Part shown: positions 1-64,000 of the stretch, one piece after another | Layout of the letters: every line of letters starts with the position of its first letter | Numbering within the stretch: the stretch's first letter is position 1 | Source: Rhodococcus sp. SMB37 | GTDB taxonomy: Bacteria > Actinomycetota > Actinomycetes > Mycobacteriales > Mycobacteriaceae | Direction of reading: 5' to 3' | Length of the DNA stretch: 64,000 bases | Assembly: GCF_004345605.1 (NCBI RefSeq) | Contig: NZ_SLVY01000005.1 | Span: 248,001 to 312,000 of the forward strand | The notes under the pieces: model-generated | Database searches by the model: none | Seen by the model: only the letters and a program-made list of their open reading frames with translations | What the model was told of the DNA's origin: nothing | Program-made: the position numbers and the translations under genes

Positions 1-357
1 GCTGGAAGGATCTTGCTGGTAGAGGTCCCGGATGAGCATCTGCATCAGGATCATCTCGAACCAGATGCCCGTCCCGGCGATACTCGCCGCTTCATGCGTG
101 GTGAGGGTGATCCGCTGCTGCTCCGGCATCCGCTCCCACAGGTCGGTGCCGTACAGACTGGACCATTCGGGAGTCATGCCGTATTTGTCGTCCGGGATCG
201 GGGCGTCCCAGTCGATTTCGAAAGCAGGATCATACGACTTACGTGCCGACGAGTCGAGAAGTCGTTGCGCTGTGCCCTGCTTTCCGTCGGTTGCGGACGA
301 CCCGCGTACCCGACCGGGCGCACTCTCGATCGACCCGTTGGTTCGAGTGATGGACAT
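1..357 (-). CDS. AurF-like diiron oxygenase (N-terminal part; gene runs off the window)
   Basis: The reading frame begins with ATG at 357 and is still open at base 1, so only the first 119 residues are visible. The segment from about residue 30 (RLLDSSARKSYDP, then IDWDAP and YGMTPEWSSLYG) resembles actinobacterial AurF-family (p-aminobenzoate N-oxygenase) ferritin-like diiron proteins. Glutamates 89 (THEAAS) and 101 (WFEMIL) lie on helices of the kind that supply iron ligands in this family; the remaining ligands are outside the window. The substrate cannot be told from the sequence. The gene points the same way as the DUF2516-hbhA block but is separated from it by about 110 bp, so it may have its own promoter. 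Confidence 0.72.
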   Translation of the reverse strand, partial: MSITRTNGSIESAPGRVRGSSATDGKQGTAQRLLDSSARKSYDPAFEIDWDAPIPDDKYGMTPEWSSLYGTDLWERMPEQQRITLTTHEAASIAGTGIWFEMILMQMLIRDLYQQDPSS

Positions 358-465
358 CGCGAACCACCTCGCCTCGATTAATATCCGTTACTCGAAGTGT
401 CATTATCTGGATCACACTTGTCAAGTAAGCCGGCCGAGACGATCGCCGATCAGTGCTGACAGGCA

Positions 466-756
466 CTACCAGCGCGGTTTTTGGACCTCCTCCACACGCG
501 GGCGCACGTCCACCAGGTATACGCAGACCGCGACCACCGCGATGATGCCGAGTATCCCGACTGCACCGAAGAGCAACAGGACGATCAGCGCGGCCGCGAG
601 AATTCCGAGCCATACGGGTTTGGTGAGCTTGTCTACCGCGGGAAACGCCTCGGTAGGTTGACGAACTGCATGGAACAACGCGAAGCCGGCTCCGACAAGT
701 GCAATGACCTGTAGGGCGAGCATTATCAGACCGGCAAGAGAATCGATATTCGGCAC
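466..756 (-). CDS. DUF2516 family membrane protein
   Basis: This 96-residue protein has a hydrophobic segment at about residues 9-29 and a longer one at about 48-82, followed by a short charged tail. It matches the small DUF2516 membrane proteins that follow hbhA in mycobacteria (Rv0476 position). It lies directly downstream of the HbhA homologue in the same orientation, but a strong hairpin at 775-810 separates them. No catalytic residues are visible and the function is unknown. The family assignment rests on size, hydrophobicity pattern and conserved neighbourhood. Confidence 0.85.
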   Translation of the reverse strand: MPNIDSLAGLIMLALQVIALVGAGFALFHAVRQPTEAFPAVDKLTKPVWLGILAAALIVLLLFGAVGILGIIAVVAVCVYLVDVRPRVEEVQKPRW

Positions 757-774
757 AGTACCCAGTCTACGAGA

Positions 775-810
775 ATCGGCTCCCGCGCAACTTCATGCGC
801 GGGAGCCGAT
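775..810 (-). terminator. Hairpin terminator after hbhA
   Basis: A perfect 15-bp inverted repeat (ATCGGCTCCCGCGCA and its complement) flanks a 6-base loop at 790-795, 35 bp past the hbhA stop and just before the DUF2516 start at 756. No T-tract follows, which is usual for actinobacterial terminator-like hairpins. It may attenuate rather than fully stop transcription into the DUF2516 gene. Confidence 0.75.
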
Positions 811-844
811 CGAGATCGACCCGGTCGGGGCCGGGTCACTGCAG

Positions 845-1681
845 TCAGGCGCCGGTGGTCTTGCGCGGCGCAGCCTTCTTCGCGGGAGCCTTCGCAACGG
901 TCTTGGCCGGGGCCTTCTTCGCGGGAGCCTTGGCCGGAGCCGACTTCGCGACGGGCTTCGAAGCAGCCTGCTCGGCCTTCTCCGTCACGGTCTCCGCAGC
1001 CTCGTCCACGTCGTCCTTGACGGATTCGACGCGAGTTGCAGCCTCACCGCTCGCCTCCTCGGCCTGATCGCCGAGCTCGAGGACGCGAAGGGCAGCGTCG
1101 TCGCCGGCGTCGGCGATCGCGTCGCCGACCTCGGTGGCCGTCTCGGAGATGCGGTCCGCAGTGAGTCCGGCGAACTTGGCGGCCTGCTCACCGACCGTGC
1201 GCGTCTGCCGAGCGACGGTGCCCAGGGCATCTTCGGTGAGGTCGACGACGTCGCCGAAGGCGGCCTCGGCGCGGCCGAGACGCTCTTCGACGGCAGGCTG
1301 CTGACGCAGCCGCTCGATGGTCTCCTCGCCACGCTCGGCGAATGCGGTGTAGAGGTCGGATGCGACCTTCAGGTAAGCCTCGGCGACCTTGCGCAGCTCC
1401 TCGGCACTGAAGCGTTCACGCAGGTCCGCGAGCTCTTCGGGAAGCTCTGCGGGCAGCTCGCCCAGGCGGGACCGCAGAGACTCGATGGTCTCGGTCAGAT
1501 CGGCCGGGACCGAAGCGATGCGCTCGCGTGCCGTCTCGACGCGGTCGTTCACGTCGACCTGAGTATTCTCGGCGCGCTCCCGCACCTGGGCGACGACATC
1601 GGCGACGGCCTGGACGACGGCATCGCCGGCACCGACCGCGGCGTAGAGGGATGTTCGGAGTGCAACGTTGGGATCGGTCAT
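845..1681 (-). CDS. hbhA: Heparin-binding hemagglutinin HbhA homologue
   Basis: The 278-residue protein has the HbhA architecture: a short N-terminal segment, a long alpha-helical and coiled-coil-like central region (about 20-215) rich in Glu, Arg and Ala, and a C-terminal low-complexity tail (about 240-278) of repeated KAPAKKAPAK/KTVAK units. In mycobacteria HbhA is surface-exposed and its lysine-rich tail binds heparan sulfate; intracellular lipid inclusion roles are also reported for actinobacterial homologues. In a Rhodococcus a lipid-droplet or envelope role is more likely than host adhesion (inference). It lies 1 bp downstream of the XRE regulator stop, so they probably form one transcript, as in the Rv0474-Rv0475 pair. 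Confidence 0.9.
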   Translation of the reverse strand: MTDPNVALRTSLYAAVGAGDAVVQAVADVVAQVRERAENTQVDVNDRVETARERIASVPADLTETIESLRSRLGELPAELPEELADLRERFSAEELRKVAEAYLKVASDLYTAFAERGEETIERLRQQPAVEERLGRAEAAFGDVVDLTEDALGTVARQTRTVGEQAAKFAGLTADRISETATEVGDAIADAGDDAALRVLELGDQAEEASGEAATRVESVKDDVDEAAETVTEKAEQAASKPVAKSAPAKAPAKKAPAKTVAKAPAKKAAPRKTTGA

Positions 1682-1682
1682 G

Positions 1683-2210
1683 TCAGTTCTCCTCGTCGAG
1701 GTCTGTAGGATTCACGCGATCTGCTGGAACCACGCGGTCGCCGACGTTCGCCGGCGCCGGTTCCGCCGGTACTGCCTCGTTCTCGCGACAGAACGAGTCG
1801 TAGATGTCGAGCAGGACCTGCTTCTGCCGCTCCGACAATGTGGTGTCGGCAAGGAGCGCGTCGCGTACCGCGCTGTGAGGTCGCTCCTCGAGGATTCCGG
1901 CTCGCACGTAGAGAACTTCGGCGGACAGCCGCAGTCCTTTCGCGATCTGTGCAAGCACTTCCGCGGACGGTTTGCGCAGCCCACGCTCGATCTGACTGAG
2001 GTACGGGTTGCTCACCCCGGCCAGCTGCGACAGCTGCCGCAACGACACCTGGGCGGCTTCACGTTGGGAGCGAATGAAGCTTCCGATGTCCTGGGCAGCG
2101 TTGCCCACCACCCGTGCAGCGATATCGGTGGGTCCTGCAGCCTCCACGGACTCCGCGTTCCCGTCCTGGTCGTCGCCGGCCTTCTGGGCCGAGTCTCGAT
2201 TCGTGGACAT
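1683..2210 (-). CDS. XRE-family helix-turn-helix regulator (Rv0474-like)
   Basis: This 175-residue protein has an acidic 40-residue leader and an HTH_3 (Cro/C1) domain at about residues 42-96, with the recognition region VSLRQLSQLAGVSNPYLSQIERG. The C-terminal 80 residues are helical with an acidic tail. The gene directly precedes hbhA with a 1-bp gap, and the same pairing in M. tuberculosis (Rv0474-Rv0475) suggests it controls its own operon. A near-ideal inverted repeat lies 21-51 bp upstream of the ATG (2231-2261) and is a good candidate operator. Confidence 0.88.
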   Translation of the reverse strand: MSTNRDSAQKAGDDQDGNAESVEAAGPTDIAARVVGNAAQDIGSFIRSQREAAQVSLRQLSQLAGVSNPYLSQIERGLRKPSAEVLAQIAKGLRLSAEVLYVRAGILEERPHSAVRDALLADTTLSERQKQVLLDIYDSFCRENEAVPAEPAPANVGDRVVPADRVNPTDLDEEN

Positions 2211-2230
2211 GCCACCCAGCGTACGGAGAG

Positions 2231-2261
2231 GTGCTAGCTACAGCAAGCACTCTGCTAGCAC
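2231..2261. promoter_or_regulatory. Candidate operator upstream of XRE-hbhA operon
   Basis: A perfect inverted repeat of 8 bp (GTGCTAGC and GCTAGCAC) is separated by 15 bp, so half-site centres lie about two helical turns apart. It falls in the 61-bp gap between the DUF445 stop and the XRE start, where the promoter should be. Autoregulation by the XRE protein is inferred, not shown. Confidence 0.55.
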
Positions 2262-2271
2262 GTGACGTAGA

Positions 2272-3525
2272 TCATGCGAACAAGAACTCGGAGACGGTGT
2301 AGATGGCCAGCCCGGCCAGCGAACCCACGACGGTGCCGTTGATGCGAATGAACTGCAGATCGCGCCCCACAGCGAGTTCGATCTTGCGACTTGCTTCCTC
2401 CGCATCCCAGCGTTCGACGGTCTCCCGGATCACCGACGTGATCTCGTCCGCATAGTTCGCGGCGATGAACCGGACACCGGCGAGTAGCCATCCATCGACC
2501 TTGCTGCGCAGCTCGGTGTCCTCGCACAGCCGGACACCGAAGCGCTCGACGTTCTCGGCCACCTTCCTACGCAACGTGCTGTCGGGGTCGTCGACCGACT
2601 CGAGGATCATGCGTTTGGCGACCTTCCAGGTCGCAGACGCAAGTTGTGTGATCTCTTCGCGCCCCATGATCTCGGCCTTGAGTTTCTCGGCCTTCGCGAT
2701 GGTCACCGGGTCGTACTGCAGATCCCGGGCGTAGTCGACGAGGAATTTCTCGGCCGCGAGCCGTACCTCGTGTTCGGGGTTGGAACGGACCTTCCAGGTG
2801 AAGTCGACCAGCTCCCGATGGATCTTCTCGCCCAGCATCAGGTCGACGAACTTCGGGGACCATGCCGGCGAATCCTTCGTGATGATGCGGTCGATCGTTT
2901 CCTGACTTCCCAGCGCCCACTGGTGCGCTCGTTCGGCGAGCATGTCGATCAGTGGACGTTGCCGCCCCTCGGCGAGGAGCTCACCGAGAATGCGTCCGAG
3001 GGGCGGTCCCCACTCCGGCTCGGCGATCCGCTTCACGATGGTCTGGTCGATGATCTGGGCGACGTCGTCCTCGCGGAGGATGCCCACCACCCCGCGCAGG
3101 ATCGTCGAGGTTTCCTTCGCAACCCGCTCGGCGTGCTGCGGCTGCGCCATCCAACCACCCAGCCTCAGCGGAATCTGTGCGGATTCGACCTTCGCCGAGA
3201 CCACGTCGGGTGCGAGGAAGTTGGTTCCGACGAAGGAACTCAGACTCGCGCCGAGCTGGTCCTTCTTCCGCTTGATGATCGCGGTGTGAGGCACCGGAAT
3301 CCCCAGCGGATGACGGAAGAGTGCAGTCACGGCGAACCAGTCGGCGAGGGCGCCGACCATGCCCGCCTCGGACGCCGCGCGAACGTATCCGACCCATGCA
3401 CCGGCCCCCCGGGTCTCCTGCCACCGGCAGAACAGGTACACCATGGCGGCCACAATCAGAAAGCCGGTCGCGACCGCCTTCATCCGGCGCAGATCCCGGC
3501 GCTTGGTGTCGTCCTCGAATGTCAT
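2272..3525 (-). CDS. DUF445 family membrane protein
   Basis: The frame is open further upstream, but the family-like sequence begins at the ATG at 3525 (MTFEDDTKRRDLRRMKA), giving 417 residues. A transmembrane segment follows at about residues 17-36, and the C-terminus ends in a second hydrophobic stretch (GSLAGLAIYTVSEFLFA). The region WVGYVRAASEAGMVGALADWFAV and the RHPLGIPVPHTAIIKRKKDQ stretch are typical of DUF445 (YheB/YjiN) proteins. M. tuberculosis Rv0473 has the same position beside the Rv0472c regulator. Function is unknown; members are thought to be envelope-associated. It is transcribed divergently from the TetR gene at 3677. Confidence 0.87.
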   Translation of the reverse strand: MTFEDDTKRRDLRRMKAVATGFLIVAAMVYLFCRWQETRGAGAWVGYVRAASEAGMVGALADWFAVTALFRHPLGIPVPHTAIIKRKKDQLGASLSSFVGTNFLAPDVVSAKVESAQIPLRLGGWMAQPQHAERVAKETSTILRGVVGILREDDVAQIIDQTIVKRIAEPEWGPPLGRILGELLAEGRQRPLIDMLAERAHQWALGSQETIDRIITKDSPAWSPKFVDLMLGEKIHRELVDFTWKVRSNPEHEVRLAAEKFLVDYARDLQYDPVTIAKAEKLKAEIMGREEITQLASATWKVAKRMILESVDDPDSTLRRKVAENVERFGVRLCEDTELRSKVDGWLLAGVRFIAANYADEITSVIRETVERWDAEEASRKIELAVGRDLQFIRINGTVVGSLAGLAIYTVSEFLFA

Positions 3526-3676
3526 GTACTGCACCGGACCATTGTGCCGAAATTCGATCGCCGCCACCGCGCCCCGCGCGCGGAACGCGCCCCCGACTCC
3601 ACACGGACACGCCAGGTACACCACCGGATCACTCGAGGAGCAGGCGGCCGTAGACTGAGCGGACGATCGAGACCGA

Positions 3677-4402
3677 ATGGATGTACCGAAACAGATGCCT
3701 ACTTCTCCCCCCGATGCGACCGATACCCAGCCCACGAAGCAGGACGGCCGCAAGCGTCGTTGGCACGAGCACAAGATCGCCCGCCGCGAAGAACTCGTCG
3801 AGGGCACCATCAAGGCCATTCGCACCCGCGGACACGAGATCGGGATGGACGAGATCGCGGCCGAGATCGGCGTTTCCAAGACGGTGTTGTACCGGTACTT
3901 CACCGACAAGAACGATCTGACGACGGCGACCATGATGCGGTACGTCGAGACCGTTCTCGCGCCGCGCATCTACGCAGCGGTGTCCGAGGACCTCGACGAG
4001 TACGACCTCACCCGGGTCGCGATCGCGACGTACGTCGAGACCGTCGCCGAGGATCCCGAGGTCTACCTCTACATCATGTCGAACAGCTCGTCGGCGAGCC
4101 GCGACGTCGTCGCCGACTCCGAGCGGATGATCGCAGAACTGGTGGCGGCGGTACTCGGTGAGCGACTGCGACTGCTCGAGATGGATTCGGGCGGATCGGT
4201 GCCGTGGGCGTACGGCATCGTCGGCGCAATCCAGCTGGCCACGCACTGGTGGATCTCGAACAAGTCCATGACCGAGGAAGACCTCGTCGACTACCTGACG
4301 ATGATGGTGTGGGGCGGAATCACCGGGATCGCCCAGGTCTCGGGGTCGCCCGGGCGTTTCAAGTCGCGCCCGCACCCGCTGCTCCCCGGCGACGAATCCT
4401 GA
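3677..4402 (+). CDS. TetR-family regulator (Rv0472c / MadR-like)
   Basis: This 241-residue protein has a basic N-terminal region (about 25-40) and a TetR helix-turn-helix at about residues 40-90, with GMDEIAAEIGVSKTVLYRYF as the recognition unit. A ligand-binding C-terminal domain ends in WWISNKSMTEEDLVDYLTMMVWGG. Position (divergent from DUF445, next to XRE-hbhA) matches M. tuberculosis Rv0472c, described as MadR, an acyl-CoA-responsive repressor of mycolic acid desaturases. The orthology is inferred from synteny and domain layout. An inverted repeat right after the gene (4410-4430) is a possible binding site. Start at 3677 or 3695 cannot be decided; no strong ribosome site is seen. Confidence 0.87.
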   Translation: MDVPKQMPTSPPDATDTQPTKQDGRKRRWHEHKIARREELVEGTIKAIRTRGHEIGMDEIAAEIGVSKTVLYRYFTDKNDLTTATMMRYVETVLAPRIYAAVSEDLDEYDLTRVAIATYVETVAEDPEVYLYIMSNSSSASRDVVADSERMIAELVAAVLGERLRLLEMDSGGSVPWAYGIVGAIQLATHWWISNKSMTEEDLVDYLTMMVWGGITGIAQVSGSPGRFKSRPHPLLPGDES

Positions 4403-4409
4403 CACAGTT

Positions 4410-4430
4410 CACGTAACTTCCAGTTACGTG
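4410..4430. promoter_or_regulatory. Candidate TetR operator at the DUF4873 promoter
   Basis: A perfect 8-bp inverted repeat (CACGTAAC and GTTACGTG) with a 5-bp spacer lies in the 40-bp gap before the DUF4873 start. The right arm also forms an overlapping GTTAC-GT-GTAAC palindrome (4423-4434). The regulator encoded immediately upstream is the natural candidate to bind here. Confidence 0.5.
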
Positions 4431-4442
4431 TAACCTTGGGGC

Positions 4443-4799
4443 ATGTCCGATTCGATGCCGCCGCACCACGACGAAGACGAGGATCCCGAAGGCTATCGGG
4501 GGCCGGCGGACGTCGCGGTCGGAGCGCAACACGCCACCGTCGACGTCGAACTGTCCGGACACTTCGATCCGATCGTAGGGCGACACCTGTGGCGAGGCCG
4601 CCTACGCCGGCTCGGCGCCACCCTCACGCCCGAGACCCCGTTGAGTGCGGGCACAGAAGTGACGCTCCGGATCCCACTGAGCGACGGAAACACAGCCACG
4701 GCCACCGGACGCATCACCGAGGTCGATCTGTGGGGAAGCCACATGATCGACGGCACCTCCCCACCGCCCTACCGGACACAGACCCGAGAAACGGACTGA
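4443..4799 (+). CDS. DUF4873 domain protein
   Basis: The 118-residue protein starts with an acidic, histidine-containing stretch (HHDEDEDPEGYRGPADV) and continues with a beta-rich region of alternating hydrophobic residues (VDVELSGHFDPIVGRHLWRG, then VTLRIPLSDGNTATATGRI). The PEGYRGPA motif and the length match DUF4873, a small domain found alone or fused to flavin monooxygenases in actinobacteria. It lies 40 bp after the TetR gene and may be controlled by it through the palindrome in between. No enzymatic residues are apparent. Confidence 0.78.
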   Translation: MSDSMPPHHDEDEDPEGYRGPADVAVGAQHATVDVELSGHFDPIVGRHLWRGRLRRLGATLTPETPLSAGTEVTLRIPLSDGNTATATGRITEVDLWGSHMIDGTSPPPYRTQTRETD

Positions 4800-4828
4800 A
4801 CGGGCGTCCGTGTGGCACGCTCGTCGCC

Positions 4829-5686
4829 ATGGGAAACAAGGGCGACGGATGGCACACCTCCGCAGTGGAGGTCCTGCGGGCAGGACCACGCAACCAGATC
4901 GCCGACCTCGACACCAACGGCACACCTGGCTTCGAGGGCGACAAGGAGTTCGGGACGAAGCTGATCGAGGAGCGCGGCTCCGTGCTCTCCGACCTGCAGG
5001 AAATGCTCTTCGCGAACGGTCGCCTCGGCGACGAACGTTCCGTGCTGCTCGTACTTCAGGGCATGGACACCGCTGGTAAGGGCGGAATGGTCCGCAATGT
5101 GATCGGACACGTAGATCCGCAGGGTGTCGATCACGCGGCGTTCGGCGTGCCGACACCGGAAGAGAAACGCCACCACTACCTGTGGCGCATTCACAAGGCA
5201 CTGCCGCGCGATGGCCAGCTCGGCGTGTTCGATCGATCCCACTACGAGGACGTCCTTGTCGCCCGCGTACGCCAACTCGTCCCCGCGTCCGTCTGGCGTC
5301 GCCGCTACGACGAGATCAACCGATTCGAACGCGACATCGCCGACAGCGGCACGACCATCGTCAAGGTCGCGATGTTCGTCTCCCTCGACGAACAGAAGGA
5401 ACGTCTCGCCGAGCGGCTCGAGCGCCGTGACAAGCACTGGAAGTACAACCCGAGCGACGTCGACGAGCGCGCCCTGTGGCCCGAATACCAGCAGGCGTAC
5501 CAGGACATGCTCGACAAGACGAACACGGACCACGCGCCGTGGTACGTGGTGCCGTGCGATCGCAAGTGGTACAGCCGTCTCGCCGTGATGGAACTACTCA
5601 TCGACGCCTTCGAACGTCTCGACCTCGACTGGCCGGAGGCGAATTTCGACATCGAGGCCGAGAAGAAACGGCTGGCGGAATCCTGA
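4829..5686 (+). CDS. ppk2: Polyphosphate kinase 2 family protein
   Basis: The 285-residue protein transfers phosphate between polyphosphate and nucleotides (known for PPK2). It shows a Walker A motif GMDTAGKGG at residues 78-86, a Walker B region FDRSHYEDVL around 134-143, and the arginine- and lysine-rich lid RRDKHWKYN at about 199-207. The length fits a single-domain PPK2. ATG at 4829 starts the family-like region; the frame is open upstream without homology. The direction of catalysis (ATP/GTP synthesis or polyphosphate synthesis) cannot be read from the sequence. It stands alone, 29 bp after DUF4873. Confidence 0.92.
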   Translation: MGNKGDGWHTSAVEVLRAGPRNQIADLDTNGTPGFEGDKEFGTKLIEERGSVLSDLQEMLFANGRLGDERSVLLVLQGMDTAGKGGMVRNVIGHVDPQGVDHAAFGVPTPEEKRHHYLWRIHKALPRDGQLGVFDRSHYEDVLVARVRQLVPASVWRRRYDEINRFERDIADSGTTIVKVAMFVSLDEQKERLAERLERRDKHWKYNPSDVDERALWPEYQQAYQDMLDKTNTDHAPWYVVPCDRKWYSRLAVMELLIDAFERLDLDWPEANFDIEAEKKRLAES

Positions 5687-5689
5687 CCG

Positions 5690-5911
5690 TCAGAACAAGT
5701 GCGGCGTCTCGATATGACGATGGTGATCGCGCCTGACGGTACCCGCCACCATGCCGACCGCAAGCATTACGGCCACTGCTGCGGCGACCCCGCTGGCCAG
5801 CGCGAATCCGCTATGCCCGGACCCGGCCGCAACCAGGGTGAATGCAATCGTGATCACTCCGATGAGCGCGAGTGCGAATGCCGACCACGCGACGAAGAGG
5901 TTGAGCTTCAT
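5690..5911 (-). CDS. Small two-helix membrane protein
   Basis: This 73-residue protein has two hydrophobic segments at about residues 6-28 and 36-57 joined by a short Gly/Ser loop, and ends in a His- and Arg-rich cytoplasmic-type tail (RRDHHRHIETPHLF). It is convergent with ppk2, the stop codons being 3 bp apart. I do not recognise a family; the length and layout fit the many uncharacterised actinobacterial small membrane proteins. Confidence 0.6.
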   Translation of the reverse strand: MKLNLFVAWSAFALALIGVITIAFTLVAAGSGHSGFALASGVAAAVAVMLAVGMVAGTVRRDHHRHIETPHLF

Positions 5912-5985
5912 AGCCTTGACTCCTTCCCCGAGGACTGCGTTTCGGTTGATCCCGACGGTACCCCCAGGTGATGCCGGTCACAAGC

Positions 5986-6549
5986 TCAGTGGTCGGGCGT
6001 CGCCGACGGTTTCACGGAATAGGTTGCGATCGCGAATTCCCCGTTCCGCCCCAGATCGGTGAGTTCGAGCTCGACGTGTCGGGGCAGTAGCGGCTTGCCC
6101 GCACCGATCGTCACCGGAGCGAACGACACGATCATCTCGTCGAGCAGGCCCGCATCGGCGAACTGCCCGGCGAGGTCTCCCCCGCCGATCATCCACAGGT
6201 CGCGATCACCTGCGGCGGCCGCCATCTCGTCGTAGACCGCGCGCACGTCGTCCTGTGTGAACCGGATGTCGCCGGGTCCGTCGGAGCCCTGCGCAACGGG
6301 CATCCCCTCCCGGTGTGTGAAGACCCAGCAGGGGAATTCGTACTCCCATTTGTCGACCCCCGCGTAGTCCAGCACCCACTGATATGTCGAGGCACCCATC
6401 GCGGCCGCACCCACGCGCGACATGAATGCTGCTCCGCCGCCGGGTCCGTCGTGATCGATGTCGCGCGACAGCAACCAGTCCAGGCTGTGGTCCTCCGTCG
6501 CGATGAAACCGTCGAGCGTGCTCGCGGTGAAGAAGATCATCCGGGTCAT
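5986..6549 (-). CDS. Dihydrofolate reductase-like (RibD C-terminal domain) protein
   Basis: The 187-residue protein carries the RibD_C/DHFR-like fold: N-terminal strand and loop MTRMIFFTASTLDGFIA, a mid-protein MGASTYQWVLD region, and the nucleotide-binding motif WMIGGGDLAGQFADAGLLDEM near residue 130-150. Such stand-alone proteins are NADPH-dependent reductases of unknown substrate. The start ATG at 6549 overlaps the stop of the AraC-type regulator upstream by 4 bp (ATGA), showing translational coupling. The two genes probably form one functional unit. Confidence 0.85.
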   Translation of the reverse strand: MTRMIFFTASTLDGFIATEDHSLDWLLSRDIDHDGPGGGAAFMSRVGAAAMGASTYQWVLDYAGVDKWEYEFPCWVFTHREGMPVAQGSDGPGDIRFTQDDVRAVYDEMAAAAGDRDLWMIGGGDLAGQFADAGLLDEMIVSFAPVTIGAGKPLLPRHVELELTDLGRNGEFAIATYSVKPSATPDH

Positions 6550-7523
6550 GTCGAGCTTCCTTCCGGCTCGTCTCCGAGCATGTGCGATGAGGCGCCGCGC
6601 TGCCATTCGAGCGGGTCCCCGTTGTCGACACTGCGGCCGGCGGCGCGCAGCATATGACGCACGAGCTGTCGCCGGTGCGCCGAGAATGTGAGTACGTGTG
6701 AGACGACGCCTCCGAGCACGAAGCTCTCGGGCGGGTCGCACAACGCGTCGATCAGGCGATCACCCCAGGCGTTGCGTCGATCGATGTCGCGTACGGCTTC
6801 CGCCCACTGCGGCGCGATCACGTCGAACTGCTCGAGCAGAGAGGCCGTATCGTTGCCCGACCGCACGGGTTCGTCGGCGCCGATCATCGACGCGAGCCAG
6901 ATCTGTTTCGACCACACGAGATTGCCGAGTACCTGTGCGATCGACTCTTCGGGACCGTCCCACGCGAGCACTACGAGCCCCGGGAATCTCACACGCTCGT
7001 AGTCGTCCGTGGCCAGATCGGATGCGACATCCAGCAGTGCCCAGGTGTCGTCGAGATCGTGGTGGACCATCTGCGCGGTCACCTGACCGGCCGCACCGCT
7101 ACGGCTGTATCCGCCGGCACTGTCCTCCACCCACAGGTGCATGGGCGGATGGAAGTGGACTCCGTTGGGAGCGGGTAGCCAGTGCGAGTATCCGGATGGT
7201 GCGAGGGCTCGACCCCCCGTCGCGCTCGGTGGATAGCCGTATGCCCGGGAGAACGCGCGGCTGAATCCTTCCACCGAGTTGTACCCCGCGGCGAAGGCCG
7301 TCTCCGTGACACCTCGACCATCGCGCAACTGCCACGCTGCACGCTCGAGCATCACCCTGCGCCGCAGCGCGACCGGGGATTCCCCTGTGCCGAGCGAGAA
7401 TTGACGACTGAAATGCCACGGCGACGTGAATGCGCCTCGTGCCATGTCGTCGAGGTTCGCGTGGTCCTCGTCGAGGACGGCATCGAGCAGTTCGCGCAGT
7501 CGGTCGCGTCCGGATCCGGTCAT
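6546..7523 (-). CDS. AraC-type regulator fused to a DinB-like domain
   Basis: The 325-residue protein has an unusual order: the AraC helix-turn-helix is N-terminal (about residues 10-105, with the second helix pair at ETAFAAGYNSVEGFSRAFSRAYGYPPS), followed by a C-terminal DinB/YfiT-like helical domain (about 150-300) that includes HHDLDDTWALL and GGVVSHVLTFSAHRRQLVRHML. The conserved histidines (HH..D, SH...F.AHRRQ) fit metal ligands of DinB-like proteins. It overlaps the DHFR-like gene by 4 bp and may regulate it. The ligand is not predictable. Confidence 0.83.
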   Translation of the reverse strand: MTGSGRDRLRELLDAVLDEDHANLDDMARGAFTSPWHFSRQFSLGTGESPVALRRRVMLERAAWQLRDGRGVTETAFAAGYNSVEGFSRAFSRAYGYPPSATGGRALAPSGYSHWLPAPNGVHFHPPMHLWVEDSAGGYSRSGAAGQVTAQMVHHDLDDTWALLDVASDLATDDYERVRFPGLVVLAWDGPEESIAQVLGNLVWSKQIWLASMIGADEPVRSGNDTASLLEQFDVIAPQWAEAVRDIDRRNAWGDRLIDALCDPPESFVLGGVVSHVLTFSAHRRQLVRHMLRAAGRSVDNGDPLEWQRGASSHMLGDEPEGSST

Positions 7524-7571
7524 GAATCCAGTGTCGCGCAGCGGACGAGAAACATGCTTGACCGTTCTTGC

Positions 7572-7984
7572 TCAGCTCCTGCTGACGCGCCGGTTCTCCT
7601 TCTCCAGGGCCTCGATCAATTCCTGCATAGTCATCGTCGACCGCCCGTGGATGTCGAGCCGACGGGCGACGTCCAGAAGGTGCTCCTTCGTCGCGTTCGC
7701 GTTCGCCCCCTCGTAAGTTTCACCGCGGGCGTCGGGACCACCACTTTTCGCGCGTTGGTCGGAGGGTGCTGCCTTGTCCTTCGCCTCCCAGTGGTCGCCC
7801 ACCTTCTCGTGGCTGTGTTCGAGGGCCGCCTACGCGACTCGGTGTGCGCGCTCCTCACTGTCGTATTGTTCGAGGCTGCATCGTGAGCTTCCGCGAAGGT
7901 CCGCTGAGCTGTCGCGGCGGAACGCCTCAATATGCTGGGCAATTCACTCTGCTTCGCTGCTCCGGATTTCGTGGTCTGGGGCAT
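7572..7984 (-). pseudogene. ChaB family protein with C-terminal Rho-N/SAP-like domain, broken
   Basis: Read from ATG 7984, the sequence codes for a ChaB N-terminus (KSGAAKQSELPSILRRS, then FAEAHDAA). At about 7868-7872 one base is missing, so the frame shifts. In the other frame the domain continues as QYDSEERAHRVA, a TAG stop at 7830-7832 where a Tyr codon is expected, then AALEHSHEKVGDHWE. After that comes an open stretch to 7572 that includes ATKEHLLDVARRLDIHGRS, a Rho termination factor N-like motif. The two lesions together show decay. ATG 7802 could still express the 76-residue C-terminal part. Confidence 0.8.
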
Positions 7985-8303
7985 CTCGGCTCAAAGATGG
8001 CGAATCTTCGCAGGGCTGCCCTACGACCTAACGGTTCCCCAGACGGGTCGAGTATCTCCGCGCCGGGTTCACCGCTCCAGGGTGGAGCCCCATCTCATTC
8101 GATCTGGCTTTCACCCCGGCGAGAACGAGCCGTAGGACTGAGCGGGTGGGTCGCCTACTCCGTGCGTGCGACCCCGCCCGGTGAGGAGTGGGCCACGGGC
8201 GCGGAAGCAGCCGTCAGCTGACGCCGGACGCTACTCCCGACCCGACAGGACCTGCGAAGTCGCTCACACCGTTGAGGCCGGACGAAGGACCCGCATGCCC
8301 TGG
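7985..8303. other. Intergenic stretch without recognisable gene
   Basis: About 320 bp between the broken ChaB gene and the broken MBL-fold gene. Open frames on both strands are short and arginine-rich, as expected from out-of-frame high-GC DNA. I saw no RNA gene, convincing hairpin or promoter. Confidence 0.5.
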
Positions 8304-9370
8304 TCACACGACGATGATTGTCCCGGCCTGCGCGACGGTAATCATCCCGTCGCACTTCTCGCTCATCCCGCTGACGAGCAGCTTCCGCGTGACGACGTTG
8401 TCGACGTACGGGATGAGATGGGTCAGGACCAGGTGATCGACCCCGGCCTGCTTGGGCCTGCTCGGCGAGAGCGATGGTGTCGGCGTGGTAGTGGCCAGGG
8501 CCCTCGGCGATGTCGGCATCGGAGTCGAGTCAGAGGTCACGCATGATCGGGATTGTCCGGTCAACCATGTGGGTGGCATACGCCTCGTGGACGACGACGG
8601 CGGCGTACTGCATTGCCGGGAGGGTCGTCGACGTGACGATGGTGTCGCCGCTGATGAACAACTTCTTCCCCTGGTACCTCAGGACATAGCCGTACGCGGG
8701 GTCGACAGGCTCGTGGTCGACAGGCTCGTGGTCGACGGCGACGGCATCGATGGTCACCCCTCCCTCGTCGTAGACCCGGACGGAATCCTGGCCGAATGGA
8801 AATGGGTGTCGGCACCGGCTCCGCGGTCGCAGCAGCGACCTCACCGGCCAGGTTGGCCATGTCGCCGGTGCGGTAGTCGATGTCGAGCGTGTAGGCGCTG
8901 TTGATTCCGTCGACGACCTGCTCCACGCCGGGAGGTCCGGAAACCTCGAGAGCAGTGGTGGCTCCCCGGTTCCAGCGCTGGTTGACGAAAGCTCCTAGTC
9001 CGTTGAAGTGGTCGGAGTGAAAGTGCGTCAGGAACACGTGGTCGATGCGCGCGAGGTCGACCTTCGAGTTGTTCAATGACCGGGTGGATCCCTCGCCGAC
9101 GTCGATGAGGAACATCCGGCCACCGGCGGCGACCATCGTGCACGCCCGCGCGGCCTGGCTCAGTTCGGGACTTTCGGTACCGCACGTAAGGATTCGGACG
9201 CGGCCGTCGTCCGCCGTGTAGGCCGGGTCGGGCTCTGATCCGGTCAGCTGTTTCCGCATGGCGAAATCGACGATCCGATCACGCGCGAGGTACGCGCGGG
9301 CGCCCACGACGGTCACCATCGTCAGGAGGAAGGCCGCTGCGATCAGCAGGCGCCTCCGTGCTCGTGCCCA
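8304..9370 (-). pseudogene. MBL-fold metallo-hydrolase, multiply frameshifted
   Basis: The N-terminal half (hydrophobic anchor LLIAAAFLLTMVTVVGARAYL, then the metal-binding motif FLTHFHSDHFNGLG) reads in one frame. An extra C in a CCC run near 8800 moves the gene into a second frame (FGQDSVRVYDEG to LFISGDTIV and VHEAY). A TGA at 8530-8532 interrupts that frame, which continues as DADIAEGPGHYHADTIALAEQ. A further extra base near 8445-8452 leads to the third frame, ending with VLTHLIPYVDN at 8304. No start codon is evident; the 5' end overlaps the flavin hydroxylase gene. The closest family is periplasm-anchored arylsulfatase/RNase Z-like MBL proteins. Confidence 0.82.
8701..8730. repeat. 15-bp tandem duplication inside the MBL pseudogene
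   Basis: GTCGACAGGCTCGTG occurs twice in direct succession. In the pseudogene's frame it duplicates the residues DHEPV. It looks like a recent replication-slippage event in a gene no longer under selection. Confidence 0.85.
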
Positions 9371-10973
9371 TCGGGATCGTTTCGGAGGCGAACCCTGCGA
9401 ACCGGAGGCGCTGTCGTCGGCGGTCGCCGTACTCCCTGCGGAACGGCCTGGGGTGGAATGACGGGATCCGGTACGCCAGGGCGCACGCCGACCGTCCTGC
9501 GACCAGCACGGTGCCGTCTGGGCGGACAAGCGCGGCGCGGACATTGCCCACCTTCAACCACCCGTGCAGTGGCGTGCCCGGGACGACATCGACGATGACG
9601 CCGCCGCGTTCAGCGACGAGCGACCTGGTGTGACAGCTGACAGGGGCAGCTGTCACAAGCGCGAACCGTCCTGCGGCGGGCCCGTCGTCGAAACGCGTGC
9701 AGGCACCCGCCCCGTGCTCCGGGAAATTGGGACACAGGGTGCCGGCAAGTCCGTGGCGCCCACGATCCAACGCGACAGTGCGTCCTCGTAGTGGCGGTGT
9801 CGTGCTGTCTGTTACCCGGTGACTCAGACCGGGCACCCGGCCCAGGCGAGGCGCAAGCACCCCGCGGGCGATGTCACCGATCCGGCCCCCTCCCGTCATC
9901 GCACGTCCCATCCAGACCGCGAGGGCGATCAAGCCTTTCGCATGTGGGCGGCGCTCGGTTTCGTAGGTGTCGAGCCACCGCTCGTCGAGACCGCCCCCGA
10001 GCACCCCCGCCACCTTCCACGACAGGTTGAGAGCGTCGCGCAAGCCCACCCCCATACCTTGACCGATGAACGGCGGCGTCAGGTGCGCGGCGTCGCCGAG
10101 GAGGAAGATCCGACGGTCCCGCCACCGATCCGCGATCTGTGCGCGGAAGGTGTAGTCGGTGATCCGGTGCAGAACCAGATCTTCGGCAGGAATGGATCCG
10201 GTCCAGGGGGCAACGAGCGGTGCGAGCGCGCCGGCTGTCTCGAAGTCCGCAGCGCTCTCGCCGTCGAGGAGACGAAATTCCCAGCGGTGCCGTCGGTCGC
10301 CGATGCGCATGTACGTCGCCGCGCGCTGGGTGTCACACACCTGGTGCACCCCCTCCCAGGCACCGAGTTCGTGATCGGTCTCGATGTCGACGACCAGCCA
10401 GCGCTGCTCGAAACCGAGGTCGATCATGGTCGCGCCGATACTGTTGCGCACCAGACTGTTCGCGCCGTCGCACCCGAGTACGAACGCGGCCTGGGCCACT
10501 CCGACGGTGCCGGTCTCGCGGTCCTCGAAGACGACCCGCACCCGGTCGTGTGCGACCTGGTCGACTGCAGTCACCTCCACGTCGCCGCGGAAGGTGACGG
10601 TGGGCAGCGTCGCGAGATGTGCCCGGAGAACCCCCTCCAACGCCGGCTGGTCGAACATGTTCGCCTGCGGGTAGCCGTGGACACCGACTTGACGGTCACG
10701 TGTGAACTCGGCGAGGACGTGGTGATCGCTGTCGAGGAGCCGCAGTCCGAGCGCGGGTCGGGAAACGGCGGCGAATGAGTCGGCCACGCCGAGCCGGCCG
10801 AGGATCCGATACACCTCGTCGTCGAGGTGAACCGCTCGGGGCATCGGATAGACGTCCGACCAGCGGTCGAGGACCAGACAACGTATGCCGTACCGGGCGA
10901 GCAGTGCCGCCGCGGTGACCCCAGTCGGACCCGCCCCGACCACGATCACGTCAACAGGTTCCGGCGTCGTCAT
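9279..10973 (-). CDS. FAD-dependent aromatic hydroxylase (MhpA-like)
   Basis: The 564-residue protein is a class A flavin monooxygenase. It has the Rossmann motif VVGAGPTGVTAAALLARYG at about residues 11-29, the LGCDGANS DG-motif near 170, and the GDAAHLTPPFIGQGM motif near 295-310. It would hydroxylate a phenolic ring using NAD(P)H and oxygen, supplying the catechol for the extradiol dioxygenase of the same operon. Its ATG overlaps the DoxX stop by 4 bp. The last roughly 55 residues, after VRPDGTVLVAGR, look unlike the family and overlap the MBL remnant, so the natural C-terminus may have been lost at a junction. Confidence 0.88.
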   Translation of the reverse strand: MTTPEPVDVIVVGAGPTGVTAAALLARYGIRCLVLDRWSDVYPMPRAVHLDDEVYRILGRLGVADSFAAVSRPALGLRLLDSDHHVLAEFTRDRQVGVHGYPQANMFDQPALEGVLRAHLATLPTVTFRGDVEVTAVDQVAHDRVRVVFEDRETGTVGVAQAAFVLGCDGANSLVRNSIGATMIDLGFEQRWLVVDIETDHELGAWEGVHQVCDTQRAATYMRIGDRRHRWEFRLLDGESAADFETAGALAPLVAPWTGSIPAEDLVLHRITDYTFRAQIADRWRDRRIFLLGDAAHLTPPFIGQGMGVGLRDALNLSWKVAGVLGGGLDERWLDTYETERRPHAKGLIALAVWMGRAMTGGGRIGDIARGVLAPRLGRVPGLSHRVTDSTTPPLRGRTVALDRGRHGLAGTLCPNFPEHGAGACTRFDDGPAAGRFALVTAAPVSCHTRSLVAERGGVIVDVVPGTPLHGWLKVGNVRAALVRPDGTVLVAGRSACALAYRIPSFHPRPFRREYGDRRRQRLRFAGFASETIPMGTSTEAPADRSGLPPDDGDRRGRPRVPRA

Positions 10974-11323
10974 GCATTCACCCCCACCACGCCGTAGAGC
11001 ACGACCAACGTGGCGGCGACCAGCGCCGGCGCTGCCCCCCCTTCGGACCGTCGCCGCTCCTCAGGTGAAGCACCGCACCTGAAACAACCAACACCAGAAG
11101 GCATCCCCCTTGCGGCGGCCCCGATCACGGGTAATGGCATGCCTACGAGGCGCCCACCCGCGCCCCGGATCTCGAAGACGCCGATCCGTCGATAGGCCGC
11201 CTCGGTGACACCGAGGTGTGCGGCTGTCTCCGGCATTACGAGTCGGCCCCTGATCTTGTCGAGCCCGAAGACGGTGAAGGGCAAGGCCGCGAGCACCGCG
11301 AGGACCACTGTCCGCGCGGTCAC
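10970..11323 (-). CDS. DoxX-like membrane protein with two compensating frameshifts
   Basis: A GTG start at 11323 overlaps the ligase stop by 4 bp (GTGA); an ATG at 11341 is the alternative. The N-terminus (TVVLAVLAALPFTVFGLDKIRG, then YRRIGVFEIRGAGGRLVGMPLPVIG) and C-terminus (APALVAATLVVLYGVVG) fit the DoxX family. The middle (about residues 69-95) reads as non-hydrophobic PSGVGCFRCGASPEE in frame, while the +2 frame gives the expected membrane helix CLLVLVVSGAVLHLRSGDG. Indels at an AGGGGGA run (about 11105-11110) and at a seven-G run (11036-11042 region) would explain this. The product probably lacks one helix. Confidence 0.7.
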   Translation of the reverse strand: MTARTVVLAVLAALPFTVFGLDKIRGRLVMPETAAHLGVTEAAYRRIGVFEIRGAGGRLVGMPLPVIGAAARGMPSGVGCFRCGASPEERRRSEGGAAPALVAATLVVLYGVVGVNA

Positions 11324-13221
11324 CGGGTGGTCACCCGCCATGTCAGTGCGAAGGCGTCGAGAATCTGGGCCAGCGCGGTCTCGTCAGTGCCGGGTTCAGC
11401 GACCACTGTGACCGTCACACTGCCGTCCTCCGCGTCGGCCGTCACCTCGACGATGCCGGTGCCGCCGTCGTGCTCTGCGAGGGCCGCGGTGACGGCTCGG
11501 CGGGCGGCGTCGGCCCGCAACGGCAGCTTGTACGGCTTGCCGACCGCCGTCACAGGCAGCATGTCGACAACCTGCACCGACTTGGGTGCGGCGGCGGATT
11601 CGGCAACGTGTTCTTTCGCCCACGCAACGAGGCCGGCTTCGGGGGTGGGAGCGCTGAGGGTGACGTAGGCGACGGGGACTTCACCTGCATGTACGTCGGG
11701 CATTCCGACTGCGGCCGCACCCGTGACGGCTGGATGGGACAACAGGGAGTCCTCGACCTGGGCCGGGTCGATGTTGTGGCCGCCGCGGATGATCAGATCC
11801 TTCGCCCGGCCGGTGAGGTACACGAACCCGTCCGCGTCGACGGCGCCGAGGTCGCCCGTGTCGAGCCATCCGTCTACCAGCTTGCCCAGCCCATCGAGAA
11901 TGAGTCCGCCGTCTGCATCGCGGCCGACGACATACCCCGGGAAGACGGTCGGGCCGCTGATTGCGAGCACACCGGCGTCACCGGTGGGCATATCGGTCCA
12001 GGTGCCGTCCTCGTCGATGCGGACCGCCTTGATCCGTTGGTACGGCAGCCGCTGCCCGACTGATCCGGGTCGTGGGTGGTCGAGGAAGCTGCGGGCGCTC
12101 GCGCACGTGGCCTCGGTCAGGCCGTAGCCCTCGAGCAACGTGATCCCGGTGTGCTCCTCGAACGCACGACGGACGGCGGGCGGCAGCATCGATGCACCGA
12201 CGACCGCCATCCGCAGCGAGGAGATGTCGGCGTCGACGGGCACGTTGGCGAGGACGGCGTAGACGGTGGGCACCGCGCTCATCGTGGTGATGCCATAGTG
12301 CGACACAACTTTCCAGAAGCAGCCGTACAACGGGAGGTCGCGGTAGCCGAGCGGTCCCGCCCATACGGCATGCTGACCGCGCAACGTCGGAGCCAGCAAT
12401 GTGACCACCAGTGCGTTGACGTGGAACAGTGGCAGCGCGGCGAAGATCGTCGAGTCCCCGCCCAGTTCCGAGGCCGCGGAGATCGACCAGGCGTCGACGA
12501 TCTCGTTGCGATGGGTGTGCGCCGCGAGCTTCGGTGCGCCGGTGGTGCCACCGGTGTGGAACAGTGCCGCCACGTTGTCCGCGGCCGGCAGGTCACCGAC
12601 GAACCGGTCACCGTCGGCTTCTGCGGCGAGTGCGGCGAACGAGAGCACGGCCGCTCCTTCCAATGCCGCTGCGGCATCGGTTGTCTCGCCTGTCGGCGCG
12701 ACCAGCAGCACCGTGTCCAGTACACCGGCGAGTGCCAGCGCCCGCACCTGCTCCCAACCCGCCGGGTCCAGCGTGGAGTCGGCAGCGATCAGTACGTGGG
12801 CACCCGACTGTTCGAGCAGGTGCCGGATGTGGTTGCCGGCCAGGGATCCGTTGACGGGCATCGCGATACCAGCCAGCTCGGCGGCCAGGGTGGCGGTGAT
12901 CAACTCGTCGCAGTTCGGCGACATGATCGCGACGACATCGGAGCGGCGGACGCCGAGCCCATGCAGTGCGTTGGCGTAGCGGTGCACGCTTACCAACAGT
13001 TCGCGGTACGTGCGGCGCGTCGGCGACTGCCAGCGTTCGGCATCGGGAAGGACGGTAATCGCGGTCTGGTCGGGCCAGAGGCTGCCGGCCCGGGAGAGGG
13101 CCTCGTAGGTCGTCTCGGGTAGACCCCGGTCGCCCAACGGCACCGTTTCGACATCGGCAAGGTCGCCGGGGTGGTCGAGGGTCGCAGGCCAGAGGACAGT
13201 GTCCTCGGTGTCGACAGTCAT
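11320..13221 (-). CDS. AMP-dependent acyl-CoA synthetase/ligase
   Basis: The 633-residue protein is an ANL-superfamily enzyme that activates a carboxylic acid as acyl-AMP and then as the CoA thioester. The P-loop HTGGTTGAPK lies near residue 230, the A5 motif EGYGLTEAT near 355, the GWLDTGDLG motif near 465, and the C-terminal catalytic lysine region VTAVGKPYKLPLR near 565. It starts at ATG 13221, overlapping the FAH-family stop by 4 bp. In this operon it probably activates the acid released after ring cleavage, or the initial aromatic side-chain acid; the sequence does not decide this. Confidence 0.9.
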   Translation of the reverse strand: MTVDTEDTVLWPATLDHPGDLADVETVPLGDRGLPETTYEALSRAGSLWPDQTAITVLPDAERWQSPTRRTYRELLVSVHRYANALHGLGVRRSDVVAIMSPNCDELITATLAAELAGIAMPVNGSLAGNHIRHLLEQSGAHVLIAADSTLDPAGWEQVRALALAGVLDTVLLVAPTGETTDAAAALEGAAVLSFAALAAEADGDRFVGDLPAADNVAALFHTGGTTGAPKLAAHTHRNEIVDAWSISAASELGGDSTIFAALPLFHVNALVVTLLAPTLRGQHAVWAGPLGYRDLPLYGCFWKVVSHYGITTMSAVPTVYAVLANVPVDADISSLRMAVVGASMLPPAVRRAFEEHTGITLLEGYGLTEATCASARSFLDHPRPGSVGQRLPYQRIKAVRIDEDGTWTDMPTGDAGVLAISGPTVFPGYVVGRDADGGLILDGLGKLVDGWLDTGDLGAVDADGFVYLTGRAKDLIIRGGHNIDPAQVEDSLLSHPAVTGAAAVGMPDVHAGEVPVAYVTLSAPTPEAGLVAWAKEHVAESAAAPKSVQVVDMLPVTAVGKPYKLPLRADAARRAVTAALAEHDGGTGIVEVTADAEDGSVTVTVVAEPGTDETALAQILDAFALTWRVTTR

Positions 13222-14159
13222 CGGGTGAACCTCACGATGGTCCGCTGGGTGCCGAGGTCGATCTTGCCGTCGGGGGTGTCGATCGTGATCTCGACGACGT
13301 CCCCATCCTTGAGATAACGAGGGTTCTTCGCCTGGGACTTGAAGAACGCTTTCCACTTCATCGAGGGAGGAAGCAGGGCGCCGATCTTCTCCACCGCGCG
13401 CGGCGGCGCCTTCAGCGCGGTTCCTCCCGGGGTCCCGGTGAGGACGAGATCACCCGGTGCGAGTCGCTGGAAACGAGCCAGCGCCGCCAGTGCCTGGGCC
13501 GGGGCGTAGATCATGTCGGCGCCGGCGCTGTCCTGGCGGGTCTCGCCGCTGACCTTGAGCCGCAAACGGAACTCGCGGAATCGTTCCAGCTCGGACGCGT
13601 CCAGGAGAACCAGCACAGGTCCGGTGGGGGTGAAGGTCGGGTATGACTTCGCTTCGTAAAACTGGGTTTTGGGCAGTTGGACGTCGCGCGCGGAGACGTC
13701 GTTGGTGATCACCACCCCGGCCACGAAATCGGTCCAGTTGTCCGAGGTGATCGCGGTGCCGACATCGAGCGGGCGTCCGATCACGAGTCCGAGTTCCACC
13801 TCGTAGTCGAGGAACTTCACGTGCGCAGGGCGGACGATGTCGTCGTGGGGGCCACTGATCGAGCCGGACGCCTTGCGGAAGAACGTCAACGGAATCGTCT
13901 CCGGATCCAGGCCAGATTCTGTGACGTGGCTGACGAAGTTCGTCATCTGCGCGACCACACGGCACGGGTTCGTGACGGGGGCGAGCAGATCGAGGTCGGC
14001 GACCGCAGTGCCGCCGGACGACGCGGCGGCCGTCTCGATGGCCGCGCGGTCGGCGAGCAACTCGGCGGTCGTGGCGGCGGCTGTTTCGACGCGGGCAGCG
14101 GTCCCGTCGGGCGTCAGGGCCCACCAGGCGTCGGCGGTGCGAAGAACAGAAGTGCTCAT
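13218..14159 (-). CDS. Fumarylacetoacetate hydrolase (FAH) family protein
   Basis: The 313-residue protein has the FAH fold with metal-binding acidic residues in DYEVELGLVIG (about 117-127), the VVITNDVSARDVQ segment (about 146-158) and the C-terminal GDLVLTGTPGGTA (about 235-247). Family members hydrolyse or hydrate ring-cleavage products of catechols. It overlaps the dioxygenase gene and the ligase gene by 4 bp each, so these genes are translated as a unit. It is the likely second step after the extradiol dioxygenase. Confidence 0.9.
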   Translation of the reverse strand: MSTSVLRTADAWWALTPDGTAARVETAAATTAELLADRAAIETAAASSGGTAVADLDLLAPVTNPCRVVAQMTNFVSHVTESGLDPETIPLTFFRKASGSISGPHDDIVRPAHVKFLDYEVELGLVIGRPLDVGTAITSDNWTDFVAGVVITNDVSARDVQLPKTQFYEAKSYPTFTPTGPVLVLLDASELERFREFRLRLKVSGETRQDSAGADMIYAPAQALAALARFQRLAPGDLVLTGTPGGTALKAPPRAVEKIGALLPPSMKWKAFFKSQAKNPRYLKDGDVVEITIDTPDGKIDLGTQRTIVRFTR

Positions 14160-15319
14160 GTTGCAGCTACTTTCATCAGTCCGCGGAGGCGTTCGAGGTC
14201 CCACTCGTTGTCTTCGCGCAGTGAATGGATCATGGATCGGAATTCGGAGACCGACTTTTTTCCCGGAACGATGCCGAGGAAGTCCTTGGTCGCGGGCGGA
14301 CCCCACTGGGCCAGGCCAGAGGCGGTCATCGGTGCCCAACCGGGAGCGAGGGAGGAATCGAACATGTCGCCGTCGCTGAAGTGCTCTACGAGGAAACCAT
14401 CGGGGTCGCGCCAGTAGTCGAAGATCTGGCTGCCCTGAATGTGTCGGCCGATGCCCCAGGAGCGCCGGTACCCCTCGTCACGCAGGTACTCCCCGCCTGC
14501 GGCGATCGCGTCCAAGTCGACCACCTGATAGGCGGAGTGGACGTATCGATTGGCCGGACCGAGCGTAATCGCCAGGGTGTGATGGTCGGCGGGCTCCGAT
14601 CCCCGGTCACAGCGGATGAAGCTCATCGTCGGTCCGCGGTGACGCTGGCCGTCGAAGTAGAGGAAGTCGCTGACGATCAGTCCGAAATGCTCCAGGTACC
14701 AGTCGAGGGTTCGGCGGTAGCGGGTGGACTGCAGAACGACGTGGCCGAGTCGCTGCACCTGGGCCGGGACGCGGAGCGGCCGCTGTGTGCGGTTGACGCG
14801 GTGCAGTTCACCACCGAAATTGTGGGTGAGTGCAGTCTGCACGGGCAGCTCGTCGAGTTCGCGTGTGTCGGCCACGACGCGGACCGGGATCCCGCTCGGG
14901 TCAACGAGTTCGACGCCGAGGCCGCCGATGGACTCCGGAAGGGGCAGCACTTTGCGTCCAGTTGCGTCGGCCAGGCGCAGCAGGTCGGCCGGGTCCGCAG
15001 CATGGAACGTCAATCCAACGAACCTCGACCGCGCACCGGCACGGATGATCACGCACGGCGCAGCCCGCTCTGTTCCCCGCAGCTGCAGCTCGCCAGCCGT
15101 CTTCGCTGCCGTGACGAACCCGAACGCGTGCGCGAAGCGTTCAGCTCCATGCAAATCCGGCTTCTCGAACTCGAGCCATGCCAGATCCCGGACCTTGATT
15201 ACCGGGTTCCGCGCCCGGCCCGGGTGCTCGCCCGGAAGCCCCGCCTGGCCGCCGTGTATGCCGACATGAGCGTCGTGGCCCACCGCAAGGCCGTCGTCGT
15301 GTGATCTGCATTCGGACAC
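14156..15319 (-). CDS. VOC-family extradiol ring-cleavage dioxygenase
   Basis: The 387-residue protein has two vicinal-oxygen-chelate repeats: VKVRDLAWLEFEKPDL starts the first near residue 40 and LGHVVLQSTRYRRTLDWYLEHFGL the second near 185. Likely metal ligands are the His in GHVVLQ, the His in YVHSAYQV and the Glu in LVEHFSDGD. The GTG start at 15319 is fixed by an excellent ribosome site (GGAGG, 15327-15331, 7 bp away). It is the first gene of the operon running to 9279, behind two TGACGAAATCGTCA sites, and is predicted to open the ring of a catechol-type compound. Confidence 0.88.
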   Translation of the reverse strand: MSECRSHDDGLAVGHDAHVGIHGGQAGLPGEHPGRARNPVIKVRDLAWLEFEKPDLHGAERFAHAFGFVTAAKTAGELQLRGTERAAPCVIIRAGARSRFVGLTFHAADPADLLRLADATGRKVLPLPESIGGLGVELVDPSGIPVRVVADTRELDELPVQTALTHNFGGELHRVNRTQRPLRVPAQVQRLGHVVLQSTRYRRTLDWYLEHFGLIVSDFLYFDGQRHRGPTMSFIRCDRGSEPADHHTLAITLGPANRYVHSAYQVVDLDAIAAGGEYLRDEGYRRSWGIGRHIQGSQIFDYWRDPDGFLVEHFSDGDMFDSSLAPGWAPMTASGLAQWGPPATKDFLGIVPGKKSVSEFRSMIHSLREDNEWDLERLRGLMKVAAT

Positions 15320-15335
15320 CGTTCACCTCCTAGGT

Positions 15336-15393
15336 TGACGAAATCGTCACATGTGACCAGCGCATCAGTCAAGGGTTTCTGACGAAATCGTCA
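15336..15393. promoter_or_regulatory. Paired TetR operators between the aromatic operon and its regulator
   Basis: The 14-bp near-palindrome TGACGAAATCGTCA occurs twice, at 15336-15349 and 15380-15393, with starts 44 bp apart (about four helical turns). Both lie between the divergent dioxygenase (15319) and TetR (15416) genes. One copy overlaps the region just upstream of each start. This layout is typical of a TetR repressor that controls both directions. Confidence 0.8.
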
Positions 15394-15415
15394 GTAATGA
15401 AGATGAGAGGATGGT

Positions 15416-16063
15416 GTGGTGCCGACACAGACCCGTTCCGATCAACGCCGCGCCCGCACCCGTGCAGCACTGATCGCCGCCGCGCAGAATCTGCTCGCCG
15501 AACGGCGGACCAACGTTCCGATCCTCGAGATAACCCAACTGGCCGACGTGGGGCTTGGAAGCTTCTACAACCACTTCGCCGACAAGGAGGAGCTGTTCGA
15601 GACAGCAGTCGACGACGCTCTTGAACGCTTCGGCGGGATCCTCGACATGCTGTCCGACCATGAGGATCCCGCGGTGGTGTTCGCGCAGAGCCTCCGGCTG
15701 ACGGTACGACTCTGCCGCCGAGAACCTGCTCTGACACGAGTACTGATCCACCGCGGCCTGGACATCACAGTCGCTGACCGAGGACTCGTCCCGCGAGCAC
15801 GTCGCGACATCGACGCCGGCATCGCCGCGGGAAGATTCCGAAACACCGACAGCCGCATTGCCGTGTCCATCGTCGGTGGCGGCGCACTCGCGCTCGCAGC
15901 GCTACTCGACGCCGACCCGAAACGGGACGCAGATAGGGCAGCCGACGATTTCGCCGTCGACATACTGTGCATGCTCGGACTCCCCGACTCGGACGCCGTC
16001 GAGATATGCCAAATGGACCTGCCGAACGTCGACGACCTGCTCGTACCCGCTGCAACTACTTGA
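15416..16063 (+). CDS. TetR-family regulator of the aromatic operon
   Basis: The 215-residue protein has a TetR DNA-binding domain at about residues 10-60 (TRAALIAAAQNLLAERR, then ITQLADVGLGSFYNHFADKEEL) and a helical ligand-binding domain. It starts with GTG at 15416 or 15419, behind GAGAGG. It is divergent from the dioxygenase operon and the two identical operators lie between them, so repression relieved by a pathway intermediate is the likely mechanism (inference). Confidence 0.9.
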   Translation: MVPTQTRSDQRRARTRAALIAAAQNLLAERRTNVPILEITQLADVGLGSFYNHFADKEELFETAVDDALERFGGILDMLSDHEDPAVVFAQSLRLTVRLCRREPALTRVLIHRGLDITVADRGLVPRARRDIDAGIAAGRFRNTDSRIAVSIVGGGALALAALLDADPKRDADRAADDFAVDILCMLGLPDSDAVEICQMDLPNVDDLLVPAATT

Positions 16064-16256
16064 CAGCCTTGGTCGCGGCGAGGACCGGGAACCTGCCGGA
16101 CGTATTCGTCACAGTTGAATACGTCTCATTACCGGTTCCTTCGCTCGGGCCGGGTCCGGCATTCGGGGGCCCGATGTCCGCGAGTTTCCCGCTGTGTACG
16201 GCCGCGTACCCGGTCAGAGGCGAGGCACACGCGTAGCCGACGGATTGGAAGAGCAC

Positions 16257-16790
16257 ATGAGGGGTATCCGATCCGGCATGACATCCTTGACTGCACTCGA
16301 CCTGATCGCCGACCAGGTCCTCACCGAACTCCGCGCCCATGACGTTACCGGCGACAAGATTCGCCTCGTCGACTTCGACATCCGTCCCGGAGTTGAATCC
16401 CGATATGGGTGGCGGCGACCAATGGCCACAGATCCGTGAGCGCATCCGGGCCGCCGACATCCTCCTGATCTCGACCCGACCTGGCTCGGCCAGATGTCCA
16501 GTGTCGCCAAAGGCGCCCTCGAACGACTCGATGCTGAGCTGCCCGAAACCGACGAGGACGGCGCTCACGCCATCGTTGCCTCCCTGTTCCAGGCGCTCAA
16601 CGACTGCGGATTCACCATTCCCGCGCAGGGCTGCACCTATTGGAACGGCGAGGCGATGACACCGGGTGATTACAACGATCTCGACTGCATACCCGATGCC
16701 GTCGCCTCCACCAACGCCACCGCTGCCCGCACTGCCGCACACCTGGCCCGCACACTTCGAACGCAGCCGTATCCCGCTGAGGAGGATTAA
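16257..16790 (+). pseudogene. Flavodoxin-like NAD(P)H-dependent oxidoreductase, decayed
   Basis: Three pieces of one protein are visible. LIADQVLTELRAHDVTGDKIRLVDFDIRPGVE reads in frame from ATG 16257. One extra base near 16392-16397 shifts to a second frame with MGGGDQWPQIRERIRAADILLIST. One lost base near 16477 returns to the first frame with WLGQMSSVAKGALERLDAEL and then GCTYWNGEAM. A TGA at 16437-16439 stops the first frame, and after AELPETD about 20 residues typical of the family are missing. The N-terminal beta-strand and FMN loop are also absent. Homologues are stress-induced flavoproteins of actinobacteria. Confidence 0.78.
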
Positions 16791-17164
16791 CGTCACGCCG
16801 GCCCTGTTGGCAGGAGATTCCCAGCTCAGACAGCACCCGAACCACCACCCGAAGAAAGCGGACCCCAGTGACCTACGTCGTCGACACCGGGGTGGCCACG
16901 CTCCGCTCCGCCACAGCCAGAATCACTCCGGCAACGTTCCGATCCCGGCGCGCGGTGTGCCCGCATGCCCAGCATCGGCGATGCACGCTTGCGCCCCGAG
17001 TCCTTCAAGAAGGCAGTCCGACAAGAACATTCGTTTCCGGGTGCGTACCCTGTGGTCGCCGTGGCAGCCGAGAGCCTGTGAAGCGCACTCGTCACCACCC
17101 TCGATACCTACGAGGAACACACGCGCGACGATTCGACTCGGGCCGGAACGGGTACTCGCGCTCC
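16791..17164 (+). other. Non-coding or degraded stretch before the diiron protein gene
   Basis: No intact gene is visible. One frame (about 16970-17080) reads PSIGDARLRPESFKKAVRQE and on to AVAAESL, then a stop and LVTTLDTYEEHTRDD, which has coding-like composition. I cannot assign it to a family; it may be a further gene remnant. Confidence 0.35.
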
Positions 17165-18178
17165 ATGACTTCACACATCCGTACCTGTGACGTGCATTCA
17201 GCACCTCTACCCAGACCGCGTGGGCCGATATCCGGCGAGGTCATCTCACGGCTACGCTCGCCCGCCGACATCGGGCCGTGGCCGATCCACGTAACGGCCG
17301 GCGAACCGTACGGCGAGGACGTACAGCTCGCGCTCGCGGTGTTGTACGAAATGCACTACCGCGGATTCGACGGCGTCGACGCCGAATGGGAATGGATGCC
17401 CGGTCCACTCGGCGTGCGCGCACAACTGGAACAGCTCTTCCTGCACGCGCTGCGTCACGATGTCCCGGAATGTGACGACCCGAATGCGGTCCTCGACGCT
17501 CTGTGCCACGAGCCTCACGACGCATGGGGTCTCTCGCACCAGTTGGCTGCCTACGGAACGTGGGAGCAGGTCCGCGAGTTCTTCGTGCACCGTTCCATCT
17601 ACCACCTCAAGGAAGCCGATCCGAACGCGTGGGCAATTCCACGACTCACAGGACGTTCGAAAGCCGCACTCGTCGCGGTCGAGTTCGACGAGTACGGCGG
17701 CGGGCGTGCCGAACGAGTACACTCTCGGCTGTTCGCGGACCTGCTGGTTGCGGCCGGACTGAGCGACGACTATCTCGGCTATCTCGAGCGTGTTCCTGCA
17801 GAGACCCTCGCGACCGTGAACTTCATGTCACTGTGTGGACTGCACAGGGTACGGACCCCGATGCTGGTCGGCATGTTCGCAGCAACCGAGGTCACCTCGA
17901 CACCGGGCTCCCGACGGATGGTCTCTGCCCTGGAGCGTCTCGAGGCCCCGCCTGCATGCATCACCTTCTATTCGGAGCACGTCGAGGCGGACGTCGTACA
18001 TGAATTGGTCCTGCGCTTCGATGTGGTCGGTGATCTGGTCGCCAAGGATCCGGGGTGTGCTGCAGACATCGCGTTCGGCGCTGACGCCACCGAATTTCTG
18101 GAGGGTCGGCTCGCGCAACGTCTACTGGCCGCGTGGGCGGAGGATCGGTCGTCGCTGACTTCGCCGGCGTTCGGGTGA
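17165..18178 (+). CDS. Iron-containing redox enzyme family protein (heme-oxygenase-like diiron fold)
   Basis: The 337-residue protein starts at ATG 17165; the frame is open upstream without homology. Its C-terminal 240 residues fit the Haem_oxygenas_2/heme-oxygenase-like diiron oxidase family. Candidate ligands are the Glu and His residues in LFLHALRHDVPE, YHLKEADPNAWAIPRL, VAVEFDEYGGG and YSEHVEADVVHE. Known relatives perform oxidative C-C or C-N chemistry, but no substrate can be named here. The opposite strand downstream encodes Dps, CDGSH and methyltransferase proteins. A strong hairpin follows at 18210. Confidence 0.82.
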   Translation: MTSHIRTCDVHSAPLPRPRGPISGEVISRLRSPADIGPWPIHVTAGEPYGEDVQLALAVLYEMHYRGFDGVDAEWEWMPGPLGVRAQLEQLFLHALRHDVPECDDPNAVLDALCHEPHDAWGLSHQLAAYGTWEQVREFFVHRSIYHLKEADPNAWAIPRLTGRSKAALVAVEFDEYGGGRAERVHSRLFADLLVAAGLSDDYLGYLERVPAETLATVNFMSLCGLHRVRTPMLVGMFAATEVTSTPGSRRMVSALERLEAPPACITFYSEHVEADVVHELVLRFDVVGDLVAKDPGCAADIAFGADATEFLEGRLAQRLLAAWAEDRSSLTSPAFG

Positions 18179-18209
18179 CTTCGCCATACCTGCGTTCACA
18201 CCCATTGCA

Positions 18210-18243
18210 CCGTCGCGCACCGGAAGTGTCCGGTGCGCGACGG
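18210..18243 (+). terminator. Strong hairpin after the diiron protein gene
   Basis: A perfect 14-bp inverted repeat (CCGTCGCGCACCGG and complement) encloses a 6-base loop, 31 bp past the stop codon. No T-run follows. Confidence 0.8.
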
Positions 18244-18254
18244 CAGCAATATCA

Positions 18255-18346
18255 GGGGGCGTCACCTGAGATGCCATGCGGCGGAGCACCACGGTACCCA
18301 CATTCCCGCTCGCTCCTGTGACGACGACTCGCTTCAGCGACTTCGG
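18255..18346 (-). pseudogene. Remnant of an NAD-dependent epimerase/dehydratase
   Basis: One minus-strand frame reads PKSLKRVVVTGASGNVG and continues VVLRRM, an unmistakable N-terminal Rossmann motif (TGASGNVG) of the extended SDR or epimerase family. There is no start codon in frame before it, and the similarity ends after about 30 residues at the hairpin at 18210-18243. The rest of the gene is gone. The bases from 18347 to 18536 hold nothing I recognise. Confidence 0.6.
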
Positions 18347-18536
18347 CGTCGTCGGCCATGCCGATTTCGGCTCGGTTCCGTTGGGCGGTCACGTGTGCGC
18401 ATTCATACCTGCCGGTTCCCTCGGTCTCGTCGTCCACGGGAACGTCTGCCTCGAGGTTCGTAGATCGTCGTCGAGCCGAGCTGCAACGAAGTCGCGCTTG
18501 CTTTCACACATCGTTCCTTGCCTGGCCCTGTCAGCA

Positions 18537-19100
18537 TCAGCGCGCCGATCGTGCGGCATCCTTCTCGGTATCCGCTTCGGCGTTGGCGAGAGTGCCCGAT
18601 GCGCTTTCGAGATGCGCACGGACGAACCACTGGAACTTCTCCAGCTGACCCGTCTGTCCGATCAGGAGGTCCTCGGTGATGGGGTCGATCTTGCCGACCT
18701 TCGAGATCGCCTTGCGATTGTCGGTGATGAGGCCGTCGTACACGAGGTCGAGTGCGGCAAGGTGCGCCTGTGCGGTGTCTCGGGCAACCGAATAGTCGTC
18801 CCACGTCCTGTACTTCGCGATAGCACTTGGGGTCCCGAGTGGGGATTCGCCCAGGGCTGCGATGCGCTCTGCCGCCTCGTCGGCGTAGCCACGTACGAGT
18901 TCCACCTGCGGATCTATCATCTCGTGCACACCTATGAAGTTCGGCCCCACGACGTTCCAATGGATGTGCTTCAACGTCAGATGCAGATCGTTGTAGGCAC
19001 TGAGCCGCTCCTGCAGAACACTGCTCCGAAACCTCTCGCTGGTACACCACCGGGGAGGAGGGAACCCCTCAATCCTCAGGGGCGGAGTCGTCGTCCTCAT
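18537..19100 (-). CDS. dps: Dps-family ferritin-like DNA-protection protein
   Basis: From LQERLSAYNDLHLTLKHIHWN onward this is a clear Dps/MrgA protein. The ferroxidase ligands are present: His in HWN, His 12 residues later in GVHE, and Asp and Glu in YADEAAER. It would oxidise and store iron with hydrogen peroxide and protect DNA. The N-terminus is unusual: the only in-frame ATG (19100) gives a proline-rich leader (MRTTTPPLRIEGFPPPRW) that overlaps the DUF5709 gene by 32 bp and lacks the family N-terminus. A frameshift or replacement of the 5' end is possible, and the start is uncertain. Confidence 0.82.
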   Translation of the reverse strand: MRTTTPPLRIEGFPPPRWCTSERFRSSVLQERLSAYNDLHLTLKHIHWNVVGPNFIGVHEMIDPQVELVRGYADEAAERIAALGESPLGTPSAIAKYRTWDDYSVARDTAQAHLAALDLVYDGLITDNRKAISKVGKIDPITEDLLIGQTGQLEKFQWFVRAHLESASGTLANAEADTEKDAARSAR

Positions 19101-19512
19101 CGAATCGGTGCACAGCCGCTTCCTCTGCGGTTGCCGCGCCACCGTCGACACCGACGTCGGTGCCGATGAGATCCTTCTCTGTGTCCGCGGCGACTCCCTC
19201 GTCGGGTGCCACGAGCCGACCGGAGCGCTCTTCGCCGGCTTCGTCGTCCCGAGACGGATAGTCGGCACGTTCGCGGCCCTCTGGGTCGTCGAGCGCAGGG
19301 TCGGGCACTTCCTCCCCGAGACGGGACTCGAGGCTGTCGTGAGGTTCCATCGCGAGCGGTCGTTCCGGTGGCGAATATCCCTCGTCCAGAATGTCGTCCT
19401 GACCGCGATCGATGAGCGTGTCCTCGGATTGCAGTTGGTCCTCGTCGTCGACGCTGTACTCGCCGGGAACACTCGCGCCTGGGTTTTCGGATGTAGGCAT
19501 ATCTCCGACCAT
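19069..19512 (-). CDS. DUF5709 family acidic protein
   Basis: The 147-residue, strongly acidic protein has motifs typical of DUF5709: YSVDDEDQLQSEDTLIDRG, DDILDEGYSPPERP and RLGEEVPDP. It has no membrane segment and is probably disordered. ATG 19512 (preceded by GGAG) is preferred over ATG 19500. Homologues are commonly found among stress-related genes of actinobacteria, and here it sits directly upstream of and overlapping Dps. Function unknown. Confidence 0.8.
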   Translation of the reverse strand: MVGDMPTSENPGASVPGEYSVDDEDQLQSEDTLIDRGQDDILDEGYSPPERPLAMEPHDSLESRLGEEVPDPALDDPEGRERADYPSRDDEAGEERSGRLVAPDEGVAADTEKDLIGTDVGVDGGAATAEEAAVHRFDEDDDSAPED

Positions 19513-19587
19513 GCCACTCCGCGCGGGTCGCCGCCATAGTTTCGCGGCGTGAAGAGATTCCCGACGCCTTCGGGAGACCGGCCGTGC

Positions 19588-19842
19588 TCACCGCCGAGGA
19601 GGTCGTGTTCTGCGATGGCTGGTGTCGCACAACGGATATGACGCGCTCCGTCGGCATCGACACACTGCCACCAGGAACCGGTCGGATTCGGTCTCGGTGC
19701 CGTCTTCCGCCACGATACGCACAGGCCCTTCGACGAGGGCCGGGCCGCCCTTCACCAGCCGCACCTCACGTATCTCACGACTACCGGCATCCCTCGCGGG
19801 GGGCACAGTCGACGTTGTCACTGGGCCGGGTTCTGTCTGCAC
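19588..19842 (-). CDS. CDGSH iron-sulfur domain protein
   Basis: The 84-residue frame contains the CDGSH (mitoNEET-type) 2Fe-2S motif C-x-C-x2-S-x3-P-x-C-D-x-S-H as CRCRRSASYPLCDTSH near the C-terminus. Three cysteines and one histidine hold the cluster. The listed start overlaps the methyltransferase gene by 62 bp; a GTG at 19764, 16 bp after the methyltransferase stop, would give a 58-residue protein and is an attractive alternative. Together with the methyltransferase and the diiron protein it forms a set often seen together in rhodococci. Confidence 0.78.
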   Translation of the reverse strand: MQTEPGPVTTSTVPPARDAGSREIREVRLVKGGPALVEGPVRIVAEDGTETESDRFLVAVCRCRRSASYPLCDTSHRRTRPPRR

Positions 19843-20500
19843 GGATCACCACCACTTCCTCGTTCGTCGCATCCTGGCCCGCCAACTGCGCGTGCCGGAG
19901 ATATCGAACCCTGCTCTGAAGCACAGGGCCCAACGGGATCTTCTGCCGAGCAACGACTGCTGCTTTCAACCCTCCACGGCGCAGCCGGTCGAGGGTTGCA
20001 TCGACTCCATTGAAGCCGGAGTGAACAACCAGGGCAAAACCGTTGACCGACAAAAGGTTCGACATCTCGTCGCACAACGGATCGAGAACGCACCGGCCAT
20101 CCGGCCCGGCGTCCCATCTCGGATCGGCCGGGCCACCTTCGTGCGGTACGTAAGGCGGGTTGGACAGCACCACGTCGAAAGGCCCGGTACGGGTGGCAAC
20201 GTCCAAACCACCACGCAGCACGCGCACGGGCAATCCCCGTGTGCGGGCATTGAACCGGGCAGTCAGTACGGCGCGCGTCGCGATATCGACCGCTGTCACC
20301 GACCCAGCTCCGAGTTGGGCGGCGGTGACAGCAAGAAACCCTGTGCCGGTGCAGAAATCGAGCACCCGAGCATCACGGGATCCACCGGCCTCTCGTAACG
20401 CCTGCGCGAGCAGGAACGAGTCCTCCTGCGGCCGGTAGACCCCGGGCATTCGCCACACGCGGGCCTTCTTCGTACTGACAAGCATCGGCGGAGCTGTCAC
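19781..20500 (-). CDS. HemK2/MTQ2-type SAM-dependent methyltransferase
   Basis: The 239-residue protein has the SAM-binding motif VLDFCTGTGFLAVTAA (about 46-61) and the catalytic motif SNPPYVP (about 113-119), typical of N6-methyltransferases acting on glutamine side chains or adenine. The N-terminal GVYRPQEDSFLLAQAL is characteristic of the MTQ2/HemK2 group. Whether it modifies a release factor or another substrate is not known. It precedes the CDGSH gene and the two probably form an operon. The start could also be ATG 20485. Confidence 0.85.
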   Translation of the reverse strand: MTAPPMLVSTKKARVWRMPGVYRPQEDSFLLAQALREAGGSRDARVLDFCTGTGFLAVTAAQLGAGSVTAVDIATRAVLTARFNARTRGLPVRVLRGGLDVATRTGPFDVVLSNPPYVPHEGGPADPRWDAGPDGRCVLDPLCDEMSNLLSVNGFALVVHSGFNGVDATLDRLRRGGLKAAVVARQKIPLGPVLQSRVRYLRHAQLAGQDATNEEVVVIRADRTRPSDNVDCAPREGCR

Positions 20501-20598
20501 GGCGTCATCACCTCGGATCGTTGGGGTGCAGGAGGATTACCCCGAGCCGTGGAGATCAAACCGAATGCCACAGCGATGTCGGAATTCGTGGGTCACGA

Positions 20599-22218
20599 CT
20601 ACGTCAAGATCCGCCGCGTCAGGCCGTGCAAGCCACGTCGCAGCGTCCCGGACGGTTTCTCGTCCCCGAGCGCGGCCCGCGCGGCATTCCACCCACACAT
20701 TCCGTGCACGCCACCTCCCGGGTGGGCTCCGGCACTTGCGAGAAACAGACCGTCGATCGGCGTGCGCGGACCGCCGAATCCAGGAAGAGGCCGGAAGAAC
20801 AGCTGCTGCTGGATTTGCGCGGTACCCCCGTTCACAGCGCCACCGACCAGATTGGCGTCGGCGGCCTGCAGGTCGTGTGGTCGCTGCACCGTGCGGCCGA
20901 GGATCGATTTCCCGAATCCCGGCGCATACGCCTCGAGCTGTGTGTCCACACGCTCGGCGAGTTGGTCTGCCGAGTCGTCGTCGGTGGTTCCCCGGGGCAG
21001 GTGGGTATAGGCCCAGCAGCTTTCCGTACCGGCGGGGGAACGGGACGGATCGGTGGCGGTCATCTGTCCCACCAGCATGAACGGCGACTCGGGCACCACA
21101 CCGGTCTCGAGATCTGCCGCCCATCGCACCATCGCTCCCGTATCAGCACCGACGTGCACCGTCCCGGCCCCGCTCAATGACGGTGATCGCCAGGGTATCG
21201 GTCGGTCGAGTGCATAGTTGACCTTCACGACGGGGGTGTCCCATTGGAAACCGCGGAGGTCCGAGCGGATCCGATCGCTCACCGCGTGGTAGGGCAGCAA
21301 CTGCTCATAGAGTGCAGGCGCCGAGACGTCGGCGAGCACTGCCCGCCGGACGCGGATCCGCTCACCTACGGCAGTCCGAACGGCCGTGGCGCGCCCCCTC
21401 TCGACCTCGATATGAGTGACCTTCTGTCCGCACAGCACCCGAGCGCCTCCGGCCTCACTGCGACGCACGAGCGCGTCGGTCAGCTCACCTGCACCTCCCG
21501 TGGGAGCCGGAAATCCGACATCCTGCGCGAGCATCGTCAGGACATACCCCATCACTCCGCTTCCCGGTGCGTTCGGCGGCACATCCGCATGCATGGCGTT
21601 TCCGAGCATCAGCAGACGCGCCGACGACCCACCGAAGAATTCCTCGGACATGCGCAGTACCGGCAGGGTGAGCATCCTCGCGAAGCGCAGCGCCTCTCCG
21701 CTTCCCAAGACCCGGACCAATGAGGCCGCCCCACTGACGGGAGGAAACGGGCGAAGAAGCAGCCGAAGAAACGGCTCACGAATCTGCTCCCACTGCTCGA
21801 CCAAGGCCAGCCAGGACTTCCCGTCGCCGGCACAGCGGCGTTCGAGATCGGCAGCCGTGTCGGCAGGGTCCGGCCACACCACCACGGCATCGTCGTCCTC
21901 CGGCCCCAGCGGATGGCCGAACGCCGCAGCAGACCGACTCCAGCGCAGGCCATGGGATTCGAGATCGAGAGCACGAAAAGCGGGTGACGCGGCCGCGAGA
22001 GGATGAAAGGCACTGAACAGATCGGCCGTGAACCCCGGATACAACTCAGCGCTGCGGACAGCTCCGCCGGGAGTCTGCTGCTCCTCGAGAACCACGACAT
22101 CCCATCCCTCGTCGGCCAGGGCTGCGGCCGCAGCCAGCCCGTTCGGTCCCGCGCCGACCACGACCGCATCCACGGTGCCCAGTCCCGCGGCAGCGGATTG
22201 CCCGGTTTCGGAACTCAT
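20599..22218 (-). CDS. Phytoene-desaturase-like FAD oxidoreductase
   Basis: The 539-residue protein starts with an FAD Rossmann motif (VVVGAGPNGLAAAAALADEG, about 19-38) followed by VLEEQQTPGGAVRSAE and ends with the conserved flavin-contact region DGLFLASAGAHPGGGVHGMCGWNAA. This is the CrtI/RetSat-like amine oxidoreductase family. It overlaps the upstream SRPBCC gene by 4 bp (ATGA). No other carotenoid genes are nearby, so the substrate is open: carotenoid or another polyunsaturated lipid. Confidence 0.87.
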   Translation of the reverse strand: MSSETGQSAAAGLGTVDAVVVGAGPNGLAAAAALADEGWDVVVLEEQQTPGGAVRSAELYPGFTADLFSAFHPLAAASPAFRALDLESHGLRWSRSAAAFGHPLGPEDDDAVVVWPDPADTAADLERRCAGDGKSWLALVEQWEQIREPFLRLLLRPFPPVSGAASLVRVLGSGEALRFARMLTLPVLRMSEEFFGGSSARLLMLGNAMHADVPPNAPGSGVMGYVLTMLAQDVGFPAPTGGAGELTDALVRRSEAGGARVLCGQKVTHIEVERGRATAVRTAVGERIRVRRAVLADVSAPALYEQLLPYHAVSDRIRSDLRGFQWDTPVVKVNYALDRPIPWRSPSLSGAGTVHVGADTGAMVRWAADLETGVVPESPFMLVGQMTATDPSRSPAGTESCWAYTHLPRGTTDDDSADQLAERVDTQLEAYAPGFGKSILGRTVQRPHDLQAADANLVGGAVNGGTAQIQQQLFFRPLPGFGGPRTPIDGLFLASAGAHPGGGVHGMCGWNAARAALGDEKPSGTLRRGLHGLTRRILT

Positions 22219-22670
22219 TCACCGGCCTCCCCGTGTGTTCCACGTTCCGCGATCATCGCTAATCGGCGTAAGCACTCCTGGTTGCGCGGACGAACCAGCT
22301 CGCCCTGTACGACTTCCGGGAGCACGCATCCTACGCCGCCCGTGATGTGTTCGGACATCGTGATGTGCGAGCCGGTCTCGGTCTGATCGATCGTCAACCG
22401 GATACCCGCCCGACCGAAAGGCCGTACCCTTGCGCCGAGGACCAGCTCCCGTTCGGAGGTTCGCCCGAGCACCTCCGTGTAATCGTCGAACAATACAGGC
22501 CACATCCCCACGGAGTGGCAGATCCTGCTTCCCACGTCCGGCCATGCGGCGTCCACCCGGCGGATGCGCGAAGCGCCGACCACCCACGCCGCATAGCGCC
22601 ATCCGTCGGAAAGCACGTTCCAGACCTCGCGAGGCGAAGCCGCAGTGTCCTGCCGGGCGATTCGAGTCAT
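22215..22670 (-). CDS. SRPBCC family (START-like) protein
   Basis: The 151-residue protein starts at ATG 22670 behind GGAGG (5-bp spacing). It shows the helix-grip layout: DTAASPREVWNVLSDGWRYAAWV, a central beta region (ERELVLGARVRPFG) and a long C-terminal helix (VRPNQECLRRLAMIAE-like). Such proteins bind hydrophobic ligands. The 4-bp overlap with the FAD oxidoreductase suggests it delivers or shields that enzyme's substrate (inference). Confidence 0.85.
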   Translation of the reverse strand: MTRIARQDTAASPREVWNVLSDGWRYAAWVVGASRIRRVDAAWPDVGSRICHSVGMWPVLFDDYTEVLGRTSERELVLGARVRPFGRAGIRLTIDQTETGSHITMSEHITGGVGCVLPEVVQGELVRPRNQECLRRLAMIAERGTHGEAGE

Positions 22671-22774
22671 TCTGTCCTCCCTCATCCAGTGGATGCGTGG
22701 GTGGTACCCATTCGAGCTCGATCCACACGGCGCGCTCGGGTGTGGCACCGCACCGATCGGGGTACAGAGACGTC

Positions 22775-23235
22775 ATGAATCCTCTCCCCGACGATACGGC
22801 CGAGCCCGTCAGCGGTGGGGCATCTCCGTGTGCTTTCGTATTCGCCCCGTCACCGTTGTTGACGGTGACGATCGAGGAGGCTCCCGATCAGGGACACGGG
22901 CTGCACATCCACGCGGACTTCACGAGGAAGGCGCGGAGACGGTGATCGTCTCCCGCGCGGGAGACCCTGCGATCGCGCTGTGCGAGGGGGAGGTGTGGGA
23001 GGTCGAGACGCCACCCGTCCAGATCGTCGACCATCGCGGTGCCGGCGACTCCATGACCGCCGGATTCGCGGCAGCCTTCTCGACCGGAGCGTCCCTCCTC
23101 GAAGCATTGCGGCTGGGAGCCGCGGCCGGTGCTGTCAATGTGACCCGTCGAGGTCTGGCCACCGGACACAGTCTGGCGGTCGCGCGCATGACGGAGAAGA
23201 TACAGATACGCCGGATGCAAGGAGTGCGGAAGTGA
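22775..23235 (+). pseudogene. PfkB-family sugar kinase with large internal deletion
   Basis: The N-terminus (CAFVFAPSPLLTVTIEEAPD, then LHIHAD) and the C-terminal third (EEGAETVIVSRAGDPAIAL, then the catalytic motif DHRGAGDSMTAGFAAAF) of a PfkB kinase are joined at about 22915. The middle of the protein, probably more than 150 residues with most of the sugar and ATP site, is missing, and the joint is out of frame: the first part ends at 22945 and the second reads in another frame to 23235. In relatives an intact PfkB gene precedes surE. The stop overlaps the surE start (GTGA). Confidence 0.82.
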
Positions 23236-23900
23236 AGGCGCTCATCGTCAACGACGACGGCATCGACAGTGCCGGCCTCGCATCGCTGCCACGGGTCGCA
23301 GTCGACGCCGGGCTCGACGTGAGTGTGGCTGCGCCCCACCTCGAGCGCAGCGGCGCAAGCGCCTCGTTGTCCGCGCTCGAGGAAGACGGCACGTTGTCGA
23401 TGTCGCGTCGGGAGCTTCCTGGTCCCCCGGATCTCGAGTTCTTCTCTGTCGAATGCTCCCCCGCGCTGATTTCACTCCTTGCCGCGGAAGGCGTATTCGG
23501 CCGGCCGCCGGACATCGTGCTTTCCGGCGTCGATCTCGGCCCCAACACCGGCCATGCCATCCTGTACTCGGGCACGGTGGGCGCCGCACTGACCGCGGCC
23601 GGCCACGGAGCCCGCGCTGTCGCACTGTCGTTGGACGGAACAGCGCCATCCCTATGGGAGACAGCGGAATCGGTTGCCTCTCGTGCTGCGCGCCGGGCAA
23701 CCGTGCATGCTCCTCCGGGACGAGTACTCAACGTGAATATTCCGGATGTCCCTCTCGCAGAACTGCGTGGACTCCGGACTGCTCCCCTTGCGGAATTCGG
23801 TGCCGTGCAAGCCGAAATCGGTGAAATGGAGGAGGACGGTCTCGAGACCCGCAGTGTATCGGTGACCTTCCGAAGCATTGACATCGACGAGACCGGATAG
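23232..23900 (+). CDS. surE: SurE 5'/3'-nucleotidase, truncated by a nonsense codon
   Basis: The GTG start overlaps the PfkB stop by 4 bp. The product (222 residues) has the SurE N-terminal NDDG metal motif, the segment SGVDLGPNTG (family usually SGIN-G-N-G) and YSGTVGAALTA. A TAG at 23898-23900 ends it, but the same frame continues with family-like sequence (SDAALLHRGWATARMSTMPFE, up to LSALTFST) to a TGA at 24003-24005. The protein is therefore about 34 residues shorter than its ancestor and probably impaired, since the SurE C-terminus helps dimerisation. Confidence 0.82.
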   Translation: MKALIVNDDGIDSAGLASLPRVAVDAGLDVSVAAPHLERSGASASLSALEEDGTLSMSRRELPGPPDLEFFSVECSPALISLLAAEGVFGRPPDIVLSGVDLGPNTGHAILYSGTVGAALTAAGHGARAVALSLDGTAPSLWETAESVASRAARRATVHAPPGRVLNVNIPDVPLAELRGLRTAPLAEFGAVQAEIGEMEEDGLETRSVSVTFRSIDIDETG

Positions 23901-24068
23901 AGCGATGCTGCACTGCTGCATCGCGGCTGGGCGACCGCAAGGATGTCGACGATGCCGTTCGAAGTATCCGGGACGGATCTCAGCGCGTTGACCTTCTCGA
24001 CGTGACCGACCTTCTCGAGCTGACCGTCGCGTGCCCCGCAACGCCCTCGATACCCGTTCACATGACAT

Positions 24069-24105
24069 CGGATTCGGGTCAGGCCTCGGCCAGGACCCGA
24101 ATCCG
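24069..24105. terminator. Hairpin between surE and a convergent small gene
   Basis: A perfect 12-bp inverted repeat (CGGATTCGGGTC and complement) encloses 13 bases that contain an inner GGCC-TC-GGCC pairing. It lies between convergent genes and could serve both. Confidence 0.75.
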
Positions 24106-24118
24106 AATCACATGCGGG

Positions 24119-24361
24119 TCAGACGATTTCTCGGAGCCGTGCCGCAAGTAGCGCCTTGCCCTGCTCGGCACCCTTGCGCGATTCCGCCTGGGCACGCCGG
24201 AAGAACTCCGCAAGTTCGGTGTCGCCGTCGCGTTCTGCGTCACCGACGTACCGCTCCATGCGCAGCGCGTTGCTCAGCGAGGCTTCGGTGAACCAGATGA
24301 GGTTGTAATCCTTGTCTTTCGTGCCGGTGACCGTGCCGGCCTCGGTGTTGTGTTCAGTCAT
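24119..24361 (-). CDS. Small helical hypothetical protein
   Basis: The 80-residue protein starts at ATG 24361 behind AAGGAC. It is predicted helical and charged: DYNLIWFTEASLSNALRMERY, then DAERDGDTELAEFFRRAQAESRKGAEQGKALL. The spacing of acidic residues and the word pattern recall rubrerythrin-like single-helix-pair proteins, but I do not recognise a named family. Two copies of a 14-bp repeat lie in its leader. Stress-region context only. Confidence 0.7.
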   Translation of the reverse strand: MTEHNTEAGTVTGTKDKDYNLIWFTEASLSNALRMERYVGDAERDGDTELAEFFRRAQAESRKGAEQGKALLAARLREIV

Positions 24362-24539
24362 GTCCTTCCTCTCCGTTCGATCCTCTCCGTTCGATGGGTC
24401 CGGTGCCAGTCGCATACCCACTCGCTGTGGGATGGCGTCGGAGGACGGCCTCCGCAATGTGGGTCGTCAGCGCGCTCATGCGTTCGAGGTCAGCAGCGAG
24501 GTCGAGTACCCCGAGCCGCTTGAACCTTGCCCATACCAC
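24354..24539 (-). CDS. Possible small protein overlapping the next gene
   Basis: A 61-residue frame from ATG 24539 (RFKRLGVLDLAADLERMSALTTHIAEAVLRR in the middle, split here into helix-like halves) ends 8 bp inside the following gene. The helical, non-arginine-biased composition is better than that of random frames, but I know no homologue. It may be a coupled leader peptide or chance. Confidence 0.35.
   Translation of the reverse strand: MVWARFKRLGVLDLAADLERMSALTTHIAEAVLRRHPTASGYATGTGPIERRGSNGEEGHD
24368..24395. repeat. 14-bp tandem repeat in a gene leader
   Basis: CCTCTCCGTTCGAT occurs twice in succession just upstream of the ATG at 24361. On the coding (minus) strand each copy carries GGAGAGG, so the duplication doubles a Shine-Dalgarno-like sequence. 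Confidence 0.8.
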
Positions 24540-24568
24540 TTTTCATCCGATGAAAAACGGGTACTCGC

Positions 24569-24655
24569 ATGGACATGGAACTCATCGCTATCGCCGCCCT
24601 CGTCGCAATGGTGGCGTTCGTCGTGGCACGCCGCAAAATCAACAGACGTCGGTAG
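24569..24655 (+). CDS. Possible 28-residue membrane peptide
   Basis: ATG 24569 opens a short frame encoding MDMELIAIAALVAMVAFVV followed by a basic tail ARRKINRRR. One hydrophobic helix with a positively charged end is the standard layout of bacterial single-span peptides. No clear ribosome site is present and the peptide has no known homologue to me, so the call is tentative. Confidence 0.35.
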   Translation: MDMELIAIAALVAMVAFVVARRKINRRR

Positions 24656-24684
24656 CACCGTCGGACATACAGGGTCTCGGGGAA

Positions 24685-25210
24685 TCACAGAGCAGCCTCC
24701 TCTGCCGCAGGTTGAGGGTCGCCGTAGCCGGCGGTTTCGGCGCTGGACGCCTTGTGCACCGGATACTCGCCGCGCTCGACGGTTCCGGAACGGACGAGGT
24801 GCCCTCGGTGTCACGTACCGAATGTCTGCTCCTTCATGATCGACAGCGACCAGCAAGTACGGTGTGGCGGTGGCGTGTTCGATCACGGGCACGAGGTACG
24901 GCATCGCGGAACAGCAGGTTTCCGGCTGCGCAGGTGGGCGCAGCAAGTGTTCGTCGAGGACCACGTGATCCGACGCTGCGACCACACCTCGTCCGCTACG
25001 GCCGACCGCCGGCGGACTGTCGAGCACCGCCTTCTCGAGCACGGCCAGGACTGCGTCGGGGGCACCGTCCCCTTCCAGAGGCTCTCGGAGGGACCGCCAG
25101 GTCAATTCCCACTGCTTGGCAGCGTCCTCGGTGTCGTGGCTGTCGTCGAAGTACACCGACGCGAAAGGTCCCTCGGCGTCCACCACCTGACGGAAGCGTT
25201 CAGCAGGCAC
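24685..25210 (-). pseudogene. baeRF-family (Rv2629-like, eRF1-related) protein, frameshifted and truncated
   Basis: From ATG 25210 the N-terminal domain of an actinobacterial release-factor-like (baeRF) protein is intact (FASVYFDDSHDTEDA, AVLEKAVLDSPPAVGRSG, PYLLVAVDHEGADIRYV). Near 24800-24830 the frame shifts: the conserved VERGEYPVHKASSAETAGYG is found in another frame and ends at a TGA at 24685-24687. The remaining roughly 180 residues, including the catalytic core region expected for Vms1/eRF1-like proteins, are absent. In mycobacteria the homologue belongs to a hypoxia/stress regulon. Confidence 0.8.
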
Positions 25211-25307
25211 GGCTCAACACCCTTCCTGTGATAACTATCGGGCTGTGAAACTCTGGAGCCCGATCCTCTCGGATGCCCGAATCGGCATTCACCCAGGCAA
25301 CAAGGTG

Positions 25308-25456
25308 TCACCGGATTCTCGACGACTCCGCCACCGTGTTCTTCGCGTCGGGACCAACCTCGGAACCAATGTCATCGAGCCACTCGGTCACCCATGGTCG
25401 GTCGCTGAGATCGTCGGCGCGGACGTCGACGGGCCGACCCAGCCTGCCCGGGGTAA
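25308..25456 (-). other. Coding-like fragment without a start
   Basis: One minus-strand frame reads GRPVDVRADDLSDRPWVTEW, then LDDIGSEVGPDAKNTVAES and a TGA at 25308-25310. Residue composition is protein-like and acidic, but a stop and no start codon precede it. It looks like the C-terminal scrap of a lost gene that I cannot identify. Confidence 0.35.
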
Positions 25457-25493
25457 CGTGGCCCTACGGTGACGCGCACGGGAGGTTTCCGCC

Positions 25494-25600
25494 GTGCACA
25501 ACGTGGTGCATCTCGTGTCCGGCGCAGCCGGTCTGCTGGCGGCCCACCGACTGGTCCGGTCCCGCATCTACCTCCTCCTGGCCCGGGACTGCGCCCCACA
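25494..25600 (+). pseudogene. Fragment of a DUF4383 membrane protein
   Basis: VHNVVHLVSGAAGLLAAHRL followed by RSRIYLLLARD is the core signature of DUF4383 membrane proteins (family form: LHNVVHLLFGVAGL...). Preceding and following membrane helices are missing and the frame runs on antisense to the catalase gene. A GTG at 25494 with GGGAGG 8 bp upstream could still be used. Confidence 0.6.
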
Positions 25601-25636
25601 GGAGGTGGCCTCGTCCCGACGGAGTAACAGACAGGA

Positions 25637-27154
25637 TCAGGCTTTCTTCTGTGCGCTGCTCCGCGCGGGGTTTGCTTGTTGCCCTGCCTTCGGGTCCTTC
25701 TCCGATTTCTTGTCGGAGACACCGCTGACGATCCGGTCACCGAGCGGCTTGTCGATGTTGCGCCAGTACTCGAACGCCCGCTCGAGAACGGGCTCGGTGA
25801 CACCATTGAGAAGATGCCCGACCACGTTGTCCACCAACCGATCCCGGGCTTCATCGTCGAGAACTTCCCGAACCATCGTTCCGGCCTGCCCCCAGTCGTC
25901 GTCCTCACTGTGCAGTGCGTAGGGTGCGCGCACCATGTCGCCCGAGCTCTGCCAGGTGGCAGTCTCTCCGACCTGTGACGGATCCGCGTGGGGCCCGCCC
26001 TTGGAATTCGGAACGTAGACCGGGTCACCGGGGTTGTGATGCCGCATGTTTCCGTCCTTCGAATAGGACCGGACGGGGACATGCGGTTTGTTGACCGGAA
26101 GTTCCTTGTAGTTGGCGCCGATACGATACCGGTGAGCATCGGGATACGAGAACAACCGGCCGAGGAGCATCTTGTCCGGACTCGGGCCGATGCCGGGAAC
26201 GAGGTTGCTCGGCTCGAATGCGGCCTGCTCGATCTCGCAGTGGTAGTCGGTGGGATTGCGATCGAGCGTCATCGTGCCGACCGGGATCAATGGGTAGTCG
26301 CCGTGTGGCCACACCTTCGTCAGGTCGAACGGGTTGAAGCGGTAGTTGTCCGCATCCTCGAACGGCATGATCTGCATGTTCAAAGTCCAACTCGGGTACT
26401 CGCCCGCTTCGATGTGTTCCCACAGATCACGCGTGTGATAGTCCGTGTCCATCGATGCCATCTGGTCGGCCTCGTGCTGCGTGAAGAACTCGATTCCCTG
26501 GTCGGTCTTGAAGTGGTACTTCACCCAGAATTTCTTGCCTTCGGCGTTCACCCACATGTAGGTGTGGCTCGAGTACCCGTTCATATGTCGCCACGTGCGC
26601 GGGATACCGCGGTCGCCCATGAGCCAGGTGACCTGGTGCGCCGACTCAGGAGACAACGTCCAGAAGTCCCATTGCATGTCGTGGTCGCGCAGATTGTTGT
26701 CGGCGCGGCGTTTCTGGGACCGGATGAAATCCTGGAACTTCATCGGGTCACGCATGAAGAAGATCGGTGTGTTGTTGCCGACCATGTCGTAGTTGCCCTG
26801 GTCGGTGTAGAACTTGATCGCGAAACCGCGCGGGTCGCGCCACGTGTCGGGGCTTCCGCGTTCCCCGGCAACGGTCGAGAACCTGATCAGCAGGTCGGTC
26901 TTCTTGCCGGGCTGGAACAGGTCTGCCTTCGTATAGGCGGAGACGTCCTCGGTGACTTCGAATCGCCCGTAGGCGCCGCCACCTTTCGCGTGGGGCTGGC
27001 GCTCCGCGACGCGCTCGCGGTTGAACTGGGCCATCTTCTCGATCAGGTAGTGGTCCTGGAGCAGAATGGGCCCATCGGTGCCGATAGTGAGTGAATGCTC
27101 GTCACTCGGAACCGGGATCCCGGCGTCGTCGGTCGTGAAGTTCGGATCCGTCAT
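25637..27154 (-). CDS. katA: Heme catalase (clade 3, small subunit)
   Basis: The 505-residue monofunctional catalase degrades hydrogen peroxide. ATG 27154 follows GGAGG. The distal His lies in the [15 protein letters not shown] region (about residue 57 onward) with Asn in [11 protein letters not shown]; the proximal heme tyrosine motif is [14 protein letters not shown] near residue 340. NADPH-binding-type residues are typical of small-subunit catalases. A SigF/SigB-type promoter (27190-27214) precedes it, implying general-stress control. It is convergent with the DUF4383 fragment. Confidence 0.94.
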
Positions 27155-27189
27155 TGTGGCCTCCTTCAGCAGACAGTGTCCGATTGCGG

Positions 27190-27214
27190 GTACCCACGCG
27201 CGCCACGGCCAAAC
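27190..27214 (-). promoter_or_regulatory. SigF/SigB-type promoter of the catalase gene
   Basis: On the minus strand GTTT (27211-27214), exactly 15 bases, then GGGTAC (27190-27195). This fits the actinobacterial SigF/SigB pattern GTTT-N15-GGGTA(T/C). The predicted start of transcription lies about 25-30 bp before the ATG at 27154. Confidence 0.7.
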
Positions 27215-27231
27215 GGACGCCCGCCCTACCG

Positions 27232-27711
27232 TCAAATGATGTCCGGTTGTGCAGGCTCGTCCGCTCCACCGTCGGCCCGCGTGAAAAACGATACGCGCCC
27301 ATTGGTCTCGAGGACAGCGAGTTCGATCTCGTCGAAACGGCGAATACCCTTCTGACGCGCACTGCTCATCAGATCGTCGAGCGACATCCGTTCGGTACGC
27401 AGTCGGTGCAGGTCGGGAACTCCGTCGCGGACGACGATGACAGGAACTCCGTGCGTGACACCCCGCATGCGAGGGAAACGGGAATTGATCCATGTCAACC
27501 CCATGGTGAGCAGAGCGAACACTCCGATCGCCAATACTGCCGCAGTGACGGAGTAGTCCTGCTGCGTGACCCCTTGCTGGATGAGGTCACCCATCGCAAT
27601 GTAGAGGATCAGCTGGAAGGTACTCAGCTCACCGACCGTCGACCGGCCGACGATCCGGGTAATCACCCACAGGAACAGGAAAAGAACAGCCGCTCGGATG
27701 ACGATTTCCAT
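27232..27711 (-). CDS. DUF421/YetF family membrane protein
   Basis: The 159-residue protein has three N-terminal hydrophobic segments (about 5-25, 35-50, 58-78) and a C-terminal soluble part with [35 protein letters not shown] split over about 90-125, typical of YetF (DUF421) proteins. ATG 27711 overlaps the upstream stop by one base (TGATG), so the two genes are coupled; an in-frame ATG at 27726 is less likely. YetF proteins influence membrane or phosphatidylserine metabolism in Bacillus; the role here is unknown. Confidence 0.85.
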
Positions 27712-28241
27712 CAGGGCGCCACCCATGTCATGAAATCCACAGTGACCACATCGATTCCGTTCTCATATACGGATACCGAGCCCGATGCTCCGGTCTGGCT
27801 CGACGGCTGGATATACGCATCGAACCTGAAGGTGAGGGTATCGCCGGGCGGTGGGTCGAGAGTCATGTAGGTGCGGGCGGCGTCAGAGGTTTCCGCCGAC
27901 GGCTCGGGCGTCCGACCTTGACTCTCGAACATGTCGAAATAGTCGGAGTCGACGACGATCACCACCGGCTCCGTGAGGCCGCCGGGCTTCCGGACCGTCA
28001 GATTCCAAGGGACATCCAGTCCGGGTCGCGTGACCCTCGGATATTCGAGGTGGAGTTCGTATCCACCGCCGGATGCGTGAGTGGTCGCGCTGTACACACC
28101 TAATCGGCCGGTGAGACCAACCAGGACGATCACGGCAAGGAGAGCGACCGCACCTCGTCGAATCCAGGCGACGGTCGGCGTACGTGCAAAAGTCCCAACA
28201 TCGTCCAGTACCGAGTCGGGGACTCGATCGGCAGCGCCCAC
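27711..28241 (-). CDS. Membrane-anchored hypothetical protein
   Basis: The 176-residue protein has one transmembrane segment (about residues 31-52, GAVALLAVIVLVGLTGRLGVYS) and a beta-rich extracytoplasmic domain (YELHLEYPRVTRPGLDVPW, VVIVVDSDYFDMFESQGRTP, FRFDAYIQPSS). It is translationally coupled to the YetF gene, suggesting a two-protein membrane complex. I do not recognise a named family; the domain recalls immunoglobulin-like folds. Confidence 0.75.
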   Translation of the reverse strand: MGAADRVPDSVLDDVGTFARTPTVAWIRRGAVALLAVIVLVGLTGRLGVYSATTHASGGGYELHLEYPRVTRPGLDVPWNLTVRKPGGLTEPVVIVVDSDYFDMFESQGRTPEPSAETSDAARTYMTLDPPPGDTLTFRFDAYIQPSSQTGASGSVSVYENGIDVVTVDFMTWVAP

Positions 28242-28300
28242 CGTCCGAATCTCCCACGATCAGGACGCACGCGCCGAGATTCGTGCGAAATGCCGAGCCG

Positions 28301-28326
28301 GGTTTTGCGGTGAACCCGCCGGGTAT
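28301..28326 (+). promoter_or_regulatory. SigF/SigB-type promoter of the DUF7218 gene
   Basis: GGTTTT at 28301-28306 and GGGTAT at 28321-28326 give GTTT-N15-GGGTAT, a full match to the actinobacterial SigF/SigB consensus. The start codon at 28357 follows 30 bp downstream, with GAGGAGG in between. Confidence 0.8.
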
Positions 28327-28356
28327 GTGTGGAGGTGACCATCGAGGAGGACTGCC

Positions 28357-28626
28357 ATGCCGAAGAAGGGCTCTGATCCGCACCTGAAGGATCAGGAGTT
28401 GTACGAGGAACTGCGCGACGAAGGCGACTCGAAGGAGAAGGCCGCACGTATCTCCAATGCCGCGGCGAATGAGGGACGCTCGTCGGTCGGACACAAGGGC
28501 GGCAAGGCCACCGATTACGAGGAACGGACGGTGCCCGAGTTGAAGGAACGGGCCAAGGAAATCGGTGTCACCGGATACTCGAAGATGACGAAGGACGAAC
28601 TCATCGACGCTCTGAGGAATCACTGA
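28357..28626 (+). CDS. Small DNA/RNA-binding-type protein (DUF7218 plus Rho-N/SAP motif)
   Basis: The 89-residue, highly charged protein begins with [21 protein letters not shown] and [23 protein letters not shown] and ends with a Rho termination factor N-terminal-like unit ([20 protein letters not shown], then [12 protein letters not shown]). Such proteins are common in actinobacterial stress regulons; nucleic-acid binding is inferred from the Rho-N/SAP-like motif. A full-consensus SigF/SigB promoter and a strong ribosome site precede it. Confidence 0.88.
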
Positions 28627-28687
28627 CGGAGGGCGGCCGACGGGCAGGGTCCTTCGAGTGCTCCGCCCCCTGGCGTCGTCGGAAGAC

Positions 28688-29167
28688 TCATTCTGCTGTT
28701 GTATGCCGCAGCCGCGCATCGAGCAGGCGGTCCAGCAGAGCCAGTGCTTCGAGCAGGATATCGGCGCGGAGCGAGGTAGATGTGTGGCCGGCATCGTCGA
28801 GGGCCGCCCCTACGGAGTCGCTGTCGTCAAGTTCTGCTGCCACTGCCCGGACAACGTACTGGACCGCAGGTGGGGCTTCGGCGAAATCGACGGCATGGCC
28901 GTCGAGAGTGCGGAAGCCGACCTTGTATGCCGCCGGCTCCTGAGGTCCCCACTCCAGCGGTTCGATGATGATTTCTGCGATCCTCTCGACCACCCAGGCG
29001 AGTACGCGGTCGTAGCGGACTTCGCCTGGCTCCGATGCGTATCTGTCCGCGGCCGCGAGTTCACACACCGCTCGGACCAGAGTCGAGTTGTCACGCTCGT
29101 CCAGGACGGCAAGCAGGTGTCCTGCTGCTCGTGCTTCCGGCTGGGCGAGGCCGCCGCTGTGTGTCAT
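28688..29167 (-). CDS. Hypothetical soluble protein
   Basis: From ATG 29167 the frame encodes 159 residues, helical and acidic (RAAGHLLAVLDERDNSTLVR, YDRVLAWVVERIAEIIIEPLEW, LEALALLDRLLDARLRHTT). An earlier ATG at 29251 exists but gives a less plausible N-terminus and would overlap the SOD promoter. No signal peptide or membrane helix is present and I do not recognise a family. Confidence 0.65.
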   Translation of the reverse strand: MTHSGGLAQPEARAAGHLLAVLDERDNSTLVRAVCELAAADRYASEPGEVRYDRVLAWVVERIAEIIIEPLEWGPQEPAAYKVGFRTLDGHAVDFAEAPPAVQYVVRAVAAELDDSDSVGAALDDAGHTSTSLRADILLEALALLDRLLDARLRHTTAE

Positions 29168-29219
29168 GACTTTCGGATTCCCACTTTTCCGGGATGCACA
29201 CGTGATGACGGAATCCAGG

Positions 29220-29244
29220 GTTCGGTCGTGCGCGCCGCGGGTAC
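29220..29244 (+). promoter_or_regulatory. SigF/SigB-like promoter of the SOD-like lipoprotein gene
   Basis: GTTC (29220-29223), 15 bases, GGGTAC (29239-29244). One mismatch in each element relative to GTTT-N15-GGGTAT. The ATG follows only 10 bp later, implying a transcript with almost no leader. Confidence 0.55.
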
Positions 29245-29253
29245 GCGACATTC

Positions 29254-29904
29254 ATGAACACACGACACACCACCTTGATCGCGGCGGTGTCATTGGCCGC
29301 TCTCGTCGCCGCCGGTTGCAGCGACGACGAAGCGACAACCGACGACGCCACCGTCGAAACACCACCTCTCACCACCGCTGAAACGACCACCGATGACCTA
29401 CCCACACCGGCACCCGGGATGGCCGGCGCCTTCCAGGTACCCGAGGAGCCCGTCGGCGACGACAATGCCTTCACCTACGACGAAGCCGCGGTGCCAGTGG
29501 GCTCGGTGGTGACGGTCGACTCCGAGGACCAGGACGGCCGCACGACGATCACCCTCGACGCGACGGGTCTGGCACCGAGCCGCGACTTCGGCGTGCACGT
29601 GCACACCCTGCCGTGCGGGCCGCAACCGTCGGACTCGGGACCTCACTACCAGAACGACCTCGACCCCGCGGCCACCCCGGACGCACCGTCGACGGACCCG
29701 GCCTACGCGAATCCCCAGAACGAGATCTGGCTCGACATCACGACCGACGAGACCGGCGCTGCCCAAGCGTCGACGACCGTCGACTGGGAGTTCCGCGACG
29801 ATGAGGCCAACTCTGTGGTGCTCCACGCACAGCACACCATGACAGGACCGGGTGAGGCCGGAATGGCAGGTGACCGCCTGGCGTGCATCGACTACGATTT
29901 CTAG
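29254..29904 (+). CDS. Cu/Zn superoxide dismutase-like lipoprotein
   Basis: The 216-residue protein has a lipoprotein signal (LAALVAAGC, Cys 22 lipidated) and a Thr/Pro-rich linker, so it sits on the outer face of the cell membrane. The SodC-like domain keeps GVHVHTLPC (about 112-120), GPHYQN (about 129-134) and VVLHAQHT (about 190-197), which supply the copper-type histidines; a disulfide between Cys in LPC and LAC is likely. The zinc loop appears reduced, so full SOD activity is not certain. A SigF/SigB-like promoter lies directly in front. Confidence 0.85.
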   Translation: MNTRHTTLIAAVSLAALVAAGCSDDEATTDDATVETPPLTTAETTTDDLPTPAPGMAGAFQVPEEPVGDDNAFTYDEAAVPVGSVVTVDSEDQDGRTTITLDATGLAPSRDFGVHVHTLPCGPQPSDSGPHYQNDLDPAATPDAPSTDPAYANPQNEIWLDITTDETGAAQASTTVDWEFRDDEANSVVLHAQHTMTGPGEAGMAGDRLACIDYDF

Positions 29905-30039
29905 AAATCGTAGGTACACCGACGATGCCGACGAGGGACACCGACTGAAGCCGGCACATCTCGATCCGTGCGTCGGCACAGTTCAGGGCATATTCCACCC
30001 GAACACGTGGGGCACCTGAGCACAGGATATATTCCGGGC

Positions 30040-30200
30040 ATGAACGACCGACCGTGGCCCTCACCCGCCGCTGCCACTGCTGCCGTGGTAGTCGGCGGGG
30101 CGGCTTCCTGCTGACCACTGCCTTCGCTCCGGGGCACCCTGCGTGGTGGATCCCGTTGTGGGTGGTGATCGCCCTCGTGATTGCGTACCGCCTGCGCTGA
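30040..30200 (+). pseudogene. Small membrane protein gene with a frameshift
   Basis: ATG 30040 starts NDRPWPSPAAATAAVVVGG and then meets a stop after AASC. One base earlier or later in the GGGG run at 30094-30102, a second frame continues as GFLLTTAFAPGHPAWWIPLW and VVIALVIAYRLR to a TGA at 30198-30200, giving a natural two-helix protein of about 53 residues. A single lost base explains the break. Confidence 0.6.
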
Positions 30201-30321
30201 CCTGCGGTTGCTCGGCCTCCAGCCTTCGATCGGATCGTGGCTCGAAGATCGAGAAACATCGCGCGGCAGTAGTCAGCGATGGAATGAGGTGACACCGGGA
30301 TCGTGCACGTCGAATACTCGG

Positions 30322-32115
30322 TCAGTCGTCGTTATGCGGGAGAAATTCCTGCGCCTTGGTCTTGACACCGGTCTTGATGAACCCCCAGGCGTCCTCGTCT
30401 CCGTGCAGGACCGCAGAAGTGGCCGACTTGAACTGTTCCCAGGTCGCGTGCGGCGGGATCGGCGGCATGTTCGGGTCGGTGTGCACGTCCAGCACGGTGG
30501 GCCGATCCGCCGAGAGCGCTTTGTCCCACGCGCCGGCGAGTTGGCCGGGTTCGGTGACCGTCTCGGCGCGCAAGCCGAGACTCTCGGCGAACGCCGCGTA
30601 GTCGACATCCGGAATGATTTGTGAGGGAACAAATTTGGGCGCACCGGACATCGCTCGCATCTCCCAGGTCACCTGATTCAGGTCATTGTTGTGCAGAATC
30701 GCGACTATGAGCCGGGGATCATCCCACTCCTGCCAGTAATGTTCGACAGTGATCAGTTCGGCGAGCCCGTTCATCTGCATCGCACCGTCGCCGGCAAACG
30801 CGATCACGGGACGATCCGGGTGAGCGAACTTCGCTCCGATTCCGTAGGGGACGCCGGGCCCCATGGTCGCCAATGTCCCCGAGAGGGAGCCTCGCATCCG
30901 ACCGCGGAACCGCAATTGGCGCGCGTACCAGTTGGCCGCCGAGCCTGAATCTGCGGTGACGATCGCGTCATCGGGTAAGCGAGGCGACAGTTCGGAGAAC
31001 AAGCGCAGCGGGTTGACGGGATCGGCGTCCACCTGCGCTTGCATCTCCATGGTCTCCCACCAGCGTGCCATGTTCGCCTCGATCTCCTCCCGCCAGGATC
31101 GGTCCTCCTTCCGGGACAAATGCGGAATCAATGCCTGCAAAGCTGTTTTCGCATCGGCAACCAGGTTGACCTCGTTCGGATAGCGCATCCCGATCATGTG
31201 ACCGTCGATGTCGATCTGTACACCGCGGGCCTGGTCGTATTCGGGTAGGAACTGGGCGTAGGGGAAGGACGAGCCGATGGTCAGAAGGGTGTCGCAGCCG
31301 GCCATCATCTCGTAGCTCGGGCGCGTGCCGAGCAGCCCGATCGCTCCGGTGACCCACCCCAGTTCATCGGAGAGCACATCCTTGCCCAACAGCGCTTTGG
31401 CTGCGCCGGCGCCGAGCAGATCCGCGACGTGTGCGATCTCCTCGTGCGCGCCGCGCGCGCCCTGCCCGACCAGGAGAGCGACCTTGCTGCCGGAGTTGAG
31501 GATCTCCGCGGCCCGCACCACCGCGGCGTCGTCGGGGGCGAACGTCGGGATATCGAAGCCCACACTCGAGGGCACCATTTTGAACTCGTGCGTCGGTGGG
31601 GAGTAGGCGAGTTCCTGCACGTCCGCCGGAATTATCAGCGCGGTGGGGGCGTGCCGGGTCATCGCTGTCCGGATGGCCCGGTCGAGGGCGTTGGGCAATT
31701 GCTCGGGGACCGTGACCACCTGTACGTAATCGCTGGCGACGTCCTTGTACAGGCTGAGCAGGTCCACCTCCTGCTGGTACGAGCCGCCCATGGCGGAGCG
31801 GTCGGTCTGTCCGACGATTGCGACTACCGGTACGTGGTCGAGTTTGGCGTCGTAGAGGCCGTTGAGAAGATGTATCGCACCGGGTCCGGAGGTGGCGATA
31901 CACACCCCGAGACGTCCCGAGAATTTTGCGTACCCGACGGCTTCGAATGCACACATCTCCTCGTGCCGAGCCTGAACGAACCGCGGATTGTTCCCAGCCC
32001 GCTCCCAGGCCGCGAGAATACCGTTGATCCCGTCTCCTGCGTATCCGAATACGTGCTCGACTCCCCAGGTACGCAACCGTTCGAGCAGGTAGTCTGCGAC
32101 ATTCTGACCGGCCAT
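30322..32115 (-). CDS. Thiamine-diphosphate-dependent enzyme (pyruvate oxidase/PoxB-like)
   Basis: The 597-residue protein has the three-domain TPP layout: N-terminal PYR domain (HVFGYAGDGINGILAAWERA, catalytic Glu in RHEEMCAFEAVGYAKFSG), a central domain (VALLVGQGARGA) and a C-terminal PP domain with the TPP motif GDGAMQMN ... HNNDLNQ. Related proteins are pyruvate dehydrogenase (quinone) or acetolactate-synthase-like. No C-terminal membrane-binding helix is obvious. A very good SigF/SigB-type promoter at 32194-32218 puts it in the stress regulon. Confidence 0.88.
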   Translation of the reverse strand: MAGQNVADYLLERLRTWGVEHVFGYAGDGINGILAAWERAGNNPRFVQARHEEMCAFEAVGYAKFSGRLGVCIATSGPGAIHLLNGLYDAKLDHVPVVAIVGQTDRSAMGGSYQQEVDLLSLYKDVASDYVQVVTVPEQLPNALDRAIRTAMTRHAPTALIIPADVQELAYSPPTHEFKMVPSSVGFDIPTFAPDDAAVVRAAEILNSGSKVALLVGQGARGAHEEIAHVADLLGAGAAKALLGKDVLSDELGWVTGAIGLLGTRPSYEMMAGCDTLLTIGSSFPYAQFLPEYDQARGVQIDIDGHMIGMRYPNEVNLVADAKTALQALIPHLSRKEDRSWREEIEANMARWWETMEMQAQVDADPVNPLRLFSELSPRLPDDAIVTADSGSAANWYARQLRFRGRMRGSLSGTLATMGPGVPYGIGAKFAHPDRPVIAFAGDGAMQMNGLAELITVEHYWQEWDDPRLIVAILHNNDLNQVTWEMRAMSGAPKFVPSQIIPDVDYAAFAESLGLRAETVTEPGQLAGAWDKALSADRPTVLDVHTDPNMPPIPPHATWEQFKSATSAVLHGDEDAWGFIKTGVKTKAQEFLPHNDD

Positions 32116-32193
32116 CGAATCCTCCTCAGCGCATGAGACGCGTGCGCGAGATTGTCAGCGGAACACAGCACATGCAGCGACTGCACTCTCCAG

Positions 32194-32218
32194 CTACCCG
32201 GCTTACAGTGACCGAAAC
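32194..32218 (-). promoter_or_regulatory. SigF/SigB-type promoter of the TPP enzyme
   Basis: Minus strand GGTTTC with GTTT at 32215-32218, 15 bases, then GGGTAG at 32194-32199. The spacing matches the other candidates exactly. Transcription would start about 70 bp before the ATG at 32115. Confidence 0.7.
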
Positions 32219-32249
32219 CGGATCGGACGAACAATCGCCACTGTCGAGT

Positions 32250-32274
32250 GTTTCGAACCTTCGATCCGAGGTAC
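32250..32274 (+). promoter_or_regulatory. SigF/SigB-like promoter of the DUF2231 gene
   Basis: GTTT (32250-32253), 15 bases, AGGTAC (32269-32274). The -10 differs from GGGTAT at two positions. The ATG at 32284 lies 9 bp downstream, again an almost leaderless arrangement. Confidence 0.45.
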
Positions 32275-32283
32275 TCGCGACCC

Positions 32284-32841
32284 ATGACGGGATTGTTCTC
32301 GACACTGGAATCCGCGACAGCACTCGATCGACCGTCGACGGCCGTACGAGATGTTGTCCGACGTATTACCTCAGGCGTACCGGGCGACCTGTTGCGCGGT
32401 GACGTGGCTCCGGGCCATCCACTGCACCCCGCACTGGTTGCGATTCCGATCGGTGCCTGGTCGTGTGCGTCGCTGTTCGACTTCGTCTTCCGCAAACCGG
32501 AGACCGCACGGCAGCTGATCGGGGTCGGGTTGGTCGCGGCTCTGCCGTCCGCGCTCACCGGCTGGGCCGACTTCGCCGAATGCGACACACAGCAACGACG
32601 GGTCGGGCTGGTCCATGCTGCGGTCAACGGAACAGCCATCGCCCTGATGGGTCTGTCCTACCTGGGACGACGGCGAGGCGCCCGTCCCGCTGCGGTAGCA
32701 GCGAGCACGGTCGCGATCTCACTGATCGGCTTCAGCGGCGCACTCGGCGGACACCTGGCGTTCGCGATGGGGGCGCGGGTGGAGGGCAACCGAAACCGGC
32801 CGCCGGCGGCCGGGCCGGCGCTCGATCCCGTGCTTGCGTGA
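32284..32841 (+). CDS. DUF2231 family membrane protein
   Basis: The 185-residue protein starts at ATG 32284 (the frame also holds ATG 32248, which would lie before the predicted promoter start). It has the DUF2231 signature GHPLHPALVAIPIGAWSCASLFD near residues 44-66 followed by three further hydrophobic segments (about 78-95, 117-132, 145-165). DUF2231 proteins are membrane proteins, sometimes fused to Rieske domains; no Rieske motif occurs here. Function unknown. Confidence 0.87.
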   Translation: MTGLFSTLESATALDRPSTAVRDVVRRITSGVPGDLLRGDVAPGHPLHPALVAIPIGAWSCASLFDFVFRKPETARQLIGVGLVAALPSALTGWADFAECDTQQRRVGLVHAAVNGTAIALMGLSYLGRRRGARPAAVAASTVAISLIGFSGALGGHLAFAMGARVEGNRNRPPAAGPALDPVLA

Positions 32842-32867
32842 ATCCTCCCGCGACCTCCTCCCGAACA

Positions 32868-33480
32868 TCAAGGAGTGAAGACGATCTTCACCGCGCCGTC
32901 CTGCTTTCGTTGGAAGATGTCGTACGCATGCGGCGCATCCGACAACGGCAGCCGGTGCGTCGCGAACGTATCCACCCCCAGGGGATCGTCGTCCGTGAGA
33001 AGCGGCAGGATCATCGGAGCCGGCGTCCCCGAGGTCGATGACCTCCATCCCTCTCGCCGAGGCCCGCGCGAGCCGCTCCGGAACCAGGTCGACAGCGATG
33101 ACCCGCGCTCCACGATGGCCGGCGATGCGGCCGGCCATGTCGCCGATCGGGCCGAGCCCGAGAACCGTGACCGTGCCACCGTCCGGGATCTCGGCGTACT
33201 CGACCGCTTGCCACGCGGTCGGGAGCACGTCCGACAGGTACACGAATCGATCGTCGGCCGGCCCTTGCGGGACCTTGATGTGGGTCGAGTCTGCATGGGG
33301 AACACGCAGGTACTGCGCCTGCCCGCCGGGCACACTGCCGTACAGCTGCGAGTAGCCGAACAGCGCAGCGCCGCTTCCCTGCTCACGCACTTGGGTGGTC
33401 TCGCACTGGGTTTGCAGTCCACGATCACACATGAAGCACTGTCCACACGAGATCTGGAACGGGATGACCACGCCGTGCAC
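32868..33480 (-). pseudogene. Zinc-dependent alcohol dehydrogenase, both ends and middle damaged
   Basis: The remnant begins abruptly at VVIPFQISCGQCFMCDRG (structural zinc cysteines kept) and runs through the NAD(P) motif TVTVLGLGPIGDMAGRIAGH to ARASARGMEVIDLGDAG. There it joins out of frame to LGVDTFATHRLPLSDAPHAYDIFQ, the true C-terminus ending at 32868. The whole catalytic N-terminal domain (about 85 residues) and about 100 residues before the C-terminus are missing. Confidence 0.82.
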
Positions 33481-33617
33481 ATCGGCGTACCCGCCGTCTC
33501 GGAAGACAAACGGGTCTCCGCAGGCAAACGGAGTGAGCAGCAGAACATCCCGCAGCATGAAATCACACGTGACGGGTATGCGGGGGTCAGCGCTACTTCG
33601 AAGAAGGGTTGATCATC

Positions 33618-34187
33618 ATGAGCACAGCACACAGCGGACGCCTGTCGGGCCGAACCATTGCCATCCTTGCAACCGATGGCGTCGAGGAGGTGGAGCTCGT
33701 CGAGCCCCGGCGTGCGGTGGAGCAGGAGGGCGCCACCGTGCGGTTGCTGTCGCTGGAGGGCGGAGAGATCCAGGCGATGCAGAAGGACGTGCATGCCGCG
33801 GGCAAGTACTCGGTCGACCAGGCAGTGGCGGACGCGTCTGTGGACGACTACGACGGTCTCCTCCTGCCGGGCGGGACAACCAATCCCGACCATCTCCGCC
33901 AGGACGAGAAGGCGGTCGCATTCGTCCGAGACTTCGTCACGTCGGGACGACCCGTCGGCGTCATCTGTCACGGACCGTGGACGCTCGTCGAAGCCGACGT
34001 GGTGCGCGATCGGACGCTGACCTCGTATCCGAGCGTCCGCACCGACATCCGGAATGCCGGTGGCACGGTGGTGGACAAGGAAGTGGTCATCGACCAGAAC
34101 CTGGTCTCGAGCCGCAACCCCGACGACCTGCCCGCGTTCTGTTCGGCAGTGGTCGACGTGTTCGCGGACGTGCAGCGAGCGGAGTGA
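33618..34187 (+). CDS. DJ-1/PfpI family protein (class I glutamine amidotransferase-like)
   Basis: The 189-residue protein has the DJ-1/PfpI fold with the nucleophile cysteine in GVICHGPW (about residue 117), the upstream YDGLLLPGGTTNPDHLRQDE and an N-terminal IAILATDGVEEVELVEP. Relatives are general stress proteins with protease, glyoxalase or deglycase activity. ATG 33618 follows AAGGG at suitable spacing. It precedes otsA with no gap, so both may share a transcript. A GGGTAT at 33573-33578 has no good -35 partner. Confidence 0.88.
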   Translation: MSTAHSGRLSGRTIAILATDGVEEVELVEPRRAVEQEGATVRLLSLEGGEIQAMQKDVHAAGKYSVDQAVADASVDDYDGLLLPGGTTNPDHLRQDEKAVAFVRDFVTSGRPVGVICHGPWTLVEADVVRDRTLTSYPSVRTDIRNAGGTVVDKEVVIDQNLVSSRNPDDLPAFCSAVVDVFADVQRAE

Positions 34188-35621
34188 ATGCGAGCAGCTG
34201 GAGCAGGAAGGATGCAAGGAGCAAGGCCCCGCGATTTCGTCGTGGTGGCGAACCGTCTTCCCGTCGATCTCGTCGAGCAGCCCGACAACGGACCCGCGAG
34301 ATGGCAGCGCAGTCCCGGGGGACTCGTCACAGCGCTCGAACCGGTTCTTCGATCCGTGGACGGCTCGTGGGTGGGATGGACCGGTACCGCCGATGCCGCC
34401 CTCGATCCGTTCGTCGAGGACGGACTGACCCTCCACCCGGTGCACCTGGATGAACACGAGGTCGCCGAATACTACGAGGGCTTCGCCAACTCGACAATCT
34501 GGCCGCTCTACCACGACGCGGTCGTGGCACCCACCTTCCGCCGGGAATGGTGGCACGCCTACCAGCAGGTCAACCGCCGCTTCGCGGAAGCGGCTTCTCT
34601 GGCCGCCGCGCCGGGCGCCACCGTGTGGGTCCACGACTATCAACTCCAACTCGTACCGCACATGCTCCGCGAGTTGCGACCGGACGTCAGAATAGGCTTC
34701 TTCTTGCACATTCCGTTCCCACCGCCGGAACTGTTCCTGCAGTTGCCGTGGCGAAAGGCGACCATCGAGAGTCTGCTCGGCGCCGATCTCATCGGGTTCC
34801 ACCTTCCGGGTGGCGCCGAGAATTTCCGGTACCTGACCCGACGGCTTCTCGGCTTGCCCAGTACGCATCGAGCCGAGGGTGGCCTGATCGAGTTCGGCAC
34901 ACGGCGTGTGCGCGTGGGCACCTACCCGATCTCCATCGACGCAGCTCGGCTGCGCGACTCTTCGGTGGAGCCGAGCACCGTACTACGCGCCGAGCAGATC
35001 CGGGCCGAGCTCGGTGATCCCGAGATCTTCCTGCTCGGCGTGGATCGACTCGACTACACCAAGGGCATCGAGCTGCGTATCGAAGCTCTCCGGGAGTTGT
35101 TCCAGGAGGGAGCACTCGATCCCGACAAGACCGTGATGGTGCAGCTCGCCACCCCCAGCCGCGAGCGTCTGGCTGCCTATGCCTCGTTGCGGGACGTCGT
35201 CGAACGGGTAGTAGGCGGGATCAACGGCGAGTTCGGTCGTCTGCGCGGCCCTGTCGTGCACTACCTGCATCGTCCGGTCGAACGCGACGAGCTCGTCGCG
35301 ATGTACGCCGGCGCCGACGTCATGCTCGTGACACCGTTGCGCGACGGAATGAACCTTGTCGCAAAAGAGTACGTAGCCTGCCACGGCGATGGCACGGGCG
35401 CGCTTGTTCTCAGTGAATTTGCCGGGGCCGCCGCAGAATTCCGTCGCGCACTGCTGGTGAATCCACACGATCTCGACGCGGTGAAGAACGCGATACTCAG
35501 CGCCGTCCGACTCGGCGATCCGGGCCTGACCCGACGGATGCGTTCGATGCACGACCAGGTCATGACTCACGACATCGACCGGTGGAGGCGCAGTTTCCTC
35601 GACGATCTGCGCACGGCGTAG
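34188..35621 (+). CDS. otsA: Trehalose-6-phosphate synthase (GT20)
   Basis: The 477-residue enzyme joins UDP- or GDP-glucose and glucose-6-phosphate to trehalose-6-phosphate. Conserved segments are [10 protein letters not shown] (about 15-24), [41 protein letters not shown], the donor-site motif [14 protein letters not shown] and [13 protein letters not shown]. The start follows the PfpI stop directly; an in-frame ATG at 34212 is an alternative. No trehalose-phosphatase (OtsB) gene is nearby. Trehalose serves as an osmoprotectant and for mycolate trehalose esters. Confidence 0.94.
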
Positions 35622-35698
35622 TCCGTGCATGCCGCGTCGTTCGAGCCACGACCCTTCCGGCGAACCCAGCCGATGGGAAGTGGCGCATAATCGGACCT

Positions 35699-36370
35699 AT
35701 GAAGGATCGTGCTCTTCCCGACGCGGCTGCCGCCCGCCTCCTCGACGGCAACTCGTCCCCACATGTCGGAAGCTTCCGATATCTGCTTGCCGATGACACG
35801 TGGGAGTGGTCCGACGCGGTGGCGGCCATACACGGATACGCGCCGGGCACGGTGCATCCGACCACCGAGTTGCTGCTGCAGCACAAGCACCCCGACGACA
35901 AGAAGAAACTTGCCGAACTACTCGAGGCGGTCCGCACCACGGGAGAACCGTTCAGTAGTAAACATCGCATCATCGATACCGCCGGCAACATCAAGAGCGT
36001 GGCGGTGATCGGCGACCGCCTGGTCGACAGGAACGGCACCGTGCTGGGCACAAGCGGGTTCTATCTCGACCTGTCCGAAGCAATCGAGGAAGACATCCGG
36101 GAAGGCGTGGACGAAGCCGTTTCCGCTCTCGCCGGAGCACGCGCCGTGATCGAACAGGCCAAAGGCATCCTGATGGCGGTGTACGCGATTTCCGCCCAAC
36201 ACGCCTTCGAGGTCCTCACCTGGCGTTCCCAGGAGACCAATGTCAAAGTGCGGGCGCTCTCGGAACAACTCGTCGCAGAGGCTACAGCCGGTGCCGGCGC
36301 GCAACCTGTCTCGCGCAGGGAATTCGACCACCTGCTGATGACACTGCACGAGCGAGTGCCCGAGGCCTGA
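35699..36370 (+). CDS. PAS-ANTAR domain RNA-binding regulator
   Basis: The 223-residue protein has an N-terminal PAS_3-like sensor (about 20-125: WEWSDAVAAIHGYAPG, HPDDKKKLAELLEAV, HRIIDTAGNIKSVAVIGDR) and a C-terminal ANTAR domain (about 140-200: ARAVIEQAKGILMAVYAISA, HAFEVLTWRSQETNVKV). ANTAR proteins bind paired RNA hairpins and prevent transcription termination. The ATG at 35699 is the first in the domain-consistent frame. A terminator hairpin overlaps its stop codon. Confidence 0.9.
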   Translation: MKDRALPDAAAARLLDGNSSPHVGSFRYLLADDTWEWSDAVAAIHGYAPGTVHPTTELLLQHKHPDDKKKLAELLEAVRTTGEPFSSKHRIIDTAGNIKSVAVIGDRLVDRNGTVLGTSGFYLDLSEAIEEDIREGVDEAVSALAGARAVIEQAKGILMAVYAISAQHAFEVLTWRSQETNVKVRALSEQLVAEATAGAGAQPVSRREFDHLLMTLHERVPEA

Positions 36371-36384
36371 TCCAGGCCTCGGGC
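36358..36384. terminator. Bidirectional hairpin overlapping a stop codon
   Basis: A perfect 12-bp inverted repeat (GCCCGAGGCCTG and complement) with a 3-base loop covers the last codons and stop of the PAS-ANTAR gene and lies between it and the convergent gene at 36406. Confidence 0.75.
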
Positions 36385-36405
36385 CCCCGACATCGAGCGC
36401 GATGG

Positions 36406-36642
36406 CTACTGCTGTGAACGCTGACGTGCTTCGTCCACTTCGGCTTCACGGCGAGCCTTCTCGGCCTCGGCTTCCTTCTTCGCAACTTCCCGCTGGCTCT
36501 CGGCCTTGTCCTGTTGGGCACGCCCCTCGCGGGTGAGGTCGTCATTTCCGACCAACGCTCCCGCGGCTTCCTTTGCCTTACCCTTCACTCCTTCGACGGC
36601 CCCCTTGATACCTTCGCTGGGGCCGCTCTTCTCATCTGCCAT
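36406..36642 (-). CDS. CsbD-like / microaggregate-binding protein 1-like small protein
   Basis: The 78-residue protein has the pattern GIKGAVEGVKGKAKEAAGALVGNDD typical of CsbD-like stress proteins (about residues 10-35), then a highly charged helix rich in Lys, Glu and Ala (KAESQREVAKKEAEAEKARR). It matches mycobacterial and rhodococcal microaggregate-binding protein 1-like proteins. It is probably induced by general stress; no clear SigF promoter was found just upstream. Confidence 0.82.
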   Translation of the reverse strand: MADEKSGPSEGIKGAVEGVKGKAKEAAGALVGNDDLTREGRAQQDKAESQREVAKKEAEAEKARREAEVDEARQRSQQ

Positions 36643-36717
36643 TCCGACAATCCCTTCTCTGTGGGTTCACATGTTTCGGGCGGGTCGGCCGTCCGTCCTC
36701 TCGAGGCGTTCCGTTCC

Positions 36718-36963
36718 TCAGAGCAGCAAGCCGATGGCCACGGCCCCGAAGATCAGAACGATCACCACGACGGCACCGATCGTCATCCACCCGGTCGGAG
36801 GGAATCTGAAACTCGTGCGCGGCTCCGGCGCAGACAGACCCGAGGTACCCGATGACTCGGGTGGTGTCGATCCGGGGCGCACACCACCGCCGGCATCCAG
36901 ATCCGGAGTCCTGTCAGGACTCGGATCGGTGTTGCCGTGCGGCTCAGGGTCGGAGACGCTCAT
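36718..36963 (-). CDS. DUF6480 family membrane-anchored protein
   Basis: The 81-residue protein starts at ATG 36963 behind GGAGGG. It has a hydrophilic Pro/Ser/Asp-rich N-terminal part (about 1-55, with GGGVRPGSTPPESS) and one C-terminal transmembrane helix (about 59-81, MTIGAVVVIVLIFGAVAIGL). The organisation corresponds to DUF6480. Function unknown. A weak SigF-like promoter candidate lies at 37004-37027. Confidence 0.78.
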   Translation of the reverse strand: MSVSDPEPHGNTDPSPDRTPDLDAGGGVRPGSTPPESSGTSGLSAPEPRTSFRFPPTGWMTIGAVVVIVLIFGAVAIGLLL

Positions 36964-37003
36964 GTGCCCTCCTCGGTTCGTTTCCGCATCGCGTCTCGGT
37001 CGA

Positions 37004-37027
37004 GTACCCGAATTCGCCGACCACAAC
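37004..37027 (-). promoter_or_regulatory. Weak SigF/SigB-like promoter candidate for the DUF6480 gene
   Basis: Minus strand GTTG (37024-37027), 14 bases, GGGTAC (37004-37009). The same GTTG-N14 form occurs at the anti-sigma promoter at 39908. The first element is imperfect. Confidence 0.35.
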
Positions 37028-37131
37028 ACTCCTCTCGGGCGGATATCGGGCGGACCTGTAACGGATGCCCATTCGCCCGCCATCGAAACCCGATCGCCCG
37101 GAACGATCCCGGGCCCGCTCCGAATCTCCCT

Positions 37132-37169
37132 CGCGAACCGCACGTTTGCCCCGCGAGCCGCACGTTTGC
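37132..37169. repeat. Two direct repeats upstream of the cysteine-rich protein gene
   Basis: CGCGAACCGCACGTTTGC (37132-37149) and CGCGAGCCGCACGTTTGC (37152-37169) differ at one base and start 20 bp apart, about two helical turns. They lie 60-96 bp before the start at 37228 and may be binding sites for a regulator. Confidence 0.6.
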
Positions 37170-37227
37170 GCAGCCACGAGGCGGGGCACCCAATAGGCAC
37201 GGCAGTTCACACGAAAGGAGCTTCGGC

Positions 37228-37467
37228 ATGCCCACGTGCGACACATGCGGAAACGACTACGACAAGACCTTCACCGTCACTCGCGAGAGCATCACGGGTA
37301 CATACGACAGTTTCGAGTGTGCAGTCAGTGCGATGGCGCCGGAGTGCGCCCACTGCCACTGCAGGATTCTCGGTCACGGAGTCGAGGCGAACGGCGTGAT
37401 GTTCTGCTGTGCCCACTGCGCACGCCGAGTAGGCCAGGACCAGCTCACCGACCGCGTCGAGAGCTGA
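37228..37467 (+). CDS. Cysteine-rich zinc-ribbon/metallothionein-like small protein
   Basis: ATG 37228 follows AAAGGAG at 7-bp spacing. The 79-residue product has nine cysteines (4, 7, 31, 40, 43, 45, 60, 61, 64) and nearby histidines (42, 44, 50, 63), arranged as CDTC, FEC, CAHCHC and CCAHC. This is a metal-binding pattern, most like prokaryotic metallothionein or zinc-ribbon proteins. It overlaps nothing and is followed 9 bp later by a membrane protein gene. Metal identity and role are unknown. Confidence 0.78.
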   Translation: MPTCDTCGNDYDKTFTVTRESITGTYDSFECAVSAMAPECAHCHCRILGHGVEANGVMFCCAHCARRVGQDQLTDRVES

Positions 37468-37476
37468 CGACCGGCC

Positions 37477-37833
37477 ATGACCCAAGATGTGGAGAAACGC
37501 TGGCGCGACCCCAAGGCGTTCCGCAGCGCCGTCCGGTATGCAGCCATCGTCATCGCGATCGCACTGCTGATCATGGTCGGAGTGGTCGTGTGGTCGGCTA
37601 TGTCCGGTGACAGTTGCGCGGACGCAGAGTTCGCCGTCTGCACCGATCCTGCCCGTCAGATTCTCATGTTCGGACCGGTGCTCGTTCTTCTTCTGGGAGG
37701 GCTCGGGGCGTTCATCCGCACCTATCTGGTGTGGAAGGAGGGTGGCCGGTGGCCGATCTGGCACGGAACCGGGTGGGCCCTCTTCGTTCTGATGGTGATG
37801 TACGCCGGCATTTCGGCGACGGCCGCGACGTAG
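37477..37833 (+). CDS. Three-helix membrane protein of unknown function
   Basis: The 118-residue protein has hydrophobic segments at about residues 21-42, 63-83 and 96-115. Two cysteines in the loop after the first helix (SCADAEFAVC) are likely outside and could form a disulfide. It follows the cysteine-rich protein gene by 9 bp and precedes the glycosyltransferase by 47 bp. I do not recognise a family. Confidence 0.72.
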   Translation: MTQDVEKRWRDPKAFRSAVRYAAIVIAIALLIMVGVVVWSAMSGDSCADAEFAVCTDPARQILMFGPVLVLLLGGLGAFIRTYLVWKEGGRWPIWHGTGWALFVLMVMYAGISATAAT

Positions 37834-37880
37834 TCCGATTCTTCGAAGAAGCCGCCGCGTGTTGTCCAGGAAGGAAGCCG

Positions 37881-39119
37881 ATGCACATCGCGATGGTGTC
37901 CGAAGGCGCGAGTCCGCTCGATGCTCTCGGTGATTCCCACGCCGACTCGCGGAGTGTTCATATCGCTGAGCTCTCCGCAGCCCTCACTCGCGCAGGGCAC
38001 CGCGTTGTCGTCTACACACGTTGCAACCGGCCCGGCCTTCCCGAACGAGTGCGCACCGAGGCCGATTACGAGGTGGTGCACGTCCCGGCCGGCCCGCCCG
38101 AGCAGCTACCGGAAGATGAACTGCTCATCTTCACAGGAGAGTTCGGCTCTTTCCTCCGCGGCGAATGGTCACGCGAACGTCCGGACATCGCACACGCCCA
38201 TTTCTGGATGTCGGGAATCGCGACCCAATTGGCAGCACGAGAGCTGAGTATTCCGACTGTGCAGACCTTCCATACGTTGGGAGCGGTCGAGCATCGACAT
38301 CAGAGCACGACGGATGCCGCCCGATCGGACCGGACCCGTCTGGAGAAGCTCGTCGCCCGCGGTGCCACCAGAGTGGTAGCAGCCTGCACCGACGAAGTGT
38401 CCGAGCTCGCTCGCATGGGCCTACCTCGGGCTCGCACATCGGTCGTGCCCTGCGGCGTCGATGTGAGCCGATTCGAACCGGTGGGCCCCACACTCCTCCC
38501 CCGGCGAGCGAAGTATCGCATCGTTACCATCGGACAGCTCGTTCCTCGAATGGGTTTCGATGTCACGGTCGAAGCCCTGAGTGCACTTCCCGACACCGAA
38601 CTCGTGGTGGCCGGAGGCCCACCTGACGGCGGCCTGGCCGAAGATCCGGAAGCATCACGGCTCTCTGAAGTCGCACGGCGGTGCGGTGTAGACGACCGAG
38701 TACGGATGCCCGGCAGGATCGCGCACTCGCAGGTGCCCGCTCTATTGCGTTCAGCAGATATCGTCGTGAGCAACCCCTGGTACGAACCATTCGGCGTCGT
38801 ACCCCTCGAGGCCATGGCGTGTGGACGACCTGTGATCGCGTCCGCAGTCGGCGGCGTACTCGACATCGTGGTCGACGGTGTTACCGGCGATCTCGTACCA
38901 CCCCGATTCCCCGGGGCCCTCGCGAAGGCCGCACGGCAGCTGCTCGGCGATCCGACTACACGCGACACCTACGGGATCGCGGGCCGCGACCGCGCCGTCG
39001 CACGATACTCGTGGGATCGCGCCGCTGCGGACACCGCCCGCGCGTACGACCGGTGCATCCCGCTGCCGCGCGAGGAAGCCCCCCGTCGAGTGGGAACGAG
39101 TCGAGTGGGAATGCGATGA
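37881..39119 (+). CDS. Family 4 glycosyltransferase
   Basis: The 412-residue protein has the GT-B fold. The N-terminal domain has the acceptor-site segment HIAELSAALTRAGHRVVVYTR (about 27-47) and HAHFWMSG. The C-terminal domain has IGQLVPRMGFDVTVEAL and the family motif PWYEPFGVVPLEAMACGRPV with its two glutamates 8 residues apart. ATG 37881 follows AGGAAGG. Donor and acceptor sugars are not predictable. A terminator-like hairpin follows the gene. Confidence 0.9.
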   Translation: MHIAMVSEGASPLDALGDSHADSRSVHIAELSAALTRAGHRVVVYTRCNRPGLPERVRTEADYEVVHVPAGPPEQLPEDELLIFTGEFGSFLRGEWSRERPDIAHAHFWMSGIATQLAARELSIPTVQTFHTLGAVEHRHQSTTDAARSDRTRLEKLVARGATRVVAACTDEVSELARMGLPRARTSVVPCGVDVSRFEPVGPTLLPRRAKYRIVTIGQLVPRMGFDVTVEALSALPDTELVVAGGPPDGGLAEDPEASRLSEVARRCGVDDRVRMPGRIAHSQVPALLRSADIVVSNPWYEPFGVVPLEAMACGRPVIASAVGGVLDIVVDGVTGDLVPPRFPGALAKAARQLLGDPTTRDTYGIAGRDRAVARYSWDRAAADTARAYDRCIPLPREEAPRRVGTSRVGMR

Positions 39120-39186
39120 TCCGCTCTCGTCCCGCAACCCGCAACGCGGACACCGACATCACATAGCGTGAACATCGTCGAAAACA

Positions 39187-39223
39187 CCGTTGCCGTGCAA
39201 GCATTCATCATGCACGGCAACGG
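39187..39223. terminator. Hairpin between convergent genes
   Basis: A perfect 13-bp inverted repeat (CCGTTGCCGTGCA and complement) with an 11-base loop lies between the glycosyltransferase and the convergent STAS gene. Confidence 0.78.
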
Positions 39224-39271
39224 CTTCGCGACATACTGACCACTACAGTCTGCCGCGTCCTTCGAATGGCA

Positions 39272-39697
39272 TCACGCCGCGTGGCTCAGCGATCGCATCG
39301 CACTCTCCAGGGAAAAGTGCTTGGGGATGCGCTGTTCGGGGTCGGCAGCACGCAGTAGTCGCTCGACCGGTCTTCCGCAGACGAGCGCCCAACGTGCACT
39401 GTTCTGGCGAGTCACCTCATCGAGCTCGTCGAACACCGTCAGACCCGGCGTCCCGAAGAACCCGACTTCGGACAGGTCGAGGATCACCCGGGGCGAAGAC
39501 CGAAGCTGCGTACAAGAATACTCGCTCAGCGCAGCCGCGTTACGGACGTCGATTTCTCCCCCGACGCCGACACGGACCAGGGCGGAGCTGATCTGCTGCG
39601 CGCAGAACTGAGCGCCCGCGGCCCAGCGGGTCGCGGCTCCGGGCGGACCAGCACGCATGGGCAGGGTCCGTACGGCAATGTTCTCGGTAGCTGTCAT
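39272..39697 (-). CDS. STAS-domain anti-sigma factor antagonist
   Basis: The 141-residue protein starts at ATG 39697 behind GGGAAG. The STAS domain spans about residues 35-140: VGVGGEIDVRNAAAL and VILDLSEVGFFGTPGLTVFDEL. The position usually filled by a phosphorylated Ser (DSSG) carries Thr in GTPG, a variant common in actinobacteria. It should bind the RsbW-like kinase encoded across the divergent promoter region and release the sigma factor. It is transcribed away from the sigma operon. Confidence 0.86.
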   Translation of the reverse strand: MTATENIAVRTLPMRAGPPGAATRWAAGAQFCAQQISSALVRVGVGGEIDVRNAAALSEYSCTQLRSSPRVILDLSEVGFFGTPGLTVFDELDEVTRQNSARWALVCGRPVERLLRAADPEQRIPKHFSLESAMRSLSHAA

Positions 39698-39907
39698 TGC
39701 ACTTCCCAACGTCTGAGAAATTTCAAAGGCGCTGGAGGCGCAGACGCAGCGGCACAGAATCGCCCGCCGGAATACCGCCCATCACGCGGCACCTTCGACT
39801 TCCAGGCTGTGTGCTCAACCGTCTTCAACACTAGTGCAGACCCGACGCACGCTCAACCGGATCGGAATTTCTCCATCCGCAGTAATGGCAGCGTGGAGGA
39901 TCCGGTG

Positions 39908-39932
39908 GGTTGAAACATCTCCGACTGGGTAG
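39908..39932 (+). promoter_or_regulatory. SigF/SigB-type autoregulatory promoter of the anti-sigma/sigma operon
   Basis: GGTTGA (39908-39913), 13 bases, GGGTAG (39927-39932). This resembles the GGTTTC-N13-15-GGGTAT consensus with one or two mismatches per element. It lies about 70 bp before the anti-sigma start at 40001, as expected for an autoregulated sigma operon. Confidence 0.6.
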
Positions 39933-40000
39933 TCTCCCCCTGGAAACAGGAAGCAGGACATTACAGCACCGCTACACGCAGTCACGGAGAACAGGCACCC

Positions 40001-40435
40001 ATGGCGAATTCCGCGTCGGTAGATTCGGCACACGAAGATGCACCCCCCACAGTCGAGCTGCGGGTAAGGGCCGATGCCGACCAGCTTTCGGTGCTGCGCG
40101 CGGTCGCGGCAGCGATCGCATTGCAACACGACTTCGATCTCGACACCGTCGAGGACATCAAACTCGCAGTCGACGAGGCAGCAACCCGGCTGATCGTGAA
40201 CTCCACAGATCTGTCGACTCTTCTGTGCAGCTTCCAGGTCTCCCCGTCGGGGGTGAAGATCGCCTTGTCGGCACCCACCCGCACGGATGCTCCCACCCGG
40301 CAGCCCCGCTCGTTCGGGTGGCATGTGCTCAATTCGCTCACCGATTCGGTGTCGGTGTCGTCCGGTATCGACGACCACGGTGACACTGTGAGCACCATCG
40401 ACCTGACGATCTCCGAACGTAGTGCCGCTCGGTGA
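40001..40435 (+). CDS. rsbW: Anti-sigma factor (RsbW-like GHKL ATPase)
   Basis: The 144-residue protein has a compact HATPase_c fold: TVEDIKLAVDEAATRLIVNS is the N-box (about 50-70) and FGWHVLNSLTDSVSVSS is the G-box-like region (about 105-122). It is predicted to bind and inhibit the sigma factor and to phosphorylate the STAS antagonist. Its stop overlaps the sigma-factor start by 4 bp (GTGA), so the pair is made in fixed ratio. Confidence 0.88.
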   Translation: MANSASVDSAHEDAPPTVELRVRADADQLSVLRAVAAAIALQHDFDLDTVEDIKLAVDEAATRLIVNSTDLSTLLCSFQVSPSGVKIALSAPTRTDAPTRQPRSFGWHVLNSLTDSVSVSSGIDDHGDTVSTIDLTISERSAAR

Positions 40436-41214
40436 AAGAGAACAACAGGAGGACGAACGACGATTACGCCGACGTCTTCGACGATCTGAAACGGATCGCT
40501 GTTCTCGACGTGAAGGATGCGGAACGCTCCCTGATCCGCGAGCATGTCGTCGAACGTTGTCTCCCTCTTGCAGAGCACATCGCGCGTCGCTTCGATGGGC
40601 GCGGTGAGGCGTTCGAAGACCTGGTCCAGGTCGCGCGTCTCGGGTTGGTCAACGCGGTCGACAGATTCGACCCGGAGCGCGGGGCCGACTTCGTATCGTT
40701 CGCGGTACCCACCATCATGGGTGAGGTGCGCCGGCACTTCCGGGACACCGCGTGGGCGGTGCGGGTTCCCCGTCGCATGAAGGAACTGCACCTGTCGTTG
40801 AGCCATGCGACCGCCGACCTGTCGCAGCGTCTCGGGCGCGCGCCCTCGGCGAGCGAGCTCGCGCAGGAGCTGGGTATCGACCAGGAAGAAGTGCTGCAGG
40901 GGTTGGTCGCGGGGAATGCCTACACCACTATTTCCGTGGATCGGTCGTCGCCACAGACCGACGACGGACTGACCCTGGCCGAGACACTCGGCGAGTACGA
41001 CGCGGCCCTCGACGAGGTAGAGAACAATGAAGCACTGCGTCCATTGCTCGAGGCGCTGCCGGAACGCGAACGTTCCATCGTCATGTTGCGGTTCTTCGGC
41101 AATATGACCCAGACGCAGATCGCCGAACGGGTCGGGGTGTCGCAGATGCACGTCTCGCGTCTGCTGGCAAAGACTCTCGCGCAGCTGCGGGATCAGCTCG
41201 GCGACAACTTCTGA
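40432..41214 (+). CDS. sigF: RNA polymerase sigma factor of the SigF/SigB family
   Basis: The 260-residue group 3 sigma factor has region 2 (PLAEHIARRFDGRGEAFEDLVQVARLGLVNAVDRFDPE, in pieces about 45-85, then FVSFAVPTIMGEVRRHFRDT), region 3 (SASELAQELGIDQEEV) and region 4 helix-turn-helix (MTQTQIAERVGVSQMHVSRLL, about 225-245). GTG 40432 overlaps the anti-sigma stop. By family it drives general-stress or stationary-phase genes from GTTT-N15-GGGTAT promoters, several of which occur in this window. Naming as sigF or sigB is interchangeable here. Confidence 0.92.
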   Translation: MKENNRRTNDDYADVFDDLKRIAVLDVKDAERSLIREHVVERCLPLAEHIARRFDGRGEAFEDLVQVARLGLVNAVDRFDPERGADFVSFAVPTIMGEVRRHFRDTAWAVRVPRRMKELHLSLSHATADLSQRLGRAPSASELAQELGIDQEEVLQGLVAGNAYTTISVDRSSPQTDDGLTLAETLGEYDAALDEVENNEALRPLLEALPERERSIVMLRFFGNMTQTQIAERVGVSQMHVSRLLAKTLAQLRDQLGDNF

Positions 41215-41240
41215 CCCGTCCCGTTCCCCTCGGTTCCGGC

Positions 41241-42302
41241 TCAGAAGGTCGCGGCGTCGATGACGAATCGGTACCTCACGTCGCTCGCGACCACGCGTTC
41301 GTAGGCCTCGTTGATGCGATCGGCGGAGATCAGCTCGATCTCTGCGGCAATTTCGTTCGCCGCGCAGAAGTCGAGCATCTCCTGGGTCGACGCGATACCG
41401 CCGACATTCGATCCCGCTATCGCCCGGTCGTTGTTGCCGAGGGAGAACGCTCGCAGGGACAGCGGATTCTCGGGCAACCCCAGCTCGACGAGGACACCAT
41501 GCAACGACAGCAGCGACAGGTACCGGTCCAGGTCGAGGTTGACCGACACGGTGTTGAGGATCAGGTCGAACTTGCCGCGAAGTTCCCTGAAGATCTCCTG
41601 ATCGGTGGTCGCGCGGTAATCGACGGCGCCGAAGCGCAGGCCGTCGTCCTTCTTCGCCAAGGAATGGCTGAGCACGGTCACCTCCGCGCCGAGTGCGGCG
41701 GCGATCTTGACACCGACATGCCCGAGCCCACCCATTCCGATGATCGCGACCCGGGTTCCGGGGCCGGCCTTCCAACGCTTCAACGGTGAGTACAAGGTGA
41801 TGCCGGCGCACAGCAAGGGCGTCGCCGCGGCAGGATCGAGCCCGTCGGGAATCCTCAGCACGAAGTGTTCGGTGACGACGATATGCGTCGAATAACCGCC
41901 CTGGGTGACCTGGCCGTCACTGCCGACGGAGTTATACGTCGCGGTGACCCTGTTGACGCAGTGTTGTTCGAATCCGGCACCACACGGATCGCACTCGCCG
42001 CACGAATCGACGAAGCATCCCACGCCGACCCGGTCGCCGACGACGTGCTTCGTGACGTCGGTGCCGATGGCGGCGACACGTCCGACGATCTCGTGACCGG
42101 GCACGACCGGGTACTTCGTGCCGCCCCACTCGTTGCGGGCCACGTGGATGTCCGAGTGACAGATGCCCGCGAATTCGATCTCGATCAGGACGTCGCGCGG
42201 CCCCAACGGGCGGCGCTCGATCGTGGTCTTCGTCAGTGGGGCGTCTGCGGATGTGGCGGTGAAGGCAACAGCAGTGATGGTCGGAACAGGCGAGTCGCTC
42301 AT
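41241..42302 (-). CDS. NAD(P)-dependent alcohol dehydrogenase (YahK/AdhC-like)
   Basis: The 353-residue zinc-dependent medium-chain dehydrogenase has the catalytic zinc motif GICHSDIH and GHEIVG, structural zinc cysteines [15 protein letters not shown], and the cofactor motif [13 protein letters not shown]. It is of the cinnamyl-alcohol/aldehyde reductase type that reduces aldehydes with NADPH. ATG 42302 starts the conserved region. It is convergent with the sigma gene (27 bp between stops). Confidence 0.92.
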
Positions 42303-42362
42303 GCTCCTATACCTACTCGCTTGCGAAGCGCCGCGCACCCGGGGGCCTCACGGCCGGGGGCG

Positions 42363-44648
42363 TTACCGGTGTCGGTCCCCGGCTGCGGCCCGGCGACGGA
42401 CCCTGCGCGCCGCCGCGACGAGGTTGCGCAGCGACGGTTCGAGTTGCCAGTTCCTGCGAGACTTGAGGCCACCATCCGGATTCGCCCACAGTCGGTCGAG
42501 GTCCACTGATCGGGCTGCTTCGGTCAGCAACTCGTCGAGCTCGTCGATGTCGGGGATCCGCGCCGAGCGCGACTCGTAGACACCCGGCCCGACACCGTGG
42601 GTCAGGGCCTGATCCTTGATCGCCTCGAGCACCCAGCCGATCGACCTGGTCGCGACGATCGCGGTGACGTCGGCATCGAGCCGTTCGATCGCGTCGACCA
42701 CCGACTTCTGACCCGAGTACGTCAGGTGTGTGTGGATCTGGGTCTCGGGCGCTGCCCCACCGGTCGCGAGGCAGAACGCATCGACTGCCCAGTCGAGGTA
42801 CTCGGCGCGCCCGTCCTGCCGCAGCGGCAGCAGTTCACGGATCGCCGGTTCGTCGACCTGGATGATCGCGATCCCGGCCTTCTCCAGATCGGAGATCTCG
42901 TCTCGGATCGCGAGTGCCAGTTGGTCGGCCGTCTCGTGACGCGGTTGGTCCGCCCGCACGTAGGAACGCGCCAGCATCGTGACGGGTCCGGTGAGCATTC
43001 CCTTGACCGGTCTGTCTGTGAGCGACTGCGCGAACGCGGTCCACTCGACCGTCATCGGTTTCGGCCGCACGATGTCGCCGTACAGGATCGGGGGGCGTGT
43101 GCAGCGCGACCCGTAGGCTTGCACCCAGCCGAAATGGGTGGTGGCGAAGCCCTCCAGCAGTTCGGCGAAGTACTGCACCATGTCGTTGCGTTCGTGTTCG
43201 CCGTGCACGAGGACGTCGAGGCCGATGTCCTCCTGCAGCCGGATCGTCGACTCGATCTCGGCCTCGATGAGCGTGGCGTACTCCTCGTACGACAGTCGTC
43301 CCTGGTCGAGCTCGTACCGCGCCTTCCGCGCCTCGGCTGTCTGAGGGAACGAACCGAGGGTGGTCGCGGGAACGGGCGGCAGCTTCAGGCGCTTCTGCTG
43401 GGCGACGCGACGCTCCTCGTAGGGGGCGCGGACTCGATGCTCGGCAGTGAGCGCGTTGAGGCGGGCACGCACCGTGTGCTTCTGCTTGAAATGCACCGAG
43501 ACGGGCGGCCGGCGCCACTTCTCCTCGGCTCCGGTGGTGAGTGCCTTCGCGAGCGAGACGACCTCGCCGACCTTCTGCTTCGCGAACGCGAGCCGGTCTG
43601 CGACGTCACCGGGGATGTCGTATTCCATGAGGAGGTCGTACGGCACATGCAGCAACGTGGAGGACGTCGAGACGACGAGATCCGGCGCGATCGCAGCGAG
43701 CGACTGCAGATATTCGAGTGTCCGGCGCCGATCGACCTTCCACACGTTGCGGCCGTCGACGACGCCCGCGTAGATCCGCTTGCGCTTCAGGCCGGGGACA
43801 GCGGCGAGTTCGTCGGGAGTCATCCGTCCGTTGACGAAGTCCAGGCCGAGCGCTTCGATCTTCGACGCCGCCAGGATCGGCAGTGCTTCACCGAGATGGC
43901 CGTAAGGCCCGGTCACGAGGATGCGGGGCCGCAACGGTGCGTGCGAGAGCACCTCGTAGGCCCGCTTCAGCGCCGCGAGTTCGTCGGCGCTGCGGTCCTC
44001 GGTGAACGATGGTTCGTCGAGCTGCACACATGTGGCACCGCGCTTCGCGAGTTGCTCGAAGAGTCGCTCGTATTGTTCGAGCAGCGGATCGAGCAGGTCG
44101 AGCGTCGCGAATCCGTTCTGCGGGGAAGTCGGCGCAACCTTCGACAGCAGCAGCAGCGACACAGGACCGAGCACGACGGGCCTCAGTTCGACACCCTCGG
44201 CCATGGCCCGATCGAACTCGTCGAGCAACGCGGACGAGTTGAGTTCGAAGACGGTGCGCTCGTCGAGTTCGGGCTGACGGTAGTGGTAGTTGCTCCCGAA
44301 CCAGCGGACCAGTTCGAGGGGCGGGAGGTCTGCGCGGCCACGACACATCGTGAAGTAGAAGTCGAGTGGGTCGAGTTCGTCGACGAGTGGACGGAACCGC
44401 TCCGGGACCGCACCGAACAGCAGTGCATTGTCTAGCACGTGGTCGTAGAAGGAGAACGTGTTGCCGGGGACTTGCGTCAACCCGGTGGCAGACAGTTCAC
44501 GCCACATGTTCTCCTGCAGTTCGCGACCGACCGCGATGACATCGGCGCGTGTACCGTCGCCGTGCCAGTAGGAATCGAGAGCACGCTTGAGTTCACGACG
44601 GGGTCCGATGCGCGGGTAACCGAGAATGCTCGAGCCGTGGCCTGCCAT
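42363..44648 (-). CDS. metE: MetE-like protein lacking three of four zinc ligands
   Basis: The 761-residue protein aligns end to end with cobalamin-independent methionine synthase: GYPRIGPRRELKRALDSYW at the start, VHGEHERNDMVQYFAELLEG, GMLTGPVTML and IIQVDEPAIRE in the catalytic domain. The catalytic zinc in MetE is held by His641, Cys643, Glu665 and Cys726 (E. coli numbering). Here the same positions are His641 (IHTH), Thr643, Val665 and Gly726 (NPDGG instead of NPDCG). Zinc-dependent activation of homocysteine therefore looks lost, although the reading frame is intact and well conserved. It lies 71 bp after fadB2; a hairpin sits between. It may be a paralogue with another substrate. Confidence 0.88.
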   Translation of the reverse strand: MAGHGSSILGYPRIGPRRELKRALDSYWHGDGTRADVIAVGRELQENMWRELSATGLTQVPGNTFSFYDHVLDNALLFGAVPERFRPLVDELDPLDFYFTMCRGRADLPPLELVRWFGSNYHYRQPELDERTVFELNSSALLDEFDRAMAEGVELRPVVLGPVSLLLLSKVAPTSPQNGFATLDLLDPLLEQYERLFEQLAKRGATCVQLDEPSFTEDRSADELAALKRAYEVLSHAPLRPRILVTGPYGHLGEALPILAASKIEALGLDFVNGRMTPDELAAVPGLKRKRIYAGVVDGRNVWKVDRRRTLEYLQSLAAIAPDLVVSTSSTLLHVPYDLLMEYDIPGDVADRLAFAKQKVGEVVSLAKALTTGAEEKWRRPPVSVHFKQKHTVRARLNALTAEHRVRAPYEERRVAQQKRLKLPPVPATTLGSFPQTAEARKARYELDQGRLSYEEYATLIEAEIESTIRLQEDIGLDVLVHGEHERNDMVQYFAELLEGFATTHFGWVQAYGSRCTRPPILYGDIVRPKPMTVEWTAFAQSLTDRPVKGMLTGPVTMLARSYVRADQPRHETADQLALAIRDEISDLEKAGIAIIQVDEPAIRELLPLRQDGRAEYLDWAVDAFCLATGGAAPETQIHTHLTYSGQKSVVDAIERLDADVTAIVATRSIGWVLEAIKDQALTHGVGPGVYESRSARIPDIDELDELLTEAARSVDLDRLWANPDGGLKSRRNWQLEPSLRNLVAAARRVRRRAAAGDRHR

Positions 44649-44676
44649 GCCGGAATCGACCTCTCCCTGAATGCAC

Positions 44677-44695
44677 GTCGCGCCCGGTGCGCGAC
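44677..44695. terminator. Short hairpin between fadB2 and the MetE-like gene
   Basis: A 7-bp GC-rich inverted repeat (GTCGCGC and complement) with a 5-base loop lies in the 71-bp gap. It is weaker than the other hairpins listed and may only attenuate. Confidence 0.45.
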
Positions 44696-44719
44696 AACTT
44701 CTCGGTGGGTGCCGCCTGA

Positions 44720-45616
44720 CTAGCCGGCCTTCTTGGTCGCGCGACCGTTGTCGGCGTACTCGTAGAAGCCTGCCCCCGACTTCTTGCCGACGAGTCCGGC
44801 TTCGACCATACGGAGAAGCAGCGGAGGTGCCGAGTAGAGCGGCTCCTTGAACTCGTCGTACATGGAGTCCGCGATCGACTTGACGGTGTCGAGCCCGACG
44901 AGATCGGTCAGTTCGAGCGGACCCATCGGGTGGGCGCAGCCCAGCACCATCGTCTTGTCGACGTCCTCCTTGGTGGCGAAACCGGATTCGACCATCCGGA
45001 CTGCCGAGAGGAGGTAAGGCACGAGGAGGGCGTTCGCGATGAAACCTGCCCGGTCGGACGACCGGACGACCTGCTTGCCGAGGATGTCACTTGCGAAGGC
45101 CGCCGCGCGTTCCGACACCGCGCGGCTGGTTTTGAGAGTGGTCACGACCTCCACGAGAGGGAGAACCGGCACCGGGTTGAAGAAGTGCATGCCGATGACG
45201 CGTTCGGGTGCCGTGGTCGCGATACCGAGCTTCATGATCGGGATCGACGACGTGTTGGAGGCGAGAACGGCGTTGGGGTCGGTGACGACCTTGTCGAGCT
45301 CCGCGAAGATCTCGGCCTTGATCTTCTCATCCTCCACGACCGCTTCCACCACGAGCTGCCGATCTGCGAAGTCCTCGAGGTCGGAGGTGAAACGAAGCCG
45401 CCACGCAGCCTGTTCACGCTCACGTTCAGTGATCTTCCCGGTGCTCACGCCCCGGTCGAGGGACCGGAGGATCCGTGCGCGTCCGGCCGCGGCGAGTTCG
45501 CGGGTCTTCTCGAACACCAGCACATCGACATGAGCGCGTGCACTCACCTCGGCGATACCCGAGCCCATGATGCCGGCGCCGATCACACCGACGCGCTGAA
45601 TCTTGTCGCTGGTCAC
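44720..45616 (-). CDS. fadB2: 3-hydroxybutyryl-CoA dehydrogenase
   Basis: The 298-residue enzyme oxidises 3-hydroxybutyryl-CoA with NAD(P). It has the dinucleotide motif VGVIGAGIMGSGIAEVSA (about 8-25), the catalytic region SNTSSIPI and HFFNPVPVLPLVEVV, and a C-terminal 3HCDH dimerisation domain (GFIANALLVPYLLSAVRMV). GTG 45616 follows GAGGAG with 6-bp spacing; the frame is open upstream. The icl-fadB2 order equals M. tuberculosis Rv0467-Rv0468, tying fatty-acid and short-chain acyl-CoA use to the glyoxylate shunt. Confidence 0.93.
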   Translation of the reverse strand: MTSDKIQRVGVIGAGIMGSGIAEVSARAHVDVLVFEKTRELAAAGRARILRSLDRGVSTGKITEREREQAAWRLRFTSDLEDFADRQLVVEAVVEDEKIKAEIFAELDKVVTDPNAVLASNTSSIPIMKLGIATTAPERVIGMHFFNPVPVLPLVEVVTTLKTSRAVSERAAAFASDILGKQVVRSSDRAGFIANALLVPYLLSAVRMVESGFATKEDVDKTMVLGCAHPMGPLELTDLVGLDTVKSIADSMYDEFKEPLYSAPPLLLRMVEAGLVGKKSGAGFYEYADNGRATKKAG

Positions 45617-45712
45617 TCGAATCTCCTCAACTTGCCTGTGCTCGGTGACAACGGATGCAGGCGAGTACATGGGTAACTCACCGGGTACGCCCATCAGCCC
45701 CCGGATTCCGGA

Positions 45713-45746
45713 CAGGCGGCCCGCAACGCGAAGTGCGGGCCGCCTG
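45713..45746 (-). terminator. Hairpin terminator after icl
   Basis: A perfect 13-bp inverted repeat (CAGGCGGCCCGCA and complement) with an 8-base loop lies 43 bp past the icl stop and before fadB2. It may reduce readthrough from the highly expressed icl gene. Confidence 0.8.
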
Positions 45747-45788
45747 ACTGGTGCGCTGAAACCGCGGAGAGGCGGTACAGTCCAGCTC

Positions 45789-47078
45789 CTAGTGGAACTG
45801 GCCTTCCTCCGTGGAGCCCTTCAGGGCAGCCGTGGAGGTGTTCGGGTCGACCGTGGTGGCGATGCGGTCGAAGTAGCCTGCGCCGACCTCACGCTGGTGC
45901 TTGATCGCGGTGAAGCCACGCTCTTCTGCGGCCTTGAACTCGCGCTCCTGCAGATCGACGAAGGCGGTCATGCCCTCGCGGGCGTAGCCGTGCGCCAAGT
46001 CGAACATGCCGTAGTTGAGCGAGTGGAAGCCGGCGAGGGTGATGAACTGGAACTTGAAGCCCATCGCGCCGAGCTCCTTCTGGAACTTCGCGATGGTCGC
46101 GTCGTCCAGGTGAGCCTTCCAGTTGAAGGACGGCGAGCAGTTGTAGGCCAGCAGCTGGTCGGGGAACTCGCTGCGCACAGCCTCGGAGAACTTCTTGGCG
46201 ACCTCGAGATCCGGCACGCCGGTCTCCATCCAGATGAGGTCGGAGTACGGGGCGTACGCCTTGGCGCGAGCGATGCAGGGCTCGATGCCGTTCTTGACGC
46301 CGTAGAAGCCCTCGGCCGTGCGGGTGCCGTCGAGGAACTCGCGGTCGCGCTCGTCGACGTCGGAGGTCAGCAGGGTTGCAGCCTCAGCGTCGGTGCGGGC
46401 GATGACGACCGTCGGGACGTCGGCAACGTCGGCTGCGAGGCGAGCCGAGGTCAGGGTGCGGATGTGCTGCTGGGTCGGAATGAGCACCTTGCCACCGAGG
46501 TGACCGCACTTCTTCTCCGACGCGAGCTGATCCTCCCAGTGCGAACCGGCAACGCCGGCCGCGATCATGGCCTTCTGCAGCTCGTAGACGTTCAGGGCGC
46601 CGCCGAAGCCGGCCTCACCGTCGGCGACGATCGGAGCGAGCCAGTTGTCGACGGAGGTATCGCCCTCGACCTTGGCGATCTCGTCGGCGCGGAGCAGCGC
46701 GTTGTTGATGCGGCGAACGACCTGCGGGACCGAGTTCGCCGGGTACAGCGACTGGTCCGGGTAGGTGTGGCCGGACAGGTTGGCGTCGCCGGCGACCTGC
46801 CAGCCGGACAGGTAGATGGCCTTCAGACCGGCGCGAACCTGCTGAACGGCCTGGTTGCCGGTGAGGGCGCCCAGCGAGTTGATGTAGTCCTCGTTGTTCA
46901 CGAGGTCCCACAGGATCTCAGAACCACGACGGGCGAGGGTGGCTTCCTCGACGACGGAGCCCTGCAGCTTGACGACCTGCTCGGCCGTGTAGTTGCGGGT
47001 GATTCCCTTCCAGCGAGGATTGGTGTCCCAGTCCTTCTGGATTTCTTCAGCGGTCCTCGGGGTGCCGGTGGTCGACAT
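45789..47078 (-). CDS. aceA: Isocitrate lyase
   Basis: The 429-residue enzyme splits isocitrate into glyoxylate and succinate, the first step of the glyoxylate shunt. The catalytic signature KKCGHLGG (about residue 187-194) is intact, as are [18 protein letters not shown] and [13 protein letters not shown] 47078 follows GGAG; the frame begins one codon earlier with TTG. RamB-like boxes in the upstream region (47205-47257) point to control by the RamB regulator encoded nearby. Confidence 0.96.
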
Positions 47079-47204
47079 CAAAGCTCCACTCTCTAGATCT
47101 ACTCCGCTCGGCGTCAGCAGTACGTCTGTACTACTTCACATCCTTTGCGGCCCATTCGGATGTACAAGACGACAATGACACAACTGAAAACCCCTCGCTA
47201 CCTG

Positions 47205-47257
47205 TTGCTAATGCCAATCTCGGCAATTTTTACCCCCCTCTTTGCAAAGATTGCTAA
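47205..47257. promoter_or_regulatory. RamB-like boxes upstream of icl
   Basis: Three TTGC(A/T)AA elements occur: 47205-47211 (TTGCTAA), 47242-47248 (TTGCAAA, inside CTTTGCAAAG) and 47251-47257 (TTGCTAA). RamB sites in corynebacteria and mycobacteria contain TTTGCAAA-type cores. The elements lie 127-180 bp before the icl start. Confidence 0.55.
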
Positions 47258-47573
47258 TCAATGGTGAGGCCAACGACCACGGCACCTGAGGCGAAAGTTA
47301 CCCACCGGTAGCACTGACCTCGACTTTTACGGCCCGCGTGTTGCCGGTCGCGATGTAGCACCTCGACGCCGTGACCGGCCCGGAAAGCCCTCTGGCAAGT
47401 TCCCCACTGTGACCGTCTTCACACGACTTCGCGACCTACACACGCCATGTAAATGACCTTGAAAGCGCCCATCCCGGTCGTACGATGTGCCGCACGACCG
47501 GATCGGGGCCGGTCGCGCAGAGTGCTGCGCGCCTCCTGCTTCGGTTTGCCATCCGCACAACCGAGGAGCAGTC

Positions 47574-48767
47574 ATCCTTTCACCTACGTCGCGTCCGATC
47601 GTCGAGATGACCCTGCCTGTGGTCGGGGCACACATCGGCGTGATCTCCGAGGTGTTCTACGAGAAACTGTTCACCGCAGTCCCCTCGCTACGCACCAACC
47701 TGTTCAACAGGACGAATCAAGCGAGCCGCACCCAGCAACAGGCGCTCGCAAGTTCGGTTGCTTCCTTCGCAACGCTGCTCGTCACCCAGGAGCCCGGCGA
47801 CATCGACTCGATCATGTCCCGGATCGCCGCCAAGCACGCGTCCCTGGGCGTGACATCCGACCTCTACGAGGTTGTACGCACCCACCTGTTCGCCGCGATC
47901 GTGGAGGTCCTCGGCGACGCCGTCACTCCCCAGGTCGCAGCCGCGTGGAACGAGGTGTACACCCTGATGGCCAACTCCCTGGCCGAACAGGAGTCGCAGC
48001 TGTACCGGGATGTGGGTGTCGCCGAAGGCGAGGTGTGGAGGCAGGCCCTGGTCGCTGCGCGCGAGTACGACGGCGCCCACTCCGCAACCCTGTTCCTGCG
48101 TCCTCTCGACGGCAAACCGTTCCGCACCCACCGCCCGGGCCAGTACACCTCGGTCCGCATCCGCTTCGCCGACGAGACAGAACAGATCCGCCAGTACACC
48201 GTCACCCACGGACGCCAATCGGGTGAGTGGGCACTGTCCGTCAAACGGGTGCCGGACGGACTCGTGTCACCGATCCTCGTCGACAAGGTCGCGGAGGGTG
48301 ATCAGCTCACCGTGTCGCAGCCGTTCGGCGGCGTCGTGGTCGACAACGACGACTCTCCATTGCTCCTGATCTCCGCCGGAATCGGCGTCACCAACACACT
48401 GGCGACCCTCCAATATCTGGCCACGTACAACCCCGGGCGTGAGGTGACGATCGTCCATGTGGAGAGGTCCGCGTACGAACACGTGAGGCGCATCGAGTTC
48501 AGCACCGTGGTGAAGGCCCTACCCAACTCCGAGCTGTTCCTGCGCTACAAGGATTTCGACGGCGAGCACGAGGACGGCCGAAACCCACTGACGCGCGTCC
48601 CGTTACCGTCGGGTGCCCAGACGTATGTGTGCGGACCGGTCGAGTTCATGCGGTCCATCCGTCGCGAACTGATCGGCGCCGGACTACCGCCGGCATCGAT
48701 CCATTTCGAAGCGTTCGCCCCGGGCTCGTGGCTCGGGCTCGAGAGCGAACATGCACCCGTCCCTTAG
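47574..48767 (+). CDS. hmp: Flavohemoglobin (nitric oxide dioxygenase)
   Basis: The 397-residue protein has an N-terminal globin (about 1-140, LPVVGAHIGVISEVFYEKLF; proximal His in AAKHASLGVTSD) and a C-terminal ferredoxin-reductase part with the FAD motif IRQYTVTHG, the NAD motif SAGIGVTNTLATL and YVCGPVEFM. It oxidises NO to nitrate. The start is odd: family homology and ribosome-site spacing (GGAG, 5 bases) point to the codon at 47574, which is ATC, not ATG or GTG. Other in-frame starts are GTG 47487 (no ribosome site) and ATG 47607. Confidence 0.88.
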   Translation: MLSPTSRPIVEMTLPVVGAHIGVISEVFYEKLFTAVPSLRTNLFNRTNQASRTQQQALASSVASFATLLVTQEPGDIDSIMSRIAAKHASLGVTSDLYEVVRTHLFAAIVEVLGDAVTPQVAAAWNEVYTLMANSLAEQESQLYRDVGVAEGEVWRQALVAAREYDGAHSATLFLRPLDGKPFRTHRPGQYTSVRIRFADETEQIRQYTVTHGRQSGEWALSVKRVPDGLVSPILVDKVAEGDQLTVSQPFGGVVVDNDDSPLLLISAGIGVTNTLATLQYLATYNPGREVTIVHVERSAYEHVRRIEFSTVVKALPNSELFLRYKDFDGEHEDGRNPLTRVPLPSGAQTYVCGPVEFMRSIRRELIGAGLPPASIHFEAFAPGSWLGLESEHAPVP

Positions 48768-48772
48768 CCAGG

Positions 48773-48793
48773 TTGCAAACCCTACGTTGCAAA
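48773..48793. promoter_or_regulatory. RamB-like boxes upstream of ramB
   Basis: TTGCAAA occurs at 48773-48779 and 48787-48793, 14 bp apart and 29-49 bp before the ramB ATG. The position at the promoter suggests autoregulation. Confidence 0.6.
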
Positions 48794-48821
48794 GCTGGTG
48801 GAAGCGCCTTACGCTGGGCGA

Positions 48822-50234
48822 ATGGCCAAGACCTACGTCGGCGCCCGCCTGCGCCAGCTACGGACCGAGCGTGGACTCAGCCAAGCCGCACTCGCGAAGA
48901 CACTCGAGATTTCCGCGAGTTATCTCAATCAGATCGAACACGACGTCCGGCCGCTCACCGTGCCGGTGCTGCTGCGGATCAGCGAAGTGTTCGGCGTCGA
49001 CACGACGTTCTTCTCGTCGCAGGACGACACCCGCCTGATCGCCGAGATGCGTGAGGTCGCGCTCGACCAGGAGATGGGTATCGAGGCCGACGCACAGGAG
49101 ATCGCCGAAATGGTCGCGGCGCATCCCGGTCTGGCGCGCGCGATGGTCAACATGCACCGCCGATTCCGCAACACCACAGCACAGCTCGCCGCCGCGACGG
49201 AAGACCGCTACAGCGACGGCAGCGGAAGCGGCGCGATCACGATGCCGCACGAAGAGGTCCGCGACTACTTCTATCAGCGGCAGAACTACCTCCACGAACT
49301 CGACACCGCGGCCGAGGAGCTCGCCAACCGGATCCGATTCCACCGAGGTGACGTGGGTGGCGAGATCGCCAAACGCATGGCCGCGGTCCACGACGTACAG
49401 GTCGTCAAACGCATCGACCTCGGCGAGAACGTCCTGCACCGCTACGACCCCGAGACCCGGGTGCTCGAGATCGCACCGCAGCTGTCCGGAGGACAGCAGG
49501 TGTTCAAGCTCTCCACCGAACTCGCCTACCTCGAGTGCGGTGATCTCATCGACAAGCTCGTCGACGACGGGGGCTTCACCAGCGACTCGTCGCGCACACT
49601 CGCGCGTCTCGGGCTCGCGAACTATTTCGCAGCAGCACTGATTCTCCCCTATTCGCAGTTCCACGAGATCGCCGAGGACTTCCGCTACGACATCGAGCGT
49701 CTCTCGGCGTTCTACGGTCAGAGCTACGAAACAGTCGCGCATCGCCTTTCGACGCTGCAACGTCCGAAGCTGCGCGGTGTGCCGTTCTCGTTCGTGCGCG
49801 TCGACCGTGCGGGCAACATGTCCAAGCGGCAATCCGCCACCGGATTCCACTTCTCGACGAGCGGTGGCACCTGCCCGCTGTGGAACGTGTACGAGACATT
49901 CGCATACCCGGGCAAGATCATGACCCAGATCGCGCAGATGCCTGACGGTCGCCGTTATCTGTGGGTCGCGCGGACGGTCGAACGCCGCGCCGCCCGCTTC
50001 GGGCAACCGTCGAAGACCTTCGCGATCGGCCTCGGCTGCGACCTGCGCCATGCGCACCGGCTCGTCTACGCGGAAGGCCTCGATCTCGACGAGTCGAACC
50101 CCGGCACTCCCATCGGCTCCGGCTGCCGGGTGTGCGAGCGGATGAACTGCCCGCAGCGTGCATTCCCTCCCCTAGGCAAGGACATCGACATCAACGAACA
50201 CCGCAGCTCTGTCTCGCCTTACCTCGTCCGCTGA
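48822..50234 (+). CDS. ramB: RamB-type transcriptional regulator of acetate/glyoxylate metabolism
   Basis: The 470-residue protein has an N-terminal XRE helix-turn-helix (about 5-60: GLSQAALAKTLEISASYLNQIEHDVRPL), a central ImmA/IrrE-type peptidase-like domain (about 150-300) and the C-terminal ScfR/DUF2083 domain with the cysteine motif GCRVCERMNCPQRAFPP. This is the RamB layout (M. tuberculosis Rv0465c). RamB represses icl and acetate genes on preferred carbon sources. ATG 48822 lies just after two TTGCAAA boxes. Its position near icl is conserved. Confidence 0.94.
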   Translation: MAKTYVGARLRQLRTERGLSQAALAKTLEISASYLNQIEHDVRPLTVPVLLRISEVFGVDTTFFSSQDDTRLIAEMREVALDQEMGIEADAQEIAEMVAAHPGLARAMVNMHRRFRNTTAQLAAATEDRYSDGSGSGAITMPHEEVRDYFYQRQNYLHELDTAAEELANRIRFHRGDVGGEIAKRMAAVHDVQVVKRIDLGENVLHRYDPETRVLEIAPQLSGGQQVFKLSTELAYLECGDLIDKLVDDGGFTSDSSRTLARLGLANYFAAALILPYSQFHEIAEDFRYDIERLSAFYGQSYETVAHRLSTLQRPKLRGVPFSFVRVDRAGNMSKRQSATGFHFSTSGGTCPLWNVYETFAYPGKIMTQIAQMPDGRRYLWVARTVERRAARFGQPSKTFAIGLGCDLRHAHRLVYAEGLDLDESNPGTPIGSGCRVCERMNCPQRAFPPLGKDIDINEHRSSVSPYLVR

Positions 50235-50249
50235 GTACCCTCTAGCCAC

Positions 50250-50651
50250 ATGTCACGCACTTCCGCCGCACTGGGCGACCGGGCCCTCGAGTTCCTGTCC
50301 GAATACCACCTCGCGACCCTCACGACGTTGCGCAAGGATGGGACCCCCCACGTCGTCGCGGTCGGGTTCACGTGGGACGCCGATACCGGACTCGTCCGGA
50401 TCATCACGTCGGAGGGCACGCAGAAGGTACTCAATGCCGAGCGAGGCGGATACGCCGCCGTCAGCCAGATCGACGGCCGGCGGTGGCTGACATTGGAAGG
50501 TCCGGCGCGAGTCACCCGCGACAGCGACTCCGTCGCCGAGGGCGAGCGCCTATACGCGGCCCGCTACCGCGAGCCCCGTCCAAACCCCCGACGCGTCGTC
50601 ATCGAGATCGTGGTCGAGCGGGTCATGGGTTCCGTCCTCGACCCTGCGTAG
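50250..50651 (+). CDS. PPOX-class F420/flavin-dependent protein
   Basis: The 133-residue protein has the split-barrel flavin-binding fold: [31 protein letters not shown], in pieces over about 12-43, then [20 protein letters not shown] and a C-terminal [13 protein letters not shown]. It resembles mycobacterial Rv1155-like PPOX proteins that use F420. It lies 15 bp after ramB in the same direction. The substrate is unknown. Confidence 0.87.
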
Positions 50652-50677
50652 CCTCTTCCCGCGAGGGGATTTGCCAT

Positions 50678-50701
50678 CCGCGGCCGCGATCGCGGCCGCG
50701 G
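50678..50701. other. Perfect 24-bp GC palindrome
   Basis: CCGCGGCCGCGATCGCGGCCGCGG is its own complement. It lies 27 bp after the PPOX gene and could fold into a terminator hairpin with a minimal loop. The remaining roughly 160 bp to the urtA regulatory motif show nothing else clear. Confidence 0.6.
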
Positions 50702-50860
50702 GAAGCAGAAGATGTCGCGACCAGCGTGCGTGCGCCAAGCGAACAGCAAACCCACTCGCGCACGAGTGTGAGCACGACGTAACACCGATGTCATCATCGT
50801 CATGGAACGGTCACCGGAAGACACTCCGGCGCAATAACACCCACCTATCGTATGGATCCA

Positions 50861-50881
50861 CGGATACAGCGCTGTATACGC
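50861..50881. promoter_or_regulatory. Candidate GntR operator upstream of urtA
   Basis: CGGATACAGC (50861-50870) abuts GCTGTATACGC (50871-50881), together forming an inverted repeat around ATACAGC-GCTGTAT. The same 10-mer and the reverse complement of the same 11-mer occur upstream of urea carboxylase at 57099-57133. The site lies 32-52 bp before urtA. Confidence 0.65.
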
Positions 50882-50912
50882 CGCCCGGTCCCCTTCCACG
50901 AAGGACACCTCC

Positions 50913-52181
50913 ATGACAGTTGCCCGATCCAAGTTCGCCACGAGCGCCGCAGCGCTGGTCGCCGTCGGACTCACCCTCACCGCGTGCGGAAGCAGGGCTG
51001 CGGACACCTCCGCGGGAGACACATCCGCCTCCGCCGGTGCGTCGTGCGTCGACACCGCCGGTGACAGCATCAAGGTCGGCTCCTTGAACTCGCTGTCCGG
51101 AACCATGGCGATCTCCGAAGTCACCGTGCGCGACTCGATCGCCCTGGCTGTCGAGCAGATCAACGCCGACGGCGGCGTGCTCGGCAAGCAGATCCAGATC
51201 GTCGCGGAAGACGGCGCCTCCGAGCCGACCGTGTTCGCAGAGAAGGCCGAGAAGCTCATCAGCGCCGACTGCGTCGCAGCGGTGTTCGGCGGCTGGACGT
51301 CGTCGAGCCGCAAGGCGATGCTTCCGGTGTTCGAGGACCGGAATTCATTGCTGTACTACCCCGTTCAGTACGAGGGGCTCGAGTCGTCGTCGAACATCTT
51401 CTACACCGGCGCGACGACCAATCAGCAGATCGTCCCCGCACTCGACTACCTGAAGGAGCAGGGCGTGCAGTCCCTGTACCTGGTGGGTAGCGACTACGTC
51501 TTCCCACAGACGGCCAACCGCATCATCCGCGCTTACGCCGACGCGAACGGCATGGAGATCAAGGGCGAGGACTACACGCCGCTCGGCTCGACCGACTTCT
51601 CCACCATCGTCAACAAGGTCCGTACGGCCGACGCCGACGCCGTGTTCAACACGCTCAACGGCGATTCCAATGTCGCGTTCTTCCGGGAGTACACGAACGC
51701 GGGTCTCGATGCCGCAGAGATGCCCGTCGTGTCGGTCTCGATCGCCGAAGAAGAGGTCGTGGGTATCGGCGCGCAGAACATCGAGGGCCAGCTCACCGCG
51801 TGGAACTACTACCAGACGGTGGACTCCCCCGAGAACACCGCCTTCGTCGAGGCGTACAAGGCGAAGTACGGCGACGCGAAGCCGACATCCGACCCCATGG
51901 AAGCCGCCTACACCTCGGTGTACCTGTGGAAGAACACCGTCGAGAAAGCCGGGTCGTTCGACGTCGCAGCGATCCAGGAGGCCGCAGACGGGGTGACGTT
52001 CGACGCGCCCGAAGGCACCGTGACGATCGACGGCGACAATCACCACATCACGAAGACCGCCCGCATCGGCGAGATCCGTGGCGACGGCCTGATCTACACG
52101 GTCTGGGAGTCCGACGGACCGGTCGATCCCGATCCGTACCTCGAAACCTACGACTGGGCCTCGTCCCTCTCCGGGAACTGA
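50913..52181 (+). CDS. urtA: Urea ABC transporter substrate-binding lipoprotein
   Basis: The 422-residue protein has a lipoprotein signal peptide ([12 protein letters not shown], Cys near 26) and a type I periplasmic-binding fold typical of UrtA/Ami[38 protein letters not shown]-like, [29 protein letters not shown]. It captures urea outside the membrane and passes it to UrtBC. It opens the urtABCDE-gntR operon; a shared operator motif lies 32 bp upstream. AAGGA precedes the ATG. Confidence 0.95.
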
Positions 52182-52212
52182 CCGGTACCGACCGTCGACG
52201 AGGAGGACCGAC

Positions 52213-53097
52213 ATGGATATTGTTGCAGGACAGTTGTTCACAGGATTGAGCATCGGATCGATCCTACTGCTGGCGGCACTGGGACTGTCGCTGACGTTCG
52301 GTCAGATGGGCGTCATCAACATGGCCCACGGCGAATTCATCATGGCGGGTAGCTACACCGCATTCGTGGTACAGCAGGTGATCTCGTCCGCAGGCATCTC
52401 CCTGTTCGTGTCCCTCCTCGTCGGTTTCCTCGTCGGCGGTGCACTCGGCGTCCTCCTCGAGGTCACCCTCATCCGGCGGATGTATCACCGCCCCCTCGAC
52501 ACACTCCTCGTCACGTTCGGCGTAGGCCTGCTCCTCCAGCAGCTCGCCCGCGACATCTTCGGCGCACCTGCCGTCAACGTCATTGCACCGGAATGGCTTT
52601 CCGGTGGGGTCGAGATCCTCGGTGCGGTGGTTCCCAAGACCCGCCTGTTCATCCTCGTGCTCGCCACCGCGTGCGTGGTCGTCCTGATCACCGCGATGAA
52701 GTATACGTCCATGGGTCGCCGGATCCGCGCGGTCGTGCAGAATCGCGACCTCGCGGAAACCGTCGGGATCTCGTCCCGCCGCACCGACCTGACCACATTC
52801 TTCCTCGGCTCCGGACTCGCCGGCCTCGCCGGGGTGGCGCTGACGCTCATCGGATCGACGAGCCCGACCATCGGATCGGCCTATCTCATCGACGCGTTCC
52901 TCGTCGTCGTCATCGGCGGCCTCGGCCGAATCGAAGGCGCCGTCATCGCCGCTGTGGCCCTGGGCCTGCTCAACTCGTTCATCGAGTACTCGACCACCGC
53001 ATCGATCGCGAAGGTGATCGTATTCGTGCTCATCGTGATCTTCCTCCAGGTCCGCCCGCAGGGCCTGTTCGCGGTCAAGACAAGGAGTCTGGTCTGA
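52213..53097 (+). CDS. urtB: Urea ABC transporter permease UrtB
   Basis: The 294-residue branched-chain-amino-acid-type permease has about eight hydrophobic segments and the family signatures GLSLTFGQMGVINMAHGEFIM (in two parts, about 25-45) and RAVVQNRDLAETVGISS. It forms the urea channel with UrtC. It follows urtA by 31 bp with GAGGAGG before the ATG and overlaps urtC by one base (TGATG). Confidence 0.94.
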   Translation: MDIVAGQLFTGLSIGSILLLAALGLSLTFGQMGVINMAHGEFIMAGSYTAFVVQQVISSAGISLFVSLLVGFLVGGALGVLLEVTLIRRMYHRPLDTLLVTFGVGLLLQQLARDIFGAPAVNVIAPEWLSGGVEILGAVVPKTRLFILVLATACVVVLITAMKYTSMGRRIRAVVQNRDLAETVGISSRRTDLTTFFLGSGLAGLAGVALTLIGSTSPTIGSAYLIDAFLVVVIGGLGRIEGAVIAAVALGLLNSFIEYSTTASIAKVIVFVLIVIFLQVRPQGLFAVKTRSLV

Positions 53098-54221
53098 TGT
53101 CGACGACCTTCCACCCCCGCGACCTCACCCGCCCCGGTCCCCTGCGCACAGCCGCGGGATTCGCCCTCGCCGCCTCGATGCTCTTCGCCGTCGCCCCCGC
53201 AGTGCTGTCCGATTTCCGCCTCGGACTACTCGGCAAGTTCCTGTGCTTCGCGATCGTCGCCGTGGGTATCGGACTCGCGTGGGGCCGCGGCGGAATGCTC
53301 ACACTCGGCCAGGGCGTGTTCTTCGGACTCGGGGCCTACATGATGGCGATGCACCTCAAGATCGCCGACGCCGAACTCCGCGGCGACACCGTCCCCGATT
53401 TCATGCAGATCGCCGGAATCCGAGAGCTACCCGGCTATTGGGCGCCGTTCTCCTCTCCGATCATGACCGCCCTCGCGATCGCCCTGCTCCCGGCCCTCCT
53501 CGCACTGCTGCTCGGCCTCGGCGTCTTCAAGCGTCGTGTCAAGGGCGCGTACTTCGCGATCCTCTCGCAGGCGCTCGCCGCTGCCTTCGCGATCCTGCTC
53601 GTCGGTCAGCAGTCGACCGGAGGATCCAACGGCCTCAACCGATTCCGGAGCTTCTTCGGTTTCGATCTGGCAGATCCCGCCAACAGGCGGATGTTGTTCT
53701 TCATCGTCGCCGCAATCCTGCTGCTCGTCGTTGCCGCGACCCGCCAGCTCATGCAGTCCCGCTACGGCGAACTACTCGTCGCAGTCCGCGACCAAGAGGA
53801 ACGCGTCCGATTCCTCGGATACGACCCCGCCAACATCAAGGTCGTCGCCTACACCGTCGCCGCGTTCTTCGCCGGAATCGCAGGCGCGATGTTCGTTCCG
53901 ATCGTGGGCATCATCTCTCCCGCCGACATCGGGATCGTGCCCTCGATCGCCTTCCTCATCGGTGTCGCGATCGGTGGCCGCACCACTCTGCTCGGCCCCG
54001 TCCTCGGCGCGATCGGTGTCGCATGGGCCCAGACCACCCTGTCGGAAAGCTTCCCCTCCGCCTGGACCTACGCGCAGGCCCTGCTGTTCATCGTTGTCAT
54101 CGGCTTCTTCCCCGCCGGAATCGCCGGGCTCGCCAAGCTCCGCAGACGCCGCGCGAAAGCGGATTCCACCGACGATCCGACGACGTCCCCGTCCGAACCC
54201 GAACTGGAGCCGGCCCGATGA
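53097..54221 (+). CDS. urtC: Urea ABC transporter permease UrtC
   Basis: The 374-residue permease has about ten hydrophobic segments with the signatures GLAWGRGGMLTLGQGVFFGL (about 58-77) and RDQEERVRFLGYDPANIK, typical of LivM/UrtC. ATG 53097 overlaps the urtB stop; the frame is open upstream but only antisense-like. The C-terminus is a charged tail. It overlaps urtD by 4 bp. Confidence 0.94.
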   Translation: MSTTFHPRDLTRPGPLRTAAGFALAASMLFAVAPAVLSDFRLGLLGKFLCFAIVAVGIGLAWGRGGMLTLGQGVFFGLGAYMMAMHLKIADAELRGDTVPDFMQIAGIRELPGYWAPFSSPIMTALAIALLPALLALLLGLGVFKRRVKGAYFAILSQALAAAFAILLVGQQSTGGSNGLNRFRSFFGFDLADPANRRMLFFIVAAILLLVVAATRQLMQSRYGELLVAVRDQEERVRFLGYDPANIKVVAYTVAAFFAGIAGAMFVPIVGIISPADIGIVPSIAFLIGVAIGGRTTLLGPVLGAIGVAWAQTTLSESFPSAWTYAQALLFIVVIGFFPAGIAGLAKLRRRRAKADSTDDPTTSPSEPELEPAR

Positions 54222-55000
54222 GCGCACCCGAATTCGGCGGCAACGCCGGAATGTCCGCCGAGTACCTCGAAATTCGTGATCTGCGAGTCCAATTCGACGG
54301 GTTCACTGCCGTCGATGGTGTCGACCTCACCCTGTTCCAGGGCGATCTGAGGTTCCTCATCGGCCCCAACGGCGCCGGCAAGACGACACTCGTCGACGCG
54401 GTCACCGGTCTCGTCCCCGCGACCGGATCGGTCACCAAATCCGGTGTCGAACTGCTCGGCAGGAAGACCCACAAGATCGCCCGTCTCGGTGTCGGCCGCA
54501 CCTTCCAGACCGCATCCGTGTTCGAGGAACTGTCGGTGCTGCAGAATCTCGACATCGCCGCCGGCGCCGGACGCTCACCGTGGCAGCTGCTCCGCCGCCG
54601 CAAGGACGTCCTACCCGAGATCGAACAGGCCCTCGAGACGATCGGACTCACCGCTCACCGCGACACCCCCGCCGGCATCCTCGCTCACGGTCAGAAGCAG
54701 TGGCTCGAGATCGGGATGCTGCTCGTGCAGAACGCCGACGTCCTGCTCCTCGACGAACCGGTCGCCGGCATGAGCGGTGCCGAACGCGAGGAGACCGGGC
54801 AACTGCTCCGGCGGATCGGCGCGCAGCGCACCGTGGTGGTCGTCGAACACGACATGGACTTCATGCGCGCCTTCGCGACGTCGGTGACGGTGCTCGCCCG
54901 CGGCAAGGTCATCGCCGACGGCACGGTCGAGGAAGTACAGAACAATCCGCAGGTCCAGCAGGTCTATCTCGGGACCACTGCTGCAGTACAGGAGGCGTGA
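54218..55000 (+). CDS. urtD: Urea ABC transporter ATPase UrtD
   Basis: The 260-residue ATPase has Walker A GPNGAGKTTL (about 49-58), signature motif LAHGQKQWLEIGM (about 148-160) where most ABC proteins have LSGGQ, and Walker B VLLLDEPVAGM. The HGQKQ form is the normal state of UrtD. It powers urea uptake together with UrtE. ATG 54218 overlaps the urtC stop by 4 bp. Confidence 0.95.
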   Translation: MSAPEFGGNAGMSAEYLEIRDLRVQFDGFTAVDGVDLTLFQGDLRFLIGPNGAGKTTLVDAVTGLVPATGSVTKSGVELLGRKTHKIARLGVGRTFQTASVFEELSVLQNLDIAAGAGRSPWQLLRRRKDVLPEIEQALETIGLTAHRDTPAGILAHGQKQWLEIGMLLVQNADVLLLDEPVAGMSGAEREETGQLLRRIGAQRTVVVVEHDMDFMRAFATSVTVLARGKVIADGTVEEVQNNPQVQQVYLGTTAAVQEA

Positions 55001-55001
55001 G

Positions 55002-55694
55002 ATGCTCGAACTCGTCGACGTGCGCGTCGCATACGGACGCACCGAGATCATCCACGGCGTCTCCATCGAAGTCCCCGGCGACGGGGTGGTTGCCGTGATG
55101 GGCCACAACGGAGCAGGTAAGACGACGCTGCTGCGTGCCGCGGTCGGCCTACTGCCCGTCACGCAAGGAAAGATCCTCTTCGACGGCGAGGACATCACCG
55201 GCCTGCGACCCGCCGCCCGCGTCGCGCGCGGCCTCGCATACGTGCCGCAGGGCCAGCAGTCGTTCGGTCAGCTCACCTGTTCCGAGAACCTGCAGGTTGT
55301 CGCCGACGGACGCAAGAACGGCAAGAAACTGATCGCGGACATGCTCGAACTCTTCCCCGCGCTCGTCCCGCTCCTCGACCGACGCGCCGGACTGTTGTCC
55401 GGTGGTCAGCGACAGCAGCTCGCCATCGCTCGAGCGCTCATCACCGAACCGCGCATGCTCATACTCGACGAACCCACCGAGGGCATCCAACCGTCGGTCG
55501 TCGCGGAAATCGAGAACACCATCGTCGAACTGAGCCGCTCGGGCAATCTCGGCGTGCTGCTCGTCGAGCAACACATCGGATTCGCGCTCGACAACGCCCT
55601 GCGCTACTACGTCGTCGAATCAGGCCGCGTCACCTCTACCGGTGACGGCGGCGCCGAGGCGGCACACACCGTCCGCGAAGCGATGGCGATCTGA
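55002..55694 (+). CDS. urtE: Urea ABC transporter ATPase UrtE
   Basis: The 230-residue ATPase has Walker A GHNGAGKTTLLRA (about 34-46), the Q-loop region VARGLAYVPQGQQSF, signature LLSGGQRQQLAIARAL and Walker B MLILDEPTEG. The VPQGQ motif is typical of UrtE/LivF. It starts 1 bp after urtD and overlaps gntR by one base (TGATG), so the regulator is translated with the transporter. Confidence 0.95.
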   Translation: MLELVDVRVAYGRTEIIHGVSIEVPGDGVVAVMGHNGAGKTTLLRAAVGLLPVTQGKILFDGEDITGLRPAARVARGLAYVPQGQQSFGQLTCSENLQVVADGRKNGKKLIADMLELFPALVPLLDRRAGLLSGGQRQQLAIARALITEPRMLILDEPTEGIQPSVVAEIENTIVELSRSGNLGVLLVEQHIGFALDNALRYYVVESGRVTSTGDGGAEAAHTVREAMAI

Positions 55695-56380
55695 TGACGA
55701 CCGCTACCCACCGCGACCGGGTGTACCGGGCATTGCGCGACGACCTGATGTCCGGGGCATTGGCGGCCGACGAACGACTCGGCGAGGAGAAGCTCGCGGA
55801 TCGCTACGAGGTATCCCGCACACCCGTGCGCGAGGCATTGGCGAGGTTGGTTTCCGACGGGCTCGTCGAACGCCGCACGGGTGGCCTGTTCCCGTACCGC
55901 CCGCGTTTCGACGACCTCGCCGATCTGTACGAACTGCGTATCACCCTCGAGCTACACGGAATTCGGCGTGCACTCGAGAATCCGACGATCCGTCACGACC
56001 CCGCAGTCCTCGGCCCGGAGCTGGACAACTGGTACACGTTGCGCGCCGACCCGCCTGCACCCGATGCCGGTTTCGTCGCTCTCGACGAGCAGTACCATCT
56101 GGCAGTACTCGCGTCGTCCGGAAACCGCGCGTTGTGCGACGCCCTCGCCACGGTGAACGGCAAGGTCCGGCCGGTACGAATGTTCGATTACCTGACCCCG
56201 GACCGCATGACCGCGACCATCGACGAGCACATCGAGGTGGCCGAACTCCTGCTCGACGGCAGACTCGACGACGCTCACGCGGTGCTGCTCGGCCACATCG
56301 ACACCTCCCGGGCCGTCGTGATCCGGCGCGCCGAGGAAGCGCGCGCGATGGCGCGCTTCGCGCAAGCGCTCCGGGACTGA
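55694..56380 (+). CDS. GntR/FCD-family regulator of urea genes
   Basis: The 228-residue protein has an N-terminal winged helix (about 8-75: RVYRALRDDLMSGALAADERLGEEKLADRYEVSRTPVREALARL, in parts) and a C-terminal FCD domain (about 85-215) with metal or ligand residues in LDEQYHLAVLASSGNRAL and DEHIEVAELLLDG. Encoded at the end of the urt operon and before the urea carboxylase genes, it is the best candidate to bind the shared ATACAGC/GCTGTAT motif at both promoters (inference). Confidence 0.9.
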   Translation: MTTATHRDRVYRALRDDLMSGALAADERLGEEKLADRYEVSRTPVREALARLVSDGLVERRTGGLFPYRPRFDDLADLYELRITLELHGIRRALENPTIRHDPAVLGPELDNWYTLRADPPAPDAGFVALDEQYHLAVLASSGNRALCDALATVNGKVRPVRMFDYLTPDRMTATIDEHIEVAELLLDGRLDDAHAVLLGHIDTSRAVVIRRAEEARAMARFAQALRD

Positions 56381-56431
56381 CATGCACGTGTCGCGCGTGA
56401 CTCATGCCCGGCACTCGTGCACACTACGACC

Positions 56432-56971
56432 GTGACGCCACGAATCCAGCCCGGACGACTGAAGGAGCTCGGCCCGATCAACTGGGTTGCGTGGAAAGCA
56501 CTGTCCCGTGCCGCGGGCACGCCCGACGCACATCTGTTCAGCACCCTCGGCCGATCGGGCCGACTCTTCCGCGGCTGGCTGCACTATTCGGGCATGCTGA
56601 TGCCGTTCGGCAAGCTGAGCCGTTTCGAAGCGGAGATGGTCATCCTGCGCGTGGCCCACCTGCGTGCCTGCGACTACGAATTCGACCACCACACACGCCT
56701 CGGCCGGCGTGCCGGGATCACCGACGAGATCCGCGGACGAGTCGTGACCGGACCGTCCGCCGAGAGCCTGAGCCGACGTCAGCGCGCAGTCCTGACCGCC
56801 GTCGACGAGTTGGTCGGCACCCGGAACCTCACCGACAAGACCTGGGCGGCCCTCGCGGAATTCTTCGACGACCGACGCATGATCGAGTTCTGCCTCCTCG
56901 TCACGCAATACGACGGTCTCGCCACCACCATCGGTGCGCTTCGACTCGACCGCGACTTCGGCAGCGAATAG
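56432..56971 (+). CDS. Carboxymuconolactone decarboxylase (CMD) family protein
   Basis: From GTG 56432 the frame encodes 179 residues; GTG 56417 is an alternative. The helical region FEAEMVILRVAHLRACDYEFDHHTRLGRRAG (in parts, about 67-97) is the CMD/AhpD core, but the second cysteine of the AhpD CxxC pair is replaced (CDYEFDHH), so a peroxidase role is unlikely. Sitting between gntR and urea carboxylase, it could be co-regulated, but its function in urea use is unclear. Confidence 0.82.
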   Translation: MTPRIQPGRLKELGPINWVAWKALSRAAGTPDAHLFSTLGRSGRLFRGWLHYSGMLMPFGKLSRFEAEMVILRVAHLRACDYEFDHHTRLGRRAGITDEIRGRVVTGPSAESLSRRQRAVLTAVDELVGTRNLTDKTWAALAEFFDDRRMIEFCLLVTQYDGLATTIGALRLDRDFGSE

Positions 56972-57098
56972 CGCTTCCGTCCCCCTTCTGACATGCCGGT
57001 ATCTTCCGGCATTTCGTGTTCCACCCGGCACCAGCGGTGACAGCTCTTCCTAACCGACGCTTTACCGCAGGAAACCGGGACGAAACACCGGGCCCATA

Positions 57099-57133
57099 GC
57101 GTATACAGCAGTGTCCACAACGACGGATACAGC
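57099..57133. promoter_or_regulatory. Candidate GntR operator upstream of urea carboxylase
   Basis: GCGTATACAGC (57099-57109, exact reverse complement of the 11-mer at 50871) and CGGATACAGC (57124-57133, identical to 50861-50870) lie as direct repeats of (G/T)ATACAGC 24 bp apart, 70-104 bp before the start at 57203. Confidence 0.6.
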
Positions 57134-57202
57134 AGCGGCACACCCATTTCCGCGCTGTTCATTGTGGATTCTGTTCGCCCGCCAATTTCGAAGGAGAACG
57201 CC

Positions 57203-60200
57203 GTGGCATTCGGATTCGACACCCTTCTCGTCGCGAATCGCGGTGAAATCGCGTGTCGCATCATGCGCACCGCGCATCTGATGGGACTGAAGACGGTTGC
57301 GGTGTACTCGGATGCCGACGCGTCCGCCGCACACGTCGAACTGGCCGATATGGCGGTACGTCTCGGCCCTGCTCCTGCCGCGGAGTCCTATCTGCGCGCC
57401 GACCTCGTGATAGAAGCTGCACTCGCCTCCGGGGCCGGCGCGATCCACCCCGGCTACGGATTCCTCTCCGAGAATGCAGAATTCGCCGCCGCATGCGAAG
57501 CCGCCGGCATTGCGTTCGTCGGCCCGACGGCCGACCAGTTGCGCGTGTTCGGCGACAAGCACACGGCGCGCGAAGCCGCACGCGCAGTGGGAGTTCCCCT
57601 GGTCGCCGGAAGCGGCCTCCTCGGCTCCCTCGACGAAGCGCTCGCCACGGCGGACGAGATCGGATACCCGGTGATGCTCAAGGCCGTCGGCGGAGGCGGC
57701 GGCATCGGCATGCAGGCCTGCCACGAGCCCGACGACCTGCGCGGCGCCTACGAACGCGTGCTGCGACTCGCGTCGGCGAACTTCTCGTCGTCGGGCGTCT
57801 TCCTCGAACGGTTCATCGCGCACGCCCGCCATGTCGAAGTCCAGGTCTTCGGGGACGGACTGGGCCGCACGGTCAGCCTCGGTACGCGCGACTGCTCACT
57901 TCAGCGACGCAATCAGAAGGTCGTCGAAGAGGCACCCGCACCGAACCTGCCCGACGAGATCGTCGAGCAGATGCTTACGTCGTCGCGGACACTCGCGTCG
58001 TCGGTGCAATACCGATCCGCCGGCACAGTCGAGTTCGTATACGACACCTCGCGCGGCGAGGTGTCGTTCCTCGAGATGAACACCCGGCTGCAGGTCGAGC
58101 ATCCGGTCACCGAAGAAGTGACCGGCGTGGATCTCGTCGAGTGGATGTTGCGTCTCGCCGGGGGCGAGACGACCCTGCTCGACGCGGTACCCGATTCGGG
58201 ACCCGAGCTCACGGGTCACGCCGTGGAGGCCCGCCTGTATGCGGAGGATCCGGACCAGGACTACCGGCCCAGCTCCGGCCTGCTCACACACGTCGAGTTC
58301 CCCGCGCACACCCGCATCGAGACCTGGGTCGACACCGGCACGGAGATCAGCCCGTTCTACGACCCGATGCTCGCGAAGGTGATCGTGCGAGGGGAATCGC
58401 GCCGGACCGCCTTTGCCGGGCTCGCGGAAGCGCTCGACGACACCAGTATGTACGGGGTTCGGACGAATCTTTCGCTACTGCAGACGATCTGCTCGGAGCC
58501 CTCTGTCCTGTCCGCCGAGCACACCACTTCCACACTCGCCGCGCTGCCCGGAGCGACGCGCCGGATCGACGTACTACGCGCCGGGACCATGACCACCATC
58601 CAGGACTTCCCGGGACGAACAGGGTTGTGGAAGGTCGGTATTCCTCCCTCCGGGCCGATGGACGACCTGTCGTTGCGCGCCGCGAACGTCGCGGTGGGCA
58701 ACGCGGAAGGTACGGCGGGACTCGAATGCACGCTCCAGGGTCCGCGATTGAGCTTCTCCGATTCCACCGTCGTGTGCGTCACCGGGGCACCGACGGAGGT
58801 CACACTCGACAGTGAAGCTGCGCCTATGTGGGAGCCGATCGAGGTGTTCGCAGGTTCGGTGCTCGATGTCGGAACCCCGGCCGACGTGGGTCTGCGCACC
58901 TACGTGGCGGTACGCGGCGGCCTCGATGTGCCGCTCTACCACGGCAGCGCCTCGACATTCACGCTCGGCGGTTTCGGCGGGCTCACCGGTGCAGCAGTTG
59001 CCACCGGCGATGTCCTGGGACTTGCGGATTCCGTCGCCGTCACAGCGCCGGCACTCGTACCCGCAGACCGGCGACCGGAGTTCGGTCACACCTGGCACCT
59101 CGCAGTGACCGAGGGCCCGCAGCCTGCGCCCGCGTACTTCACCCCCGAGGACATGGCCCAGTTCTACGACACGACGTGGACCGTCCAGACCCACGCGAAC
59201 CGCACCGGTATCCGCCTGGACGGCCCCAGGCCGACGTGGTCACGCACCGACGGTGGCGACGCCGGGTTGCACCCGTCAAACCTGCACGACAATCCGTACA
59301 GCGTCGGAGCCCTCAACGTCTCGGGTGACACACCGATCCTGCTGGGCCCCGACGGGCCGAGTCTGGGCGGTTTCGCGTGCCCTCTCACCGTGGTGTCGGG
59401 ACATCGGTGGAAGCTCGGCCAGATCCGCCCCGGCGACTCCGTCCGATTCGTGCCGGTCTCCGACGAGGACGCCGCCGCCCTCCGCCACGGCGCGAAACGC
59501 ACCGGCGACGTGCCACCGTTCACGCCGCGCACGACCGTCGACGGCGGACGTCTCGGCCACTTCGGCGCGATGCTCGACCGACCCGAAGTGGCGTACCTGC
59601 GCGGCGGCGACGACAACATCCTCGTCGAATACGGCGAGATGACCCTCGACCTCGGCCTGCGCATGCGGGTTCACGCATTGTCCGAAGCCCTGACCGCAAC
59701 GCAAGTGCCCGGCATCATCGACGTCACCCCCGGCGTGCGGTCGCTGCACATCCACTTCGACCCCGATGTCCTCCCCCAGTACCGGTTGCTGGGCGTGCTC
59801 CAGGATCTCGAAACCGAACTGCCGGCGACACACGATCTCGTGGTACCCAGCCGCACGGTTCGGCTTCCGCTGTCGTTCGACGACCCGTCCATCTCCGAGG
59901 CTCTGTCGCGCTATCGCAGTGGTGTGCGCGACGACGCACCGTGGCTGCCCTCCAACATCGAGTTCATCCGCCGCATCAACGGTCTCGACTCCGTGGACGA
60001 GGTCCGCGACACCGTGTTCGACGCCGAATACCTCGTTCTCGGTCTCGGCGATGTGTATCTCGGCGCGCCACTGGCAGTTCCGCTCGATCCCCGGCATCGG
60101 CTCGTGACCACCAAGTACAACCCGGCTCGGACGTGGACACCGTCGGACGCCGTGGGCATCGGAGGCAAGTATCTGTGCGTCTACGGGATGGAATCTCCCG

Positions 60201-60811
60201 GCGGCTATCAACTCGTCGGCCGCACGGTGCCGATTTGGTCCGGCTACCGGCAGTCGGGACCGTTCGAGAACGGTAAACCGTGGTTGTTCCGGTTCTTCGA
60301 CCGCATCGTCTGGGAACCCGTCTCCCCGGAGCAGTTGCTCGAGTACCGGGCTGCGGCGAAGGCCGGGCGGTTCGACGCCGACATCTCGGAGGGAACGTTC
60401 GCCCTCGCCGACCATCTCCGGTTCCTGGAGAACAACGCCGAGTCCATCGCAGACTTCGACGCGAAGCAGTCCACCGCGTTCGAGATCGAGAAGACGGCGT
60501 GGCGCGACTCCGGTGAATTCGACCGCGTCGAGGCCGCTCCGATCGAGGTCTCCACCACGGTCGACCCACTTGCCGGGATGCCCGACGGCTCCACTGTCGT
60601 CGAAGCGTCCCTCGTCGGTAACGTGTGGCGCGTCGAGGTCGCCGAAGGTGAGATCGTCGATGCGGACACCACCGCAGTGATCCTCGAGGCCATGAAGCTC
60701 GAGATGCCGGTCCGCAGCGAACGGGCCGGAACCGTCCTGAAGGTGCTCGTCACTCCGGGCTCGAAGGTCGCGCCGGGCACCCCCCTTCTCGTGATCGGAC
60801 CCTCCGCATGA
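57203..60811 (+). CDS. uca: Urea carboxylase
   Basis: The 1202-residue biotin enzyme carboxylates urea to allophanate using ATP and bicarbonate. Order of domains: biotin carboxylase (about 1-450; ANRGEIACRI, ATP-grasp loop KAVGGGGGIGMQ, EMNTRLQVEHPVTE), KipA/KipI-like carboxyltransferase domains (about 465-1100; GLWKVGIPPSGPMDDLSLR, GGRLGHFGAMLDRPEVAYLRGG in part) and a C-terminal biotinyl domain with EAMKLE (Lys near 1170). GTG 57203 follows AAGGAG at 6-bp spacing. Its stop overlaps the allophanate hydrolase start (ATGA). Confidence 0.96.
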   Translation: MAFGFDTLLVANRGEIACRIMRTAHLMGLKTVAVYSDADASAAHVELADMAVRLGPAPAAESYLRADLVIEAALASGAGAIHPGYGFLSENAEFAAACEAAGIAFVGPTADQLRVFGDKHTAREAARAVGVPLVAGSGLLGSLDEALATADEIGYPVMLKAVGGGGGIGMQACHEPDDLRGAYERVLRLASANFSSSGVFLERFIAHARHVEVQVFGDGLGRTVSLGTRDCSLQRRNQKVVEEAPAPNLPDEIVEQMLTSSRTLASSVQYRSAGTVEFVYDTSRGEVSFLEMNTRLQVEHPVTEEVTGVDLVEWMLRLAGGETTLLDAVPDSGPELTGHAVEARLYAEDPDQDYRPSSGLLTHVEFPAHTRIETWVDTGTEISPFYDPMLAKVIVRGESRRTAFAGLAEALDDTSMYGVRTNLSLLQTICSEPSVLSAEHTTSTLAALPGATRRIDVLRAGTMTTIQDFPGRTGLWKVGIPPSGPMDDLSLRAANVAVGNAEGTAGLECTLQGPRLSFSDSTVVCVTGAPTEVTLDSEAAPMWEPIEVFAGSVLDVGTPADVGLRTYVAVRGGLDVPLYHGSASTFTLGGFGGLTGAAVATGDVLGLADSVAVTAPALVPADRRPEFGHTWHLAVTEGPQPAPAYFTPEDMAQFYDTTWTVQTHANRTGIRLDGPRPTWSRTDGGDAGLHPSNLHDNPYSVGALNVSGDTPILLGPDGPSLGGFACPLTVVSGHRWKLGQIRPGDSVRFVPVSDEDAAALRHGAKRTGDVPPFTPRTTVDGGRLGHFGAMLDRPEVAYLRGGDDNILVEYGEMTLDLGLRMRVHALSEALTATQVPGIIDVTPGVRSLHIHFDPDVLPQYRLLGVLQDLETELPATHDLVVPSRTVRLPLSFDDPSISEALSRYRSGVRDDAPWLPSNIEFIRRINGLDSVDEVRDTVFDAEYLVLGLGDVYLGAPLAVPLDPRHRLVTTKYNPARTWTPSDAVGIGGKYLCVYGMESPGGYQLVGRTVPIWSGYRQSGPFENGKPWLFRFFDRIVWEPVSPEQLLEYRAAAKAGRFDADISEGTFALADHLRFLENNAESIADFDAKQSTAFEIEKTAWRDSGEFDRVEAAPIEVSTTVDPLAGMPDGSTVVEASLVGNVWRVEVAEGEIVDADTTAVILEAMKLEMPVRSERAGTVLKVLVTPGSKVAPGTPLLVIGPSA

Positions 60812-62523
60812 CCGCCGATGTCGTCACTTCCACCACAGCCGCGACCGACCGCGCGCGACGTGCTCTGAGCCGGATCGAGGAGGTCGACCGCCCCGAGGTC
60901 TGGATCACCCTGCGCGATGCAGCCGACATCCTCGCCGACGCTGCCGCCGTCGACGCACGTGTCGCGGCGGGCGAAACGCTTCCGCTCGCAGGTCTCGTGG
61001 TCGCGGTCAAGGACAACGTGGATGTCGCCGGCCTCCCGACCACTGCGGGGTGCCCCGAGTTCGCGTACACACCGCAGACGACTGCATCGGGTATTTCCCG
61101 CCTCCTCGACGCGGGCGCAGTGGTCCTGGGGAAGACCAACCTCGACCAGTTCGCGACGGGCCTGGTGGGCACCCGCAGCCCATACGGCGCGGTGCGGTGC
61201 GCATGGGATCCCGAGCGCGTCTCCGGTGGGTCGAGCTCAGGGTCCGCGGCTGCGGTGGCCCTGGGTATCGCCGACATCGGAATCGGTACCGACACAGCCG
61301 GTTCCGGTCGTGTACCGGCGGCGCTGCACGGCATCGTCGGGATCAAGGCCACGCTCGGAGTGACCCCGACGCACGGAGTGGTACCGGCGTGCGTCGACTA
61401 CGACTGCCTCACCGTGTTCGCCGAATCCCTCGACCTGGCTACGCATGCGGCCGCCGTGATGGCAGTGCCGGACGAACGCGACCCGCGTAGTCGCGCGTGG
61501 CCGGCCGATGTGCGGCTCGCCGCTCCCTCGCAGATCCGCATCGCGGTGCCACGACCGGAAGACCTCACCGCACTGTGCGCCGAGTACCGCGACGCGTTCG
61601 ACACGACCGTCTGCGATGCCCGCCGGTCGGGCATCGAGATCACCGAAGTCGACATTTCACCGCTTCTCGATGCCGCAACCTTGCTGTACGACGGAGCCCT
61701 GGTCGCTGAACGGTATGCAGCCGTGGGCGAGTTCCTCGAAACCGAACGGGCCGGCGCCGACCCCACTGTTGCCGCAATCGTCGCATCGGCAGCAAGCCCG
61801 GCCGCGCACGAACTGGTGTCCGACCTCGATTCCCTGATCCGCACCCGGGCATATGCGCGCGTGCTGCTGGACGGCTTCGACGGCCTGCTGCTCCCGACCA
61901 CCACCGAGCATCCGACGATCGCTGCCGTGCAGGATGACCCGGTGGTTATCAATCGCCGGATGGGTACCTACACCAACTTCTGCAACCTGCTCGACATGGC
62001 CGCGGTTGCGGTGCCCGGCGCTGCCACCTCCGAGGGGCATCCGTTCGGCGTGATGGTGGTGGTGCCCGGGTTCGACGACCAGGTGGCGGTCGACATTGCG
62101 GCGCACCTCACCGGCGTCGAAGCACCGACGTTCGTCGACGCCGGAGTCGAGCTGGCGGTATTCGGCGCCCACCTGCGGGGTCAGCCGTTGCATTTCCAGC
62201 TCGAAGACATCGGTGCCCGTTTCTCCGAGCAGGTGCACACCTCGGACTCGTACCGGTTGATGGCGCTGAACACCACTCCGCCGAAGCCCGGCCTGGTACG
62301 CCACAGCGCCGGTGAGGGCGCCGCGATCGTCGGCGAGCTGTTCCGGGTATCCGAGGCCGGGCTGGGCAGGTTCCTCGCGGCCCTGCCGGCACCGATGACA
62401 CTCACGAGCGTCGAACTCTCGGATGGTCGCTGGGTCGTCGGATTCGGCTGCACCCACGATGCATCCGCCGACGCCGTCGACATCACCGGATTCGGCGGTT
62501 GGGTGGCGTACACGACGAGTTGA
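60808..62523 (+). CDS. atzF: Allophanate hydrolase
   Basis: The 571-residue enzyme hydrolyses allophanate to ammonia and CO2, completing ATP-dependent urea breakdown. The amidase-signature triad is visible: Lys in VVAVKDNVDVAG, cis-Ser in GGSSSGSAAAVA and nucleophile Ser in GTDTAGSGRVPAA. The C-terminal domain (about 455-571; VFGAHLRGQPLHFQLEDIGA) is the usual allophanate-hydrolase extension that decarboxylates the product. The 4-bp overlap with urea carboxylase ensures joint synthesis. Confidence 0.96.
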   Translation: MTADVVTSTTAATDRARRALSRIEEVDRPEVWITLRDAADILADAAAVDARVAAGETLPLAGLVVAVKDNVDVAGLPTTAGCPEFAYTPQTTASGISRLLDAGAVVLGKTNLDQFATGLVGTRSPYGAVRCAWDPERVSGGSSSGSAAAVALGIADIGIGTDTAGSGRVPAALHGIVGIKATLGVTPTHGVVPACVDYDCLTVFAESLDLATHAAAVMAVPDERDPRSRAWPADVRLAAPSQIRIAVPRPEDLTALCAEYRDAFDTTVCDARRSGIEITEVDISPLLDAATLLYDGALVAERYAAVGEFLETERAGADPTVAAIVASAASPAAHELVSDLDSLIRTRAYARVLLDGFDGLLLPTTTEHPTIAAVQDDPVVINRRMGTYTNFCNLLDMAAVAVPGAATSEGHPFGVMVVVPGFDDQVAVDIAAHLTGVEAPTFVDAGVELAVFGAHLRGQPLHFQLEDIGARFSEQVHTSDSYRLMALNTTPPKPGLVRHSAGEGAAIVGELFRVSEAGLGRFLAALPAPMTLTSVELSDGRWVVGFGCTHDASADAVDITGFGGWVAYTTS

Positions 62524-62594
62524 AAGGCATGTCGTCCGGAGCGGGATACGGCAGGATATCGTTCCCGAGGTAGACGACGAAGGGATGACGGGCG

Positions 62595-63284
62595 ATGCCG
62601 GACCAGGACGAACGATTGAGCCGGATCATGGCTGACCTTGCTCGTTCGATGTCGGACGAGACCGATCTCGAGTCGTCCCTCGAACGCCTGACTGCAGCCG
62701 CGGTCGAACTGATTCCCGGTGCCGACACTGCCGGGATCCTGATGGTCACCGGACCGTCCGAGTTCGAGTCACACGCCGCCACCTCCGAGTTGACGAGACG
62801 GGTGGACAAGATCCAAGCAGAGCTCGGCGAGGGCCCGTGCGTCGATGCCGCGCTGGAAGCGGAGATGACACACACCGCCGACCTGCGATCGGAGCCGCGG
62901 TGGCCGCGGTTCTCCGCAGCAGCGGTCGAGGCAGGCGTGCTCAGCATGTTGTCGTTCCGGCTGTTCACGCATGGCGACGAGTCGGGCGCCCTCAACCTGT
63001 TCGCGGCCGAACCCGGTTCGTTCGATGCCGAGTCGATGCACGTCGGCGGGGTCCTCGCGGCGCACGCCGCGATCGCGGTCCTCTCGTCCCGCAAGGAACT
63101 GCAGTTCAAGTCTGCACTCGCCAGCCGCGACCTGATCGGTCAGGCCAAGGGCATGCTCATGGAGCGGTTTGCCGTGAGGGCCGAACAGGCCTTCCAGATG
63201 ATCGTGCGGCTGTCGCAGGAGACGAATACGCCCGTCTCGGTGATCGCGGCCCGGATTGTGGAGGCCGGTCCGGGCCGCAACTGA
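62595..63284 (+). CDS. GAF-ANTAR domain RNA-binding regulator
   Basis: The 229-residue protein has an N-terminal GAF sensor (about 25-160; AAVELIPGADTAGILMVTG, ELGEGPCVDAALEAEMTHTAD, LNLFAAEPGSFD) and a C-terminal ANTAR domain (about 170-225; LIGQAKGMLMERFAVRAEQA, QMIVRLSQETNTPVSVIA). ANTAR proteins act as antiterminators on paired RNA hairpins; sensing ligand unknown. ATG 62595 opens the domain-consistent frame, 71 bp after atzF. Confidence 0.92.
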   Translation: MPDQDERLSRIMADLARSMSDETDLESSLERLTAAAVELIPGADTAGILMVTGPSEFESHAATSELTRRVDKIQAELGEGPCVDAALEAEMTHTADLRSEPRWPRFSAAAVEAGVLSMLSFRLFTHGDESGALNLFAAEPGSFDAESMHVGGVLAAHAAIAVLSSRKELQFKSALASRDLIGQAKGMLMERFAVRAEQAFQMIVRLSQETNTPVSVIAARIVEAGPGRN

Positions 63285-63301
63285 GTGCTACGGGCGACCG
63301 G

Positions 63302-63640
63302 TCAGCGCAGGATCGTCAGCATCACCACGGAGTCGGCGTTGGCAACGAGCTTGTGCATCACGCCCTCGTCGACGTGGACCGCGACACCCGGGACGAGCGA
63401 GACCGTCTTCTCAGCAGTACTGAACGACACGTCGCCGCTCGTCGCCTGCACGAGGATCGGTGCCGGCGCACGGTGGTCCTTCAGTACCTGGCCCTGCGCG
63501 AAACCCATTCGGATCACGGTGGCCCCCGCACCCGAGGCAAGCTTCTCGAGACGCGGGGCGTCGCCGTCTTTCTTGTCGAGGTGCGTGAGCCCCTCGATCA
63601 CGGTCATCGTTCCGGCCGAACCGCTGGAGTCACTCATCAT
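63302..63640 (-). CDS. Cupin-domain protein
   Basis: The 112-residue protein is a single small cupin barrel: ATVIRMGFAQGQVLKDHRAPAPILVQATSGDVSF covers motif 1 in part (His in KDHRAPAP, Gly in SGDV) and VPGVAVHVDEGVMHKLVANADSV motif 2 (His in MHKL). The two-histidine pattern suggests a bound metal. Two ATGs at 63640 and 63637 overlap the stop of the methyltransferase upstream, so the genes are coupled. The substrate is unknown. Confidence 0.87.
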   Translation of the reverse strand: MMSDSSGSAGTMTVIEGLTHLDKKDGDAPRLEKLASGAGATVIRMGFAQGQVLKDHRAPAPILVQATSGDVSFSTAEKTVSLVPGVAVHVDEGVMHKLVANADSVVMLTILR

Positions 63641-64000
63641 GCCGCCTTCTTGGTCGCGATGATCTCGATCGCGACGAGATGTTTCTTGTACTTCGTGAAC
63701 GTCGAACGCATCTGCAGCACGCGCGCGCGAGCGTCGGAGTCCCGCAGTACGTTTCCCACGAATTTCACAGTACCCACGAGACCTTCATCGGCAAGGATGC
63801 GCTGAGGTTCGAGGAGAGCCATCGGGGCGAAACCCACGGTCTCGACCTCGAATCCGGCGTCGGTGAGGAGCTTCGTCCATTCGGCCGCGGTGAGCGGCCG
63901 CGCGTTGACCTTGATGGACCGTGCAAGCGACTTGCGGATCTCGTTCTTGACCTCGTCATCGACCTCGTCGGGCTCGATCGCGAGTTCGTGGATCGCGTAG
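63637..64000 (-). CDS. SAM-dependent methyltransferase (C-terminal part; gene enters from outside)
   Basis: The frame is open from the window edge. The visible 121 residues (YAIHELAIEPDEVDDEVKNE, then ARPLTAAEWTKLLTDAGFEVETVGFAPMALLEP) match the C-terminal half of class I methyltransferases, where LTAAEW...L..AGF is a common feature. The SAM-binding motifs lie outside the window. It is coupled to the cupin gene by a short overlap. Confidence 0.78.
   Translation of the reverse strand, partial: YAIHELAIEPDEVDDEVKNEIRKSLARSIKVNARPLTAAEWTKLLTDAGFEVETVGFAPMALLEPQRILADEGLVGTVKFVGNVLRDSDARARVLQMRSTFTKYKKHLVAIEIIATKKAA

Follow-up and report, generated by a model that had tools for sequence, protein, structure and literature searches.

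A full-length relative of cobalamin-independent methionine synthase lacking three zinc ligands, encoded behind icl and fadB2 in Rhodococcus and related bacteria

Cobalamin-independent methionine synthase (MetE) is built of two (beta/alpha)8 barrels in about 750 residues. In the E. coli enzyme the zinc ligands are His641, Cys643, Glu665 and Cys726 (PMC7857596). In the description of the T. maritima enzyme, Trp539 stacks on the pterin while Lys104 and Glu583 bind its edge, the glutamate tail of the folate is held by Arg15, Lys18, Arg493 and Arg496, homocysteine is held by Asp577, Glu462 and Ser411, and His672, His111 and Asp467 are given as candidate acids (PMC539065). The core methionine synthases MesA, MesB, MesC and MesD are single barrels that keep the zinc site, and MesB-like proteins of the Chloroflexales are reported to lack zinc ligands, with FSHG, YCDQ or YREQ in the place of HCEC or HCDC (PMC7857596). 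Here, we describe a MetE-like protein of Rhodococcus sp. SMB37, encoded by a gene referred to as metE', that has both barrels and no zinc site. The term zinc-free is used for the absence of three of the four MetE zinc ligands, as judged from sequence. Our literature search, with subscription papers and preprints outside its scope, recognised no paper on a zinc-free full-length MetE.

The double-barrel protein and its described relatives

The metE' reading frame lies on the minus strand at positions 42363..44648 of the window, by which we mean the whole stretch of 64,000 nucleotides that was analysed. It starts with ATG and encodes 761 amino acids without an internal stop. The product matches Meth_synt_1 and Meth_synt_2 in a Pfam profile search, aligns over nearly its full length to MetE chains in the PDB, and has the two barrels of MetE in a predicted structure (pLDDT 86.4, pTM 0.87). 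The initial annotation, made from the DNA alone, had proposed a full-length MetE homologue with an intact frame whose active-site numbering runs in step with E. coli MetE. Both statements hold, the second one exactly, with H, T, V and G at positions 641, 643, 665 and 726. Equivalog models divide over the protein: it passes NF003556 (948.2 bits, cut-off 541) and misses the cut-off of TIGR01371 (877.9 versus 929.95 bits).

Compared with the MetE proteins of E. coli, T. maritima (1xdj/1xpg), C. albicans (4l61) and A. thaliana (1u1h), the metE' product lacks the zinc site, has Arg in the place of Trp561 and His694, and belongs to a set in which Lys115 is mostly Arg; its gene stands behind icl and fadB2 and not behind a B12 riboswitch. 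MesA-MesD are related to its C-terminal barrel and have the homocysteine residues largely in common with it, but differ in being single barrels with the zinc site in place (PMC7857596). The Chloroflexales MesB-like proteins are likewise single-barrel relatives, of another lineage and with other replacements than those seen here. Uroporphyrinogen decarboxylase has one barrel and a different substrate, is 10-14% identical to the metE' product in structure alignment, and no model of it occurs among the Pfam matches of the protein at E <= 0.001. Membership among MesA-MesD was rejected on account of the two barrels and the absent zinc site, and membership in uroporphyrinogen decarboxylase on account of the two barrels, the low identity and the absent Pfam match. 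Judged by its residues, the metE' product belongs to the MetE family as a variant that departs from methionine synthase in the zinc site, the pterin-stacking Trp and the candidate acid.

Relatives were pooled from named genomes (at least 80 loci) and from genome samples, and collapsing identical rows gave 67 zinc-free and 90 canonical sequences. The 67 derive from 72 rows, from which five second copies of genomes already included (L143-L146, L168), a fragment (L033) and a partial sequence (L008) had been left out beforehand. Identity to the window protein is 60-100% for the zinc-free sequences and 44-56% over the full length for the canonical ones, and among the sequences read none falls between.

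An active site rebuilt in a retained frame

The only zinc ligand that remains is His641 (codon at 42726..42728, minus strand, as are all codons given below), which is His in 67/67 orthologues. Cys643 is replaced by Thr in the window protein (42720..42722) and by a variable set of residues across the orthologues (T 33, G 18, A 6, P 5, N 2, S 2, E 1), Glu665 is replaced by Val (42654..42656; V 66, I 1), and Cys726 by Gly (42471..42473; G 66, F 1). Three of the four ligands are accordingly missing in all 67 distinct orthologues while all four are present as HCEC in 90/90 canonical proteins, and no intermediate ligand set was found among the sequences read. The loss of Cys643, Glu665 and Cys726 noticed at the outset is therefore neither chance nor a sequencing error, since the identical three ligands are missing throughout. 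Replacement ligands were sought and rejected, the C-terminal barrel of the zinc-free set having no fixed new Cys or His; the fixed new Cys of the set is Cys207, in the N-terminal barrel. A new His485 beside Glu484 of the homocysteine site occurs in 57/72 zinc-free rows, with V, I, A or P in the other 15; another metal site by way of His485 would be conceivable.

The changes extend beyond zinc. By alignment, Trp539, Lys104, Glu583, His672, His111 and Asp467 of the T. maritima enzyme correspond to positions 561, 115, 605, 694, 122 and 489 of the window protein, the glutamate-tail residues to 18, 21, 515 and 518, and Asp577, Glu462 and Ser411 to 599, 484 and 433 (residue functions from PMC539065). 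Of the three pterin-seat residues the window protein retains Glu605 alone (42834..42836; the contact to pterin N3/2-NH2 in MetE), which is conserved in most of the set (E 61, T 5, D 1 of 67). The stacking Trp is found in none of the 67 sequences and is Arg561 in the window protein (42966..42968; R 62, F 4, L 1), and the Lys that contacts pterin O4 is Arg115 (44304..44306; R 52, K 12, A 2, S 1). Codons 692-696 (42561..42575) read ESRSA where MetE has DIHSP, the His of which is the candidate proton donor; position 694 is Arg in 66 of the 67 and His in one. The other two candidate acids fare differently, position 122 being H 53, Y 11, F 2 and L 1, and position 489 being Asp in 67/67. Arg124 and Gln125 (44274..44279), in the place of L/I and V in MetE, are fixed in the clade (67/67).

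Much of the remaining pocket is unchanged. Ser433 (43350..43352), which contacts the homocysteine carboxylate in MetE, and Glu484 (43197..43199) and Asp599 (42852..42854), which contact the amino group, are kept in 67/67, as are the tail residues R18, R515 and R518; K21 is kept in 66/67. The initial annotation had stated that the folate-side motifs are kept. This is correct for the glutamate tail, but not for the stacking Trp and the candidate acid His, both now Arg, nor for Lys115, mostly Arg. With Trp561, His694 and, in most sequences, Lys115 replaced, the change reaches beyond the zinc site, and the protein may have ceased to use methyl-folate.

Canonical MetE has 203 invariant positions (at least 97%), of which 164 are kept in at least 90% of the zinc-free set and 17 are lost. 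Losses affect 6/19 of the active-site positions defined in the literature and 11/184 of the others (Fisher p 0.002, treating the positions as independent), and with identical rows left uncollapsed (72 and 93 rows) 14/75 positions within three residues of an active-site position are lost versus 3/128 elsewhere. This concentration at the site indicates a rebuilding of the active site within a frame that was retained.

Positions 561 and 605 vary together (R+E 61, R+D 1, F+T 4, L+T 1 of 67), Thr605 occurring exactly where 561 is Phe or Leu, a coupling that amounts to one or two events in one lineage. The pattern looks as if Arg561 had taken the place of the pterin against Glu605, and the two residues probably pair in the former pterin seat. 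We propose that the protein holds no zinc and makes no methionine any more, and that it would bind an alpha-amino acid, the side chain of which would reach into the vacated zinc pocket, now small and hydrophobic. A second, anionic partner may then occupy the inter-barrel cleft, with the new arginines 124, 561 and 694 holding it in place.

The retention of R18, K21, R515, R518 and, in 61/67, Glu605 counts against this proposal, as it is easier to understand if folate still binds. Methyl-folate could thus still be used, or a methyl group be returned to folate, with a zinc-independent partner, as when a sulfonium or N-methyl amino acid donates to tetrahydrofolate. This comes near the suggestion in the initial annotation of another methyl acceptor or donor, and it would agree with the intact N-terminal barrel and with tail and homocysteine residues kept in 66-67 of 67. 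It is difficult to reconcile with a stacking Trp gone from every sequence, an O4 Lys changed in 55/67 and an acid His gone in 66/67, and also with the joint loss of Glu605 and Arg561 in one sub-lineage, as if these were paired with each other. We regard continued methyl-folate chemistry as unlikely; of the earlier suggestion, the change of function stands, while the idea of a new methyl acceptor or donor is weakened by the altered folate side (561, 694, 115).

Alternatively, the protein may be a pseudoenzyme with a role in binding, sensing or scaffolding (of an amino acid or folate, for instance) and no catalysis. Three missing zinc ligands, a missing candidate acid and the variability of position 643 would be explained in this manner, but the replacements at 561, 665, 692-694, 726, 124 and 125 vary little or not at all and no residue of the amino-acid pocket has been lost, which renders a non-catalytic role rather unlikely. 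We think it more probable that the protein is an enzyme with two partners, altered from MetE.

Descent, distribution and selection

Zinc-free orthologues were found in Rhodococcus, Prescottella, Nocardia, Dietzia and their kin. As a tree had been suggested as a check, it may be stated that the zinc-free set forms one clade with SH-aLRT 100 (17 zinc-free and 30 canonical rows), and does so with the same support when the active-site and changed columns are left out (18 and 33 rows). The clade is placed among the canonical MetE of Pseudonocardiaceae, where the branch order is weakly supported. Duplication of the genome's own MetE was rejected, the window protein being about 55% identical to Pseudonocardiaceae MetE versus 48-49% to its own, in agreement with the tree. 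The zinc-free form would thus go back to a single origin in the shared ancestry of Rhodococcus, Nocardia, Dietzia and kin. Three ligands, the stacking Trp and, in all sequences but one, the acid His have been lost in it, while the double-barrel fold and the homocysteine and tail residues stayed.

By score, the gene is present in about 179/401 sampled genomes of the family, a hand count obtained as 335 genomes with a match less 156 judged not zinc-free, with the two best candidates scored per genome; the ligands were read in the fetched loci, a subset of these genomes. All 17 other sampled genomes of the same genus have it (in one draft in two pieces); that this genus is the one of R. aetherivorans is suggested by a sequence common to a named locus (L042) and an unnamed one (L028). 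It is absent from many relatives and patchy in some genera (codes g6, g25, g27, g34). In an order-wide search of 397 genomes at E <= 1e-240, 34 genomes matched, among them 19 of the same family including that of the window, each zinc-free. The remaining 15 lie outside the family, and the 11 of these that were read all carry HCEC, so that no convergent zinc-free MetE was seen among query-close sequences of this one order.

Eight sampled genomes of the same genus have both genes whole. Averaged over their 28 pairs, dN/dS is 0.117 in the zinc-free gene as against 0.166 in canonical metE, and in 27/28 pairs the share of amino-acid-changing differences is lower in the zinc-free gene. The zinc-free gene is under strong purifying selection, stronger than that on canonical metE in these eight genomes. 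A decaying gene or an error of sequencing would account for the loss of ligands taken alone, but given this dN/dS and the identical losses in 67 distinct sequences it is refuted. That the protein has changed in function rather than decayed, as first proposed, is supported by the single clade, by the low dN/dS and by the conserved gene order behind icl and fadB2.

The icl-fadB2 locus, the methionine synthases of the genome and strain IGTS8

The upstream neighbour of metE', 71 bp away, is a fadB2-like 3-hydroxybutyryl-CoA dehydrogenase gene (44720..45694, minus strand), preceded by icl, encoding isocitrate lyase (45789..47081, minus), as the probable first gene of the run. A zinc-type alcohol/aldehyde dehydrogenase (41241..42338, minus), for which Ahr is the best NCBIfam match although below cut-off, follows 24 bp downstream; an aldehyde-reductase-like dehydrogenase adjoins metE' in most rhodococcal loci examined. 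In a simple scan, the minus strand from icl to the dehydrogenase gene showed no terminator-like site, and therefore a single transcript of icl, fadB2, metE' and the dehydrogenase appears likely. A RamB-like (ScfR) regulator is encoded on the plus strand at 48798..50234; RamB of M. tuberculosis acts as a repressor of icl1 on glucose (PMC3420887).

The suggested check for other genomes with the zinc-free form beside icl and fadB2 gave the order icl-fadB2-metE' in 36/37 loci (20/21, 8/8 and 8/8 in three locus sets), with icl only partly visible in the shorter ones. The second set comprised 12 loci, of which four came from genomes of the first set and are not counted again. The exception (L052) has no fadB2 or icl match, and its metE' match starts about 1 kb from a contig end. 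Among 19 genomes lacking the zinc-free gene, a search with fadB2 gave a match at E <= 1e-80 in 16, two of them (G044, G085) at only 54-55% identity, and in all 14 fetched loci, from 14 of those 16, icl and fadB2 stand without metE'. It follows that metE' is an accessory of the locus and dispensable to it. A gene swap was rejected, as no single gene substitutes for metE' in these 14 loci. Outside the rhodococci no constant gene follows metE' in 19 loci (open reading frames chosen by length, uncurated), leaving icl and fadB2 as its constant partners, plus the dehydrogenase in rhodococci. The tie to the glyoxylate shunt comes from this neighbourhood, and metE' is probably expressed together with the shunt; the protein would then be active in cells growing on C2 compounds, ethanol or fatty acids.

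The metE' product is hence, as far as its residues and gene order tell, very probably a repurposed MetE relative tied to the glyoxylate-shunt operon and not a methionine synthase. To the complete reading, a zinc-free and repurposed protein of single origin, with two partners, linked to the shunt and outside methionine synthesis, we assign a probability of roughly 0.58. If a new reaction is indeed catalysed, a zinc- and folate-dependent double barrel has been turned to other chemistry, with sibling sequences available on both sides of the change.

Methionine synthesis is otherwise provided for in this genome. The window contains no match to any Rfam family at or above the gathering score, and hence no cobalamin riboswitch; the 71 bp gap and the missing B12-riboswitch leader had both been pointed out correctly. 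The absence is expected because the riboswitch precedes the canonical metE on another contig, at C21:38081-38286, within about 180 bp of the gene (G000:C21:38464-40704). The check for a second synthase with intact ligands thus turned up both this MetE, with HCEC, and a MetH, and a MesD-like single barrel adjoins MesX in the same genome. MetH, called by its activation domain (PF02965), is encoded in 38/38 sampled genomes whose single MetE match is the zinc-free form, whereas it is matched in 26/38 canonical-only genomes, once short and weak (G021, 30 bits); these 38 were hand-picked from a larger number with a canonical best match. The 12 without MetH all belong to genus code g3, which may be Corynebacterium (as g44 may be Mycobacterium), and the contrast is therefore not independent of kinship. 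The 38/38 count would also be expected if reliance on MetH were simply general among these bacteria. Zinc-free MetE is not needed for methionine.

These counts also bear on whether the protein could still be a methionine synthase, with zinc held otherwise or absent. Such a role would fit the 44-56% full-length identity to canonical MetE, the passing of NF003556 (948 versus 541) and the new His485 in 57/72 rows. Opposed to it are the loss of three ligands in 67/67, not made good by any fixed Cys or His newly acquired at the C-terminal site, the score below the TIGR01371 cut-off, and the presence of MetH in every sampled zinc-free-only genome when 12/38 canonical-only genomes lack it. We find a retained methionine synthase very improbable. 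Pathway tools that call the zinc-free form MetE would be wrong, and the metE' product is probably misnamed.

The conclusion of at least one published proteome study may depend on a zinc-free MetE. In R. qingshengii IGTS8 a protein designated MetE (IGTS8_peg5907), with 2 cysteines and 7 methionines, is reported to be 190- to 273-fold more abundant on dibenzothiophene than on sulfate, which the authors interpreted in terms of sulfur starvation and methionine synthesis, the sulfur source being stated as the sole variable (PMC8557817). One sampled genome (G145) has a canonical metE with 100% identity to the gene of R. qingshengii IEGM 1359. Its canonical protein contains 4 Cys and 8 Met and its zinc-free one 2 Cys and 8 Met (start Met counted, starts chosen by hand), so that cysteines discriminate between the two forms and methionines do not. 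Among the proteins read, the canonical ones of genus g39 have 4 or 5 cysteines (12/12), and zinc-free ones 2 (7/8) or 1 (1/8). The two cysteines of the induced protein therefore fit the zinc-free paralogue, and this count suggests that the induced MetE is the zinc-free protein.

The IGTS8 medium is described as containing cyanocobalamin, and dibenzothiophene as supplied from an ethanolic stock (100 mM); the main text of the paper makes no mention of ethanol for the sulfate cultures (PMC8557817). By arithmetic the dibenzothiophene cultures contained about 0.5% ethanol. Cyanocobalamin should keep the expression of a riboswitch-controlled metE low, and induction of an icl operon by ethanol would be expected. 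Tentatively, one may go further and picture a new enzyme of the MetE barrel in the rhodococcal and nocardial icl operon that, free of zinc and pterin, forms or breaks a bond between an alpha-amino acid and an anionic carbon compound belonging to the shunt state, and that is the induced MetE of IGTS8, switched on perhaps by ethanol and not by sulfur starvation; this more specific picture is possible but doubtful. In R. qingshengii PM1, metE is reported to be induced by selenite, and either form of MetE may be concerned (PMC13414329).

Annotation and diversification of the zinc-free family

The NCBIfam model NF003556 (cut-off 541) calls the zinc-free protein of the window (42363-44648, minus strand) a methionine synthase, while TIGR01371 (cut-off 930) rejects the same protein; acceptance by NF003556 is one way in which wrong annotation arises. 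Within the zinc-free family, a sub-lineage represented by five loci (L148, L151 and L169-L171) carries Phe or Leu at position 561 of the former pterin seat, together with Thr605, Leu644 and Tyr663, where the window protein has Arg561 and Glu605. In this sub-lineage the site has been remodelled a second time.

MetE in published proteomes

One proteome study reports strong induction of the 'MetE' IGTS8_peg5907 in cultures with dibenzothiophene, into which the dibenzothiophene stock brought ethanol, and the cysteine count of this protein equals that of the zinc-free paralogue (PMC8557817). A second R. qingshengii proteome, of strain PM1, also lists metE among the proteins induced under selenite (PMC13414329); this 'metE' could be either of the two MetE-like proteins (cf. 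the relatives L118/G145 in genus g39, G145 being a genome with both).

Methionine synthases and cobalamin riboswitches in the genome

MetH, MetE and MesD/MesX are all present in the genome of the window, the last as a MesD-like single-barrel synthase with adjoining MesX (PF08908; locus L003, 1123-3338). A single 92-kb contig, C21, holds six of the ten cobalamin riboswitch matches of this genome (L005-L009 and L011), one of which directly precedes the canonical metE on that contig.

Neighbouring genes

Beyond the dehydrogenase gene, genes for a STAS protein, a histidine-kinase-like (anti-sigma-like) ATPase and a sigma factor (39272-41214) recur in most rhodococcal loci examined. The flavohaemoglobin-like gene between icl and ramB (47487-48767; globin, FAD and NAD domains) was seen in only one of 21 loci (L042), several of which end short of that region.
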